Assembly (NCBI GenBank): GCA_028342535.1
Contig: JAOLWQ010000007.1
Location: 1-50,119, forward strand
Origin: Methylophilaceae bacterium
GTDB taxonomy: Bacteria; Pseudomonadota; Gammaproteobacteria; Burkholderiales; Methylophilaceae
Length of the DNA: 50,119 nt
Reading direction: 5' to 3'
A model generated the notes under the pieces. It saw only the letters and a program-made list of their open reading frames with translations, was not told where the DNA came from and did no database searches. Positions 1 through 50,119 of this stretch are shown piece after piece. How positions within the stretch are numbered: position 1 is the first letter of the stretch; the number at the start of each line of letters is the position of its first letter. The position numbers were made by a program, and so were the translations under genes.

Positions 1-1477
1 AAATGCATTTTCCAAAAATTTTTAACTTTTTAATTTCATGTTTAATCTTTTTATTTTCACTTTCAAAAATATTAAATTGAATATTATTTTCATTTTTAAG
101 GTAGGAATGAATAAGTCTTGGAAGTTTTGGGGCAATATTGACCCACTCAGGAAATTCTTTTTTAATAGATTTAAGAATGCTTTTTGGCCCATATTGCTGA
201 GATAACCAATTTTCTAGAAAAGGTTGTGCAGTTTTCCAAAGATCTAAATCTGGATCTAAATCACGACCAAGACCTTCAACATTTAAAAGAGTTTTTTGAA
301 GCATAGTTAATTGAGGCTGTATTTCCATATTAAACTGTCTTGATGTTTGGAATAATCTAATTAATAATTTACCAAAAGATATTTCTTTTAGTGGCTTTTC
401 AAATATTGGTTCACATACCGAACGGATAGCATTCTCAAAGTCATCAATTGATGTTTCCTTTGGAACCCATCCCGATTCAATATGAGCCAAAGCAACATCA
501 TGATAATCTCTTTTAAAAAAAGCAGAAAAATTTCTTGCTAAATAATATTTATCTTGATCGTTTAAGGATCCCATTATTCCAAAATCCATAGCAATATATC
601 TTCCATCATTTGCAACTTGAATATTACCAGGATGCATATCTGCATGAAAAAAACCATCCCTAAAGACTTGCGTAAAGAATATTTCTACTCCATCTTTAGC
701 TAATTTTGGTATGTTAATTTTATTTTGTATTAATTCATTAACATTACTAATGGGTGTACCAGACATTCTTTCCATTACCATTACTTTTTCATTACAAAAG
801 TCCCAATAAACTTCGGGAACAATTAATAGTTTTTTATCTTTAAAGTTTAAACCAAGATGACTACAATGAGCCGCCTCCAAAAGTAAATTAAGTTCAGATT
901 TAGTATGTCTTGCAAATTCTTCTATTACTTCTTGTGGCCTTAGTCTTTTGCCATCTGACCATATAATATTAAGTAACCATGCAAAAACTTTAAGTAAGTT
1001 GATATCTTTATCAACTGCTTTATTAATATTAGGTCTTAAAATCTTTACAGCAACTTTTTTACCATTTAGTAATTCTGCAAAATGAACTTGGGCAACTGAT
1101 GCACTTGCTACAGGCTCTTTTGAAAAATTTTTAAAAATTTTATTTATTGGTTTTTCATATGATTTTTCTACTAAAGTCTGAACTATTGAAAAATTGAATG
1201 GTGGGACCTGGTCTTGAAGTTTCGCCAACTCATCTGCTATATCTGTAGGTATTAAATCTCTTCTAGTTGAAAGCATTTGTCCAAATTTTACAAATATTGG
1301 ACCAAGTTCTTCAAGTGCCAATCTCAATCTAATAGCTCTACCAAGCTTTTGTATTTTTAAGATACGTAATGGATAAAAAATTAATTGGAATATAAATATT
1401 ATTTTTGAAATAATGAATTCATATAATCTGTATTTGATTATTATAAATATTATTTTCAGGAATCTAAATATACTCAT
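1..1477 (-). CDS. ubiB: UbiB, ubiquinone biosynthesis kinase-like protein (3' end cut by window edge)
   Basis: Atypical protein kinase-like (ABC1/ADCK) protein needed for ubiquinone biosynthesis, acting at the inner membrane. The frame stays open from an ATG at 1477 to the window edge, giving about 492 codons; the family is usually 500-550 residues, so only a short C-terminal part, normally membrane-anchored, is missing. Visible family marks are KFGQ at residues 64-67 (the KxGQ motif), the alanine-rich loop ASASVAQVH near residue 120, HADMHPGN near 280 and a DFG metal-binding motif near 298. The start ATG overlaps the ubiJ stop as ATGA, so translation is probably coupled. It is the last visible gene of the run DUF971-ubiE-ubiJ-ubiB. 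Identity is firm; whether UbiB acts as a kinase or ATPase is not settled by sequence. Confidence 0.95.
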   Translation of the reverse strand, partial: MSIFRFLKIIFIIIKYRLYEFIISKIIFIFQLIFYPLRILKIQKLGRAIRLRLALEELGPIFVKFGQMLSTRRDLIPTDIADELAKLQDQVPPFNFSIVQTLVEKSYEKPINKIFKNFSKEPVASASVAQVHFAELLNGKKVAVKILRPNINKAVDKDINLLKVFAWLLNIIWSDGKRLRPQEVIEEFARHTKSELNLLLEAAHCSHLGLNFKDKKLLIVPEVYWDFCNEKVMVMERMSGTPISNVNELIQNKINIPKLAKDGVEIFFTQVFRDGFFHADMHPGNIQVANDGRYIAMDFGIMGSLNDQDKYYLARNFSAFFKRDYHDVALAHIESGWVPKETSIDDFENAIRSVCEPIFEKPLKEISFGKLLIRLFQTSRQFNMEIQPQLTMLQKTLLNVEGLGRDLDPDLDLWKTAQPFLENWLSQQYGPKSILKSIKKEFPEWVNIAPKLPRLIHSYLKNENNIQFNIFESENKKIKHEIKKLKIFGKCI

Positions 1478-2049
1478 ACTTTTATTTTTTCTATTATATT
1501 TTTTATTTTTGCTTCAAGCCTTTCAGTATCTTCAAGAATTTTATCTACATCTGAATTAAAAATTTCAACTTTATTTTTTTTAGTTAAAATATTATTTTCT
1601 TCTTGCCAATACTCTAAAAGAGCCCCCGTAATGTTATTTATATTTCTTTTACCATTCTTTACAACTCTTTTTAAACCCTTAGTCAATTGTATTGCGGGTA
1701 TGTCACCAATATATTTACTTAAATCTTCTTCAATATCCCATTCAATATTTTTAAGAACCTGTGAAACTTGATTGGCCAACTCTAAATCTCCTTCGATTGA
1801 GATATTTTTTTTATTATCATTAATGAGTTGGTTGATAAAACTATTGACTGTTAGCTTTATAGTACAATCAAATTTTTCTGACTCATTTAACGAATGTAGT
1901 AATCCGTGTTCATCTACTCTTAAAATAATTTTTAAATCTGATATTTCAATCTTTATTACCTTGTTTTTATGAATCTTAAGCTTTGTTTGCATCCAATCAT
2001 TTTGAGATAAAAGATGATCTAAGATCATTTTTCTTATTTTTTGAGTCAA
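1474..2049 (-). CDS. ubiJ: UbiJ, SCP2-domain ubiquinone biosynthesis accessory factor
   Basis: A 191-residue protein between ubiE and ubiB, the usual place of UbiJ (YigP), the lipid-binding accessory factor of aerobic ubiquinone synthesis. Residues about 15-100 have the short beta-strand pattern expected of an SCP2 sterol-carrier-like domain. The C-terminal third is rich in Lys, Glu and Asn and looks helical or coiled. The start is a TTG that overlaps the ubiE stop (TTGA); an AAGGGA Shine-Dalgarno lies 8 nt upstream, supporting TTG over the ATG seven codons later. The stop overlaps the ubiB start. The call rests more on context and length than on unmistakable motifs, because the SCP2 fold is poorly conserved. 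Confidence 0.8.
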   Translation of the reverse strand: MTQKIRKMILDHLLSQNDWMQTKLKIHKNKVIKIEISDLKIILRVDEHGLLHSLNESEKFDCTIKLTVNSFINQLINDNKKNISIEGDLELANQVSQVLKNIEWDIEEDLSKYIGDIPAIQLTKGLKRVVKNGKRNINNITGALLEYWQEENNILTKKNKVEIFNSDVDKILEDTERLEAKIKNIIEKIKV

Positions 2050-2783
2050 AACTTATATCCCTTATGAATTGCAACAATTCCTGCAGATAAATTCATAAAG
2101 CTAGTTTTTTCGAAACCTTGTTCGTTTAAAAGTTCTATAAGTTTATTTTGATCTGGATGCATTCGAATTGATTCAACAAGGTATTTATAGCTTTCTTCAT
2201 CTTTTGCAAATAATTTACCTAGTTTGGGTACTATTTTGAAAGAAAAAATATCATAAGCTTTGCTTAGCGGCTGCCATATCTTTGAGAATTCAAGAATTAT
2301 CACTTTCCCTCCTGGAGAAAGTACACGATAAATCTCTTTTAAAGCTCTTTCCTTATTGGTCATGTTTCTCAGACCAAAACCAATTGTTACACAATCAAAA
2401 TAATTATTCTCAAATGGCAGCGCTTCTGCATCGCATAAAATTGAGCTGATAATCTTACCTTGATTTATAAGTTTTTTTTTGCCTTCTTTTAACATTGATA
2501 AATTTATGTCGGTATGAAATATCTTAAATTCTTTATTTTTTTTTAAAAATTCTATAGAAATATCAGCTGTACCAGCTGCAATATCAAGTATTTTAGATTT
2601 GGGCTTTAATGTTGTTGTTTCAATTAATATTTTCTTCCATACATGATGAAGCCCTAATGACATTAGATTGTTCATTAAGTCATAATTAATTGCTACAGAG
2701 TCGAATACAGCGTTTACTTTTTTGCTTTTTTCTTCTTTTGTAATAGCTTCATATCCAAAATGAGTAATTTTTTTATTATTCAA
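2046..2783 (-). CDS. ubiE: UbiE, demethylmenaquinone/ubiquinone C-methyltransferase
   Basis: S-adenosylmethionine-dependent C-methyltransferase of the ubiquinone pathway, 245 residues (family about 250). The N-terminal FGYEAITKEEKSKKV and VFDSVAINYDLMN segments are the UbiE signature. SAM motif I is ILDIAAGTADISIEF near residue 65, and IGFGLRNMTNKERAL is the second family signature. The start is TTG, preceded by AAGGGA 5 nt upstream, and it lies 8 nt inside the end of the DUF971 gene. The stop overlaps the ubiJ start. With ubiJ and ubiB it forms a tightly coupled ubiquinone unit downstream of rpoH. No menaquinone genes are visible here, so ubiquinone is the likely substrate branch. Confidence 0.96.
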   Translation of the reverse strand: MNNKKITHFGYEAITKEEKSKKVNAVFDSVAINYDLMNNLMSLGLHHVWKKILIETTTLKPKSKILDIAAGTADISIEFLKKNKEFKIFHTDINLSMLKEGKKKLINQGKIISSILCDAEALPFENNYFDCVTIGFGLRNMTNKERALKEIYRVLSPGGKVIILEFSKIWQPLSKAYDIFSFKIVPKLGKLFAKDEESYKYLVESIRMHPDQNKLIELLNEQGFEKTSFMNLSAGIVAIHKGYKF

Positions 2784-3144
2784 GTTTTTCCCTTTGTATG
2801 CCTTGTGCGTCTAATTTCCCAATGTATTCAAGCCAGAGTTGTTCATAGTTCTTCGCTAAATGATGCAAGTAAGACCATGAAAATAGTCCAGTATCATGCC
2901 CATCAGAAAATTTTATTTTAATAGCATAATTTCCAACAGGTGATATTTCTATAATATTTACATTTTCTTTCCCAATTTGAAGAACTGCTTGATCTGGGCT
3001 GTGGCCCTGAACTTCTGCTGAGGGTGAGTAAACTCTAAGCATCTCACAAGACAACTTGCATTCCGTATCGTCATCAAATATTATTTCTAAGAGTTTAGAT
3101 TTTTGATGAAGTTTAATTTCTTTTGGTGTAGGTGTATTTGCCAT
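2776..3144 (-). CDS. DUF971 family protein (gamma-butyrobetaine-hydroxylase N-domain-like)
   Basis: Small protein of about 122 residues beginning MANTPTPKEIKLHQKS. It resembles the DUF971 domain, found alone in proteobacteria and as the N-terminal zinc-binding domain of gamma-butyrobetaine hydroxylase; residues such as LSCEMLRVYSPSAEVQGH and the later HDTGLFSWSYLHHL fit that family. I chose the ATG at 3144 because homologues start with this kind of sequence; an in-frame TTG at 3171 would add nine residues. No Shine-Dalgarno is clear before the ATG. It sits between rpoH and ubiE and overlaps ubiE by 8 nt, a placement common in betaproteobacteria. Its biochemical role is unknown; a link to Fe-S or quinone metabolism is only suggested by context. 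Confidence 0.8.
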   Translation of the reverse strand: MANTPTPKEIKLHQKSKLLEIIFDDDTECKLSCEMLRVYSPSAEVQGHSPDQAVLQIGKENVNIIEISPVGNYAIKIKFSDGHDTGLFSWSYLHHLAKNYEQLWLEYIGKLDAQGIQREKLE

Positions 3145-3201
3145 TAAATTTTTTTTTAGTTTAAGTGGCAAATTTTAGCAGAAAAGTTAACTATTTGAGT
3201 T

Positions 3202-4062
3202 TTATAAAGTAGCTGATGTTATGAGAATTTTTATTTTTTTCATTGCATTTTTTTCAATTTGCCTAATACGTTCTGCAGACACTTTATATTTTTTTGCAAG
3301 ATTATGAAGTGTGTCAGGTTTATTTTCATTTAACCATCTTGCTTTAACAATTTCTCTACTTCTTATATCTAATTTCATGAGGGCATTTTTTAGGTTTCTT
3401 GTATTATTTGATTCAACTTCTGACTTTTCAATTTCTTCAGATGGCATTAGCGCTGAATCTTTTAAATAAGATATAGGACGAAATTGATCCTCTTCTGAAT
3501 CATCATTTGAATAATCAATTGATAACTCTTGTCCACTAAAACGAAACTCCATTTCACGAACTTCCTGCTCCTTGACGTTTAATTCTTTTGCAATTGATTT
3601 TATTTCTTCTAGACCTAGAGGTTGTAATGAAGATCTGAGGCTTCTAAGATTAAAGAATAATTTTCTTTGTGCTTTAGTTGTTGCCATTTTAACTAAGCGC
3701 CAATTTTTAACAACGTACTCTTGAATTTCTGCTTTTATCCAGAACATTGCATAAGATACTAATCTTACGCCTCGTTCAACATCGAATTTTTTAACAGCCT
3801 TCATTAATCCAATATTACCTTCTTGAACTAGGTCTGAGTGAGGAAGGCCATATCCGCTATATGATCTAGCAATTTTCATTACAAGTTTAAGATGTGAAAG
3901 AATAAGTTTTTTTGCAGCTTCTAAATCATTATCTTTTTTAAGGCGCATACCAAGCTCATATTCTTCTTCTTGGCTTAAGAAAGGGATTTCTCTGATAGAT
4001 TGTTCATAAGATGGAAAGCTATCAACATTTCCAGCAGATAATAAAGATAAATAATTATTCAT
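3202..4062 (-). CDS. rpoH: RpoH, heat-shock sigma factor (sigma-32)
   Basis: Alternative sigma factor that directs RNA polymerase to chaperone and protease genes. It has 286 residues, the normal size. Region 2 contains DLVQEGNIGLMKAVKKFD and SYAMFWIKAEIQEYVVKNW; directly after comes QRKLFFNLR, the RpoH-box that separates sigma-32 from other sigma-70 proteins. Region 4 ends with KYKVSAERIRQIEKNAMKK, the -35-binding helix-turn-helix. It follows ftsX on the same strand after an 98-nt gap that holds a CIRCE-like operator and a promoter, so it can be transcribed independently of ftsYEX. It probably continues into the DUF971-ubi genes, since no terminator is visible in the 57-nt gap after it. Confidence 0.98.
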   Translation of the reverse strand: MNNYLSLLSAGNVDSFPSYEQSIREIPFLSQEEEYELGMRLKKDNDLEAAKKLILSHLKLVMKIARSYSGYGLPHSDLVQEGNIGLMKAVKKFDVERGVRLVSYAMFWIKAEIQEYVVKNWRLVKMATTKAQRKLFFNLRSLRSSLQPLGLEEIKSIAKELNVKEQEVREMEFRFSGQELSIDYSNDDSEEDQFRPISYLKDSALMPSEEIEKSEVESNNTRNLKNALMKLDIRSREIVKARWLNENKPDTLHNLAKKYKVSAERIRQIEKNAMKKIKILITSATL

Positions 4063-4098
4063 ATTGTAAATTAGACTTTCTATTAAAAAGTAATGTAT

Positions 4099-4128
4099 AT
4101 TTTAGCACTCTTTATTAGAGAGTGCCAG
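4099..4128 (-). promoter_or_regulatory. Predicted sigma70-type promoter of rpoH
   Basis: On the minus strand, CTGGCA at 4128-4123 (4/6 to the -35 consensus), an 18-nt spacer, and TAAAAT at 4104-4099 (5/6 to the -10) preceded by TGC, which makes an extended -10. Transcription would start near 4092 and leave a leader of about 30 nt. The CIRCE-like repeat fills the same interval. Confidence 0.55.
4102..4128 (-). promoter_or_regulatory. CIRCE-like HrcA operator upstream of rpoH
   Basis: The plus strand reads TTAGCACTC, nine bases, then GAGTGCCAG. The HrcA operator consensus is TTAGCACTC-N9-GAGTGCTAA, so the left half matches 9/9, the spacer length is exact and the right half matches 7/9. It lies 40 nt upstream of the rpoH ATG and covers the predicted -35 to -10 of the rpoH promoter, an ideal position for repression. 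The repressor gene hrcA is in this window at 22143-23153. The match is seen directly; binding and repression are inferred. Confidence 0.85.
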
Positions 4129-4160
4129 CTTATATGAAAATATTGATTTAATACAGAGGT

Positions 4161-5072
4161 TTACTTAAATATTTCAAATTTTCTTATAGATTGGTGAGCA
4201 GCAAAAAAAGATGCGAAACAGCCAATTAGCATTGCAACTGAAATAATGCTTAGGTTTTGTTGCCATAATAGATTTTTTAGAATAAAAGTTCCACCGAGCA
4301 TGGCTTCTAGATTAATTGATGCCTTATTAAATATTTCAATAGTGAGCTTAAGGGTGAGAACAGTTATTAAACCTCCACCTAAACCATAAATTAATCCTGT
4401 ATAAATAAAAGGTCTTTGAATAAAGCTGTTCGTTGCCCCTATGAGCTTACTTACCTCTATTTCATCTTTATGTGTCAATGTTTGAAGGCGAATTGTATTG
4501 CCAATTACTACAATAAGAATAATTATTAATATAGCACCCAAAAAAGCCAATCCAATCTTTAATAGATATAAAATAGATCTTAATTTTTTGACCCAACCAG
4601 CATCAAAAAAAATATTTTCCACTCCATCAATTGTGCTTAAATCATCTATAAGAGTATTTATTTTTTTTTCATTAAATGTATTTAATGATATAAAAAAAGC
4701 ATCAGGTAATGGATTTTTTGATATTCCTGTATTTAAAGGGTTTAAGTTTAATTTTGTTTGTAATTTATCCCATGCCGTTAGCTTGCTTTCATAATGGGTT
4801 TTTTTAATTATTGATGCTTTATTTAAAGCAGATTGAATAAAGTCAATTTGATCTTGTTTAATTCCTTTTTCTAAAAACAGACTTAATTCTGCATCATATT
4901 TAATATTGTTTGAAATTTGAGAGACATTTTCTACGATTAATAAACCAGAGCTCGGTAAAAATAATGTGACACCTATAACTAAAAACATCATAAGAGAAGA
5001 GCCAAGGTTAGAAAAAATTCTAACTAGCGCTCTATTAAATGCTTGTAAATGATTATGAAAGTAATGGAACAT
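4161..5072 (-). CDS. ftsX: FtsX, cell division ABC-transporter permease-like protein
   Basis: Integral membrane partner of FtsE. FtsEX sits at the division septum and activates peptidoglycan amidases from inside the cell. The 303-residue protein has a first membrane segment at about residues 20-45, an extracytoplasmic domain of about 110 residues, and three further membrane segments (about 170-195, 220-245, 270-295), the FtsX four-segment layout. It starts 20 nt inside the end of ftsE. The conserved order ftsY-ftsE-ftsX-rpoH is intact. Confidence 0.95.
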   Translation of the reverse strand: MFHYFHNHLQAFNRALVRIFSNLGSSLMMFLVIGVTLFLPSSGLLIVENVSQISNNIKYDAELSLFLEKGIKQDQIDFIQSALNKASIIKKTHYESKLTAWDKLQTKLNLNPLNTGISKNPLPDAFFISLNTFNEKKINTLIDDLSTIDGVENIFFDAGWVKKLRSILYLLKIGLAFLGAILIIILIVVIGNTIRLQTLTHKDEIEVSKLIGATNSFIQRPFIYTGLIYGLGGGLITVLTLKLTIEIFNKASINLEAMLGGTFILKNLLWQQNLSIISVAMLIGCFASFFAAHQSIRKFEIFK

Positions 5073-5730
5073 TATTTATTTGGTCTCTTAATTGCCCTTC
5101 AATAAGGTGTATTTTTTTGTGCTTAATTGGAGTGATTGGAAGTTCGTGCGTTGAAATGATTACTGTTACCCCAACTTGTTGAAAACTATAAAAAATATTC
5201 ATAATTTCATCAGCATATTCTTTATCTAAATTTCCAGTAGGTTCGTCAGCGATTAAGATGGATGGACGTGAAACTATAGCTCTAGCAATAGCAAGTCTTT
5301 GTTGCTCTCCTCCAGAAAGTGAGATTGGCATTATTTTTTCCTTATTTAATAACCCAACTTTATCTAAAGCAGCGCGGACCCTTCGATTAATATCTATCCC
5401 ATCAATATCATTTATGGCTAAAGGTAAAGAAACATTTTCAAAACAGTTTCTATCGTAAAGTAATTTATTATCCTGAAAAATCATCCCAAATTTTCTTCTC
5501 AGATAAGGTATGTCTCTAGTCTCAAGTTGCGATAAATTCATATTTTCAAAAATTATATTTCCGGAAGTAGGCTTTTCAACTGAAGAAATTAATTTAAGTA
5601 AGGTTGATTTTCCAGCTCCTGAAGGCCCAGTTACGAAAACAAGCTCAGCAGGTAAGATTTCTAGGTTTATATTTTGTAAGGCATCCATATTTCCTGGGTA
5701 TCGTTTAAAGATTTTTTCAAAATTTATCAT
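5053..5730 (-). CDS. ftsE: FtsE, cell division ATP-binding protein
   Basis: ABC-type ATPase that pairs with FtsX at the septum. It has 225 residues. Walker A is GPSGAGKST near residue 36, the ABC signature is LSGGEQQR near 138, Walker B is ILIADEPTG near 160, and the switch histidine lies in STHELP near 194. The ATG overlaps the ftsY stop as ATGA and the 3' end overlaps ftsX by 20 nt, so the three genes are likely translated as one coupled unit. Confidence 0.96.
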   Translation of the reverse strand: MINFEKIFKRYPGNMDALQNINLEILPAELVFVTGPSGAGKSTLLKLISSVEKPTSGNIIFENMNLSQLETRDIPYLRRKFGMIFQDNKLLYDRNCFENVSLPLAINDIDGIDINRRVRAALDKVGLLNKEKIMPISLSGGEQQRLAIARAIVSRPSILIADEPTGNLDKEYADEIMNIFYSFQQVGVTVIISTHELPITPIKHKKIHLIEGQLRDQINNVPLLS

Positions 5731-6800
5731 TCAATCATTCCTTCTGCATATTCTTTAGCTTTAAATTCTTTAAGATCATCTATTCCTTCACCTACTCCAA
5801 TAAACCTGACTGGAGTAGGAAATTCTTTTGCTATGGCTGCTAAAACTCCACCTTTAGCGGTACCATCAAGTTTTGTCATTATAAGGCCTGTAATATTCAA
5901 AGCTTCGTTGAAAGCTTTGAGCTGAGTTATTGCATTTTGCCCAGTATTTGCATCCAAAACTAGTAATATTTCATGCGGAGCCCCTGCATGGCATTTGGAG
6001 ATAACTCTTTTAATTTTTGTAATCTCATCAATTAAATTTTTCTGTGTGGGAAGCCTACCTGCAGTATCAGCAATAACAACATCTATATTTTTTGCTTTAG
6101 CTGAATTTATAGCATCAAAAATAACTGAGCTGGGGTCAGCTGTTGCATGGGAAATTACGGTAACATTATTTCTTTCTCCCCAAACAGTAAGCTGCTCTGT
6201 TGCAGCAGCTCTGTAAGTATCTCCAGCTGCAATTAAAACTGTTTTACCCTCACCATGAAGAAATTTAGTAAGCTTGCCAATAGTTGTTGTTTTTCCTGTT
6301 CCATTGACTCCAACGACCATTATTACAAATGGCGATGTTCCATTAATTTTTAGGGGATATTCGATTGGAGTTAAAATTTCACTAAGACAATTTTTTAGAA
6401 TAACTTTTAATTTTAATTCATCTTTAATATTATTTTCTTTGACTTTCATTTTTACTTGCTGAATTAACATTTCAGTTGCCTTGAATCCAACATCTGCGGT
6501 AAGAAGAATTGTTTCAAGCTCCTCAAAAAAAACCTCATCAATTTTTTTATTATGGAATAAATCTGTAAGTTGACTACTTAAACTTTCTCTTGTTTTTGTT
6601 AATCCTTTTTTAATTTTCTCTGTAAAAGAAAAGAAACCTTTTTTTTCTTTTTTAGGTTTAGCAGCACTTACTTTAGGTTTAGCAGCACTTACTTTAGGTT
6701 TAGCAGCACTTACTTTAGGTTTTTTTAAGGCAGTAGTGGGCCGAGCCTTCTTTTTGGCTATTTTTGATTTTGGAATTAATTTTTTTAAAAATTCAAACAT
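5727..6800 (-). CDS. ftsY: FtsY, signal recognition particle receptor GTPase
   Basis: Docks signal-recognition-particle-bound ribosomes to the membrane translocon. It has 357 residues. The N-terminal 60 residues are a short basic region (MFEFLKKLIPKSKIAKKK, then KPKVSAA three times) replacing the long acidic A-domain of E. coli FtsY. The helical N domain follows (about 65-150), then the GTPase domain with G1 VGVNGTGKTTT, DTYRAAA, G3 DTAGRLPTQ and TKLDGTAKGG, ending in FIGVGEGIDDLKEF. It is the first gene of ftsY-ftsE-ftsX, divergent from the M16 peptidase genes with an 80-nt gap. The perfectly repeated 21-bp units in the 5' part of the gene suggest recent slippage; they keep the frame. Confidence 0.96.
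   Translation of the reverse strand: MFEFLKKLIPKSKIAKKKARPTTALKKPKVSAAKPKVSAAKPKVSAAKPKKEKKGFFSFTEKIKKGLTKTRESLSSQLTDLFHNKKIDEVFFEELETILLTADVGFKATEMLIQQVKMKVKENNIKDELKLKVILKNCLSEILTPIEYPLKINGTSPFVIMVVGVNGTGKTTTIGKLTKFLHGEGKTVLIAAGDTYRAAATEQLTVWGERNNVTVISHATADPSSVIFDAINSAKAKNIDVVIADTAGRLPTQKNLIDEITKIKRVISKCHAGAPHEILLVLDANTGQNAITQLKAFNEALNITGLIMTKLDGTAKGGVLAAIAKEFPTPVRFIGVGEGIDDLKEFKAKEYAEGMIE
6651..6722 (-). repeat. 21-bp tandem repeat inside ftsY
   Basis: Three identical 21-bp copies occupy 6651-6671, 6672-6692 and 6693-6713, followed by a 9-bp partial copy to 6722. Each unit encodes seven residues of the KPKVSAA type in the basic N-terminal tail of FtsY. The repeat length is a multiple of three, so copy-number changes would lengthen or shorten the tail without breaking the frame. 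Confidence 0.95.
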
Positions 6801-6880
6801 TATTTTCTTTTTTTAGAACTTATTTTTTTGTTATTGGTCATTTAATATTATTATACAAGTATTAATAAAAAGGATTACAT

Positions 6881-8248
6881 GTGAATTTCTTAAAAATAGT
6901 ATTTATTTTTTGTTTTATACCTATATTTGCGCAAGCAAACCCTCAAATTAAAGAATTAACTCTTAAAAATGGTATGAGGATAATGGTTAAAGAGGACCAT
7001 CGCGCACCAGTAGTTGTTTCAATGGTGTGGTATAGAGCAGGAAGCCTTGATGAAGTGAATGGAAAAACTGGAGTTGCCCATGTGCTAGAACATATGATGT
7101 TTAAGGGTACGAAGACAACTAAGCCCGGAGAATATTCAGAAATTGTAGCTGCTGCAGGTGGAAGAGAAAATGCATTTACTGGGGCTGACTATACTGCTTA
7201 TTTTCAACGTTTAGAAAAGTCAAAATTGCCAATATCCATGAAAATGGAAGCGGATAGAATGCAAAATTTAGTTATAACAGAGGAAGAATTTAATAAAGAG
7301 ATTAAGGTTGTAATGGAGGAACGTCGGTGGCGAACTGACGATAAACCAAAGGCACGAGTAAACGAGTTATTCAATTCCCTTCTATTTAGAGTCCATCCTT
7401 ATGGAAAACCAATAGTTGGTTGGATGAATGATCTTGAAAATATGACTTATAGGGATGCTATAGATTGGTACAAAATGTGGTATAGCCCTAGTAATGCAAT
7501 TTTAGTTGTTGGGGGAGATGTTGACACAAAAAAAGTTTTTGCTCAGGCAGAAAAATATTTTGGAAATATTCCTGCATATCAAATAGCTGAGAGGAAGCCG
7601 CAATTTGAACCAAAACAAGATGGCTCGAGAAGAGCGATTTTAAAAGCACCCGCAAAACTTCCATATATCCAAATGGGATATCCTGCACCTACTTTAGGTA
7701 AAGATGGAGTAAAGAATAGTAAAGAAGCTTTTGCGCTAGAGGTATTAGTTGGAATTTTATCAGGTACTAGTTCATCTAGACTTAATCAAAATTTAGTTAG
7801 AAAGACTGCTAGTGCAATAAGTGTAGGTGCTGGCTATAGCATGCTTGCCCGAGGCGGACACAGTACATTTGAGATGTATGCCACGCCAAGTGAAAAAGTA
7901 TCTGTAATTGATTTAGAAAAGTATCTAAAACTTGAGTTAGAAAATATTGTTAATAATGGGGTAACTGATACCGAATTAAATAGAGTTATAACAAGTGTTA
8001 TCGCTGGCGAGGTATATCAAAAAGATTCAGTCTTTGGCGCCGTTATGCAAGTTGGTCAATTAGAAACTATGGGTTATTCTCACAAGATAGTTGATGACTA
8101 TATTCCAAATATAAAGAAAGTTACATCCAGAGATATCCAAGATGTTATTAAAAAATATTTTCATGATGATGCTTTAACAGTAGTTACTTTAAAACCTCAA
8201 CCTCTAGATACAAATAAAATGCCAGAAGGAAGACCTCATGCCCATTAA
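6881..8248 (+). CDS. Secreted M16 zinc peptidase (catalytic member of a pair)
   Basis: Insulinase-family (M16B) metallopeptidase of 455 residues with an N-terminal signal peptide ending near AQA at about residue 19, so probably periplasmic. The inverted zinc motif is HVLEH near residues 69-73, and the downstream glutamate lies in EFNKEIKVVMEERR. The mitochondrial-processing-peptidase-like N and C halves are both present, the latter with SGTSSSRL. The start is GTG with AAGGA 6 nt upstream. It overlaps the next M16 gene by 11 nt; such pairs form heterodimers in which only one partner holds zinc. The natural substrate is unknown; peptide breakdown in the periplasm is a family-based guess. Confidence 0.9.
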   Translation: MNFLKIVFIFCFIPIFAQANPQIKELTLKNGMRIMVKEDHRAPVVVSMVWYRAGSLDEVNGKTGVAHVLEHMMFKGTKTTKPGEYSEIVAAAGGRENAFTGADYTAYFQRLEKSKLPISMKMEADRMQNLVITEEEFNKEIKVVMEERRWRTDDKPKARVNELFNSLLFRVHPYGKPIVGWMNDLENMTYRDAIDWYKMWYSPSNAILVVGGDVDTKKVFAQAEKYFGNIPAYQIAERKPQFEPKQDGSRRAILKAPAKLPYIQMGYPAPTLGKDGVKNSKEAFALEVLVGILSGTSSSRLNQNLVRKTASAISVGAGYSMLARGGHSTFEMYATPSEKVSVIDLEKYLKLELENIVNNGVTDTELNRVITSVIAGEVYQKDSVFGAVMQVGQLETMGYSHKIVDDYIPNIKKVTSRDIQDVIKKYFHDDALTVVTLKPQPLDTNKMPEGRPHAH

Positions 8249-9530
8249 AACTATTTTTATTACAGTACTAATATTATTTTCAAATTTTTTATCTGCTAAT
8301 TTGAATATTCAACATTGGGAATCAAATAATGGAGCACGAATATATTTTGTTGAAAATCATGATTTACCAATCGTAGATATTAATGTTGATTTTAGGGCTG
8401 GAAGTGTCAAAGATACTAAGCAAAAAAGTGGTCTAGCATCGCTTACTAATCATATGATGGTTTTAGGTTCAGGAGGTGTAAATGAGGAAGATCTAGCTAA
8501 TCAATTTATAGATTTAGGCGCTCAATTAAATAGTTCATTTGATCAAGATAAAAGTGGATTTAGTGTGCGAACTTTAACTGAGAAAAGAAGCGAGTCTATA
8601 GATTTGTTGACGTTAGTTCTCCACAAGCCAAATTTTGATAAAAATATTTTGGAGCGAGAAAAGAAACGATACGTTGCAAGTATAAGTCAATCAGACACAA
8701 TGCCTGGATCAATAGCTTCAAAAGCTTTTAATAAAGTCTTATATGGTAAACATCCTTATGGTTTATCAAGCTCTGGTGAAGTTGAAACAATACAAAAAAT
8801 CAGTAAAAAAGATTTACATAATTTTTATAAAAATAATTATTTTTCGAATGAACTATCAATTGTTATAGTTGGTGATATTTCAAGAAAAGAAGCCGAAGAT
8901 CTTGGTAATAAGATTAGTTCAGGATTCACTCAAAGTAAAATAGCATTACCAATTCCTTTAGTTAAAGAAGTGCAGGGGCAAGAAATTAAAATAAGTCACC
9001 CTGCTAAACAAGCCCATTTATATTATGGGGCACCAGTAATTAAAAGAGGGGACCCCGATTTTTTAGCTTTATATCTAGGTAATTATATACTGGGCGGTGG
9101 TGGGTTTGTATCAAGACTAACTCAAGTTATCAGAGAAGATAGAGGTTTAGCATATAGTGTGTATAGCTACTTCATGCCTTATATTGAGAAAGGTCCTTTT
9201 CAGATAGGAGTCCAAACTAAAAAGAATCAAGTAGGCCAGGCAAAAAAATTAATTGAAGAAACAGTTGCTGAGTTTATTGAAAACGGTCCTAAGCCACAAG
9301 AACTAAAAAGGGCAAAAGATTTTATGATTGGTGGGTTTCCATTAAAGCTAGATAGTAACAAAAGTATTTTAGAGTATGTCAGTATGATGGCATTCTATAA
9401 ATACCCATTAGATTATCTTGATACATTTACAGATAAAATTGATAAAATAACATCTGAAGAAATTAAATCTGCTTTTCAAAGGCGTGTTGATATGAGTAAA
9501 TTTTCTACAGTTATTGTGGGTAGTGAGTAG
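8238..9530 (+). CDS. M16-family partner protein lacking the zinc motif
   Basis: Second M16B protein, 430 residues, with a signal peptide ending near residue 20 (FLSA). Where the partner has HVLEH this protein has SLTNH (about residues 70-74), so the zinc-binding His and catalytic Glu are absent and it should be non-catalytic. The C-terminal half keeps GGGGFVSRL and DRGLAYSVYSYF, the substrate-binding Arg/Tyr region typical of inactive partners. The gene starts within the last 11 nt of the active M16 gene, supporting a 1:1 heterodimer. It is intact and full length, so it is a real partner and not a decaying gene. Confidence 0.9.
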   Translation: MPIKTIFITVLILFSNFLSANLNIQHWESNNGARIYFVENHDLPIVDINVDFRAGSVKDTKQKSGLASLTNHMMVLGSGGVNEEDLANQFIDLGAQLNSSFDQDKSGFSVRTLTEKRSESIDLLTLVLHKPNFDKNILEREKKRYVASISQSDTMPGSIASKAFNKVLYGKHPYGLSSSGEVETIQKISKKDLHNFYKNNYFSNELSIVIVGDISRKEAEDLGNKISSGFTQSKIALPIPLVKEVQGQEIKISHPAKQAHLYYGAPVIKRGDPDFLALYLGNYILGGGGFVSRLTQVIREDRGLAYSVYSYFMPYIEKGPFQIGVQTKKNQVGQAKKLIEETVAEFIENGPKPQELKRAKDFMIGGFPLKLDSNKSILEYVSMMAFYKYPLDYLDTFTDKIDKITSEEIKSAFQRRVDMSKFSTVIVGSE

Positions 9531-10065
9531 CAAAAAAGGAAAGGTAAAAATTATTGGTGGCTCATGGAAAAGAAAGAATATTTTTTTTCATGATGCTGAT
9601 GGTTTAAGACCTACCTTAAACAGAGTAAGAGAAACTTTATTTAATTGGTTAAGCCAAGATTTGTCAGGAAAGAATTGCTTGGATTTATTTTCTGGAAGCG
9701 GTATTTTAGGCTTCGAATCATTATCTCGAAATGCTGAATCATGCATATTGGTTGACAATAACACTTCAACTATTTCAATGCTTATCGATAATAAGAATAA
9801 TTTAAATGCTAAGAATGCTTTAATTATAAATTTAACAGCAGAAATTTTTTTAAAAAATAATCAAGAGCTTTTTGATATCATTTTTTTTGACCCCCCATTT
9901 TCAAGTATTGATATACCTTCTCTTTTATTTGAGATTAAAAATCACTTGAAACCCAACGGGGTTATATATCTTGAAATGAATGAAAAATTCTCTAGTAATC
10001 AATATAATATTTTAAAACATTCTAAGGCAGGAAAGGTATACTTTTATTTACTAACATTAAAATAA
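9523..10065 (+). CDS. rsmD: RsmD, 16S rRNA (guanine966-N2)-methyltransferase
   Basis: Rossmann-fold RNA methyltransferase acting on 16S rRNA during 30S assembly. Family marks are VKIIGGSWKRK at the N terminus, RPTLNRVRETLFNWL, SAM motif I CLDLFSGSGILGFESLSR, and the catalytic DPPF motif. The length, about 180 residues, is usual. The start is uncertain: I prefer GTG at 9523, which overlaps the previous stop, over TTG at 9514, because the resulting N terminus matches the family better. It is followed 9 nt later by coaD, a frequent rsmD-coaD pairing. Confidence 0.92.
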   Translation: MSSKKGKVKIIGGSWKRKNIFFHDADGLRPTLNRVRETLFNWLSQDLSGKNCLDLFSGSGILGFESLSRNAESCILVDNNTSTISMLIDNKNNLNAKNALIINLTAEIFLKNNQELFDIIFFDPPFSSIDIPSLLFEIKNHLKPNGVIYLEMNEKFSSNQYNILKHSKAGKVYFYLLTLK

Positions 10066-10074
10066 TTAGATTTT

Positions 10075-10548
10075 ATGAATGCAATATACCCAGGTACTTT
10101 TGACCCTCTAACATTGGGACATGAAGAAATTATTAATAGAGCTGCAAAAATATTTGATAATTTGTTAGTTGCAGTTGCTGTGAATTCTTCTAAACCCACG
10201 ATGTTTAATTTACAAGACAGATTAAAATTAGTTGAGATTGTTTCGAGACGATACCCTAATGTTACTTTTGGTTCTTATGAGGGCTTAACTATAGATTTTG
10301 CAAATACTAATAACATTAATTTAATTGTAAGGGGTGCACGAAATTCGACTGATTTTAATTATGAGTCACAAATTTCTCAAATGAATAACACCATGGACAG
10401 TGGTTTAGAAAGTATATTTTTTATTGCTTCAGACCCTTTTAAGTCAATTACTTCTTCTTTAGTTCGTCAGGTGATCAATTTAAATGGTGATTATTCAAAA
10501 TTTATCTCAAAAGATGTTGCTAATCATCTAGAGAAAAAAAATGGATAA
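10075..10548 (+). CDS. coaD: CoaD, phosphopantetheine adenylyltransferase
   Basis: Transfers AMP from ATP to 4'-phosphopantetheine, the fourth step of coenzyme A synthesis, in the cytoplasm. It has 157 residues, the usual size. The start is MNAIYPGTFDPLTLGHEEI with the nucleotidyltransferase TLGH motif, followed by VRGARNSTDFNYE and the C-terminal SSLVRQ corresponding to the family ISSTxVR motif. It is likely cotranscribed with rsmD upstream and the following oxygenase-like gene, which starts 5 nt after its stop. Confidence 0.96.
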   Translation: MNAIYPGTFDPLTLGHEEIINRAAKIFDNLLVAVAVNSSKPTMFNLQDRLKLVEIVSRRYPNVTFGSYEGLTIDFANTNNINLIVRGARNSTDFNYESQISQMNNTMDSGLESIFFIASDPFKSITSSLVRQVINLNGDYSKFISKDVANHLEKKNG

Positions 10549-10553
10549 TTTTT

Positions 10554-11204
10554 ATGAAATATAATGCCCATCATTTTCAACCTAATCCCGGTTACCTTAC
10601 ATATGAGCTTAATGAAGATACGATGGATTTTTTATGGGCAAGAATAGATAAGGCTAAAGTAATAGATTTACCAGTTAATAAGCGATTAGCTGGCAATATA
10701 ACCAAATCTCTCGATATGGGTTTACATGATTTAGGCCCTATTGCTGAGATAGTTATTCCTTTATGTGAAGAGTACGTTAAACAATTCTCTCAGCCATATC
10801 ATAATCAAGTTGCTGGGGAATGCGTTAATATTTTTTCATTTTCTGATTGGTGGGTAAATTATCAATATCAAAATGAATTTAATCCACCTCATGATCATAG
10901 CGGCGTTTATAGCTGGGTTATTTGGATGAAAATTCCTACTGAATTTGATGATCAAAAGATGCTTCCAATAGCAGCGGAGAGTAATGCACAAAATCATATT
11001 TCAAACTTTGCGTTTTCATATGTCGATACTTTAGGAGTTATAAAACAGCTTATAATCCCAATGGGGAAAAAAATGGAGGGCACATTGTGCCTATTTCCAT
11101 CGCAACTAAAACACTCTGTGAATCCATTTTATAATTGTGACGAACCTAGAATTTCTGTAGCAGGTAATATTAGCTTGTTTTCAAAACCACCAAGAGACAA
11201 ATAA
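10554..11204 (+). CDS. Putative 2-oxoglutarate/Fe(II) oxygenase-like protein
   Basis: A 216-residue soluble protein with no signal peptide. The middle contains NPPHDHSGVYSWVIW (about residues 105-120) and the C-terminal part LCLFPSQLKHSVNPFY then EPRISVAGN (about 178-208). A histidine-rich strand, then a distal His and Arg on a beta-strand pair, is the layout of 2OG-Fe(II) dioxygenases of the 2OG-FeII_Oxy_5 type known from marine phages and pelagic bacteria. The first iron-ligand motif is HDH, not a clean HxD, so activity is not certain. It sits between coaD and gloA, unrelated in function, and reads in the same direction 5 nt after coaD. Substrate unknown; the family call is from motif shape only. 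Confidence 0.55.
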   Translation: MKYNAHHFQPNPGYLTYELNEDTMDFLWARIDKAKVIDLPVNKRLAGNITKSLDMGLHDLGPIAEIVIPLCEEYVKQFSQPYHNQVAGECVNIFSFSDWWVNYQYQNEFNPPHDHSGVYSWVIWMKIPTEFDDQKMLPIAAESNAQNHISNFAFSYVDTLGVIKQLIIPMGKKMEGTLCLFPSQLKHSVNPFYNCDEPRISVAGNISLFSKPPRDK

Positions 11205-11224
11205 ATTTTAAGGGTATTGTAAAA

Positions 11225-11614
11225 TTGAGAATATTACACACTATGCTTAGAGTTAACGACCTAAAAGAATCAATTGATTTTTACCAAAAATTTTTTGGTA
11301 TGAAGGTTTTGCGTCAAAAAGACTACCCTGAAGGAATGTTCTCTCTAGCTTTTATAGGCTATGGCGATGAAATGTCCGATACTGTAATTGAATTAACTTA
11401 TAACTGGAATACAAGTAAGTATGATCATGGGGGAGCTTTTGGGCATATCGCAATTGAAGTTAAAGATGTTCATAAGACTTGTGAAGAAATTAAGAAAAAA
11501 GGGGGTAATGTTGTTAGAGAAGCAGGCCCTATGATGGGATCTAAACTTCTTTTAGCATTTATTGAAGATCCTAATGGCTATAAGATCGAGTTAATTCAAA
11601 AAGGGACGTTTTAA
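11225..11614 (+). CDS. gloA: GloA, lactoylglutathione lyase (glyoxalase I)
   Basis: Converts the glutathione hemithioacetal of methylglyoxal to S-lactoylglutathione in the cytoplasm. It has 129 residues. The metal ligands are all visible: His5 in LHTMLRV, a Glu in VIELTYNW, a His in FGHIAIEV and a Glu in YKIELIQ. These match the Ni-type bacterial enzyme in length and sequence. The start is TTG; an AAGGG lies about 11 nt upstream, a rather long spacing. It ends directly against the convergent dnaJ gene, with no bases between the two stop codons and no terminator in between. Confidence 0.96.
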   Translation: MRILHTMLRVNDLKESIDFYQKFFGMKVLRQKDYPEGMFSLAFIGYGDEMSDTVIELTYNWNTSKYDHGGAFGHIAIEVKDVHKTCEEIKKKGGNVVREAGPMMGSKLLLAFIEDPNGYKIELIQKGTF

Positions 11615-12730
11615 TTATTCAAAAAAATTTTTAACTGTATCAAGCCAAGTTTTAGATCTAGGACTATGTTTATCGCTGTCAGCCTGATTCATTTTTTCTA
11701 ATTCTTCTAAAATATTTTTTTGTTTTTCTGTTAATTTGACTGGTGTTTCAACTACAACGTGACAATGAAGATCTCCCACTTGACTCTCTCGGACTGGTTT
11801 AATACCTTTACCTTTTAATCTAAATGCAGCACCAGTTTGTGTTTCGGCTGGGATTTTAATTTTAGCATTTCCATCAAGTGTAGGAATTTCCAATTCACCG
11901 CCGAGAGCAGCTATTGAAAAACTAATAGGCATTTCACAATGTAAATTTGCACCATCACGCTCAAAAATTTGATGTTCTTTAACGCCAATAACTACATAAA
12001 GGTCTCCAGTAGGACCTCCATTAACTCCAGCTTCTCCTTCACCAGATAATCTAATACGATCCCCATCATCAACCCCAATAGGTATTTTAACCGACAATGT
12101 CTTATTTTCTTTTATTCGACCTGATCCGCCACAAGGAGAACAGGGGTCTTTAATAGTTGTTCCTGCACCGTTACAATGTGGGCATTCTTGCTGAACTGAA
12201 AAGAAGCCTTGCTGCATCCTAACTTGACCCTGTCCATGGCATGTTGCGCATTCAATTGGAGTAGAACCTTTTTTTGCACCTGATCCATTACAGGGCTCAC
12301 ATGAAACCATTACTGGTATTTTTATTTGTTTCTCTGTTCCTTTAGCTGCTTCTTCAAGCGATATTTCCATATTAAATCTAAGATCAGCGCCTCGATGAAC
12401 GTTAGACCTACCATTAGATCTTCCACCACCGAATATATCGCCAAATATATCGCCGAAAGCATCTCCAAAATCACCTGTACCAGCTCCTCCACCCATATTC
12501 TGATCTACTCCAGCATGACCATATTGATCATACATAGATTTTTTTTGAGGGTCAGATAAGATATCGTATGCTTTTTTTACTTCTTTAAAGGTTTCAGTAG
12601 ATTCTAGATTTCCATCATTTCGATCGGGATGATGTTTCATTGCAAGTTTTTTATAAGCTTTTTTGATTTCAACATCAGAAGCTTGTTGGTTTACACCCAA
12701 AATATCGTAGTAATCTTTTTTATCAGCCAT
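11615..12730 (-). CDS. dnaJ: DnaJ, Hsp40 co-chaperone
   Basis: Delivers unfolded substrates to DnaK and stimulates its ATPase. It has 371 residues. The J domain holds the HPD motif (KHHPDRND near residue 33). A Gly/Phe linker with repeated GDIFG follows. The zinc region has four CxxCxGxG units ([32 protein letters not shown]), then the C-terminal substrate-binding domain. It is the last gene of grpE-dnaK-dnaJ, separated from dnaK by 65 nt containing a perfect 10-bp hairpin. No Shine-Dalgarno is obvious before its ATG. Confidence 0.98.
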
Positions 12731-12742
12731 AAGGAGTCTAAC

Positions 12743-12768
12743 GTAGAGGTAATTCTTATTACCTCTAC
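12743..12768 (-). repeat. Perfect inverted repeat between dnaK and dnaJ
   Basis: GTAGAGGTAA at 12743-12752 and TTACCTCTAC at 12759-12768 pair perfectly with a 6-nt loop. On the transcribed strand there is no following U-run, so it is not a classic terminator. It lies 12 nt before the dnaJ ATG. It could be an mRNA-stabilising or processing hairpin that sets the DnaK:DnaJ ratio, as reported for dnaK-dnaJ junctions in other bacteria; the function here is inferred. Confidence 0.75.
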
Positions 12769-12795
12769 TATATAATAATTATTTATAGAATTTTT

Positions 12796-14724
12796 TTATT
12801 TTTTCTTATCGTCTTTCTTTACTTCTTCGAATTCAGCATCGACAACTTCAGCATCAACTGTCTTCTCCTTATTTTTATTATCCTCTTTTGGCTGTGCTTG
12901 AGCAGCTTGTTGATCAGCATGTATCTTCTCGCCAAGCTTTTGAGATACTTCAGCTAATATTTTATTTTTAGCTTCAATATCATCTTTTTTATCAGATTTT
13001 AAAGCTTCTTCAAGCTCACTAATAGCCTTCTCTATATTCACTTTCTCATCTTTTTCTACTTTATCAGGATTATCAGTCATCATTTTTTTAACTGAATGAA
13101 TCATCCCTTCTGAAAGATTTTTTGCGTCAACCAACTCTCTCAATTTTTTGTCTTCTTCAGCGTGAAGTTCAGCATCATCTTCCATTTTTTTAATCTCTTC
13201 TTCACTAAGACCACCACTTGATTTAATAACGATTTTATTTTCTTTGCCAGTAGCCTTATCTTTAGCATTGACATGTAAGATACCATTTGCATCAAGGTCA
13301 AAAGTAACCTCTATCTGAGGTGTTCCCCTAGGTGCTGCTGGTATTTCATTTAAATTAAATTGGCCTAAACTTTTATTACCTGTAGCCATTTCTCTTTCAC
13401 CTTGAAATACATTAATTGTTACAGCACTTTGGTTATCTTCTGCAGTTGAGAATGTTTGAGATTCCTTTGTTGGGATGGTGGTATTTTTTTTAATTAATTT
13501 TGTCATAACACCGCCCATTGTTTCAATTCCCAAGCTTAAAGGAGTAACATCCAATAACAACACATCCTTTACATCACCTTGAAGAACCCCTCCTTGAACC
13601 GCAGCACCAACTGCAACTGCCTCATCAGGATTAACATCTTTTCTTGGCTCAACTCCAAATATTTCTTTTACTTTTTCCTGAACTTTAGGCATTCTAGTTT
13701 GACCGCCAACAAGTATTACATCAGCAATTTCATTTGACGCCCCCGAATCTTTTATGGCTGTTTTACATGGAGCAATCGTTCGCTCTATCAGGTCTTCAAC
13801 TAAAGACTCAAGTTTTGCCCTGGTTAACTTAACGACTAAATGTTTTGGTCCAGAAGCATCCGCTGTTAAATAAGGTAAATTAACTTCTGTTTGTGTACTA
13901 CTTGATAGCTCAATCTTAGCTTTTTCTGCAGCTTCTTTTAACCTCTGTTTAACAAGCACATCTTTGCTGATGTCTACACCATTTTCTTTCTTGAATTCTT
14001 CTGCAAGAAAATCAATAATTCTATTATCAAAATCCTCACCACCTAGAAACGTATCTCCGTTTGTTGAAAGGACTTCAAACTGATGCTCACCATCTACACT
14101 TGATATTTCAATAATAGATACATCAAAGGTTCCACCCCCTAAGTCATAAACTGCAATTTTTCTATCACCTTCTTTTTTATCTAAACCAAAAGCTAATGCA
14201 GCAGCAGTTGGCTCATTAATAATTCTTTTAACTTCTAAACCAGCAATCCTGCCAGCATCTTTTGTAGCTTGTCTTTGGCTGTCATTAAAATATGCGGGCA
14301 CTGTAATAACTGCATCTGTAACCTCTTCACCTAGATAATCTTCTGCTGTTTTTTTCATCTTTCTCAAAATTTCTGCAGAAATTTGCGGTGGCGCCATTTT
14401 TTCTCCTTTAATTTCAACCCAAGCATCTCCATTATCTGCTTTTGAAATTTTGTATGGCATTAAACCTATATCTTTTTGAACTTCGTCTTCATCAAACTTT
14501 CTCCCGATTAGTCGTTTAACCGCATAGACAGTATTTTCAGGGTTTGTAACAGCCTGTCTTTTCGCAGGAGCACCAACAAGTGATTCTCCATCATCTTGGT
14601 AAGCAACAATTGAAGGGGTTGTTCTGGTTCCTTCAGTATTTTCAATTACTTTTGGTTTACCATTCTCCATAACGGAAACACATGAGTTTGTTGTTCCTAA
14701 ATCGATTCCAATAGTCTTTGCCAT
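12796..14724 (-). CDS. dnaK: DnaK, Hsp70 chaperone
   Basis: Main ATP-dependent chaperone of the cytoplasm. It has 642 residues. The nucleotide-binding domain begins [18 protein letters not shown] and includes the phosphate motif [12 protein letters not shown]; the linker [16 protein letters not shown] leads to the substrate-binding domain, and the lid ends in an acidic KEEDK-type tail ([16 protein letters not shown]). It lies between grpE and dnaJ. A second sigma32-type promoter sits across the grpE stop codon, so dnaK can be transcribed apart from grpE. Confidence 0.99.
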
Positions 14725-14764
14725 TTTCTTATTTCCTTAAGTTATATTAAATTCTCTACTTTAT

Positions 14765-14792
14765 AAATAGTGATACTTAGATAAATTTCAAG
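14765..14792 (-). promoter_or_regulatory. Predicted sigma32 promoter upstream of dnaK
   Basis: Minus strand CTTGAAA (14792-14786), a 13-nt spacer, then CACTATTT (14772-14765). The sigma32 consensus is CTTGAAA-N13-14-CCCCATnT; the -35 matches 7/7, the -10 matches at most defined positions. The TGA inside CTTGAAA is the grpE stop codon, so the promoter begins within grpE. It would start transcription about 35 nt before the dnaK ATG. Confidence 0.65.
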
Positions 14793-15294
14793 CTTTTTTT
14801 TCTTTTTCTTTTGCAACTGATACTAATGCTGGCCTTAAAACCCTACCGTTTAATTTATATCCTTTTTGGAAAACAGAAAGAATTTTGTTTTGTTCTTCAT
14901 CTGAATCTATCATTGTCATTGCTTGATGAAAATTAGGATCAAATGTATCACCTTTAGGATCTAATTCCTCAATATTAAATTTTTCAAATACAGTGGCTAG
15001 TTGTTTTACAGTTAACTCAACCCCGTCTTTGTAGCTTTCTAATGTAGCATTTTCAATTATTAATGCTGCATCAAGACTATCTTTAACCAGTAATATTTCC
15101 TGGCTAAAACTTTCTATTGCGTATTTTCTAGTTTTCTCTGCTTCTTCTAAAGCCCTTTTCCTATTATTTTCAGATTCTGCTTTTGCATAAAGTACTTGTG
15201 CTTCTAACGCTTCAATTTTTGCAACTAAGTCTTTTTCTAGACTCTTTGGATTAGCTGCTTTCTTAGCTTTTTTCGCTGTTATTTTATCTGTCAT
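14788..15294 (-). CDS. grpE: GrpE, nucleotide exchange factor of DnaK
   Basis: Releases ADP from DnaK. It has 168 residues. A lysine-rich N terminus is followed by a long helix with AKAESENNRKRALEEAEKTRKYA and the C-terminal beta domain with DPKGDTFDPNFHQAMTMI and GYKLNGRVLRPALVSVA, the GrpE signature. It is the first gene of grpE-dnaK-dnaJ and is preceded by a strong sigma32-type promoter; the divergent neighbour is edd. Confidence 0.97.
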   Translation of the reverse strand: MTDKITAKKAKKAANPKSLEKDLVAKIEALEAQVLYAKAESENNRKRALEEAEKTRKYAIESFSQEILLVKDSLDAALIIENATLESYKDGVELTVKQLATVFEKFNIEELDPKGDTFDPNFHQAMTMIDSDEEQNKILSVFQKGYKLNGRVLRPALVSVAKEKEKKA

Positions 15295-15329
15295 AGTTAT
15301 TTAAAATATTAATGTTAAAGTTAAAACAA

Positions 15330-15357
15330 ATATGGTGACTGTCTTGATAATTTCAAG
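15330..15357 (-). promoter_or_regulatory. Predicted sigma32 promoter upstream of grpE
   Basis: Minus strand CTTGAAA (15357-15351), a 13-nt spacer, then CACCATAT (15337-15330), differing from CCCCATnT only at the second base. It lies about 36 nt upstream of the grpE ATG and is the better of the two heat-shock promoters in this operon. No CIRCE element is present here. Confidence 0.75.
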
Positions 15358-15392
15358 GTTATTTGTATAAAATAATTCAATTAATATCAAAT

Positions 15393-15422
15393 TTGACTTG
15401 TTTATATCATTTCATTGATAAT
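15393..15422 (+). promoter_or_regulatory. Predicted sigma70-type promoter of edd-eda
   Basis: TTGACT at 15393-15398 (5/6), an 18-nt spacer, GATAAT at 15417-15422 (5/6). Transcription would begin near 15429. This lies downstream of the ATGs at 15421 and 15425, which argues that edd starts at the ATG at 15455. Confidence 0.5.
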
Positions 15423-15454
15423 GCATGGCTAACATAAAAAAATCATACGGAATT

Positions 15455-17272
15455 ATGAAACAATCTATTATTGAAATTACAGAGAGAATTAAAGAAAAAA
15501 GCCGGCCTACCAGATCTGCTTATCTTGAGAGAGTTGCTTCAATGAAAAAAAGAGATAGAGGTAGCGATCGCCTAGGCTGTGCCAATGTTGCCCATGCTAT
15601 TGCGGCTTTACCTAGTGATGATAAATTTAAAATAGTAGTAGAAAAAAAACCAAATCTTGCAATTGTGACAGCCTATAATGATATGCTATCAGCACATAAA
15701 CCATATGAAAGTTATCCTGAAATTATAAGGCAAGCAGCAGCTAGTATCGGAGCTACCGCACAAGTTGCTGGTGGAGTACCTGCAATGTGTGATGGAGTTA
15801 CTCAGGGAGAGGCTGGTATGGAGTTAAGTCTTTTCTCAAGAGATAATATTGCTATGGGCGCAGCAATTGGACTGTCTCATGATGTATTTGATGGAGCTGT
15901 TATGCTAGGAATTTGCGACAAAATTGTACCTGGTTTGTTAATTGGCGCTTTACATTTTGGACATCTACCTACTATTTTTATACCGGCTGGACCAATGTCT
16001 ACTGGGATTGATAATACATCTAAATCAAAAGTTAGAGAGCAGTATGCGCAAGGAAAAATAGGAAGAGAAGAATTACTAGATTCAGAGTCAGCAGCTTATC
16101 ATGGTGAAGGTACTTGCACTTTTTATGGGACTGCTAATAGCAATCAAATGCTTATGGAAGCAATGGGGCTCCATGTTCCAGGTGCAGCATTTGTTCACCC
16201 TTATGATGGAATTCGCAAAGAACTTACTGTTGAAGCTGTTAGATTGATAGTAGAAAATATTAAAAATAAAAAAACAATTTCTATTGGAGAATTGGTTGAC
16301 GAAAGGGTAATTATTAATGCAATGTCAGCACTTCTTGCAACAGGAGGATCAACTAATCACCTTATTCATTGGGTAGCCATTGCAAGAGCTGCTGGAATTA
16401 TAATTGATTGGTCTGATTTTCATGATCTAGCCAAATCAGTACCTCTTTTAGCAAGTGTATATCCAAATGGAAAAGCAGACGTAAACGAATTTCAAAAAGC
16501 TGGTGGCCCAGCTTTTGTTATTAGAGAATTAATTCAAGGTGGCTGCATGTACCCGGATGTAATTACTTCAAGCTTTGGTGGTTTAGCAGAATATGCTAAA
16601 CAACCGTTTATGGATAAAGACAAACTTTCTTGGAAAGATCTTCCAAAAATAAGTGGGGATGATTCAATTGTTAGAAGCTTTGATAACCCATTTAATGAAT
16701 CAGGCGGTTTAAGGTTGCTTAAAGGAAATATTGGCCGATCGGTAATTAAGATTTCTGCAGTGCCGGAAGATAAACATATCATTGAAGCTCCTGCTTTAAT
16801 ATTTAACAATCAAGAAGAATTACTAATGGCTTTTGACGAGGATAAATTAGATCAGGACTTTATTGCAGTAGTCCGCTTTCAAGGGCCAAAAGCCAATGGA
16901 ATGCCAGAACTTCATAAACTTACGCCACCATTATCTGTGATTCAGAATAAAGGATTTAAGGTTGCAATTGTAACTGATGGCAGAATGAGTGGAGCATCAG
17001 GAAAAATTCCTGCCGCAATTCATATGAGTCCAGAAGCTGCTGCGGGAGGCTCTATTGCAAAGATTAAAGAAGGAGATATTATCAGACTAAACGCCGTAGT
17101 TGGCTCAATGAATGTTCTTGTTGATGAAGCTGAATGGGATAAAAGAGAGCTAGCAAAAATGACGAAAGAGCAAAAACTAAATAATGAGCATGGTATTGGT
17201 CGAGAACTTTTTACGAGTGTAAGAAAAAATGTTTTATCAGCAGAAGAAGGTGCAATAACTTGGATCAATTAA
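15455..17272 (+). CDS. edd: Edd, phosphogluconate dehydratase
   Basis: Fe-S dehydratase that turns 6-phosphogluconate into 2-keto-3-deoxy-6-phosphogluconate, the first Entner-Doudoroff step. From the ATG at 15455 it has 605 residues, the family size; an in-frame ATG at 15425 would add ten residues but lies upstream of the predicted transcription start. IlvD/Edd family marks: AMCDGVTQG, GICDKIVPGLL, a cluster cysteine in GEGTCTFYGTANSNQ, ATGGSTNHL and DGRMSGASGKIPAAIHMSPE. It is followed 16 nt later by eda. The two enzymes form the complete lower Entner-Doudoroff branch; in methylotrophs using the ribulose monophosphate cycle this branch cleaves the assimilated hexose. Confidence 0.96.
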   Translation: MKQSIIEITERIKEKSRPTRSAYLERVASMKKRDRGSDRLGCANVAHAIAALPSDDKFKIVVEKKPNLAIVTAYNDMLSAHKPYESYPEIIRQAAASIGATAQVAGGVPAMCDGVTQGEAGMELSLFSRDNIAMGAAIGLSHDVFDGAVMLGICDKIVPGLLIGALHFGHLPTIFIPAGPMSTGIDNTSKSKVREQYAQGKIGREELLDSESAAYHGEGTCTFYGTANSNQMLMEAMGLHVPGAAFVHPYDGIRKELTVEAVRLIVENIKNKKTISIGELVDERVIINAMSALLATGGSTNHLIHWVAIARAAGIIIDWSDFHDLAKSVPLLASVYPNGKADVNEFQKAGGPAFVIRELIQGGCMYPDVITSSFGGLAEYAKQPFMDKDKLSWKDLPKISGDDSIVRSFDNPFNESGGLRLLKGNIGRSVIKISAVPEDKHIIEAPALIFNNQEELLMAFDEDKLDQDFIAVVRFQGPKANGMPELHKLTPPLSVIQNKGFKVAIVTDGRMSGASGKIPAAIHMSPEAAAGGSIAKIKEGDIIRLNAVVGSMNVLVDEAEWDKRELAKMTKEQKLNNEHGIGRELFTSVRKNVLSAEEGAITWIN

Positions 17273-17288
17273 ACTTTATGAGATAAAT

Positions 17289-17906
17289 ATGAAAACTATT
17301 GAGTTAGCAAAATATGGCCCTGTAATTCCAGTAATTGTAATAGAAGATATTAATGATGCTGTACCAATAGCAGAAGCATTATTGACTGGAGGAATAAAAG
17401 TTTTAGAAATTACCTTGAGAACTAAATGTGCTTTAAAGGCAATTGAAATGATTGCTAATAAAGTTCCTGATGCTATAGTTGGAGCAGGAACTTTAAGGTC
17501 AAAATCTGATGCAACAAATGCAAAACTTGCTGGGAGCCAGTTTGCTGTTAGTCCAGGCTATACAAGCGAAATGGGACTGGCATGTAAAGAAATAGAACTT
17601 CCTCTTCTTCCCGGAGTTTCAACTGGCAGTGAGGTTATGAATGCTAATAATGAAGGATTTTCTTTTTTAAAATTATTCCCTGCGGTCGCTGTAGGTGGCA
17701 TAAACTTATTAAAAGGTTTCTCTGGGCCATTTTCCGATATTCAGTTTTGTCCCACAGGTGGAATAACTGTTGAATCAGCCCCAGATTTTTTAGCATTACC
17801 TAACGTTGCTGTTTGTGGTGGAACGTGGCTTACTCCAAAAAAATTAATCGAAAATAAAGATTGGGCGGCAATCACAAAACTTGCAAAGCAAGCTAGCTCG
17901 ATTTAA
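17289..17906 (+). CDS. eda: Eda, KDPG aldolase
   Basis: Class I aldolase splitting 2-keto-3-deoxy-6-phosphogluconate into pyruvate and glyceraldehyde 3-phosphate. It has 205 residues. The catalytic glutamate is in LEITLRT near residue 44 and the Schiff-base lysine in FLKLFPAVAVGG near residue 130; GAGTL, SPG, LPGVSTGSE and FCPTGGI are the substrate-binding loops. It lies directly after edd and is certainly cotranscribed. Confidence 0.97.
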   Translation: MKTIELAKYGPVIPVIVIEDINDAVPIAEALLTGGIKVLEITLRTKCALKAIEMIANKVPDAIVGAGTLRSKSDATNAKLAGSQFAVSPGYTSEMGLACKEIELPLLPGVSTGSEVMNANNEGFSFLKLFPAVAVGGINLLKGFSGPFSDIQFCPTGGITVESAPDFLALPNVAVCGGTWLTPKKLIENKDWAAITKLAKQASSI

Positions 17907-17913
17907 GCATTTT

Positions 17914-18567
17914 GTGATTGATCTAAAAAAATACAATACAATTATTTTTGATTGCGATGGGGTTATTCTTAACTCTAATTTTCAAAAAATTGAAGCTTAT
18001 AGAAATGCTGCCATTACTTATGGAGCAACTAAAAGCCAAGCTGAAGACCTCGTTACTTACCATGTAAAGTTAACTGGGATATCTCGGAATATTAAATTTA
18101 AATACTTTCTAAAAGAAATTATGGGTGAAGAAATTTTAGATTCGTCAATGAATTCATTGGTTGGTAATCTAAATAAAGAGGTGGTCAGTCTCCTAAAAGG
18201 CTGTGAAATTGCTAGTGGAATGAAGAAGCTTAAATTTGAAACTCGAAAATCTACTTGGATGGTAGCTTCAGGAGGAGATCAAGAGGAATTAAGATTTCTT
18301 TTTAAGAAAAAAAAGATTACTTCTTATTTTGATGGCGGGATTTATGGCAGCCCTTCTTCTAAACATGAAATCATAGAAAGCAAGCTAAAGAATAAAAATT
18401 TTTTACCCACATTATTTCTTGGCGACTCATTGTATGATATTCAGACAGCTCAAAAATATAACCTAGATTTTATTTTCATCTATGGTTGGACAGATCTTAA
18501 GAACTGGAAAAAAATATGCGACGATAAGGGGTTAACTTATATCGAGAAAATTGAAGATTTAATTTAA
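17914..18567 (+). CDS. HAD-superfamily phosphatase, substrate unknown
   Basis: About 217 residues with the haloacid-dehalogenase motifs in order: I, IIFDCDGVILNS (nucleophile Asp); II, VASGG; III, a Lys in SSKHEI; IV, LFLGDSLYDIQTA. The roughly 90-residue helical cap between motifs I and II places it with the phosphoglycolate-phosphatase/beta-phosphoglucomutase group. I chose GTG at 17914, just after the eda stop; an in-frame TTG at 17881 would overlap eda. It runs in the edd-eda direction and its last 9 nt overlap the convergent hldE. It is not GmhB, whose motifs differ. It could remove phosphate from a sugar of the neighbouring pathways, but the substrate cannot be read from sequence. Confidence 0.75.
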   Translation: MIDLKKYNTIIFDCDGVILNSNFQKIEAYRNAAITYGATKSQAEDLVTYHVKLTGISRNIKFKYFLKEIMGEEILDSSMNSLVGNLNKEVVSLLKGCEIASGMKKLKFETRKSTWMVASGGDQEELRFLFKKKKITSYFDGGIYGSPSSKHEIIESKLKNKNFLPTLFLGDSLYDIQTAQKYNLDFIFIYGWTDLKNWKKICDDKGLTYIEKIEDLI

Positions 18568-20040
18568 TTTATTAATAATTTTGGTTGTGCTCTTTCCTTG
18601 AACAACAGGTATCAAGGTTACTTTTCCTCCCCATTGTTTCATTTCTTTAGCTCCGACTACATTTTTTATAGCGTAATCGTTCCCCTTAAACAATATATTA
18701 GGTTTAATTGATTTAATTAAATTTAGAGGGCTCGGCTCATCAAATAAAACAACTACATCAACTGATTCTAGAGCACAAAGCACCCTAGCTCGGTCAATTT
18801 CTCCAACCACTGGTCTTTTTGGACCCTTAATTTTCCTGACTGAAGTATCACTATTAAGTGCAAGTATCAAAAAATCTACCTGCTTCTTAGCTTTTTCTAA
18901 ATAAGTGACGTGACCTGCATGTAAAATATCAAAACAACCATTTGTAAATCCTATTCTTATATCTTTCAGTTCCGGGTCTTCGAGATAACTTTCCCTTAAA
19001 ATTTCAACGAATTCAAGTAAATCTTTCTTATGAATAGCTTTACCAATGTTGTGCTCTGTAATGGAATTATATTGAAGCTCTTTTAGTAATTCATGTCTAA
19101 GAATAGGCATAGTTCCAATTTTCCTAATAACTATACCTGCAGAAAAATTAGCCAATCTAAATGCATCCTCAAGAGAGGTATTTGCAATCAAACTAGCTGC
19201 TAACGTTGCAATGACGGTATCACCAGCTCCTGAAACATCGAACACCTCTTTAGATGTTGTTGAAGGGTAATCTTCCACTTTATTTTTTGTTATATGTTTT
19301 ATTCCCAAGTCACCCTGAGTCATTGCAATAAAATTAAAACTATATTCTTTTATAATTTTTTTTAATGCAGCATTAAGTAATTGATCATCATTATTTGTTA
19401 AATTCGCCAATATTAAAGCTTCTTTTTTATTTGGAGTAATTGCCGTCGCTCCACGATACTTTTCTAAAACAGTTCCTTTTGGATCAATGAGAACAGGAAT
19501 ATTTTTTTTATTAGCAGATTGAATAACTTGCTTTAAAAAAGTAGGTGTTAAAAATCCTTTTTCATAATCAGAAATGATTATTGCATTAGGTCCAGTTGAT
19601 ATAAGTTTTAGAATTTTTTTTAATTCGGTTTGGTTTGGCCCAGTTGATAATTCGTCATAATCAAGTCTTACCATTTGCTGTTGGCCACTCATAATTCTTG
19701 TTTTAGTTGTAGTTAAACCTCTTTTTTTGATGAGGTTTTTAGTAGCTATACCATTATCTCTAAACAAATCTTTGAGAATCTCCCCAGAATTATCGCTACC
19801 AATTTCACCAATTAAAACGGTTTTAATTCCTAAGCTTAAAAGATTAAGTGCGACGTTTCCTGCTCCCCCAATTTTATTAAAATTTTCATTTACATTTATA
19901 ATTGGTACTGGCGCCTCAGGAGATATTCTTTTAGCAACACCGCTAATATATTTATCAAGCATAATGTCACCAATAACTAAACCCCATTTATTTTTAGCAT
20001 TGAATCCATTACTCACAATATCTATAATATTATTTTTCAA
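18559..20040 (-). CDS. hldE: HldE, bifunctional heptose-7-phosphate kinase / heptose-1-phosphate adenylyltransferase
   Basis: Makes ADP-heptose for the lipopolysaccharide inner core. It has 493 residues and two domains. The N-terminal ribokinase-type part (about 1-330) has GDIMLDKYISGVAKRISPEAP, the NKIGGAGNVALNL pocket and VFDVSGAGDTVIATLA with the catalytic Asp. The C-terminal nucleotidyltransferase (about 360-493) has FTNGCFDILHAGHVTYLEKAK with HxGH. The start is TTG two bases after the hldD stop; no strong Shine-Dalgarno is seen, so it may depend on coupling to hldD. The order hldD-hldE is a common LPS pair. Confidence 0.96.
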   Translation of the reverse strand: MKNNIIDIVSNGFNAKNKWGLVIGDIMLDKYISGVAKRISPEAPVPIINVNENFNKIGGAGNVALNLLSLGIKTVLIGEIGSDNSGEILKDLFRDNGIATKNLIKKRGLTTTKTRIMSGQQQMVRLDYDELSTGPNQTELKKILKLISTGPNAIIISDYEKGFLTPTFLKQVIQSANKKNIPVLIDPKGTVLEKYRGATAITPNKKEALILANLTNNDDQLLNAALKKIIKEYSFNFIAMTQGDLGIKHITKNKVEDYPSTTSKEVFDVSGAGDTVIATLAASLIANTSLEDAFRLANFSAGIVIRKIGTMPILRHELLKELQYNSITEHNIGKAIHKKDLLEFVEILRESYLEDPELKDIRIGFTNGCFDILHAGHVTYLEKAKKQVDFLILALNSDTSVRKIKGPKRPVVGEIDRARVLCALESVDVVVLFDEPSPLNLIKSIKPNILFKGNDYAIKNVVGAKEMKQWGGKVTLIPVVQGKSTTKIINKLN

Positions 20041-20042
20041 AA

Positions 20043-21026
20043 TTAGGCATACCTATCAGTAGTAAGAAGATAGTTTTTCATATAATCATTTACCCCTTCT
20101 TCTAAATTTTTAAATTTTAAATTTAACCCTGTAGACAATATCTTATCAAGATTAGCTTCAGTATAGTATTGATATTTACCTTTTAAATCATTTGGCATAT
20201 CAATATATTTAATATTAGATTTATCACCACCTGTATTTTTAATTACAGCTTCAGCTAAATCATTAAAAGATTGAGCAGCCCCTGTTCCAGAATTAAAAAG
20301 TCCTGATATATGGTTATTTTTTAGGAAAAACATAACATACTCAACTGCATCTTTAACATAAATAAAGTCTCTTAATTGCATCCCATCCTTATAATCTGGA
20401 TTCCCACTCTTAAATAATCGTATTTCTTTTTCTTTTTGGAATTGTTGAAATGCGTGAAAAACAACACTAGCCATTCTATTTTTATGGTATTCATTTGGAC
20501 CATATACATTAAAAAATTTTAAGCCGCACCATTGGGGTGGTGAAGGTTTATTTGAATTAACCTGAGAACATGCCCATTGATCAAAAAAATGTTTTGAATA
20601 CCCATAAGCATTTAAAGGGATTAATTTCGATAGTGAACTCTCATCGTCATCGTACCCATTTTTTCCGTTACCATAAGTTGCTGCTGAGCTTGCATAAATG
20701 AAAGGAACTCTATTGGCCGAACACCAGCTCCATAACATTTGGCTATAACGAATATTTGAAATTAATAATTTATTAAAGTTTGATTCCGTAGTAGCGCTAA
20801 TAGCACCCATATGAATTACAGCAGTAATATTTTTATTATTCCTAAAAAATTTTGGAAGGTCATTTTTATCAATGAAATCAATAAATTTTCTTTTAGCAAT
20901 ATTTTTTTCTTGATCTTGGGAGGTCATATCATCAAAGATAACAAAATTATTTTCATTGAGAATTGTATTTAGGTGCCAAGCAATCATGCTTCCAATCATT
21001 CCTGTTCCACCAGTAAGAGCTATCAT
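20043..21026 (-). CDS. hldD: HldD, ADP-L-glycero-D-manno-heptose 6-epimerase
   Basis: Short-chain-dehydrogenase-type epimerase converting ADP-D-glycero- to ADP-L-glycero-D-manno-heptose. It has 327 residues. The nucleotide-binding loop is LTGGTGMIGSMIA at the N terminus (GGTGMIGS), followed by IHMGAISATTE, YASSAATYG, and the YGYSK catalytic Tyr/Lys pair near residue 140. KFFNVYGPNEYHKNRMASVVFH is a family signature. It lies 10 nt after hemH and 2 nt before hldE. Confidence 0.97.
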   Translation of the reverse strand: MIALTGGTGMIGSMIAWHLNTILNENNFVIFDDMTSQDQEKNIAKRKFIDFIDKNDLPKFFRNNKNITAVIHMGAISATTESNFNKLLISNIRYSQMLWSWCSANRVPFIYASSAATYGNGKNGYDDDESSLSKLIPLNAYGYSKHFFDQWACSQVNSNKPSPPQWCGLKFFNVYGPNEYHKNRMASVVFHAFQQFQKEKEIRLFKSGNPDYKDGMQLRDFIYVKDAVEYVMFFLKNNHISGLFNSGTGAAQSFNDLAEAVIKNTGGDKSNIKYIDMPNDLKGKYQYYTEANLDKILSTGLNLKFKNLEEGVNDYMKNYLLTTDRYA

Positions 21027-21035
21027 AGGCTTTTC

Positions 21036-22133
21036 TTATTTAAATTTTTCAGCTTGTTTTTTTGTTAAGTTTGACGACTTTTGTTCTTTTGCCAGTGACC
21101 ATTTAGGATCAAGCCATCCCTGCAGATTTGAACTTGAAATTATACCCATTGCTTCAATCCATTTAGGATCGCTGTTTAATGAGGGGATGTACTTATAACC
21201 TTTACCGCCATTATTAATAAATATAGATTTCCCTTCCATATTTATTTCTTCAAGTGTTTCAAGGCAGTCACTTGAAAATCCTGGGCATATAACCTGTAAA
21301 TCGTTTATTTTTTTCTTACCAAGGTCTGCAATAACTTCCGCAAAATATGGTTTTAACCATTCAGCTTTACCAAATCTAGACTGAAAACAGATTTGATATT
21401 CGGCATCCTTTAACTTTAATGCTTCTGCTAATAAGCGCCCAGTTTTATGGCATTCACAATGATAGGGGTCTCCTTGGTATAAAGATTTTTTGGGTATACC
21501 ATGAAAGCTCATTATTAATTTTGAAGGCTTACCATTTTTTTTCCAATAATTTAATACTGATACTTTTAGCGCATTTATATATGCTGGGTGATCATGGTAA
21601 TGACGAATTGTTCTTATTTCTGGAACATTCCTTGTCTTTAATAGCAATCTCCATAAACTATCCATTGCAGATGCTGAGGATGAGGCTGCATATTGTGGAT
21701 AAAGTGGAAATAGTAGTATTTTAGTACAGTTCTTTTCCCTTAGTTCATTAAAGGCTTTTTGCATTGATGGTTGACCATAACTCATGCCTAAAGACACTTC
21801 TATAGGCTGTTTGTAATTTTTATCTAAGTATTTCTTTAGAAGTTTAGATTGGGCTTTAGCATTTACCAAAAGAGGGGAGCCTTTTGATGTCCATATCTGA
21901 GCATATTTTTTTGCTGAAGATGCTGGCCTAAAAACCAATATAATAAAATGTAAAATCCAACACCAAATAAATCTTGGAATTTCTACAACTCTTCTATCCA
22001 TAAGAAATTGGCCAAGATATTTTCTTACTGCAGTGGTTTTTGGTTCTTCTGGAGTTCCTAAGTTTGCAAGAATTATTCCTATTTTAGGGGAATCTCCGTG
22101 TTCGTATCTAGGCTCTTGATTGTAATAACTCAT
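21036..22133 (-). CDS. hemH: HemH, ferrochelatase
   Basis: Inserts ferrous iron into protoporphyrin IX, the last step of haem synthesis. It has 365 residues. Family marks are ILANLGTPEEPKTTAVRKYL, the active-site histidine in SFHGIPKKSLYQGDPY, CHKTGRLLAEAL, FQSRFGKAEWL and the acidic CPGFSSDCLETLEEI. A hydrophobic stretch at about residues 57-70 suggests membrane contact. It sits 10 nt downstream of hrcA, so haem synthesis and a heat-shock repressor share a transcript, an order common in betaproteobacteria. Confidence 0.97.
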   Translation of the reverse strand: MSYYNQEPRYEHGDSPKIGIILANLGTPEEPKTTAVRKYLGQFLMDRRVVEIPRFIWCWILHFIILVFRPASSAKKYAQIWTSKGSPLLVNAKAQSKLLKKYLDKNYKQPIEVSLGMSYGQPSMQKAFNELREKNCTKILLFPLYPQYAASSSASAMDSLWRLLLKTRNVPEIRTIRHYHDHPAYINALKVSVLNYWKKNGKPSKLIMSFHGIPKKSLYQGDPYHCECHKTGRLLAEALKLKDAEYQICFQSRFGKAEWLKPYFAEVIADLGKKKINDLQVICPGFSSDCLETLEEINMEGKSIFINNGGKGYKYIPSLNSDPKWIEAMGIISSSNLQGWLDPKWSLAKEQKSSNLTKKQAEKFK

Positions 22134-22142
22134 ATAAATTTA

Positions 22143-23153
22143 CTACTTAATTGAATTGCTCAACAGTTTAGCAGTGATATCAACAATAGGAATAACTCTT
22201 TCATATGCCATCCTTGTTGGACCAATAACACCAAGCATTCCAAGAATTTCTCCATCAGCTTCGTATGGCGCTGTTATAACGCTGCATTCATCAAGTGCCT
22301 GATAGCCGGATTCTTCGCCAATAAAAATTTGTATACCATCAGCTCGATGACTTTTTTCTAGCAACTGAAGTAAAGCTGATTTTTTTTCGAAAATCTCAAC
22401 AATTTTTCTTACGCTAGAAACATTTTGAGAAAGTTCTGATGTGTCTAGTAGATTTTTTTGTCCTGACATAACTAAATTATCATTTTGATCAACATCGCTC
22501 GAAGTTTCAATCGCTGCATTCATAAGTGTCACCATTTCAGCTTTCATAGTTTTTAGCTCACTAACTAACTTGCCTTTGACTTGTTTAATATCAAATCCTG
22601 CATAATGTTGGTTAAAAAAGTTAGAAGCCTCTAAAAGGCTTTGTTTGGTGTAATCATTTTCTGTATATAACACTCTATTTTGAACGCCACCATCATCCGT
22701 AACAATGATAACTAAAATTCTATTTTTAGATAATTCAAGAAATTCAATGTGCTTAAAAGAAACCTTGCTAGCTCGAGGGATTAATACAACCCCTGCAAAT
22801 TTTGTTAAATGAGATAGCGTATCTGCTACAGAGTTTATTAAATGCTTACTATCAGAAACAATTAATTGATCTTTAAGTGTTGATATTTCTAATGCATTCA
22901 GTGACTTAATTGTAACTAAACTATCAACAAAGAATCTATATCCTTTTTGAGTTGGAATGCGGCCTGCGGATGTGTGTGGGCTTGTAATAAATCCAGCATC
23001 TTCGAGATCTTTCATTATATTTCTTATTGATGCCGGACTAAGGTCTAAGCTTGATGTATTTGCAAGCGTTTTTGAGCCGACAGGTTGTCCATCACCAATA
23101 TGATGGCTTATTAAAGTTTTTAACAGAGTTTGAGCTCTTTTATCTAAATCCAT
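22143..23153 (-). CDS. hrcA: HrcA, heat-inducible transcription repressor
   Basis: Represses chaperone genes by binding the CIRCE inverted repeat; activity is set by the GroEL chaperonin in studied species. It has 336 residues. The N-terminal winged helix has PVGSKTLANTSSLDLSPASIRN and the family hallmark ITSPHTSAGRIPTQKGYRFFVD; the rest is the GAF-like and dimerisation region ending IGPTRMAYERVIPIVD. It is divergent from nadK. No CIRCE element is visible before hrcA itself, but there is one before rpoH at 4102-4128. Confidence 0.97.
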   Translation of the reverse strand: MDLDKRAQTLLKTLISHHIGDGQPVGSKTLANTSSLDLSPASIRNIMKDLEDAGFITSPHTSAGRIPTQKGYRFFVDSLVTIKSLNALEISTLKDQLIVSDSKHLINSVADTLSHLTKFAGVVLIPRASKVSFKHIEFLELSKNRILVIIVTDDGGVQNRVLYTENDYTKQSLLEASNFFNQHYAGFDIKQVKGKLVSELKTMKAEMVTLMNAAIETSSDVDQNDNLVMSGQKNLLDTSELSQNVSSVRKIVEIFEKKSALLQLLEKSHRADGIQIFIGEESGYQALDECSVITAPYEADGEILGMLGVIGPTRMAYERVIPIVDITAKLLSNSIK

Positions 23154-23162
23154 GAATTTATA

Positions 23163-23189
23163 ATTAATTCGTTAATTAATTTCGTTAAT
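23163..23189 (-). repeat. Twin ATTAACGAA repeats in the hrcA leader
   Basis: The minus strand carries ATTAACGAAATTAAT (23189-23175) and ATTAACGAATTAAT (23176-23163), each a short inverted repeat and together a direct repeat with 13-nt spacing. They lie 10-36 nt upstream of the hrcA ATG. They could be an operator or simply AT-rich leader sequence; I know no regulator with this site. Confidence 0.4.
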
Positions 23190-23253
23190 GCATTAAAATA
23201 CACATATTATATATTTTACTGTCTCAACCTTAACAAAGCTAGTTTAAAAAATA

Positions 23254-24123
23254 ATGGTAATGAAATTTAAAAAAATTGCGATCATCGGAAAATATCCTTC
23301 TTTAGAAGAGACTAAAGATATCCATGATCAGCTCATACAACTAATAAACCATTTAAGTAAAAAAAATATTGATTTAGTCATTGAGGAAAAAACACAAAAC
23401 CAAATTAAATTAAATAAATTTAAATCACTACCGCTTAGTGAGATTGCTAAACAAGTTGATATAGCGATTGTTGTTGGCGGCGATGGAACAATGCTTGGAG
23501 TTGCAAGAATATTGGTAGATACCGGGATCCCTTTGATAGGGATTAATCAAGGCCGGTTTGGATTTTTAGCTGATTTAAATATAAACAGTATGTTTTCAAG
23601 TATTGATAATATTTTAGATGGCTTTTATATTCAAGATAATAGAATGTTAATTGAAACAACAATTATAAGAAATAATAAACCAATCCATGAATCGTTTGCA
23701 CTTAATGATATTGTTATTAGAAGTGGTTTAAGACTTATTGAATTGGAAGTAATTATTGATAATAATTTTGTCCATACACAAAGATCTGATGGGTTAATTG
23801 TTAGTACACCAACAGGAACAACAGCTTATGCACTCTCTGCTGGTGGGCCAATCATCCATCCAAATTTAGATGCTATTACTTTTGTGCCGATTAGCCCCCA
23901 TACTTTGAGTAACCGTCCTATTGCCGTTAGCGGAGACAGTGAAATATTAATTAAAATAGTTGATATGGACGAAGCTAACGCTAGTATCGATGGGCAAATT
24001 CAAATACCCTTAGATAAAAAAGATACAATAAGTATTAAAAAGGCTAAACAATATATTTCAATACTTCACCCACAAGATTATTGTTATTTTGAGATGCTTA
24101 GAAATAAACTGAATTGGGGTTAA
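23254..24123 (+). CDS. nadK: NadK, NAD kinase
   Basis: Phosphorylates NAD to NADP. It has 289 residues. The GGDGT motif is in IVVGGDGTMLG near residue 73; GINQGRFGFLADL, NDIVIRSG and STPTGTTAYALSAGGPI complete the NAD-kinase pattern. The start may be the ATG at 23254 or the ATG two codons later. It is divergent from hrcA and followed by recN 9 nt after its stop, a usual nadK-recN pair. Confidence 0.97.
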   Translation: MVMKFKKIAIIGKYPSLEETKDIHDQLIQLINHLSKKNIDLVIEEKTQNQIKLNKFKSLPLSEIAKQVDIAIVVGGDGTMLGVARILVDTGIPLIGINQGRFGFLADLNINSMFSSIDNILDGFYIQDNRMLIETTIIRNNKPIHESFALNDIVIRSGLRLIELEVIIDNNFVHTQRSDGLIVSTPTGTTAYALSAGGPIIHPNLDAITFVPISPHTLSNRPIAVSGDSEILIKIVDMDEANASIDGQIQIPLDKKDTISIKKAKQYISILHPQDYCYFEMLRNKLNWG

Positions 24124-24132
24124 GATTTACAA

Positions 24133-25788
24133 ATGCTTGAAAATCTTTCAATTAAAAATTTTGTTATTGTTGATCACTTAGAACTAAATTTTACAAGTGG
24201 ATTCTCTGCTTTAACTGGTGAAACTGGCGCTGGTAAGTCTATTCTTATAGGAGCGCTTTCATTAGCTCTTGGTCAAAGAAGTGAGACTGGTGTGGTTAGA
24301 CATAATACTGATAAATCTGATATTTCAGCTACTTTTAATATTCTAGATGATAAACAGGCTCAAGAATGGCTAAAACAAAACGAACTTGAATCTGAGGATG
24401 AAAACCTATTTTTAAGACGGGTTATATACAAAGATGGCAAATCTAAAGGCTTTATTAATGGGATACCAGCAAGTATTAACCAGTTAAAATCAATAGGAGA
24501 ATTACTTATTGATATTTATAGTCAAAACTCACATCATTCATTGTTAAAAAATGCTACTCAAAGAGAGATTTTAGATAATTTTTCAGGGTTATACAAAGAA
24601 GTTGAAGAAATTAAACAGCTTTATGATCATTGGCGAAAGTTATTTACAGAAAACGAAAATTTTAAAAAAAATAAAGAATCTAGTATTGAAGAGATAAAAG
24701 AACTTGAAGTGAAAAATAAACAGTTTATGGCTTTAGATTTTTCTTTTTCTAAATGGCAGGATGTCCAAGCAAACCATAAAATGCTTTCTAATAGTTCAGA
24801 ATTAATTAATGGTGTTCAAGAATGTATTTCTAGATTAGATAATGATGACTCCTCCGCATCCAATCAAATTAACCAACTTCAAGCAAGCTTATCTAAGTTA
24901 TCTAATCTAGATGATCGGCTTGGAAATCAGTTAAAAATTATTGATACCATCTCTATGGAGGTAGGTGAGCTTATTCGTGAGTTAAATCATTATTTACATA
25001 AGCTCGAGATTAATGAAGCATTAAAGAATGAAGTCGAATCTAAAATTCAAGATACTTATGATTTTTGTAGAAAATATCGGGTAAAACCAGAAGACTTAGA
25101 TTCTTTAAGTAATGATTGGCAGGTTCGTTATGACTTATTAGTTAAACTAATAGATGAAGAGGGAATAACGGAGGCATTAAACGAAGCAAGGCATCGTTAC
25201 GATGAGGCGGCTCTTAAATTATCGCTAAAAAGAAAAGAATCAGCATTGGAGCTCAATAAAATTATTACTGACAAGCTTAAAAATTTATCTTTTACGCATG
25301 GTAAGTTTGAAGTCAATTTAAAATCAATTGAGCCAAGCGCCAATGGAAATGAACAGGTCGAATTTCTAATTTCAACTTATTTAAATGCTGAACCTAGACC
25401 AATACAAAAAGTAGCATCAGGCGGTGAATTATCTAGAATTAGTTTAGCAATAAGAGTAGCCTCGATTAAAAAAGCTAATGTTCCTGTTATGATTTTTGAT
25501 GAAGTTGATGTAGGTATTGGAGGGGGAGTTGCTGAAGTAGTAGGAAAATTATTAAAAGATTTAGCAGGCGATGTTCGAAATCAGATTTTTGCTATTACGC
25601 ACTTACCTCAAGTTGCTGCTCAATCCTTAAACCATTTTAAAGTTTCAAAAGAGGAAATTAATGGTGAAACTGTTAGTCAAATAAATTTACTTGATGAGAA
25701 TGGCCGTGTTAAAGAACTGGCTAGAATGTTAGGTGGTGTTGAGATAACAGATACTACGATAAAGCATGCTAAAGAGCTACTTAGCTGA
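24133..25788 (+). CDS. recN: RecN, DNA repair ATPase
   Basis: SMC-like protein involved in double-strand break repair. It has 551 residues. Walker A is GETGAGKSI near residue 30; a long coiled-coil region fills the middle (about 155-370); the signature SGGELSRISLAIRVAS and Walker B VMIFDEVDVGIGG lie near 430-465. FAITHLPQVAAQS carries the switch histidine. Its last 12 nt overlap the end of the convergent fur gene. No LexA-type operator is evident upstream, and expression may come through nadK. Confidence 0.96.
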   Translation: MLENLSIKNFVIVDHLELNFTSGFSALTGETGAGKSILIGALSLALGQRSETGVVRHNTDKSDISATFNILDDKQAQEWLKQNELESEDENLFLRRVIYKDGKSKGFINGIPASINQLKSIGELLIDIYSQNSHHSLLKNATQREILDNFSGLYKEVEEIKQLYDHWRKLFTENENFKKNKESSIEEIKELEVKNKQFMALDFSFSKWQDVQANHKMLSNSSELINGVQECISRLDNDDSSASNQINQLQASLSKLSNLDDRLGNQLKIIDTISMEVGELIRELNHYLHKLEINEALKNEVESKIQDTYDFCRKYRVKPEDLDSLSNDWQVRYDLLVKLIDEEGITEALNEARHRYDEAALKLSLKRKESALELNKIITDKLKNLSFTHGKFEVNLKSIEPSANGNEQVEFLISTYLNAEPRPIQKVASGGELSRISLAIRVASIKKANVPVMIFDEVDVGIGGGVAEVVGKLLKDLAGDVRNQIFAITHLPQVAAQSLNHFKVSKEEINGETVSQINLLDENGRVKELARMLGGVEITDTTIKHAKELLS

Positions 25789-26244
25789 CCCATGACATTT
25801 TTCAGTATTTTCTACTCCACCTAATTTGCAAGTGCAAGGTTTTTTTGTGCAGTCTGCATAAATATACAATGCATGCTCAATGATAGTGAATCCATTTTTT
25901 TCGGCAATCATATTTTGTCTTTTTTCAATTTCATCATCACAAAATTCTTTAATAAATCCACATTGAAGGCATACGATATGATCATGATGTTCTTTTTCAT
26001 TAAGCTCAAATACAGCTTTATCACTTTCAAAATGATGGCGAATTAAGATGCCAGATTGTTCAAATTGCGTTAATACTCTATAAATAGTTGCTAATCCAAC
26101 TTCTTCATCTGTTTTCAGCATTATTTTGAAGATATCTTCAGCTGATAAATGTTTATCTTTGTTATTTTCGAAAATACCAAGTACTTTTAACCTCGGGAGA
26201 GTTGCTTTAAGGCCTGTTTTTTTTAGATCATCATGTTTTTTCAT
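25777..26244 (-). CDS. fur: Fur, ferric uptake regulator
   Basis: Iron-responsive repressor. From the ATG at 26244 it has 155 residues; a GTG two codons earlier is also possible, with GGAG 4 nt before the GTG and 10 nt before the ATG. Marks are the DNA-binding helix region DLKKTGLKATLPRLKVL and GLATIYRVLTQFEQSG, the metal site EKEHHDHIVCLQCG with HHDH and CxxC, and a second C-terminal cysteine pair (DCTKKPCTCK). It is divergent from bamE, a conserved fur-bamE arrangement, and overlaps the 3' end of recN by 12 nt. No clear Fur box is seen in its own upstream region. Confidence 0.97.
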   Translation of the reverse strand: MKKHDDLKKTGLKATLPRLKVLGIFENNKDKHLSAEDIFKIMLKTDEEVGLATIYRVLTQFEQSGILIRHHFESDKAVFELNEKEHHDHIVCLQCGFIKEFCDDEIEKRQNMIAEKNGFTIIEHALYIYADCTKKPCTCKLGGVENTEKCHGSAK

Positions 26245-26302
26245 AACCACATAGCTCCAAAATTAGATTAACTTAATATCTATCATGTTATATTATGAAC
26301 CT

Positions 26303-26959
26303 ATGCAAATAAAGATATATATTCGGAATTATTTTCTAATTTTTTTGTTATATAATTTACTATCTTGCTCGTCAATAGATTTACCTAATATACCTACTGG
26401 CTTACCCGATGTTTATAAAATTGATATCCAGCAAGGTAATGAAATAACTTCTGAAATGTTAATGAAGTTAAAGCCTGAAATGAGTAAAGCTCAAGTTCGT
26501 TTTGTTTTGGGAACACCATTAATTCAAAGTACTTTTCACGAGGACAGATGGGATTATGTTTATGAAATGAGAGTTAGGGATATTGTTATCGACCAAAGAC
26601 ATGTTGTTTTAAATTTTGAAAATGAGAAATTAAAAACAATAACTGGTGCAGTTATTCCAAAATTTGATGATTCTGAATTAAGTGAGGAAGCAGAAAAAAG
26701 TAATAAAAATCTTCAACTTAATAAGAAAAAAGGTAATAATGATTTAGAAATCATGGATGAAGAAGTAAAATCTTCTCAGCCAGAGAAGTTACCACCATTA
26801 ATTGATGCTGAAGAACTAATACCAGATGATCCAAAACCGATTTCTATAGATACTTCTGAATCAATTAATGAGGCAGTCAAACAAGATATTATTGACTCCC
26901 TCCCAGAAAAAGATGATCCCGGTTACTTCGATCTTTTAATAGAAAAAATAGGATTTTAA
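26303..26959 (+). CDS. bamE: BamE, outer membrane assembly lipoprotein with acidic C-terminal extension
   Basis: Small lipoprotein of the BAM complex that folds outer membrane proteins. From the ATG at 26303 it has 218 residues; an ATG at 26285 would add six residues before the signal. The signal ends in NLLSCSS, a lipobox with a slightly unusual Leu at -2. The BamE domain is MLMKLKPEMSKAQVRFVLGTP, then DRWDYVYEMR (about residues 48-110). After it comes an acidic, Lys/Asp/Glu/Ser-rich tail of about 90 residues (LPPLIDAEELIPDDPKP and more), making the protein longer than typical BamE. It lies in the fur-bamE-dapB arrangement, 3 nt before dapB. Confidence 0.92.
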   Translation: MQIKIYIRNYFLIFLLYNLLSCSSIDLPNIPTGLPDVYKIDIQQGNEITSEMLMKLKPEMSKAQVRFVLGTPLIQSTFHEDRWDYVYEMRVRDIVIDQRHVVLNFENEKLKTITGAVIPKFDDSELSEEAEKSNKNLQLNKKKGNNDLEIMDEEVKSSQPEKLPPLIDAEELIPDDPKPISIDTSESINEAVKQDIIDSLPEKDDPGYFDLLIEKIGF

Positions 26960-26962
26960 AAT

Positions 26963-27775
26963 ATGAAGAACCCTCTAAAAATAATTGTTGTAGGCGCTTC
27001 TGGAAAAATGGGGCAAGCGTTAATTAATGAGATCTCAAATAACAATGACTTATTATTAACTGGAGCAATCGATCAGCCATCTTGTGCCATTCTGGGAATG
27101 GATGCCGGAGCATTAATTGGCATCAAAACCGACGTTATAATTAGTAGTGATCCTGAGTCTATAGCAAAAAAAGGAAACTACTTAATAGACTTTACAAGAC
27201 CTAAGGCCTCAATGCAATATTTAGAATTATGTATCAAAAATAATATCAAATATATTGTTGGAACTACTGGTTTTTCAGATAAAGAAAAAGAAAAAATTTT
27301 TCTAGCATCAAAAAAGATTCCGATCTGCTCCGCTCCTAATATGAGCGTAGGCGTTAATTTACTAGTTTCATTGGTTGAAACGGCCACACAAGTTCTTTAT
27401 AAAGATTACGATATGGAGATCATTGAATCACATCATAGGGATAAAGTTGATGCTCCCTCAGGAACTGCTCTTAGGTTAGGAGAAGCTGTTGCAAAAACTG
27501 CAAAGTTAAATCTACAAAAGAACGGTGTTTTTCATCGAGAGGGAAAAATGGAAAAGCGAAAAAAAAATGAAATTGGTTTCTCAACAATCAGAGCTGGAGA
27601 TATTGTAGGTGACCATACTGTTTTATATGCAGGAGATGGGGAGCGAATTGAACTTACACATAAAGCAGGAAGTAGATCAACCTTTGCAATAGGTGCAATT
27701 AAGGCGGTTAAGTTCTTAACAAATCATTCTAATGGCTTTTTTGACATGATGGATGTCTTAAACTTAAAAAAATAA
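26963..27775 (+). CDS. dapB: DapB, 4-hydroxy-tetrahydrodipicolinate reductase
   Basis: Second dedicated step of the diaminopimelate/lysine pathway. It has 270 residues. The nucleotide-binding loop is VVGASGKMGQALI at the N terminus; DFTRPKASMQY and GTTGF are family marks, and the signature IESHHRDKVDAPSGTALRLGE carries the catalytic histidine and lysine. It starts 3 nt after bamE, so it is translated from the same message. The carAB leader begins about 40 nt downstream. Confidence 0.97.
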   Translation: MKNPLKIIVVGASGKMGQALINEISNNNDLLLTGAIDQPSCAILGMDAGALIGIKTDVIISSDPESIAKKGNYLIDFTRPKASMQYLELCIKNNIKYIVGTTGFSDKEKEKIFLASKKIPICSAPNMSVGVNLLVSLVETATQVLYKDYDMEIIESHHRDKVDAPSGTALRLGEAVAKTAKLNLQKNGVFHREGKMEKRKKNEIGFSTIRAGDIVGDHTVLYAGDGERIELTHKAGSRSTFAIGAIKAVKFLTNHSNGFFDMMDVLNLKK

Positions 27776-27813
27776 CACATATTTTCATATTTTAAATTGA
27801 AGTAAGGTGGCGA

Positions 27814-27846
27814 ATGATTTATAATTTAGGAATCGGGCGGACCTAA
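27814..27846 (+). CDS. Putative carAB leader peptide
   Basis: A ten-codon ORF, MIYNLGIGRT, with an AAGG Shine-Dalgarno about 7 nt before its ATG. Its last codons, including a CGG arginine codon that is rare in this AT-rich sequence, form the left arm of a terminator-like hairpin, and its TAA lies in the loop. This is the geometry of translation-coupled attenuation. The ORF and hairpin are seen; translation and function are inferred. Confidence 0.5.
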   Translation: MIYNLGIGRT

Positions 27847-27863
27847 AACCACCCGTTTGTTTT
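27834..27863 (+). terminator. Putative carAB attenuator hairpin
   Basis: CGGGCGG at 27834-27840 pairs with CCACCCG at 27849-27855 (six pairs and one C-A mismatch) around an 8-nt loop, followed by TTTGTTTT at 27856-27863. A GGTGG at 27806-27810, overlapping the leader-peptide Shine-Dalgarno, can pair with CCACC at 27849-27853 instead. It sits 35 nt upstream of the carA start. Confidence 0.6.
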
Positions 27864-27897
27864 ATCTGACAGATTTATTTTACCTTGGAGGATTTTC

Positions 27898-29031
27898 TTG
27901 TCGTCTAAATTGCCGGCTATATTAGCGCTTGCAGACGGAACAAAGTTTCGAGGTACTTCCATTGGTATTAAAGGATCTATTGTCGGCGAAGTAGTTTTCA
28001 ATACCTCAATGACTGGATATCAAGAAATACTTACTGACCCATCCTATACTGAACAAATCATTACTTTTACTTATCCGCATATTGGAAATACAGGTGTCAA
28101 CCTTGAGGATTTGGAATCAAATAAAGTATTTGCAAAAGGCTTAATCATCCGTGACCTACCTATTGCTTATTCAAACTTTAGAGCATCAATGTCATTATCT
28201 GACTACCTTAAAGAACAAAATATTGTAGGCATATCAGGGATTGATACAAGGGCATTAACTCAATATTTAAGAGTTAATGGAGCCCAATCTTGCTGCATTA
28301 TGACTGGAAATATTAATGAGGCAGAGGCAATAAAAAAAGCCAAATCTTTTAAAGGAATTGCTGGAATGGATTTGGCTAGTGTAGTTTCAACTCCAAAAAA
28401 ATATATATTTAAAGAGGGTGAATGGAAGCTGGGTCTTGGCTATGAAAAAGTGCGGAAGTTTAAATACCATGTGGTTGCTTATGACTATGGAATAAAAAGA
28501 AATATTTTAAGAATGCTCACTTCAAGGGGGTGCAAGGTAACTGTGGTACCAGCAAAATTATCTGCAAAAGAAGTTCTAGCATTAAAACCTGATGGCGTAT
28601 TTTTATCAAATGGCCCGGGTGACCCGGAGCCATGTGATTATGCGATTAATAATATTAAAATTATTTTAAAAAATAAATTACCGTTATTTGGAATTTGTTT
28701 AGGGCATCAATTATTAGCATTAGCAAGTGGTGCTAAAACATCAAAAATGAAATTTGGGCATCATGGTGCTAATCACCCTGTTCAAGATATTAAAACAGGA
28801 AAAGTATTTATTACAAGTCAAAACCATGGCTTTACCGTTGATTCATCTTCCCTCCCTAAAGCTCTGAAGGTCACCCATATCTCTTTATTTGACAAAACTC
28901 TTCAAGGAATTAGGCGCGTTGATGTTCCAGCATTTGGATTTCAGGGACACCCCGAGGCTAGCCCGGGTCCTTCAGAAATGGGTTATTTATTTGACCAATT
29001 TATTAAAATGATGATTAAAGGAAATAGATAA
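27898..29031 (+). CDS. carA: CarA, carbamoyl-phosphate synthase small (glutaminase) subunit
   Basis: Hydrolyses glutamine to feed ammonia to CarB for carbamoyl phosphate, shared by arginine and pyrimidine synthesis. It has 377 residues. The N-terminal domain begins with [13 protein letters not shown] and has [13 protein letters not shown]; the class I amidotransferase domain has [11 protein letters not shown], the nucleophile Cys in [13 protein letters not shown] and the catalytic GHPEASPGP. The start is TTG with a strong GGAGG 6 nt upstream. A 120-nt leader with a peptide ORF and terminator-like hairpin precedes it. The next gene, carB, starts on the base after its stop. Confidence 0.97.
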
Positions 29032-32000
29032 GTGGCCAAACGGACTGATATAAAATCAATTCTTATTATTGGTGCAGGCCCAATTATTATTGGGCAGGCA
29101 TGCGAATTCGATTATTCTGGTGCGCAAGCCTGCAAGGCACTAATGGAAGAGGGCTATCGAGTTATTTTGGTAAATTCAAATCCAGCAACAATTATGACAG
29201 ACCCTGATGTTGCGCATAAAACTTATATTGAACCAATTCAATGGGAAATTGTAAGAAAAATAATAGCAAAAGAAAAGCCAGATGCTCTTCTACCAACAAT
29301 GGGCGGACAAACTGCACTTAATTGTGCTTTAGATTTAGACAAACATGGAATATTGAAAAAATATAATGTTGAGCTAATTGGCGCTTCAAAAGAAGCAATA
29401 GATAAAGCTGAAGATAGACAGAAATTTAAAGAAGCAATGAATAAAATTGGGCTCGCATCAGCCCGCTCTTTAATAGCTCATAGCTTAGAAGAGGCAGTTC
29501 AGGTTCAAGCAAGTATTGGTTACCCAGCGATTATACGCCCTTCCTTTACTATGGGTGGAAGCGGGGGTGGAATTGCTTATAATCAAGAAGAATTTTTAGA
29601 TATCTGCAAGAGAGGGTTGGATGCTTCTCCTACAAATGAGTTGTTGATTGAAGAATCACTTTTAGGTTGGAAAGAGTTTGAAATGGAAGTTGTAAGAGAT
29701 GCAAAAGATAATTGTATTATCATTTGTTCAATTGAAAATTTAGATCCAATGGGAGTTCACACTGGAGATTCGATAACAGTTGCACCAGCCCAAACACTAA
29801 CTGATAAAGAATATCAGTTGATGAGAACTGCATCTATAAATGTTTTAAGAGAAGTTGGAGTTGAAACAGGAGGCTCAAATGTTCAATTTGCAATCAATCC
29901 TGATGATGGCCGTATGGTAGTTATTGAGATGAATCCTAGAGTATCAAGGTCGTCAGCTTTAGCATCAAAAGCTACAGGTTTTCCAATTGCTAAAATTGCA
30001 GCTAAATTAGCAGTTGGCTTTACACTTGATGAGTTAAGTAATGATATAACTGGAGGTCTTACCCCTGCATCATTTGAACCATCAATTGATTATGTCGTAA
30101 CCAAAGTTCCAAGGTTTGCTTTTGAAAAATTTCCTCAAGCAGACTCTAAACTAACAACCCAAATGAAATCTGTAGGCGAGGTTATGGCTATTGGAAGAAC
30201 ATTTCAAGAATCTTTTCAAAAAGCATTGAGAGGTCTTGAGATTGATGTGGATGGATTGACCGAGCAATCATCAGATAAAAATGAAATTATTAAAGAGTTG
30301 AGGGAGCCAGGTCCAAATCGCTTGTGGTTTTTAGGCGATGCCTTTAGGTTAAAATTATCTATTGAAGAAATATTCCAGCATTCAAAGATAGATCCATGGT
30401 TTCTTTACCAAATAAAAGATCTAATTGAGATAGAAGAAAAAATGAAGAAAATGACTATTAAGTCATTTAACTCGGAAATACTTTTTGATATAAAAAGAAA
30501 AGGGTTCTCAGATAGTCGGATTGGTAATCTTATTGGAAAGCAAACTAAAGACATTAGATCTTTACGTTATAAATATAAAATTCATCCGGTTTACAAGAGA
30601 GTAGATACTTGTGCTGCAGAGTTTGAAACAAGTACAGCTTACCTTTATTCAACTTATGAGCAGTTTTCTGAAGCTAATCCTTCTAAAAATAAAAAAATAA
30701 TTATTCTTGGAGGGGGACCAAACAGAATTGGTCAAGGAATTGAATTTGATTACTGCTGTGTTCATGCCTCTCTTGCTCTAAGAGATTGTGGCTATGAAAC
30801 TATTATGATCAATTGCAATCCAGAAACAGTATCAACTGACTATGATACATCTGATAGATTATATTTTGAGCCAGTGACTATGGAAGATGTCATGGAAGTT
30901 ATTAGAACCGAAAATCCATGGGGTGTAATTGTTCAATATGGTGGACAAACCCCACTTAAACTTGCAAAAGAATTAGCGCAAGAAGGTGCTCCAATAATAG
31001 GTACACTTCCTGATGATATTGATGCAGCTGAAGATCGTGAACGTTTTCAAAAAATTATAGAAGATTTAAAATTAAAACAACCACCCAATAGAACTGCCAG
31101 AAATCCTACTCAAGCAATTAAACTAGCCCAAGAAATTGGCTACCCATTAGTTGTAAGACCAAGCTACGTTTTGGGAGGTAGGGCTATGGAAATAGTTCAT
31201 GAGAAGAATGATTTAGAGCGTTATATGAGGGAGGCGGTTAAGGTTTCAAATGAATCACCTGTTTTGTTAGATCGATTTTTAAATGATGCTATTGAGATAG
31301 ATATCGATGCTATTTCGGATGGTAAAGTAGTAGTAGTAGCTGGAATTATGGAGCATATTGAACAAGCAGGAGTTCATTCAGGGGATTCGGCATGCTCACT
31401 ACCGCCTTACAGCTTATCAAAAAAAATACAAAAAAAATTAATCAATCAAACAAAGCTGATGGCTAAAGCATTAAATGTAATTGGTTTAATGAATGTTCAA
31501 TTTGCAATTCAGCATGAAGAAATATATGTTTTGGAGGTTAACCCAAGAGCCTCGAGGACCGTTCCATTTGTTTCAAAAGCTATAGGTGTGCCATTAGCTA
31601 AAATTGCTGCAAAAGTTATGGCGGGCAAAACACTTAAATCTTTAAATTTTACAAAAGAAATTGAGCCTACATTTTTCTCTGTAAAAGAAGCTGTTTTCCC
31701 ATTTATCAAATTCCCGGGTGTTGATACTATATTAGGACCAGAGATGAAATCTACGGGTGAAGTTATGGGTGTGGGTAAAACTTTTGTAGAGGCATATATT
31801 AAGTCACAGCTTGGTGCTTCAACATCACTTCCAAAAAGTGGTAAGGCATTTATTAGCGTTAGAAAAGAAGATCACAAAAATGTTATTGATATTGCAAAAT
31901 CTCTTAATAACCTTGGTTTTAAGCTCGTAGCAACTAAAGGAACTGCAGAAATACTAAAAGAAAATAAGATGGATGTAATTCCTGTAAACAAAGTTGCCGA

Positions 32001-32229
32001 AGGTAGGCCACACATTGTAGATATGATCAAAAATGATGAAATTGATTTTATTGTTAATGTTACTGAGGACAAAAAAGCTATTGCTGATTCATATGAAATC
32101 AGAAGAAACGCATTGCAAAATAAAGTTACATACTACACAACTTTATTTGGTGCTCGGGCAGCCTGCAAAGCAATGAATTATTCAAATGAACTTAGTGTGG
32201 CTGCGTTACAAAGCTTGCATAAAATATAG
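29032..32229 (+). CDS. carB: CarB, carbamoyl-phosphate synthase large subunit
   Basis: Makes carbamoyl phosphate from bicarbonate, ammonia and two ATP. It has 1065 residues, close to the family norm of about 1075. Two homologous ATP-grasp halves are visible: the first with [18 protein letters not shown] and FTMGGSGGG, the second beginning near residue 555 with [17 protein letters not shown] and [12 protein letters not shown]. The last about 130 residues are the allosteric methylglyoxal-synthase-like domain ([23 protein letters not shown]). The start is GTG directly after the carA stop, with AAAGGA 8 nt upstream. No frame break. Confidence 0.98.
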
Positions 32230-32258
32230 TCTTAAAATAAACTCAACAATTACCATCA

Positions 32259-32279
32259 AAAAAATCAAGGTGATTTTTT
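32259..32279. repeat. AT-rich hairpin between carB and greA
   Basis: AAAAAATCA and TGATTTTTT pair over 9 bp with a 3-nt AGG loop, 30 nt after the carB stop and 16 nt before greA. The U-run is part of the stem. It may be a weak, bidirectionally symmetrical terminator at the end of carAB, or a leader structure of greA; the stem has only two G-C pairs. Confidence 0.4.
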
Positions 32280-32294
32280 ACATAGGAACAATTA

Positions 32295-32771
32295 ATGAAT
32301 CAAATTCCAATTACTCGAAATGGCTCAGAGCTTCTTAAGGCCGAATTAAAACAATTAAAAAGTATTGATCGGCCAAATATTGTTCAAGCTATAGCAGAAG
32401 CCCGGGCCCAAGGAGATCTATCTGAAAATGCAGAATATGATGCCGCCAAGGAACGCCAGGGATTTATAGAGGGACGACTTTCCCAAATTGAAGCAATACT
32501 TTCTCAAGCAATAATAATTGATCCTGCATCATTAAATGCAGGAGGGAAATGTGTTTTTGGTTCAACTGTGCAAATTGAAGATTTAGATGAAGAAACTAAA
32601 TTCACTTATCAAATTGTTGGTGATGATGAAGCTGATATTAAAGAAAAAAAAATATCGATAAATTCTCCCTTAGCTAAGGCAATGATTGGAAAAGAGGAGA
32701 TGGATATTATTGATTTTGAATCACCTGGTGGCTTAAAAAATTATGAAATTATAAAAATATCGTATATTTAA
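32295..32771 (+). CDS. greA: GreA, transcription elongation factor
   Basis: Rescues backtracked RNA polymerase by stimulating transcript cleavage. It has 158 residues. The N-terminal coiled coil contains ARAQGDLSENAEYDAAKERQ, whose acidic tip residues are the GreA hallmark; the C-terminal globular domain has FGSTVQIEDLDEETKFTYQIVG and SPLAKAMIGKEEMD. It follows carB after 65 nt and precedes the DUF4149 gene by 3 nt. Confidence 0.97.
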   Translation: MNQIPITRNGSELLKAELKQLKSIDRPNIVQAIAEARAQGDLSENAEYDAAKERQGFIEGRLSQIEAILSQAIIIDPASLNAGGKCVFGSTVQIEDLDEETKFTYQIVGDDEADIKEKKISINSPLAKAMIGKEEMDIIDFESPGGLKNYEIIKISYI

Positions 32772-32774
32772 AAC

Positions 32775-33221
32775 ATGAATCCATATTTACATAAGCTAGC
32801 AATAATTATTACTTCACTATGGGTGGGGGGTTTATGGTCGATGTTAATGGTAACAACAATTTTATTTAATAAAGTACCAAGCTCTTATATTGCCGGCGCA
32901 ATTGCAAATGATATGTTTGCTGCTGTGAATTTATTTGGAATGTTTTCTTCAGCCTTTCTTTTAATATATGGATTTAGGAAAGAAAATTTATCTTTTATTA
33001 GGTCTATAACTTTATGGATATTAATATTAATGTTGAGCTTAATTTTAATTAGTTATTTTGGAATTAACCCTATTCTTGAAAATTTTAGAGATAACTCTGT
33101 TTCAAAAGAGATAATAGAAAGCGTTTTTGTTAGCAGATATTCCACATGGCACGGAATAGCAAATACTGCATTCTTAATAGAATGCTTTTTAGGTATTTTT
33201 TTAATTCTAAAAATACGTTAG
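32775..33221 (+). CDS. DUF4149 family four-helix membrane protein
   Basis: A 148-residue integral membrane protein with four hydrophobic segments (about residues 8-30, 45-65, 75-95 and 125-147). The first holds LWVGGLWSMLMVTTILF and later comes the fit SRYSTWHGIANTAFLIE, as in the DUF4149 family that often sits beside greA and yhbY in betaproteobacteria. The start is 3 nt after greA, so it is cotranscribed. Function unknown; nothing in the sequence suggests an enzymatic site. Confidence 0.8.
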   Translation: MNPYLHKLAIIITSLWVGGLWSMLMVTTILFNKVPSSYIAGAIANDMFAAVNLFGMFSSAFLLIYGFRKENLSFIRSITLWILILMLSLILISYFGINPILENFRDNSVSKEIIESVFVSRYSTWHGIANTAFLIECFLGIFLILKIR

Positions 33222-33224
33222 GTT

Positions 33225-33512
33225 TCAGGGGAGTTTAATTTTTGAATCTTCATTCGCCCTAAAAATAACTAACTGTTTACCTATATGATTAATTGGGACC
33301 GCACTGAGTTTTTTACATATTAAATTTAAAAATTCTTGTCTTTTCAATCTGTCATTAACCTGAACTTGGATTTTAATTAACTCATGAGCTTTTAGGTTGC
33401 CTTCAATTTCTTTAATGACTGAATCAGAAAGACCTTTGTTGCCGATCTGAACGACAGCGCTAATAGAATGGGATAGGCCCTTTAGAAATGAAATTTGTTT
33501 TGAATTTAACAT
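33225..33512 (-). CDS. yhbY: YhbY, ribosome-associated CRM-domain RNA-binding protein
   Basis: Small RNA-binding protein that associates with pre-50S particles. It has 95 residues, all forming one CRM domain: LSHSISAVVQIGNKGLSDSV with the RNA-contacting GNKG loop near residue 23, KAHELIKIQV, and IGKQLVIFRAN. It is divergent from rlmE, which modifies 23S rRNA; the gap is 39 nt. The minus-strand stop lies 3 nt from the DUF4149 stop. Confidence 0.93.
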   Translation of the reverse strand: MLNSKQISFLKGLSHSISAVVQIGNKGLSDSVIKEIEGNLKAHELIKIQVQVNDRLKRQEFLNLICKKLSAVPINHIGKQLVIFRANEDSKIKLP

Positions 33513-33551
33513 GTGTATTTTATTTAATTATTTGGATGTGAATCATATCAG

Positions 33552-34175
33552 ATGAAAAGAACAAGAACTAGTAAAACCTGGATGTCTGAGCATGTTTCTG
33601 ATTCTTATGTGAAGCAAGCGCAAATAGATGGATATCGTTCTCGTGCCGCTTATAAATTAATTGAAATTGATGAAAAATATAGTCTTTTTAAACAAAGAAT
33701 GACTGTTATTGACTTGGGGTCAGCTCCCGGAAGCTGGTCTCAAGTTGCGATAAAAAAAATAGGCTTAAAAGGAAATGTCATTGCACTGGACTTATTAGAA
33801 ATGCAGCCTATTAAAAAAGTAGAATTTATTCAGGGTGATTTTAGAGATAATAAGACCCTAATTGAAATAGAGAAAAGATTAAATAATTTAGAGGTTGACC
33901 TTGTAATTTCAGATATGGCACCCAATATAAGTGGAATAAAGGTTGTTGATCAATCAGCAGCTATTTATCTAAATGAGCTTGCTTTGGATTTTTCTTGCAA
34001 TTGGTTGAAACCGAATGGACATTTATTGGTCAAGTCATTTATAGGAGCAGATTTCGATAGTTTTGTTAATTCTGTGAAACCTTTGTTTAAAAAAGTAATC
34101 AGAATAAAACCAAGTTCTTCAAGGGATAGAAGTTCTGAAATATTTGTTTTAGGGTATGAAAAGTTAAATACATAA
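33552..34175 (+). CDS. rlmE: RlmE (RrmJ/FtsJ), 23S rRNA 2'-O-methyltransferase
   Basis: Methylates U2552 in the 23S rRNA A loop. It has 207 residues. The K-D-K-E tetrad is visible: Lys in RAAYKLIEID, Asp in LVISDMAPNISG, Lys in LLVKSFIG and Glu in RSSEIFVLG. SAM motif I is VIDLGSAPGSWSQVA near residue 55. In E. coli rlmE and ftsH form a heat-shock operon and the same order is kept here, but I see no CTTGAAA-type promoter upstream. Confidence 0.97.
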   Translation: MKRTRTSKTWMSEHVSDSYVKQAQIDGYRSRAAYKLIEIDEKYSLFKQRMTVIDLGSAPGSWSQVAIKKIGLKGNVIALDLLEMQPIKKVEFIQGDFRDNKTLIEIEKRLNNLEVDLVISDMAPNISGIKVVDQSAAIYLNELALDFSCNWLKPNGHLLVKSFIGADFDSFVNSVKPLFKKVIRIKPSSSRDRSSEIFVLGYEKLNT

Positions 34176-34239
34176 GTTTTTAAAGATATTCTAGTTTAGA
34201 ATAAAGAAATAATAATGATTAACTAATAAAGGTAACAAT

Positions 34240-36129
34240 GTGAATAACAACTTTAAAAGTATAGCAATATGGCTCGCAATTGGTCTATTTATGATGACTA
34301 TTTTCAATCAATTTTCTTCATCGCCACGATTTGAAAATAAATTGGTTTATTCTGAGTTTATGACACAAGTTAAAACGGGAAGTATTTCTAAAGTAGAAAT
34401 TGACGGCCCTAATCTTACTGGAATAACTGCTGACGGGAAAAAGTTTTCCACTTATGCCCCTACGGATCCGTATTTAGTATCAGATTTGCTAAAATATAAT
34501 GTAGTTGTAGATGCAAAACCAGCAAAACAACAATCACTATTAATGAGCATATTTATTTCATGGTTCCCGATGATTTTATTGGTTGGTGTATGGATATTCT
34601 TTATGCGTCAGATGCAGGGTGGAAATAAAGGTGGAGGGCCCTTCTCTTTTGGTAAAAGTAAAGCAAGACAGCTTGATCAAACCACAAATAAAACAACATT
34701 CAAAGATGTTGCAGGTTGTGATGAAGCGAAGGAGGAGGTACATGAGTTAGTTGATTTTTTAAAAGATCCAACAAAATTTCATAAATTAGGTGGCCGTATC
34801 CCACGAGGAGTTTTAATGGTAGGGCCTCCTGGTACCGGTAAGACATTGCTTGCGAGAGCTGTTGCAGGTGAAGCAAATGTTCCATTTTTTACTATATCTG
34901 GTTCTGACTTTGTTGAGATGTTCGTCGGTGTCGGAGCAGCAAGAGTTAGAGACATGTTTGAGCAGGCTAAAAAAAGCTCTCCATGCATTATTTTTATCGA
35001 CGAAATAGACGCAGTTGGAAGAAGTAGGGGGTCAGGAACTGGTGGAGGAAATGATGAGCGCGAACAAACATTAAATCAATTACTTGTTGAATTAGATGGT
35101 TTTGAACCTAATTCAGGAGTCATTGTTATAGCTGCAACTAACAGGGCTGATGTTCTTGATAAAGCATTATTAAGACCAGGACGTTTTGATAGGCAGATTA
35201 TGGTTTCACTTCCTGACATCAAAGGTAGAGAAGAAATTTTACTTGTTCATATGAGAAAAATTCCAGCTGATGCAGATGTAAAGGCAGATATTATTGCTCG
35301 AGGTACCCCAGGTTTTTCTGGTGCTGATTTAGCAAATCTAGTTAATGAATCGGCATTATTTGCTGCAAGATCTAATAAACGTACTGTAGATATGGAAGAC
35401 TTTGAGGAAGCAAAAGACAAAATATTTATGGGCCCAGAAAGAAAATCATTAATCATGCGTGAAGAAGAGAGAAGAAACACTGCCTATCATGAATCAGGCC
35501 ATGCTGTTGTCGCACAACTACTTCCAAATGCTGATCCGGTTCACAAGGTAACAATAATGCCGAGAGGTTGGGCACTTGGGCTTACCTGGCAGTTACCAGA
35601 ATTCGACAGCTTTAGTAACTTTAAAGAGAAAATGTTGGAAGAAATATCTATTCTTTTTGGAGGCCGTATTGCTGAAGAGGTTTTTATGAAGCAAATGTCA
35701 ACTGGGGCAGCAAATGATTTTGAGCGTGCAACAAAATTGGCAAGAGAGATGGTAACTAAGTATGGTATGTCAGATAAATTAGGAACTATGGTTTATGTAG
35801 ATGACAATCAAGACTCTTTCTTAAATACTAAATCTATTTCTGAGGCGACTCAATTGAAAGTCGATACAGAAATAAGGTCAATCTTAGATCAGCAATATAA
35901 AATTGCTCGTAAATTAATTGAAAAAAATAAAAAGAAAGTTAGTACAATGGCTAAAGCCCTTCTTGAGTATGAAACAATTGATAGCGATCAGATTTCTGAT
36001 GTAATGACTGGTAAGAAAGTTAGGGCACCTAAGCCATCTCGAGCTTCAGTGAAGCCTCCAAAAAATAAAAAGGGTCCAACCATTGGACCTGACAGTTTAA
36101 CAACGCAACCTACAGCAAAGAGTAAGTAA
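34240..36129 (+). CDS. ftsH: FtsH, membrane-anchored AAA+ zinc protease
   Basis: ATP-dependent protease of the inner membrane that degrades misfolded membrane proteins and, in E. coli, RpoH and LpxC. It has 629 residues. Two membrane segments (about 8-24 and 102-122) flank the periplasmic domain. The AAA domain has Walker A GPPGTGKT at 195-202, Walker [12 protein letters not shown], the second-region-of-homology [22 protein letters not shown] split around its Arg finger. The zinc site is HESGH near 417. The start is GTG with AAAGG 7 nt upstream; an ATG two bases before it is out of frame. A strong terminator follows. Confidence 0.98.
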
Positions 36130-36131
36130 GA

Positions 36132-36158
36132 AAGGGGCGGAAAAGCCCCTTATTTTTT
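36132..36158 (+). terminator. Rho-independent terminator after ftsH
   Basis: AAGGGGC at 36132-36138 pairs perfectly with GCCCCTT at 36145-36151 around GGAAAA, followed by ATTTTTT to 36158. It starts 2 nt after the ftsH stop codon and ends exactly at the possible folP start (GTG at 36159, ATG at 36162). Confidence 0.85.
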
Positions 36159-36161
36159 GTG

Positions 36162-36983
36162 ATGAACTCAATAACAAAACTCCTTAAAAAAAATAAAGAA
36201 CCTCTAATTATGGGGGTTCTTAATGTAACCCCTGATTCCTTTTCAGATGGTGGAAAATTTATTACTCCCAGGAGAGCGTTGCAACATGTTGAGAGAATGA
36301 TTGACAATGGTGCAGATATAATCGATATCGGAGCAGAGTCAACAAGGCCTGGAGCAAAAAAAGTCTCAGCCGATGAGGAAAGAAAAAGAATTGAACCTAT
36401 ATTAAAAGCAATCAAAAAAAATTTTAATATTCCAGTTTCAATTGATACATATAAGCCAGAAATTATGGAATTAGGTATTGATTTGGGGGTTGATATGATT
36501 AACGATGTTTATGCACTAAGACAGCCCGGGGCTATAGAAATTGTTGCTAATTCAGATGTAATATTATGTTTAATGCATATGCAAGGAACTCCAAAAGATA
36601 TGCAGAAAAAACCTTCATATAAAAATATAATTAATGAGGTAATTAAATTTCTGCAAGAAAGAATTTGCTTTTGCGAAGGTTTCGGTATAAATAAATCAAG
36701 GATAGTGATAGATCCTGGTTTTGGATTTGGAAAAACCCATGAAAATAATATAAAATTATTTCAATCTCTAGATAAATTAAAAGTTTTATCAGCACCCTTA
36801 CTTGTAGGTGTTTCAAGAAAATCAATGGTAAGAAACATCATTGGCGATGAAGAAAATGATATTATTCAAGCAAGCGCAATTATGGCTGCACTTACTGTTC
36901 TAAGAGGTGCAAAAATAGTTAGAGTTCATGATGTTAAAGAAACAAAAATTGCACTTAAAACATTACAACTAGAAGGAAATTAA
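36162..36983 (+). CDS. folP: FolP, dihydropteroate synthase
   Basis: Joins the pterin pyrophosphate to p-aminobenzoate in folate synthesis; target of sulfonamides. It has 273 residues. Signatures are IMGVLNVTPDSFSDGG near residue 17, DIGAESTRPGA near 57, VSIDTYKPEI, INDVYALR, LMHMQGTPKDMQ, DPGFGFGKT and the C-terminal RVHDVKET. The start ATG lies 3 nt after a terminator T-run, with no Shine-Dalgarno visible (a GTG at 36159 is also in frame). So either terminator read-through supplies its message or a promoter lies inside ftsH. It is followed 6 nt later by glmM. Confidence 0.96.
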   Translation: MNSITKLLKKNKEPLIMGVLNVTPDSFSDGGKFITPRRALQHVERMIDNGADIIDIGAESTRPGAKKVSADEERKRIEPILKAIKKNFNIPVSIDTYKPEIMELGIDLGVDMINDVYALRQPGAIEIVANSDVILCLMHMQGTPKDMQKKPSYKNIINEVIKFLQERICFCEGFGINKSRIVIDPGFGFGKTHENNIKLFQSLDKLKVLSAPLLVGVSRKSMVRNIIGDEENDIIQASAIMAALTVLRGAKIVRVHDVKETKIALKTLQLEGN

Positions 36984-36989
36984 ATATAA

Positions 36990-38327
36990 ATGACAAGAAA
37001 ATATTTTGGGACGGATGGAATAAGAGGTAAAACTGGAGAGTACCCAATAACTCCTGAGTTTTTTATTAAGCTTGGCTATGCTGCTGGTATTGTTCTTACA
37101 AAATCCTGGAATAAAGAAGAAAGACCAACAGTTGTTATTGGTAAAGATACTAGGATATCAGGCTATATGCTCGAATCTGCTCTTGAGTCAGGTTTCTCTT
37201 CTGCCGGAGTGGATGTGTTTTTAACCGGACCAATTCCAACTCCAGCGATTGCATTTTTAACTAAATCATTAGGCGCTCAAATTGGAGTTGTAATTTCAGC
37301 GTCTCATAATTCATTTGAAGATAATGGGATTAAGTTTTTTTCTGATTTAGGGCTTAAACTTTCTGATGAGGTGGAATTAGAAATTGAGGCCTTATTAGAT
37401 AAAGAAGTTAATCGTAATCCTTCAAATAAGATAGGCAAGGTAAGACGAATCGATGACGCTGTTGATAGGTATGTTGATTTTTGTAAAAGTACTGTCGATT
37501 CTAGCTTTAATCTAAATTCCTTAAAGATTGTTTTAGATTGTGCACATGGTGCAACTTATCAAGTTGCACCAAAAGTATTTTCTGCCCTTGGTGCAGAGGT
37601 CGTTACAATTAATAACAAACCAGATGGATTAAATATTAATCACAATGCAGGGTCAGTCCATCCTGAATTATTACAAGAAAGTGTCTTAAGTAATAATGCT
37701 GACTTAGGAATAGCATTTGATGGTGATGGCGATCGTGTAATTATGACAGATTCAAAAGGTAATCTCGTCGATGGGGATCAGCTTTTATTTTTAATAATGC
37801 AACATTATCATAAAAAAGATAAATTAAAAGGCGGGGTTATTGGCACTTTAATGACTAATTTAGCATTCGAGGAGCAATGCAAAAAATTAAAGATTCCTTT
37901 TTTGCGTTCTAATGTAGGTGACCGCTACGTTTCAGAGTTGCTTTACGAAAAAAATTGGATGTTAGGCGGTGAAAATTCTGGGCATATCCTTATAACGAAT
38001 AAGCACTCAACAGGTGATGGGATTATTTCTGCGCTGCAAGTTCTAGAAGCAATCATTACACTTAAAAAACCTATAGATGTAGCATTGAAATCAATGCCAA
38101 TGTACCCACAAATTTTGATTAATTTACCAATTACTAAAAAAGTAGACCTAAAATCGTTATTAATGGAGCGAGCTATTAGTGATGCAAAATTAATAATGGA
38201 GAATAAAGGGCGTATTTTAATTAGGGAATCAGGGACTCAGCCATTAATAAGAGTTATGACAGAGGGACCTGACAAAGAAAAAGCGATTAAAGCGGCAGAA
38301 TTTTTAATTGAAAAAATAAAGTCTTAA
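36990..38327 (+). CDS. glmM: GlmM, phosphoglucosamine mutase
   Basis: Converts glucosamine-6-phosphate to glucosamine-1-phosphate for peptidoglycan and LPS precursors. It has 445 residues. It begins RKYFGTDGIRGKTGEYPIT; the phosphoserine loop is ISASHNSFEDNG near residue 100, the metal loop FDGDGDRV near 240, sugar-binding GGENSGHI near 325 and the phosphate-binding RESGTQPLIRVM near the C terminus. It is the last gene of folP-glmM and ends 6 nt from the convergent pstB stop, with no terminator in the gap. Confidence 0.97.
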   Translation: MTRKYFGTDGIRGKTGEYPITPEFFIKLGYAAGIVLTKSWNKEERPTVVIGKDTRISGYMLESALESGFSSAGVDVFLTGPIPTPAIAFLTKSLGAQIGVVISASHNSFEDNGIKFFSDLGLKLSDEVELEIEALLDKEVNRNPSNKIGKVRRIDDAVDRYVDFCKSTVDSSFNLNSLKIVLDCAHGATYQVAPKVFSALGAEVVTINNKPDGLNINHNAGSVHPELLQESVLSNNADLGIAFDGDGDRVIMTDSKGNLVDGDQLLFLIMQHYHKKDKLKGGVIGTLMTNLAFEEQCKKLKIPFLRSNVGDRYVSELLYEKNWMLGGENSGHILITNKHSTGDGIISALQVLEAIITLKKPIDVALKSMPMYPQILINLPITKKVDLKSLLMERAISDAKLIMENKGRILIRESGTQPLIRVMTEGPDKEKAIKAAEFLIEKIKS

Positions 38328-38333
38328 TTTATA

Positions 38334-39137
38334 TTACCCAAACTTACCAGTTATATAATCTTCGGTTTCTTTTTTAGATGGGTTTGTAAAAATTTTATTG
38401 GTTGCATCAAATTCAATTAATTTTCCGAGATACATGTAAGCAGTGTAGTCAGAAATTCTGGCAGCTTGTTGCATATTATGAGTCACAATTAATATTGATA
38501 GCTTTTGTTTTAATTCCGACATCAATTCTTCTATGTTCATTGTGGCAATTGGGTCAAGTGCTGAGGTTGGTTCATCAAACAACATAATCTCAGGTTCTGT
38601 TGCCAAAGCTCTTGCTATACATAACCTTTGCTGTTGCCCACCTGAAAGATTAAAGGCAAGATCTTGTAAGCGATCTTTTACTTCATTCCATAGTGATGCA
38701 CCTTTTAAGGCCTCTTCAACTTTTTCATCCAATGTCCGTTTTTTGGATTCCCCCCTAACTCTTAGTCCATAAGCAACATTTTCGTAGATTGATTTAGGAA
38801 AAGGGTTTGGTTTTTGAAAAACCATACTAATTCTCATCCTTACCTCTATTGGATCCACATCAGTTAAAAGTATGTTGGTATTATCTGGTTGTAAAATAAT
38901 TTGACCATCATATCGATTTCCAGGGTAAAGGTCATGCATCCTATTAAAACATCTAAGAAAAGTTGACTTACCACACCCAGATGGTCCAATTAAAGCAGTA
39001 ATTTTATTTTCGTAAACAGGCAAACTAACACCGTTTAAAGCTTGTGTTCCATCAGCATAAAAGAAATTAAGGTTTTTAGATTCAGCCTTAATTATTTCAT
39101 CATGCTTTAGTTTATTTGTAATAATTTTTTTTACCAT
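38334..39137 (-). CDS. pstB: PstB, phosphate ABC transporter ATPase
   Basis: Cytoplasmic ATPase of the high-affinity phosphate importer. It has 267 residues. Walker A is GPSGCGKST near residue 53, followed by [11 protein letters not shown] typical of PstB; the Q-loop is [11 protein letters not shown], the signature [15 protein letters not shown], Walker [13 protein letters not shown] and the switch [13 protein letters not shown]. It overlaps pstA by 7 nt. No phoU follows, unlike in many pst operons: the next gene is the convergent glmM. Confidence 0.97.
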
Positions 39138-40075
39138 TTAATTTTTTTCCTAATATTGTATCTCAGCTTGATAGCAAAACCGTTCATCAATAGGGTAAGC
39201 ATAATAATCACTGCTCCGGTAGCTGCAGCGTTAACATGAAATGCAAGTTGTGGTCTTGAGATCCAATTAAACATTTGAATAGGGAGGACTGTAAAGCCAG
39301 ACTCTAACCAGTCGAAGTTGATAAAGGGAGGTTCTAAACCAATAGGGCTTGGAGGTAAAAATGCAATAAACGTGAGAGCTCCAATCGTAATAACTGGTGC
39401 AGTTTCACCAATAGCTCTGGCCATACCGATTATTACACCGGTTAAAATTCCACCATAAGAATATGGGATTACATGGTTACGACAAACCTGCCATTTTGTT
39501 GCACCAACTGCATAAGCAGCTTCACGAATATGAACTGGTATTGATCTAATAGCTTCCCTTGTTGAAACAATAACGATAGGTAACATCAGAAGTGCCAAGG
39601 TAAGACCTGCAGTTAAAATACTTTGACCTAGCCCAAAACTATAAACAAATAATCCTAAAGCTAACAATCCGTAAATAATCGATGGAACACCAGCCAAATT
39701 AGAAACATTGATTTCTATTAGGTCAGAAAACCAGTTTTTCTTAGCATATTCTTCAAGATAAACCCCTGATGTAATTCCCAAGGGAACTGCAACAAAGAAT
39801 GTAACTAGAAGCACTAGTGAAGAACCAATCCATGCTGATAATATCCCTGCTCGTGCTGCACGTCTAGAAGGAAAATTGGAAAAAAAATCTAAATTAAATC
39901 TTGGGTAACCATCAATTACCAGATCAAGAAATAAAATTAGAAGTGTAATAGTAAGTGATGCGATTACAAGAGTCCCTAAACTGGCAAAAATAAAATCATG
40001 TCGTTTATGATTAGCAATCGTTTTTCGGATTGAATCTAGATTTTTATTGGCAGCTGGTTTATTTTGAATAGTCAT
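39131..40075 (-). CDS. pstA: PstA, phosphate ABC transporter permease
   Basis: One of the two membrane channel subunits of the phosphate importer. It has 314 residues with a cytoplasmic N terminus of about 35 residues and six predicted membrane segments. The permease EAA loop is [21 protein letters not shown], which contacts PstB. The sequence [15 protein letters not shown], with Arg and Glu in a membrane segment, is a Pst family mark. It begins 4 nt after pstC and overlaps pstB. Confidence 0.96.
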
Positions 40076-40079
40076 TTAT

Positions 40080-41006
40080 TTAATAACGCTCCGCATACTT
40101 TTTACGTACTGCATGTCCTAAAATATTAATTAGCAAAGTCATTATTAATAAAGTCAATCCTGCAGCAAAGATACTTTGATACCCAATACCACCATGTTCT
40201 AAATCCCCTAATGCAACCGAGACTATGTAGGACGTAATAGTAGCAGCACTTTCAACAGGATTAAATGTAAAATTTGGCTGTTGCCCAGCAGCAATTGCTA
40301 CGATCATCGTTTCACCTACAGCGCGGCTAATTGCTAAAATATATGCTGCAACAATTCCAGAAATAGCTGCAGGTGTTATAACTCTTATTGCTGTTTGAAA
40401 TCTTGTAGCACCCATAGCATATGCTCCTTCCCTCATCGACATTGGCACGGCTCTCATAGAGTCTTCAGCTACAGATGCAATATAGGGAACAATCATTATT
40501 CCCATAACAATTCCAGGGCCTAACATATTAAAAGTTGTTAAATCAGGATATATTTTTTGTAACATTGGCGTAACTAACATCAGTGCAAAGTAACCAAATA
40601 CAACAGTAGGGACACCAACGAGTAATTCAAGTATTGGCTTAATTATTTCTCTTACTTTATGAGATGCAAATTCAGATAAGTAGATTGCAGTAATTGTACC
40701 AAGTGGGACTGCAACAATCAGGGCTATTCCAGTTGTTGTTAGCGTTCCAGATATTAGAGGTAAAATTCCATAATGTTTAATTGAGTAGTTCGGCGTCCAT
40801 ACAGTATCGGTTAAAAAATCGATTATGCTGACATGTTGAAAAAAAGGAATGGCTTCTGATACTAGAACATAGACAATTGCCAAAGTGATAAATATTGCTA
40901 TAAGCCCGGAGCATAATAAGCCAAATTCAATGAGTCTTTCTCTGAAGTTTCTTTGAAAGTTTTTGGCTAATCTTTGGCTGATAATTAAATCATTTTCGGG
41001 ATTCAT
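40080..41006 (-). CDS. pstC: PstC, phosphate ABC transporter permease
   Basis: Second membrane channel subunit. It has 308 residues and six predicted membrane segments. The EAA loop is REGAYAMGATRFQTAIRVITP, and AISRAVGETMIVAIAAGQ is the Pst permease signature. It is separated from pstS by 122 nt that contain a strong hairpin terminator, so pstCAB expression probably depends on partial read-through from pstS or on another promoter. No good Shine-Dalgarno is seen before its ATG. Confidence 0.96.
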   Translation of the reverse strand: MNPENDLIISQRLAKNFQRNFRERLIEFGLLCSGLIAIFITLAIVYVLVSEAIPFFQHVSIIDFLTDTVWTPNYSIKHYGILPLISGTLTTTGIALIVAVPLGTITAIYLSEFASHKVREIIKPILELLVGVPTVVFGYFALMLVTPMLQKIYPDLTTFNMLGPGIVMGIMIVPYIASVAEDSMRAVPMSMREGAYAMGATRFQTAIRVITPAAISGIVAAYILAISRAVGETMIVAIAAGQQPNFTFNPVESAATITSYIVSVALGDLEHGGIGYQSIFAAGLTLLIMTLLINILGHAVRKKYAERY

Positions 41007-41090
41007 TTAATTTGGCTGTTATATTTTTCATAAAAGGGACTCAGTAAATGATACTTATAATTCAATAAATTACAAATAGTTTTTTAATAA

Positions 41091-41118
41091 AAAAAAGCAG
41101 TGTTTCCACTGCTTTTTT
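41091..41118 (-). terminator. Terminator between pstS and pstC
   Basis: AAAAAAGCAGTG at 41091-41102 and CACTGCTTTTTT at 41107-41118 form a perfect 12-bp stem with a TTTC loop. On the minus transcript the stem ends in eight U residues, 11 nt after the pstS stop. It would leave pstS mRNA more abundant than the distal pstCAB part. It would also work from the other strand. Confidence 0.85.
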
Positions 41119-41128
41119 CTCATCTTTT

Positions 41129-42124
41129 CTATTGATTGGATGATGATAAATCTAACATTTGCTGGACTGATAAACCAATAGCTGGCTTTTTGAAAGCCGT
41201 CCCAGTTTTGAGTGTTTTGTAGTGATTTGTAATTGCAGCATACTCAGATTTACTAAATGGTATATAGCCAACTTCTGTAGATAAAACTGCAGCATGTTTT
41301 AAATAAAAATCTATGAATTTTTTAACGTTCGGGTCAAATGCTGCTTTTGAAGCATTTAAATATATAAATAAAGGTCTGGATAATGGATTATACGAACCAT
41401 CCATTACAGTTTTTAATGAAGGTACTATAAATTTTCCCTTACCATTTTTAATTGCTACCGCATCTAATTTATTTTTATTTTCATTGAAATAAGCTAAGCC
41501 AAAATAACCAAGACCTCCTTTATCACCAGATACTCCTTGAACTAAAACGTTATCATCTTCTGAAGCAGTAAAGTCTCCTCTAATTGCTTTACTTTCCCCT
41601 ACTATAGATTCAGTAAAGTAATCAAAAGTACCTGAATCAGCTCCAGGCCCATAAAGTTTTAATGGGACATCAGGCCAACTATCCCTAACCTGGCTCCATT
41701 TCGTAATCTTACTTTGTGCTAATGGTTCCCATGCTTTTTTAAGCTCTGCTGGGGTCATTTCTTTTGCCCAGTCATTTCTTTTATTAACAACAATTGTAAT
41801 TGCGTCAAAAGCAATAGGAATCTCAATAAAATCAATACCAGCTTCTTTACACTTCTTAATTTCATTTGGTTTAATTGGGCGTGATGCGTTAGAAATAACA
41901 GTATCACCACGACAGAATTTCTTGAAGCCACCGCCAGTCCCAGAAACTCCAACTGTTACCTTGATACCAGTTTCTATTTGAAACTCTTCCGCAACTGCTT
42001 CTGTAATTGGATAAACAGTGCTTGACCCATCAATCTTTACAATATCTGTTGCTGCTATAGCCGAGTTTGAAAACAATAAGATAGTTGTGACTACTGTAAA
42101 AATAAATTTAGTGATTTCTTTCAT
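41129..42124 (-). CDS. pstS: PstS, periplasmic phosphate-binding protein
   Basis: Captures phosphate in the periplasm and delivers it to PstCA. It has 331 residues, with a signal peptide cut after AIA at about residue 24. The mature N terminus has IDGSSTVYPITEAVAEEF; GVSGTGGGFKKFCRGDTVISNASRP is split into the phosphate-binding loops, and YGPGADSGTFDYFTE is a second one. An AGGAG lies 9 nt before the ATG. A two-unit Pho box lies upstream, so it should be induced by phosphate starvation. It is first of pstS-pstC-pstA-pstB. Confidence 0.97.
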   Translation of the reverse strand: MKEITKFIFTVVTTILLFSNSAIAATDIVKIDGSSTVYPITEAVAEEFQIETGIKVTVGVSGTGGGFKKFCRGDTVISNASRPIKPNEIKKCKEAGIDFIEIPIAFDAITIVVNKRNDWAKEMTPAELKKAWEPLAQSKITKWSQVRDSWPDVPLKLYGPGADSGTFDYFTESIVGESKAIRGDFTASEDDNVLVQGVSGDKGGLGYFGLAYFNENKNKLDAVAIKNGKGKFIVPSLKTVMDGSYNPLSRPLFIYLNASKAAFDPNVKKFIDFYLKHAAVLSTEVGYIPFSKSEYAAITNHYKTLKTGTAFKKPAIGLSVQQMLDLSSSNQ

Positions 42125-42193
42125 TTCTAAAAGCTCCTATGGGTTTGTGAGGTTAAAAAACGAGTTACTTATTAGTAGAGATTAAACAAGTAA

Positions 42194-42212
42194 TATGACA
42201 TATTTATGACAT
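42194..42212 (-). promoter_or_regulatory. Pho box of the pst operon
   Basis: On the minus strand TGTCATA occurs at 42211-42205 and again at 42200-42194, an 11-bp direct repeat matching the PhoB half-site (CTGTCATA-type). A degenerate third unit (TGATAA) lies one 11-bp step further upstream near 42216-42221. A -10-like TTTAAT follows at 42186-42181. This is the standard PhoB-dependent promoter layout with the box replacing the -35. Confidence 0.85.
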
Positions 42213-42214
42213 AT

Positions 42215-42242
42215 TTATCATTATGTAATTCAGAGCTATAAT
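42215..42242 (+). promoter_or_regulatory. Predicted prfB promoter, next to the Pho box
   Basis: A perfect -10, TATAAT, at 42237-42242, with TTATCA (4/6) 16 nt upstream at 42215-42220. It would start transcription about 33 nt before the prfB ATG. Its -35 touches the degenerate outer unit of the pstS Pho box. Confidence 0.55.
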
Positions 42243-42282
42243 AAACACTAATTTCTATAGTTTATTAAAGGTAAATCGAAAT

Positions 42283-43387
42283 ATGGATCAAGAAGAGACT
42301 GGGTTATTAAAGCAACGTATTATATTAGTTAATAAAAAATTTGATACTCTTCGGGGGTATCTTTGATCTTGATTCCAAGGTAAAACAAATAGAATTGTTA
42401 GCTAAACAACAAGAAGACCCAGCTACTTGGACTGATAGAGCGTTAAGCCAAAAAATTGGCAAAGAAAAAAGAATCCTTGAAATTGTAGTTTCCCAAGCTG
42501 AGTATCTTAATAAACACTTAAAAGATAACCAAGAACTTTTTGATTTGGTGTCAATAGAGCAAGACTCAGAAACACTTAAAACTATTCAAGAAGACACAGT
42601 CAAACTTGAAAAACAAGTAGATGACATCGAATTTAAGAGAATGTTCTCCAATCCTATGGATCCTAATAATTGTTTTATTGATTTCCAATCAGGGAGTGGT
42701 GGGACTGAAGCTCAGGATTGGGCTAATATGTTGTTAAGAATGTATATACGTTATGCAGAAAGAAAAGAATTTAAGGTTGAGGTTCTAGAATTGTCTGAAG
42801 GAGAGGTGGCTGGAATAAAAGGAGCAACATTAAAAGTATCTGGAGATTATGCATTTGGTTATTTCAGAACTGAAACTGGTATACATCGCTTGGTACGAAA
42901 ATCGCCTTTTGACTCAGGCAGTCGTCGACATACATCTTTTGCTGGGGTGAATGTTTATCCTGAAATTGATGAATCAATTGAAATTGATGTTAATCCTTCA
43001 GATTTAAGGATTGATACTTACCGAGCATCGGGGGCAGGTGGCCAACATATTAATAAAACAGATTCTGCTGTTAGAATTACACATATTCCATCAAATACTG
43101 TAGTTCAATGTCAAAATGATCGCTCGCAGCATAGGAATAAAGCTGAAGCTATGAATATGTTAAAAGCACAATTATATTCTTTAGAATTAAATAAAAGAAA
43201 TGAAGAGAAACAAGCCGTTGAAGATGCAAAAACTGATATTGGTTGGGGCCAGCAAATAAGGAATTACGTTTTAGATCAGTCCCGAATTAAAGATTTAAGA
43301 ACTTCAGTTGAAATAGGAAATACTCAAGGGGTTTTGGATGGAGATCTAGACCCTTTTATTAGTGAAAGCTTAAAACAAGGGGTGTAA
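42283..43387 (+). CDS. prfB: PrfB, peptide chain release factor 2, with programmed +1 frameshift
   Basis: Releases peptides at UGA and UAA stops. The ATG is at 42283; 27 codons run to an in-frame TGA at 42364-42366, then the frame shifts by +1 at 42364 and continues at GAT 42365, giving 367 residues. The N-terminal part ends LRGYL, and after the shift comes DLDSKVKQI, as in other RF2 proteins. The stop-codon recognition motif SPF is in [17 protein letters not shown]; the catalytic GGQ is in [16 protein letters not shown] near residue 253. It is followed by lysS after one base. The pair prfB-lysS is common in proteobacteria. The TGA is regulatory, not a mutation. Confidence 0.97.
42354..42366 (+). 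promoter_or_regulatory. RF2 programmed +1 frameshift site
   Basis: CGGGGG, TAT, then CTT TGA. The internal Shine-Dalgarno-like G run lies 3 nt before the slippery CTT, and the in-frame TGA is followed by T. When RF2 is scarce the ribosome pauses at TGA and slips from CTT to TTT, making full-length RF2. This is the classic autoregulatory signal, unchanged except for CGGGGG in place of AGGGGG. Confidence 0.95.
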
Positions 43388-43388
43388 T

Positions 43389-44903
43389 TTGAGTGACAAT
43401 AAAGAACCAATACAAAAAGATGAAAATTCAATTATCTTAGAGCGAAGGTCCAAGCTAAAAGAAATTAGAGAAAAGAGAATTGCATTCCCAAATAATTTTA
43501 GCCCAAATTCCTATGCTGAAGATTTGCATCTAAAATATGATGGCGATGATAAAGAAGCTCTTGGTAAAAGTATTGATGTAATTGTCGCAGGTCGAATGAT
43601 GCTCAAGCGTGTTATGGGCAAAGCAAGCTTTGCAACAGTCCAAGATACAAGTGGAAAAATCCAACTTTATATTTCAAGAGATTTGATAAATTCAGAAAAA
43701 GAACCAGAATTATATGCAGATTTTAAACGATGGGATCTTGGCGATATAATTGGTGCAAAGGGTAAACTGTTTAAAACCAAAACTAATGAACTTACTGTTG
43801 AAGTAACCGAGCTTGTTTTGTTAACAAAATCTTTACGACCTTTACCAGAAAAATTCCACGGCCTTAGTGATCAAGAAATAAAATATCGCCAACGCTATGT
43901 TGATTTGATCGTAAATGACGATACAAAGCAAACTTTCCTAAAGCGAAGTAAGATAATTGCAGCCATTCGAGACTATATGCAATCAAATAAATTTTTAGAA
44001 GTTGAAACACCGATGCTCCATCCTATCCCAGGGGGAGCCACAGCAAGACCATTTAAAACACATCATAATTCTTTGGATATGGATATGTTTTTGAGGATTG
44101 CGCCTGAGCTTTATCTTAAGAGGTTGGTAGTTGGCGGTTTTGATCGTGTTTTTGAGATTAATAGAAGTTTTAGAAATGAAGGTTTAAGTGTTAGGCACAA
44201 TCCTGAATTTACTATGATGGAGTTCTACGCTGCTTACACTGATTATCAATGGCTTATGGATTATACTGAATCTTGTATTAGAGAAATCTCAAAGCTAGTT
44301 ACTGGGTCAGAAAAAATAGAATACCAGGGAAAATCAATTGACTTTAGCAAGCCTTTTGATCGATTAACATTAGTTGAAGCAATTAAAAAATATTCGAAAG
44401 AATTTTCAGATAAAGATTTAAATGACAAAGATTTTATTAGTAAGATTTTAAAAAAAGAAGGCCATGAATTATCTGCAAGTTCTGGCTTAGGAGCATATCA
44501 ATTAGCTTTATTTGAAGCGGTAGCAGAAGAATATGTTTGGCAACCAACTTATATAGTGGACTATCCTATTGAAGTTTCTCCATTAGCTAGAGTCTCTGAT
44601 ACAAATTCAAACCTCACTGACCGATTCGAGTTATTTATTGCAGGAAGGGAAATTGCAAATGGATTTTCTGAATTAAATGATGCTGAAGATCAAGCGGAAA
44701 GATTTAAAGCCCAAGTAAGTGCAAAAGAATCTGGAGATGAAGAGGCAATGTATTACGATGCTGACTTTATTAGAGCACTTGAATATGGATTACCGCCAAC
44801 TGCTGGATGTGGTATTGGTATTGATAGATTAGTAATGTTATTAACTGATAGCCCAAGCATTAGAGACGTAATTTTATTTCCTCAAATGAGATCTGAAACA
44901 TAA
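43389..44903 (+). CDS. lysS: LysS, lysyl-tRNA synthetase (class II)
   Basis: Charges tRNA-Lys. It has 504 residues. The N-terminal OB-fold anticodon-binding domain (about 60-150) contains [21 protein letters not shown]. The class II core has motif 1 near [13 protein letters not shown], motif 2 [20 protein letters not shown] and motif 3 [20 protein letters not shown]. The start is TTG, one base after the prfB stop, with AAGGGG 7 nt upstream. It is cotranscribed with prfB and the carbonic anhydrase gene starts 1 nt after it. Confidence 0.97.
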
Positions 44904-44904
44904 T

Positions 44905-45534
44905 ATGACTAATCGTGACACAGTGTCTTCAAAAGATGCATTAAATCTTTTAATGGAAGGAAACAAACGTTTTATTAATAACACCCCACGCCAATATGAC
45001 ACAATAAAGATTAGAGAAGAAACTAAAAATCATCAATATCCTTTTGCTTCCATCTTAAGCTGCAGTGATTCCAGAACCAATATTGATACTATCTTTGATC
45101 AAAATCTAGGTGATTTATTTAGTGTAAGATTAGCTGGAAATATTGCTTCAACAGAGGCAATTGGCAGTCTTGAATTCTCCTGTAAGTATTTAGGGTCAAG
45201 ACTAATTGTTGTGATGGGCCATTCAAATTGTGGTGCAATAAAAGCTGCCTGTGACGATTACAAAGGAGGTAATATTGGAGAAATTATTAAGTTAATTGCA
45301 CCTGCTGTTGCAGCAGAAAAATCTGTTAATGACAAAGAGCAAAGAGATTCAAAAAATGAATTATTCGTTGAGAAAGTCAGCTTTTTGAATGTTCAGAAAC
45401 AAATAGATACAATACTTCAGAAAAGCTCAATAATCAGGGAAATGGTTAAGGATAAGAAAATTGGAATTGTAGCGGGTGTTTATAGCTTATCTTCTGGTTT
45501 ATTTGAAATAGATTTAGATAATTCAATTTTGTAA
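44905..45534 (+). CDS. Beta-class carbonic anhydrase
   Basis: Interconverts CO2 and bicarbonate in the cytoplasm. It has 209 residues. The zinc ligands are visible: Cys in LSCSDSRTN, His and Cys in GHSNCGAIKAA, and the catalytic Asp/Arg pair within SCSDSR. The surrounding FDQNLGDLFSVRLAGN and GSLEFSCKYLGSRLIVVMGH are typical of the beta class. It starts 1 nt after lysS and is last in prfB-lysS-can. In a cell that makes carbamoyl phosphate and fixes bicarbonate it may supply HCO3-. The symbol (can or cynT) cannot be decided. Confidence 0.92.
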   Translation: MTNRDTVSSKDALNLLMEGNKRFINNTPRQYDTIKIREETKNHQYPFASILSCSDSRTNIDTIFDQNLGDLFSVRLAGNIASTEAIGSLEFSCKYLGSRLIVVMGHSNCGAIKAACDDYKGGNIGEIIKLIAPAVAAEKSVNDKEQRDSKNELFVEKVSFLNVQKQIDTILQKSSIIREMVKDKKIGIVAGVYSLSSGLFEIDLDNSIL

Positions 45535-45599
45535 TAGCCATATCTTTGTAACAATCATATATTTTAATTTAAAAAATTTATAAAATCTTTTTTAGAATT

Positions 45600-45632
45600 T
45601 GTCATGTAAATGTCATACTCAAGCTTCATAAT
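45600..45632 (+). promoter_or_regulatory. Pho box and -10 of the porin gene
   Basis: TGTCATG at 45600-45606 and TGTCATA at 45611-45617 are 11 bp apart, matching the PhoB half-site spacing. A -10-like CATAAT (5/6) lies at 45627-45632, nine bases after the second unit. The porin ATG is at 45669. This is the same arrangement as before pstS. Confidence 0.8.
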
Positions 45633-45668
45633 TTGTTCAATTAATAATTATTTTAATGGAGTAGATTG

Positions 45669-47066
45669 ATGAAAAATAAGATTTTAATTGGGTTTATTAC
45701 ATCTTTGATGGTTTCATATTCAGGCGCGGTGAATTCTGATACAACTGAAGACCTTATAAATGCTTTGATTGTAAAAGGTGTCTTAACTGAACAAGAAGGT
45801 AATCTTTTAGCTATGCAAGCAAAGGCTGAAAAAAAGAATAATGGTAAAGTTAAGTTTAAAAAAGGTGGTGGTTTGTCATTTGAAAGCGGGGATGGTGAAA
45901 GTAATTTAAAAATTGCTGGAAGAATTCAGCTTGATTATCGTGATTTTGATACTGGTAATGGTTCTGATGCAAATAGTAAAGCTTCTGATGGCTTTGACAT
46001 TAGGAGAGCTTATCTTGGTGTGGCAGGCACAGCCAATAAATATTATGGATATAAATTTGTTGGATCTTTTGGGTCAAGCACTAAATTGGATGAGGGGTAT
46101 CTAGAATTTAAACACATAAAAAAAGCTAAATTAAGAATGGGTCAATTTAAAATGCCTATGAGCTTAGAGGAAAGAACTAGCTCACGTTTTTTAAATTTTA
46201 CAGAGCGTTCATATGTTAACAATGCTTCTATTACTGCAGGTAAAGAAGTGGGAATGATGATTCATGGAACACCGTCCAAAGGTATTAATTATGCTTTTGC
46301 AATCCTGAACGGTTATGGACAAAATATAGATATGGTTGATGATAGAAATGATGGTCTAGAATGGATGATTCATGTCGATACTGATTTAGCTAAAAGAAAT
46401 AAATGGAAAGACCAAATAGTCCATCTAGGCGCAAGTTACTCTCATCAAAATGACATGCTTCTAACTTCCACAGCATCATCTCAACAAACGTTAGGCAAAG
46501 GTCAAGAATTTTTCAAAACTAAATTAAGTGGAACAGCCACTGATGTTTCTAGGTCTAGATACGGGTTAGAGTTAGCTTTAGCAAAAGGCAACAAAAAATT
46601 CCAATCTGAATATGCTAACGCTTCATGGGATACTAGCCTAGGAGGGAGTCAGGATATCAGTGCTTTTTATGCTGATGTAGGGATTTTGTTGACTGGTGAA
46701 TCTTACTCAAAATCCTATAAGTCAAAATCTGCTGGAGGTAAGTTTGATCGAATTAAGCCTAATAGAAATTTTAATCAAAAAACTATGAGTGGCGGTGCGT
46801 GGGAACTAGTAGCTGGTTATTCAAAATTTGATGCTTCAGACATTACATCATCAACTGCGGGTATGCAGCTTAACAGCTCTACAGCAAATACTAATGAAGC
46901 AGATACATATAGGTTGGGACTGAAATTTATTCCAGACCCAAATACAAGAATTATGCTTAGTTATGTAAATACTGATTTTGATGGCGAGAATAAAGAAATA
47001 GCAGTATCAGGAGCGACGATGGATGATGAGAGAGCTATTAATATAAGAATGCAATATGACTTTTAG
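45669..47066 (+). CDS. Phosphate-selective-type outer membrane porin (OprP/OprO family)
   Basis: Outer membrane beta-barrel of 465 residues from the ATG at 45669, which has GGAG 7 nt upstream (a TTG at 45666 is in frame). The signal peptide ends near SGAVNS. A short helical segment ALIVKGVLTEQEGNLLAMQAKA precedes the barrel, as in OprP/OprO proteins. The barrel begins LKIAGRIQLDYRDFD and has FDIRRAYLGVAG, LRMGQFKMPMSLEERTSSR, and ends in an amphipathic strand with C-terminal Phe (RMQYDF). A Pho box upstream suggests phosphate-starvation control and fits phosphate or polyphosphate uptake together with PstSCAB. Substrate is inferred; not shown by sequence alone. Confidence 0.88.
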   Translation: MKNKILIGFITSLMVSYSGAVNSDTTEDLINALIVKGVLTEQEGNLLAMQAKAEKKNNGKVKFKKGGGLSFESGDGESNLKIAGRIQLDYRDFDTGNGSDANSKASDGFDIRRAYLGVAGTANKYYGYKFVGSFGSSTKLDEGYLEFKHIKKAKLRMGQFKMPMSLEERTSSRFLNFTERSYVNNASITAGKEVGMMIHGTPSKGINYAFAILNGYGQNIDMVDDRNDGLEWMIHVDTDLAKRNKWKDQIVHLGASYSHQNDMLLTSTASSQQTLGKGQEFFKTKLSGTATDVSRSRYGLELALAKGNKKFQSEYANASWDTSLGGSQDISAFYADVGILLTGESYSKSYKSKSAGGKFDRIKPNRNFNQKTMSGGAWELVAGYSKFDASDITSSTAGMQLNSSTANTNEADTYRLGLKFIPDPNTRIMLSYVNTDFDGENKEIAVSGATMDDERAINIRMQYDF

Positions 47067-47103
47067 GCACTAAGCAGAAATAGAAAAGTACTACTCCTTA
47101 GTT

Positions 47104-47137
47104 AAAAAGGTCTAATCTTTGGATTAGCTCTTTTTTT
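47104..47137. terminator. Bidirectional terminator between porin and fdx
   Basis: CTAATC at 47112-47117 pairs with GATTAG at 47122-47127 around TTTG, and the stem extends through a mismatch into A-runs at 47104-47108 and T-runs at 47131-47135. Seven T residues follow on the plus strand and five on the minus strand. It serves the convergent porin (plus) and fdx (minus) genes. Confidence 0.75.
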
Positions 47138-47471
47138 AACCTTCGCTCGCTAGATTGATTGTATATTTGGGAATCTCAATTGTAAGGTCTTCATCTTTTA
47201 CTATAGATTGGCAGGATAATCTAGATTGTGGGCATAACCCCCAAGCCTTATCAAGCATATCGTCTTCATCTTCTTCAGAAGGTTGTAGTGACTCAAGCCC
47301 TTCTTTAATAACTACATGGCATGTTGTGCATGCGCATACTTTTTCACATGCATGTTCGATATGAATATGATTTTTTAATAATGAGTCGCATATGGAATCG
47401 CCAGATTTAGCCTCTATAATATCTCCATCCGGGCATATTTCATGATGAGGTAAGATAATTATTTTTGGCAT
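47136..47471 (-). CDS. fdx: Fdx, ISC-type [2Fe-2S] ferredoxin
   Basis: Electron donor for iron-sulfur cluster assembly. From the ATG at 47471 it has 111 residues; the longer frame back to 47564 would overlap hscA and lacks homology. The cluster cysteines follow the CX5CX2C...C plan in HACEKVCACTTCH and LCPQSRLSCQ; one further Cys lies in the loop. The acidic SEEDEDDMLDKAWGL segment is typical of ISC ferredoxins. It starts 2 nt after the hscA stop and closes the visible iscA-hscB-hscA-fdx run, with a terminator after it; no iscX follows. Confidence 0.95.
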   Translation of the reverse strand: MPKIIILPHHEICPDGDIIEAKSGDSICDSLLKNHIHIEHACEKVCACTTCHVVIKEGLESLQPSEEDEDDMLDKAWGLCPQSRLSCQSIVKDEDLTIEIPKYTINLASEG

Positions 47472-47472
47472 T

Positions 47473-49329
47473 TTAAAGTTCCAGTGAGTTAATTGATTTA
47501 CCAGTGAGTGCCTTATGGATAGATCTATCCATACGCTTAGCTGCAAATGACTGGCTATTTTCATTGAGTTGTTTAGTTAATTCTTCTATATGATTCCTGT
47601 CAGAAGATTCAAGAGACTTCTTTAATTTGCCTAATGTTTCCTGTAATAAATTTAGCTCTTTTTCTTTTAATAAGTCAGAGTCTTCGTTTATCGCATTTTT
47701 GATCATTTCAAGAAGTTGTGAGCCTTCTATTTTTACCTCAGATAAGGCTCTCGATTCTTTATCTTCATTGGCAAGATTAAATGAATCTTCTAACATTTTT
47801 TTAATTTTTTCATCAGATAAACCATAGGAAGGTTTAACTTCAATCTTTGATTGGATCCCAGTTGATTGCTCTTTTGCGCTTACAGAGAGAAGCCCATCAG
47901 CATCTACTTGGAAAGTTACTAGAATTTTTGCTGCTCCAGCAACCAGCGGAGGAATTCCTTTAAGTGTAAATTTTGCTAGCGACCTACAATCTTTAACTAA
48001 ATCTCGTTCTCCTTGAACAACGTGAATGATCATAGCTGTTTGACCATCTTTGTAAGTAGTAAATTCTTGACCCAAAGATACAGGTAAAGTTGAATTACGT
48101 GGGATAATTCTTTCTACAATCTCCCCCATAGTTTCAATTCCTAAAGATAAAGGAATGACGTCAAGGAGAAGAAGGTTGTCGTTAGTATTGCCAGCTAAAA
48201 TATTTGCTTGTTGCGCTGCACCTAAGGCAACAACTTCGTCTGGGTTAAGGTTGTTAAGAAGAGGCTGCTTAAAGAACTCTTTTACTGCATTTTGAATACA
48301 TGGCATTCTAGTAGAGCCGCCAACCATTACAACTCCTTGAATTTGAGAAACGCTTAATTCAGCATCGCGCAGTGCGTGAAGAGTTGAGCTAATTGTTTTT
48401 TTTGTAAGTTCTTTGGTAATCTTTTCAAATTCTTGTTGGCTTAATTCACATTGAATATTAATTTTTTCATCAATGGCCTCGTTAATTTTAATTGAATCTT
48501 TATTGGTGAGTGCTTCTTTTATTTCTCTAGATAGAGCAAATAATTTTTGTTTGATTTTGGAGTCAGCTACATTTATTTTATTACTCTTACAAAGCCATTC
48601 AAAAACTACCTGATCGTAGTCATCCCCGCCAAGATTTGCATCACCATGAGTAGCTTGAACTTCAAATATTCCTTTGGATAAATTTAATATTGAAACATCG
48701 AATGTACCACCACCTAGATCAAAAATAACAAAATTTCCTTCTTTATTTTGATCTAATCCATAAGCAACTGCTGCAGCTGTAGGCTCATTAATCAATCGAA
48801 GCACATTAATACCTGCAAGCTTTGCGGAATCTTTAGTTGCTTGTCTTTGGGCATCATCAAAATAAGCTGGAACTGTGATCACTGCACCATACAATTCATT
48901 ACCAAGACTTTCTTCCGCTGTTTCTTTAAGTTTTTTTAATATATCAGATGATACTTCAATAGGATTTTTAATACCTTGATCAGTTTGGATTCCAATTACA
49001 CCATCGTCATCTTTCAAATCCAGAGAATAAAATTTTGTATCAATATCAGATAAATTTTTACCTATTAAGCGCTTAACTGAGGAAATAGTATTTTTGGGAT
49101 CTTCAATTTGTAGATTTTTTGCTTCACTACCAACTATAGGATTACTTGATGAGTAATGAACTACTGAAGGTAATAAATGTTCTTCATTTCCTTGCTCTAA
49201 GATGCTAACTTCCCCACTCACGACTGATGCAATAAGAGAGTTGGTAGTACCAAGATCTATACCTACGGCAAGACGATGCTCATGAGGCATTGTGCTTTTT
49301 CCTGGTTCAGAAATTTGAAGAAGCGCCAT
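47473..49329 (-). CDS. hscA: HscA, Hsp70-type chaperone for Fe-S cluster transfer
   Basis: Specialised DnaK relative that helps release clusters from IscU. It has 618 residues. It begins [20 protein letters not shown], has [13 protein letters not shown], the linker [18 protein letters not shown] and the substrate-binding domain; it lacks the acidic C-terminal tail of DnaK. The ATG overlaps the last base of the hscB stop (TAATG). Compared with dnaK in this window it is a clear paralogue with a separate role. Confidence 0.97.
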
Positions 49330-49841
49330 TATTTTGTCTCGATTAAGTTAATTTGTTGAATAATTTTATCATTCAATTTATCAATAAATTGTATTTCATT
49401 TAAAATTCCTAGAGCACCATCCCAATTTTTATCTTTATCACATACTCTTTCTAAGCTGCTTAAATTTTTTTTATATTCACCATCAATTAGAAGTCTAAAT
49501 TTTTCCAGCTCACTTTTTTGCTCTAAGATTGACTCTAGATGCTCCTCCCATTCCATTTGTTGCATTAAAAAACTTGGGGGTAAAGTCGAATTGTTTTCTT
49601 CAGAATTTAAATTTATTTTAATCAAATATCTAGCTCTTTTTATTGGATTCTTAAGTGTTTGGTACGCATCATTAACTTCTGTAGATTTTATTAATGATTG
49701 ATTTTTTTCAATTTGGCTCGCTGATACAAATTTATCAGGATGAATTTCTGCTTGAATTATTCGGTAAGATTTTTGTAGCCTATTAAGATCAATATTAAAT
49801 TGCATAGGAAAATTAAATATTTCAAAATAATTTTTTGTCAA
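49329..49841 (-). CDS. hscB: HscB, J-domain co-chaperone of HscA
   Basis: J-domain protein that brings IscU to HscA. It has 170 residues. The N-terminal J domain begins [19 protein letters not shown] and has the HPD motif in [13 protein letters not shown] near residue 35; [27 protein letters not shown] is typical of HscB. The C-terminal helical bundle has [12 protein letters not shown]. The start is TTG overlapping the iscA stop (TTGA), so expression is coupled to iscA. Confidence 0.95.
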
Positions 49842-50119
49842 ACCGTAAAACTCTCTCCACAGCCACAGCTATCTTTAACATTAGGATTGTTAAATTGAAA
49901 TCCTTCATTTAGGCCTTCCCTTGTAAAATCTAACTCTGTCCCATCAATATAAATGAGGCTTTTAGGGTCGACTAAGATTTTAATTCCATGACTTTCATAT
50001 ATTTTATCTTCTGGTAAAGCATCGTCTACGAACTCTAACGTATATGCCATTCCAGAACAGCCAGTAGTTTTAACTCCTAACTTCAAGCCAATACCTTTAC
50101 CTCTTGATTTAAGATATTT
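49838..50119 (-). CDS. iscA: IscA, Fe-S cluster assembly A-type carrier (5' end beyond window)
   Basis: A-type carrier of iron or Fe-S clusters. The frame is open to the window edge: 93 codons plus stop are visible, of about 107 expected, so only the N-terminal few residues are missing. The visible part reads [29 protein letters not shown] (in two conserved blocks), with cluster cysteines at GCSG and at CGCGESF near the C terminus. Internal TTG codons should not be taken as starts. iscU, iscS and iscR are expected just beyond the right edge. Confidence 0.94.

Follow-up and report, generated by a model that had tools for sequence, protein, structure and literature searches.

CIRCE upstream of rpoH and the probable control of the sigma32 gene by HrcA in a Methylophilaceae genome and its relatives

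Genes and promoters of the window

The stretch of DNA analysed here, 50,119 nt in full and called the window below, carries rpoH, the gene for sigma32, on the minus strand at 3202..4062 (TIGR02392, 374 bits against a cut-off of 323; NF005143, 395 bits). One contig-database scan, from which very near records were possibly left out, gave 585 named RpoH loci; among the best 80 of these, the closest RpoH belongs to a Methylophilaceae bacterium and is 67% identical, which points to a probably small-genome species of this family as the source. Upstream on the same strand follow ftsX (4161..5072; TIGR00439, E 3.7e-70, 236 bits, short of the cut-off of 255), ftsE (5053..5730, minus strand; TIGR02673, 264.1 bits, marginally below the cut-off of 264.85) and an SRP54-type GTPase gene that is ftsY by position (5727..6800, minus strand; PF00448, 247 bits), giving the order ftsY-ftsE-ftsX-rpoH. 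The repressor gene hrcA lies on the minus strand at 22143..23153; its product matches TIGR00331 with 326 bits over residues 4-333 of 336, as well as PF01628, and is full length by the former, in agreement with an earlier reading made from the letters of the window alone (the sequence-only reading), which had described hrcA as intact.

Two further heat-shock genes of the window, grpE (14788..15294, minus strand) and dnaK (12796..14724, minus strand), are preceded by sigma32-like promoters. That of grpE, CTTGAAA-N13-CACCAT, ends 37 bp upstream of the gene and has 1 mismatch of 13, and the weaker one of dnaK has 2; the best candidates before hrcA and rpoH have 4 each. Among 500 segments of 200 nt from the window, just 1 reached 1 mismatch and 12 reached 2, so the grpE site is prominent and the dnaK site less so. 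No CIRCE at up to 3 mismatches was found upstream of grpE, dnaK or hrcA in scans of the window and the genome. The earlier description of grpE and dnaK as sigma32-dependent and free of CIRCE is thus retained for the missing operator and for the grpE promoter, the dnaK promoter being less distinct. The gap between dnaK and dnaJ contains a perfect inverted repeat, GTAGAGGTAAT-N4-ATTACCTCTAC (12743-12768), which is perhaps an attenuator or a processing hairpin.

The CIRCE site before rpoH

Between ftsX and rpoH lies a predicted HrcA operator (CIRCE) at 4102..4128, minus strand, which reads CTGGCACTC-TCTAATAAA-GAGTGCTAA in the sense of rpoH and TTAGCACTC-TTTATTAGA-GAGTGCCAG (arm, 9-nt spacer, arm) on the plus strand. 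Compared with the operator of the HrcA/CIRCE regulon, TTAGCACTC-N9-GAGTGCTAA, it matches 16 of the 18 arm bases and has the exact spacer, so that the arms of 9/9 and 7/9 and the spacing given by the sequence-only reading are borne out. That reading had placed the element at 4099-4128; the site is there, its true start is 4102, and the three extra bases belong to a -10-like TAAAAT. Operators of this regulon overlap or follow the promoter of a heat-shock gene, and here CIRCE ends 39 bp before the rpoH ATG with the -10-like box at its edge. It is the sole match at up to 3 mismatches in the 50 kb window, where 0.01 are expected by chance and 1 of 100 shuffles gave a match. Both mismatches fall in the left arm and count against a role for HrcA; the sister genome G010 has a site with one mismatch. 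The same scan of the 1.19 Mb genome gave two CIRCE sites in all, with one match to a reversed-pattern control. The second (C11:172553-172579), on a different contig, is perfect and is followed 63 bp later by groES; the sequence-only reading did not include it.

Conservation of the operator and its tie to hrcA

Conservation was first assessed in an orthologue sample made up of the window's genome and 40 relatives; 37 of these 41 genomes have an RpoH orthologue, and the four without one (G002, G004, G009 and G030) are 60-84% complete. CIRCE is present within 400 nt upstream of rpoH in 37/37 orthologues, at 0-2 mismatches in 36 and at 4 in G033. The sequence-only reading had made its proposal depend on the repeat arms being conserved in relatives, and they are. 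In-frame TAG codons were recorded in rpoH of G008 and of G020, the latter merely the terminal stop. The 80 best of the 585 named RpoH loci fall into two separate groups, 66 with CIRCE at 0-3 mismatches and 14 at 7-9, with none between. Among the 14 are Halomonas, Salinicola, Aeromonas, Methylophaga and one Gallionella sp. (L095). The last is a betaproteobacterium; no hrcA was found in it, and its rpoH is preceded by GAACCT-N16-TCTCA and by no CIRCE. A CIRCE before rpoH does occur at a few loci that bear a gammaproteobacterial label, Thiohalomonas (L105) and a Chromatiaceae (L106) among them.

For comparison of individual bases, 112 rpoH sites were assembled from the own genome and relatives (37), the named loci (66) and further hrcA-bearing loci (9). 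Outside this set stand the 14 named and 6 hrcA-less loci without CIRCE, which were counted separately, 20 loci fetched as rpoE-bearing controls (G219 included) and two further locus sets. The groES regions, in which the second CIRCE of a genome was identified as that of groES, comprise 40 from hrcA-bearing genomes plus the window's own, one of which, near a stretch edge, was dropped in alignment; 41/41 have a CIRCE at up to 4 mismatches. Among the 112 rpoH sites, which were themselves chosen at up to 4 mismatches, 15 of the 18 arm bases differ in only 0-3 sites, whereas the spacer is variable.

The operator also keeps company with its repressor. In an order-wide sample of 200 genomes, scored for hrcA above the cut-off and for CIRCE at up to 2 mismatches, 173 have both, 24 neither, 2 hrcA only and 1 CIRCE only; that is, CIRCE occurs in 173/175 hrcA-bearing and 1/25 hrcA-less genomes (Fisher 1e-27, kinship ignored), so that operator and repressor are jointly present or absent, as in the known regulon. 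G103, with a weak hrcA match below the cut-off, was counted as hrcA-less. The two hrcA-only genomes are G192, whose rpoH CIRCE has 3 mismatches (L126), and G054, in which no rpoH was found. G194, with one CIRCE and no detectable hrcA, counts against the HrcA reading. Per genome, two CIRCE sites are the rule (152 of the 200), while 14 genomes have one, 8 have three and 26 have none; a reversed pattern gave 0 or 1 match per genome. Fourteen genomes behind the named loci, for which completeness is not given, agree: all 5 with an rpoH CIRCE (of the 66 CIRCE-bearing loci) have hrcA, and in all 9 without (of the 14 CIRCE-less loci) hrcA was not found. Six of the 25 hrcA-less genomes were read upstream of rpoH, and none contains a CIRCE there with fewer than 5 mismatches. 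One of these genomes, G058, has arms with 5 mismatches and yet carries GAACTT and TAAAAT; 5 sampled congeners have kept both hrcA and CIRCE. The 25 hrcA-less genomes belong to 9 families, and in 6 of these hrcA is kept by other sampled members, which offers a natural experiment on the circuit.

Promoter-like boxes interleaved with the operator

Within the window's site, a -35-like CTGGCA (4123..4128, minus strand) inside the left arm and a -10-like TAAAAT (4099..4104, minus strand), half of it in the right arm, would make up a sigma70-type promoter; the sigma-70-like pattern of the order at large is TTRGCA-N18-TAAAAT. The third base 3' of CIRCE is T in 109/112 rpoH sites versus 5/40 groES sites, and A occupies the second position in 92% of the rpoH sites; together with the right arm this gives TAAAAT or TAATAT. 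Base 3 of the left arm is not A in 33/112 rpoH sites, 32 of these having G and hence TTGGCA or CTGGCA; its mirror base in the right arm deviates in 0/112. At groES sites the same two bases deviate in 5/41 and 4/41. This one-sided change suggests that the arms of the window's site match at 9/9 and 7/9 because the weaker one also has to serve as a -35 box. At groES, a sigma32-like promoter (by column majorities, GAAA at -26 to -23 and CCCTATTA at -8 to -1) ends where CIRCE starts. The rpoH and groES sites differ in design.

Many relatives have, in addition, a sigma-E-type promoter motif at rpoH, defined here as GAACTT (up to 1 mismatch)-N15-17-TCNNA. It is present at 66/112 rpoH CIRCE sites, where shuffling predicts 2.3, and at 0/40 groES sites. 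The motif threads through CIRCE or abuts it in a fixed register: of the 66 sites, 48 have the start of the -10 at CIRCE base 8, 8 have it at base 10, 6 have it five bases before CIRCE and 4 have it elsewhere. In Bordetella (L080), GAACTT-N16-TCGAA stands immediately before CIRCE. A GAACTT at up to 1 mismatch lies near the equivalent of 4137..4145 (minus strand) in 74/112 rpoH sites; in the window this place reads CAATATTTT and is degenerate, and no sigma-E-like motif was found upstream of its rpoH even with 2 mismatches allowed in GAACTT. By source, the motif is found at 11/22 sites of the window's genus and at 42/66 of the CIRCE-bearing loci among the best 80 of 585. The sequence-only reading, which had CIRCE spanning -35 to -10 of rpoH, is upheld in the conserved overlap with a -10-like box and has to be widened in that the promoter is not just sigma70-like in many relatives.

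The motif is not confined to genomes with the operator. It lies within 350 nt upstream of rpoH at 12/14 of the CIRCE-less named loci (0.7 by shuffling; 0/300 shuffles reach 12), which indicates that the promoter is more widespread than the operator and that the latter was seemingly superimposed on it. It is likewise found within 350 nt upstream of rpoH in 3/6 hrcA-less genomes (0.5 by shuffling; 4/300 shuffles reach 3), where the promoter seems to have outlived the operator; the other 3 have neither CIRCE nor motif. Outside the window's genus, the motif accompanies 27/42 rpoH CIRCE sites in rpoE-bearing genomes versus 1/12 rpoE-less genomes (Fisher 0.0007, kinship ignored), the 42 being made up of relatives (5/14), further hrcA-bearing loci (8/9) and added rpoE-bearing controls (14/19). 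The 12 rpoE-less, hrcA-bearing genomes (G033, G055, G096, G115, G116, G149, G163, G177, G204, G215, G219 and G223) span 6 families, of which f10 accounts for 5 genomes and f31 for 3. The single one with the motif, G163, is an assembly in 680 contigs; in G055, G096, G215 and G223, where the CIRCE of rpoH was not singled out, neither CIRCE has the motif in either direction. In the window's own assembly (G000; 17 contigs, 93% complete) neither rpoE nor lepA was found. The usual neighbour of rpoE is lepA, so one gap could hide both genes, and an assembly gap is as likely as loss. Loss of rpoE was accordingly dropped as the cause of the degenerate GAACTT box.

Interpretation

Very probably, 4102-4128 serves HrcA as the operator from which it represses rpoH at the level of transcription. 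The site looks like a genuine CIRCE and is common to most sampled relatives, which makes it very likely that HrcA holds rpoH in check, and support for this proposal of the sequence-only reading comes from the conserved arms, the absence of the site where hrcA is absent and the overlap with a conserved -10-like box. That the inverted repeat is instead the terminator of ftsX or an mRNA hairpin, with no protein bound to it, is hardly credible. The repeat does lie 32 bp past the ftsX stop codon; no T run follows it, however, and a hairpin predicts free change in the arms with pairing preserved, which is absent from sites, chosen at up to 4 mismatches, in which 15 of 18 arm bases are near-invariant and the spacer is the variable part. 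The repeat is moreover gone where hrcA is gone, and the terminator was rejected on this tie together with the conservation of bases. A somewhat less remote, though still improbable, alternative is that the rpoH site is a nonfunctional relic in a streamlined genome and that HrcA binds at groES only. In its favour are the two left-arm mismatches in the window, compared with one in the sister genome G010, but the same CTGGCACTC arm occurs in the hrcA-bearing genomes G060, G083, G116 and G177, the change at base 3 is one-sided as overlap with a promoter would lead one to expect, and the 6 sites from hrcA-less genomes carry at least 5 mismatches.

Control by HrcA may also be part of a larger arrangement. 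In this extension of the HrcA explanation, which we consider rather more probable than not, the operator is interleaved across the order with sigma-70-like and sigma-E-type promoters, from which either sigma factor would fire only with HrcA off, making rpoH a gate; in the lineage of the window, HrcA and the sigma-70-like promoter would have been retained and the sigma-E promoter would have disappeared. The enrichment of the motif at rpoH over groES sites, its occurrence at rpoH loci that lack CIRCE or hrcA and its association with rpoE all favour it, as does the in vitro transcription of the rpoH (fam) promoter by SigE of Bordetella bronchiseptica (PMC3490749). It has to contend with the 46/112 rpoH sites that lack the motif, several of them despite rpoE, with the low count (only 5) in the first 14 rpoE-bearing relatives from the order, with four genomes (G025, G031, G032 and G036) that have no GAACTT in the 25 nt viewed, with the narrow spread of the rpoE-less genomes over families, and with the window itself, which has no motif. 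A bolder form of the same idea, for which the chances are about even, treats the rpoH control region as one composite element, present in much of the order and in some gammaproteobacteria: an HrcA operator whose left arm also acts as a -35, whose right edge also acts as a -10 and whose centre also acts as the sigma-E -10. Such an element would merge the folding state sensed by GroE and HrcA, the envelope stress sensed by sigma-E and housekeeping transcription, so that synthesis of sigma32 would be controlled at transcription and not mainly through a thermometer in the mRNA. Six genomes from the window's genus (L010-L014 and L021) have the rpoH ATG just 9-10 nt 3' of CIRCE, and the message would be leaderless or nearly so if transcription starts about 7 nt after TAAAAT; this is in keeping with transcriptional control of sigma32. 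A thermometer at the 5' end of the window's rpoH was set aside, the 60 nt from the supposed start folding with an unremarkable -2.2 kcal/mol, a value taken without shuffle comparison.

Returning to repression by HrcA, the protein would occlude the -35 and -10 of rpoH when it occupies 4102-4128 and thereby block RNA polymerase. With GroE occupied by unfolded protein, or HrcA inactivated by heat, repression would be released and both rpoH and groESL would open; the sigma32 then made would drive grpE, dnaK and groESL. The second CIRCE, just 3' of the sigma32-like promoter of groESL, would put that operon under direct HrcA repression as well. HrcA activity is raised by GroE and lost on heating, and GroE raises HrcA binding in Campylobacter, with a like effect cited for Bacillus and Chlamydia (PMC8533110). 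By analogy with these three, GroE would close the loop here, feeding back via HrcA on its own operon and on the sigma factor gene. The two-tier circuit proposed earlier, in which HrcA represses rpoH and RpoH drives DnaK and GrpE, is supported in its upper tier; it is not a pure chain, because groESL, with its perfect CIRCE, is also an HrcA target. What emerges is a small circuit in which one repressor would set both the chaperonin and the master heat-shock regulator.

Comparison with known systems

The arrangement predicted for much of this large order, a chaperonin-sensing repressor on a sigma factor gene, differs from the textbook picture of sigma32 control. That picture comes from E. coli, where HrcA is absent and rpoH is governed largely via mRNA and protein stability. 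In Bacillus subtilis, HrcA acts on groE and on the hrcA-dnaK operon and thus regulates its own gene. The window shares with that regulon the operator, the repressor family and the presumed dependence on GroE; it differs in that its hrcA has no CIRCE and in that the repressor stands above a sigma factor. E. coli also has rpoHP3, a sigma-E-dependent rpoH promoter. Permina and Gelfand 2003 reportedly deals, by its title, with the beta-proteobacteria and may list rpoH, so a betaproteobacterial rpoH CIRCE may already be in print. In the open-licence literature, no statement was found that HrcA acts on rpoH in betaproteobacteria, nor any description of CIRCE/HrcA and sigma-E joined at rpoH. The sigma-E-dependent promoters of E. 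coli rpoHP3 and of Bordetella bronchiseptica fam (PMC3490749) have the same target gene, rpoH, and belong to the promoter class seen in many relatives, unlike the window, which lacks the motif; neither HrcA nor CIRCE occurs in the main text of PMC3490749.

The rpoH CIRCE of the window is thus a known kind of site, widely conserved, and the composite of HrcA, sigma-E and sigma-70 elements is the part for which no description was found. The sequence-only reading had called HrcA control of a sigma32 gene much less familiar than control of groE or dnaK; a CIRCE before rpoH has nevertheless been in print since 2004, as a prediction tabulated for Geobacter sulfurreducens (Rodionov et al. 2004, PMC545781, Table 8). 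Operator and target are alike in the two cases and the distance is similar, the Geobacter site being at position -51. Geobacter sulfurreducens differs in having a CIRCE with its hrcA-grpE-dnaK-dnaJ genes as well (PMC545781), whereas in the genome of the window only the sites before groES and rpoH were found.
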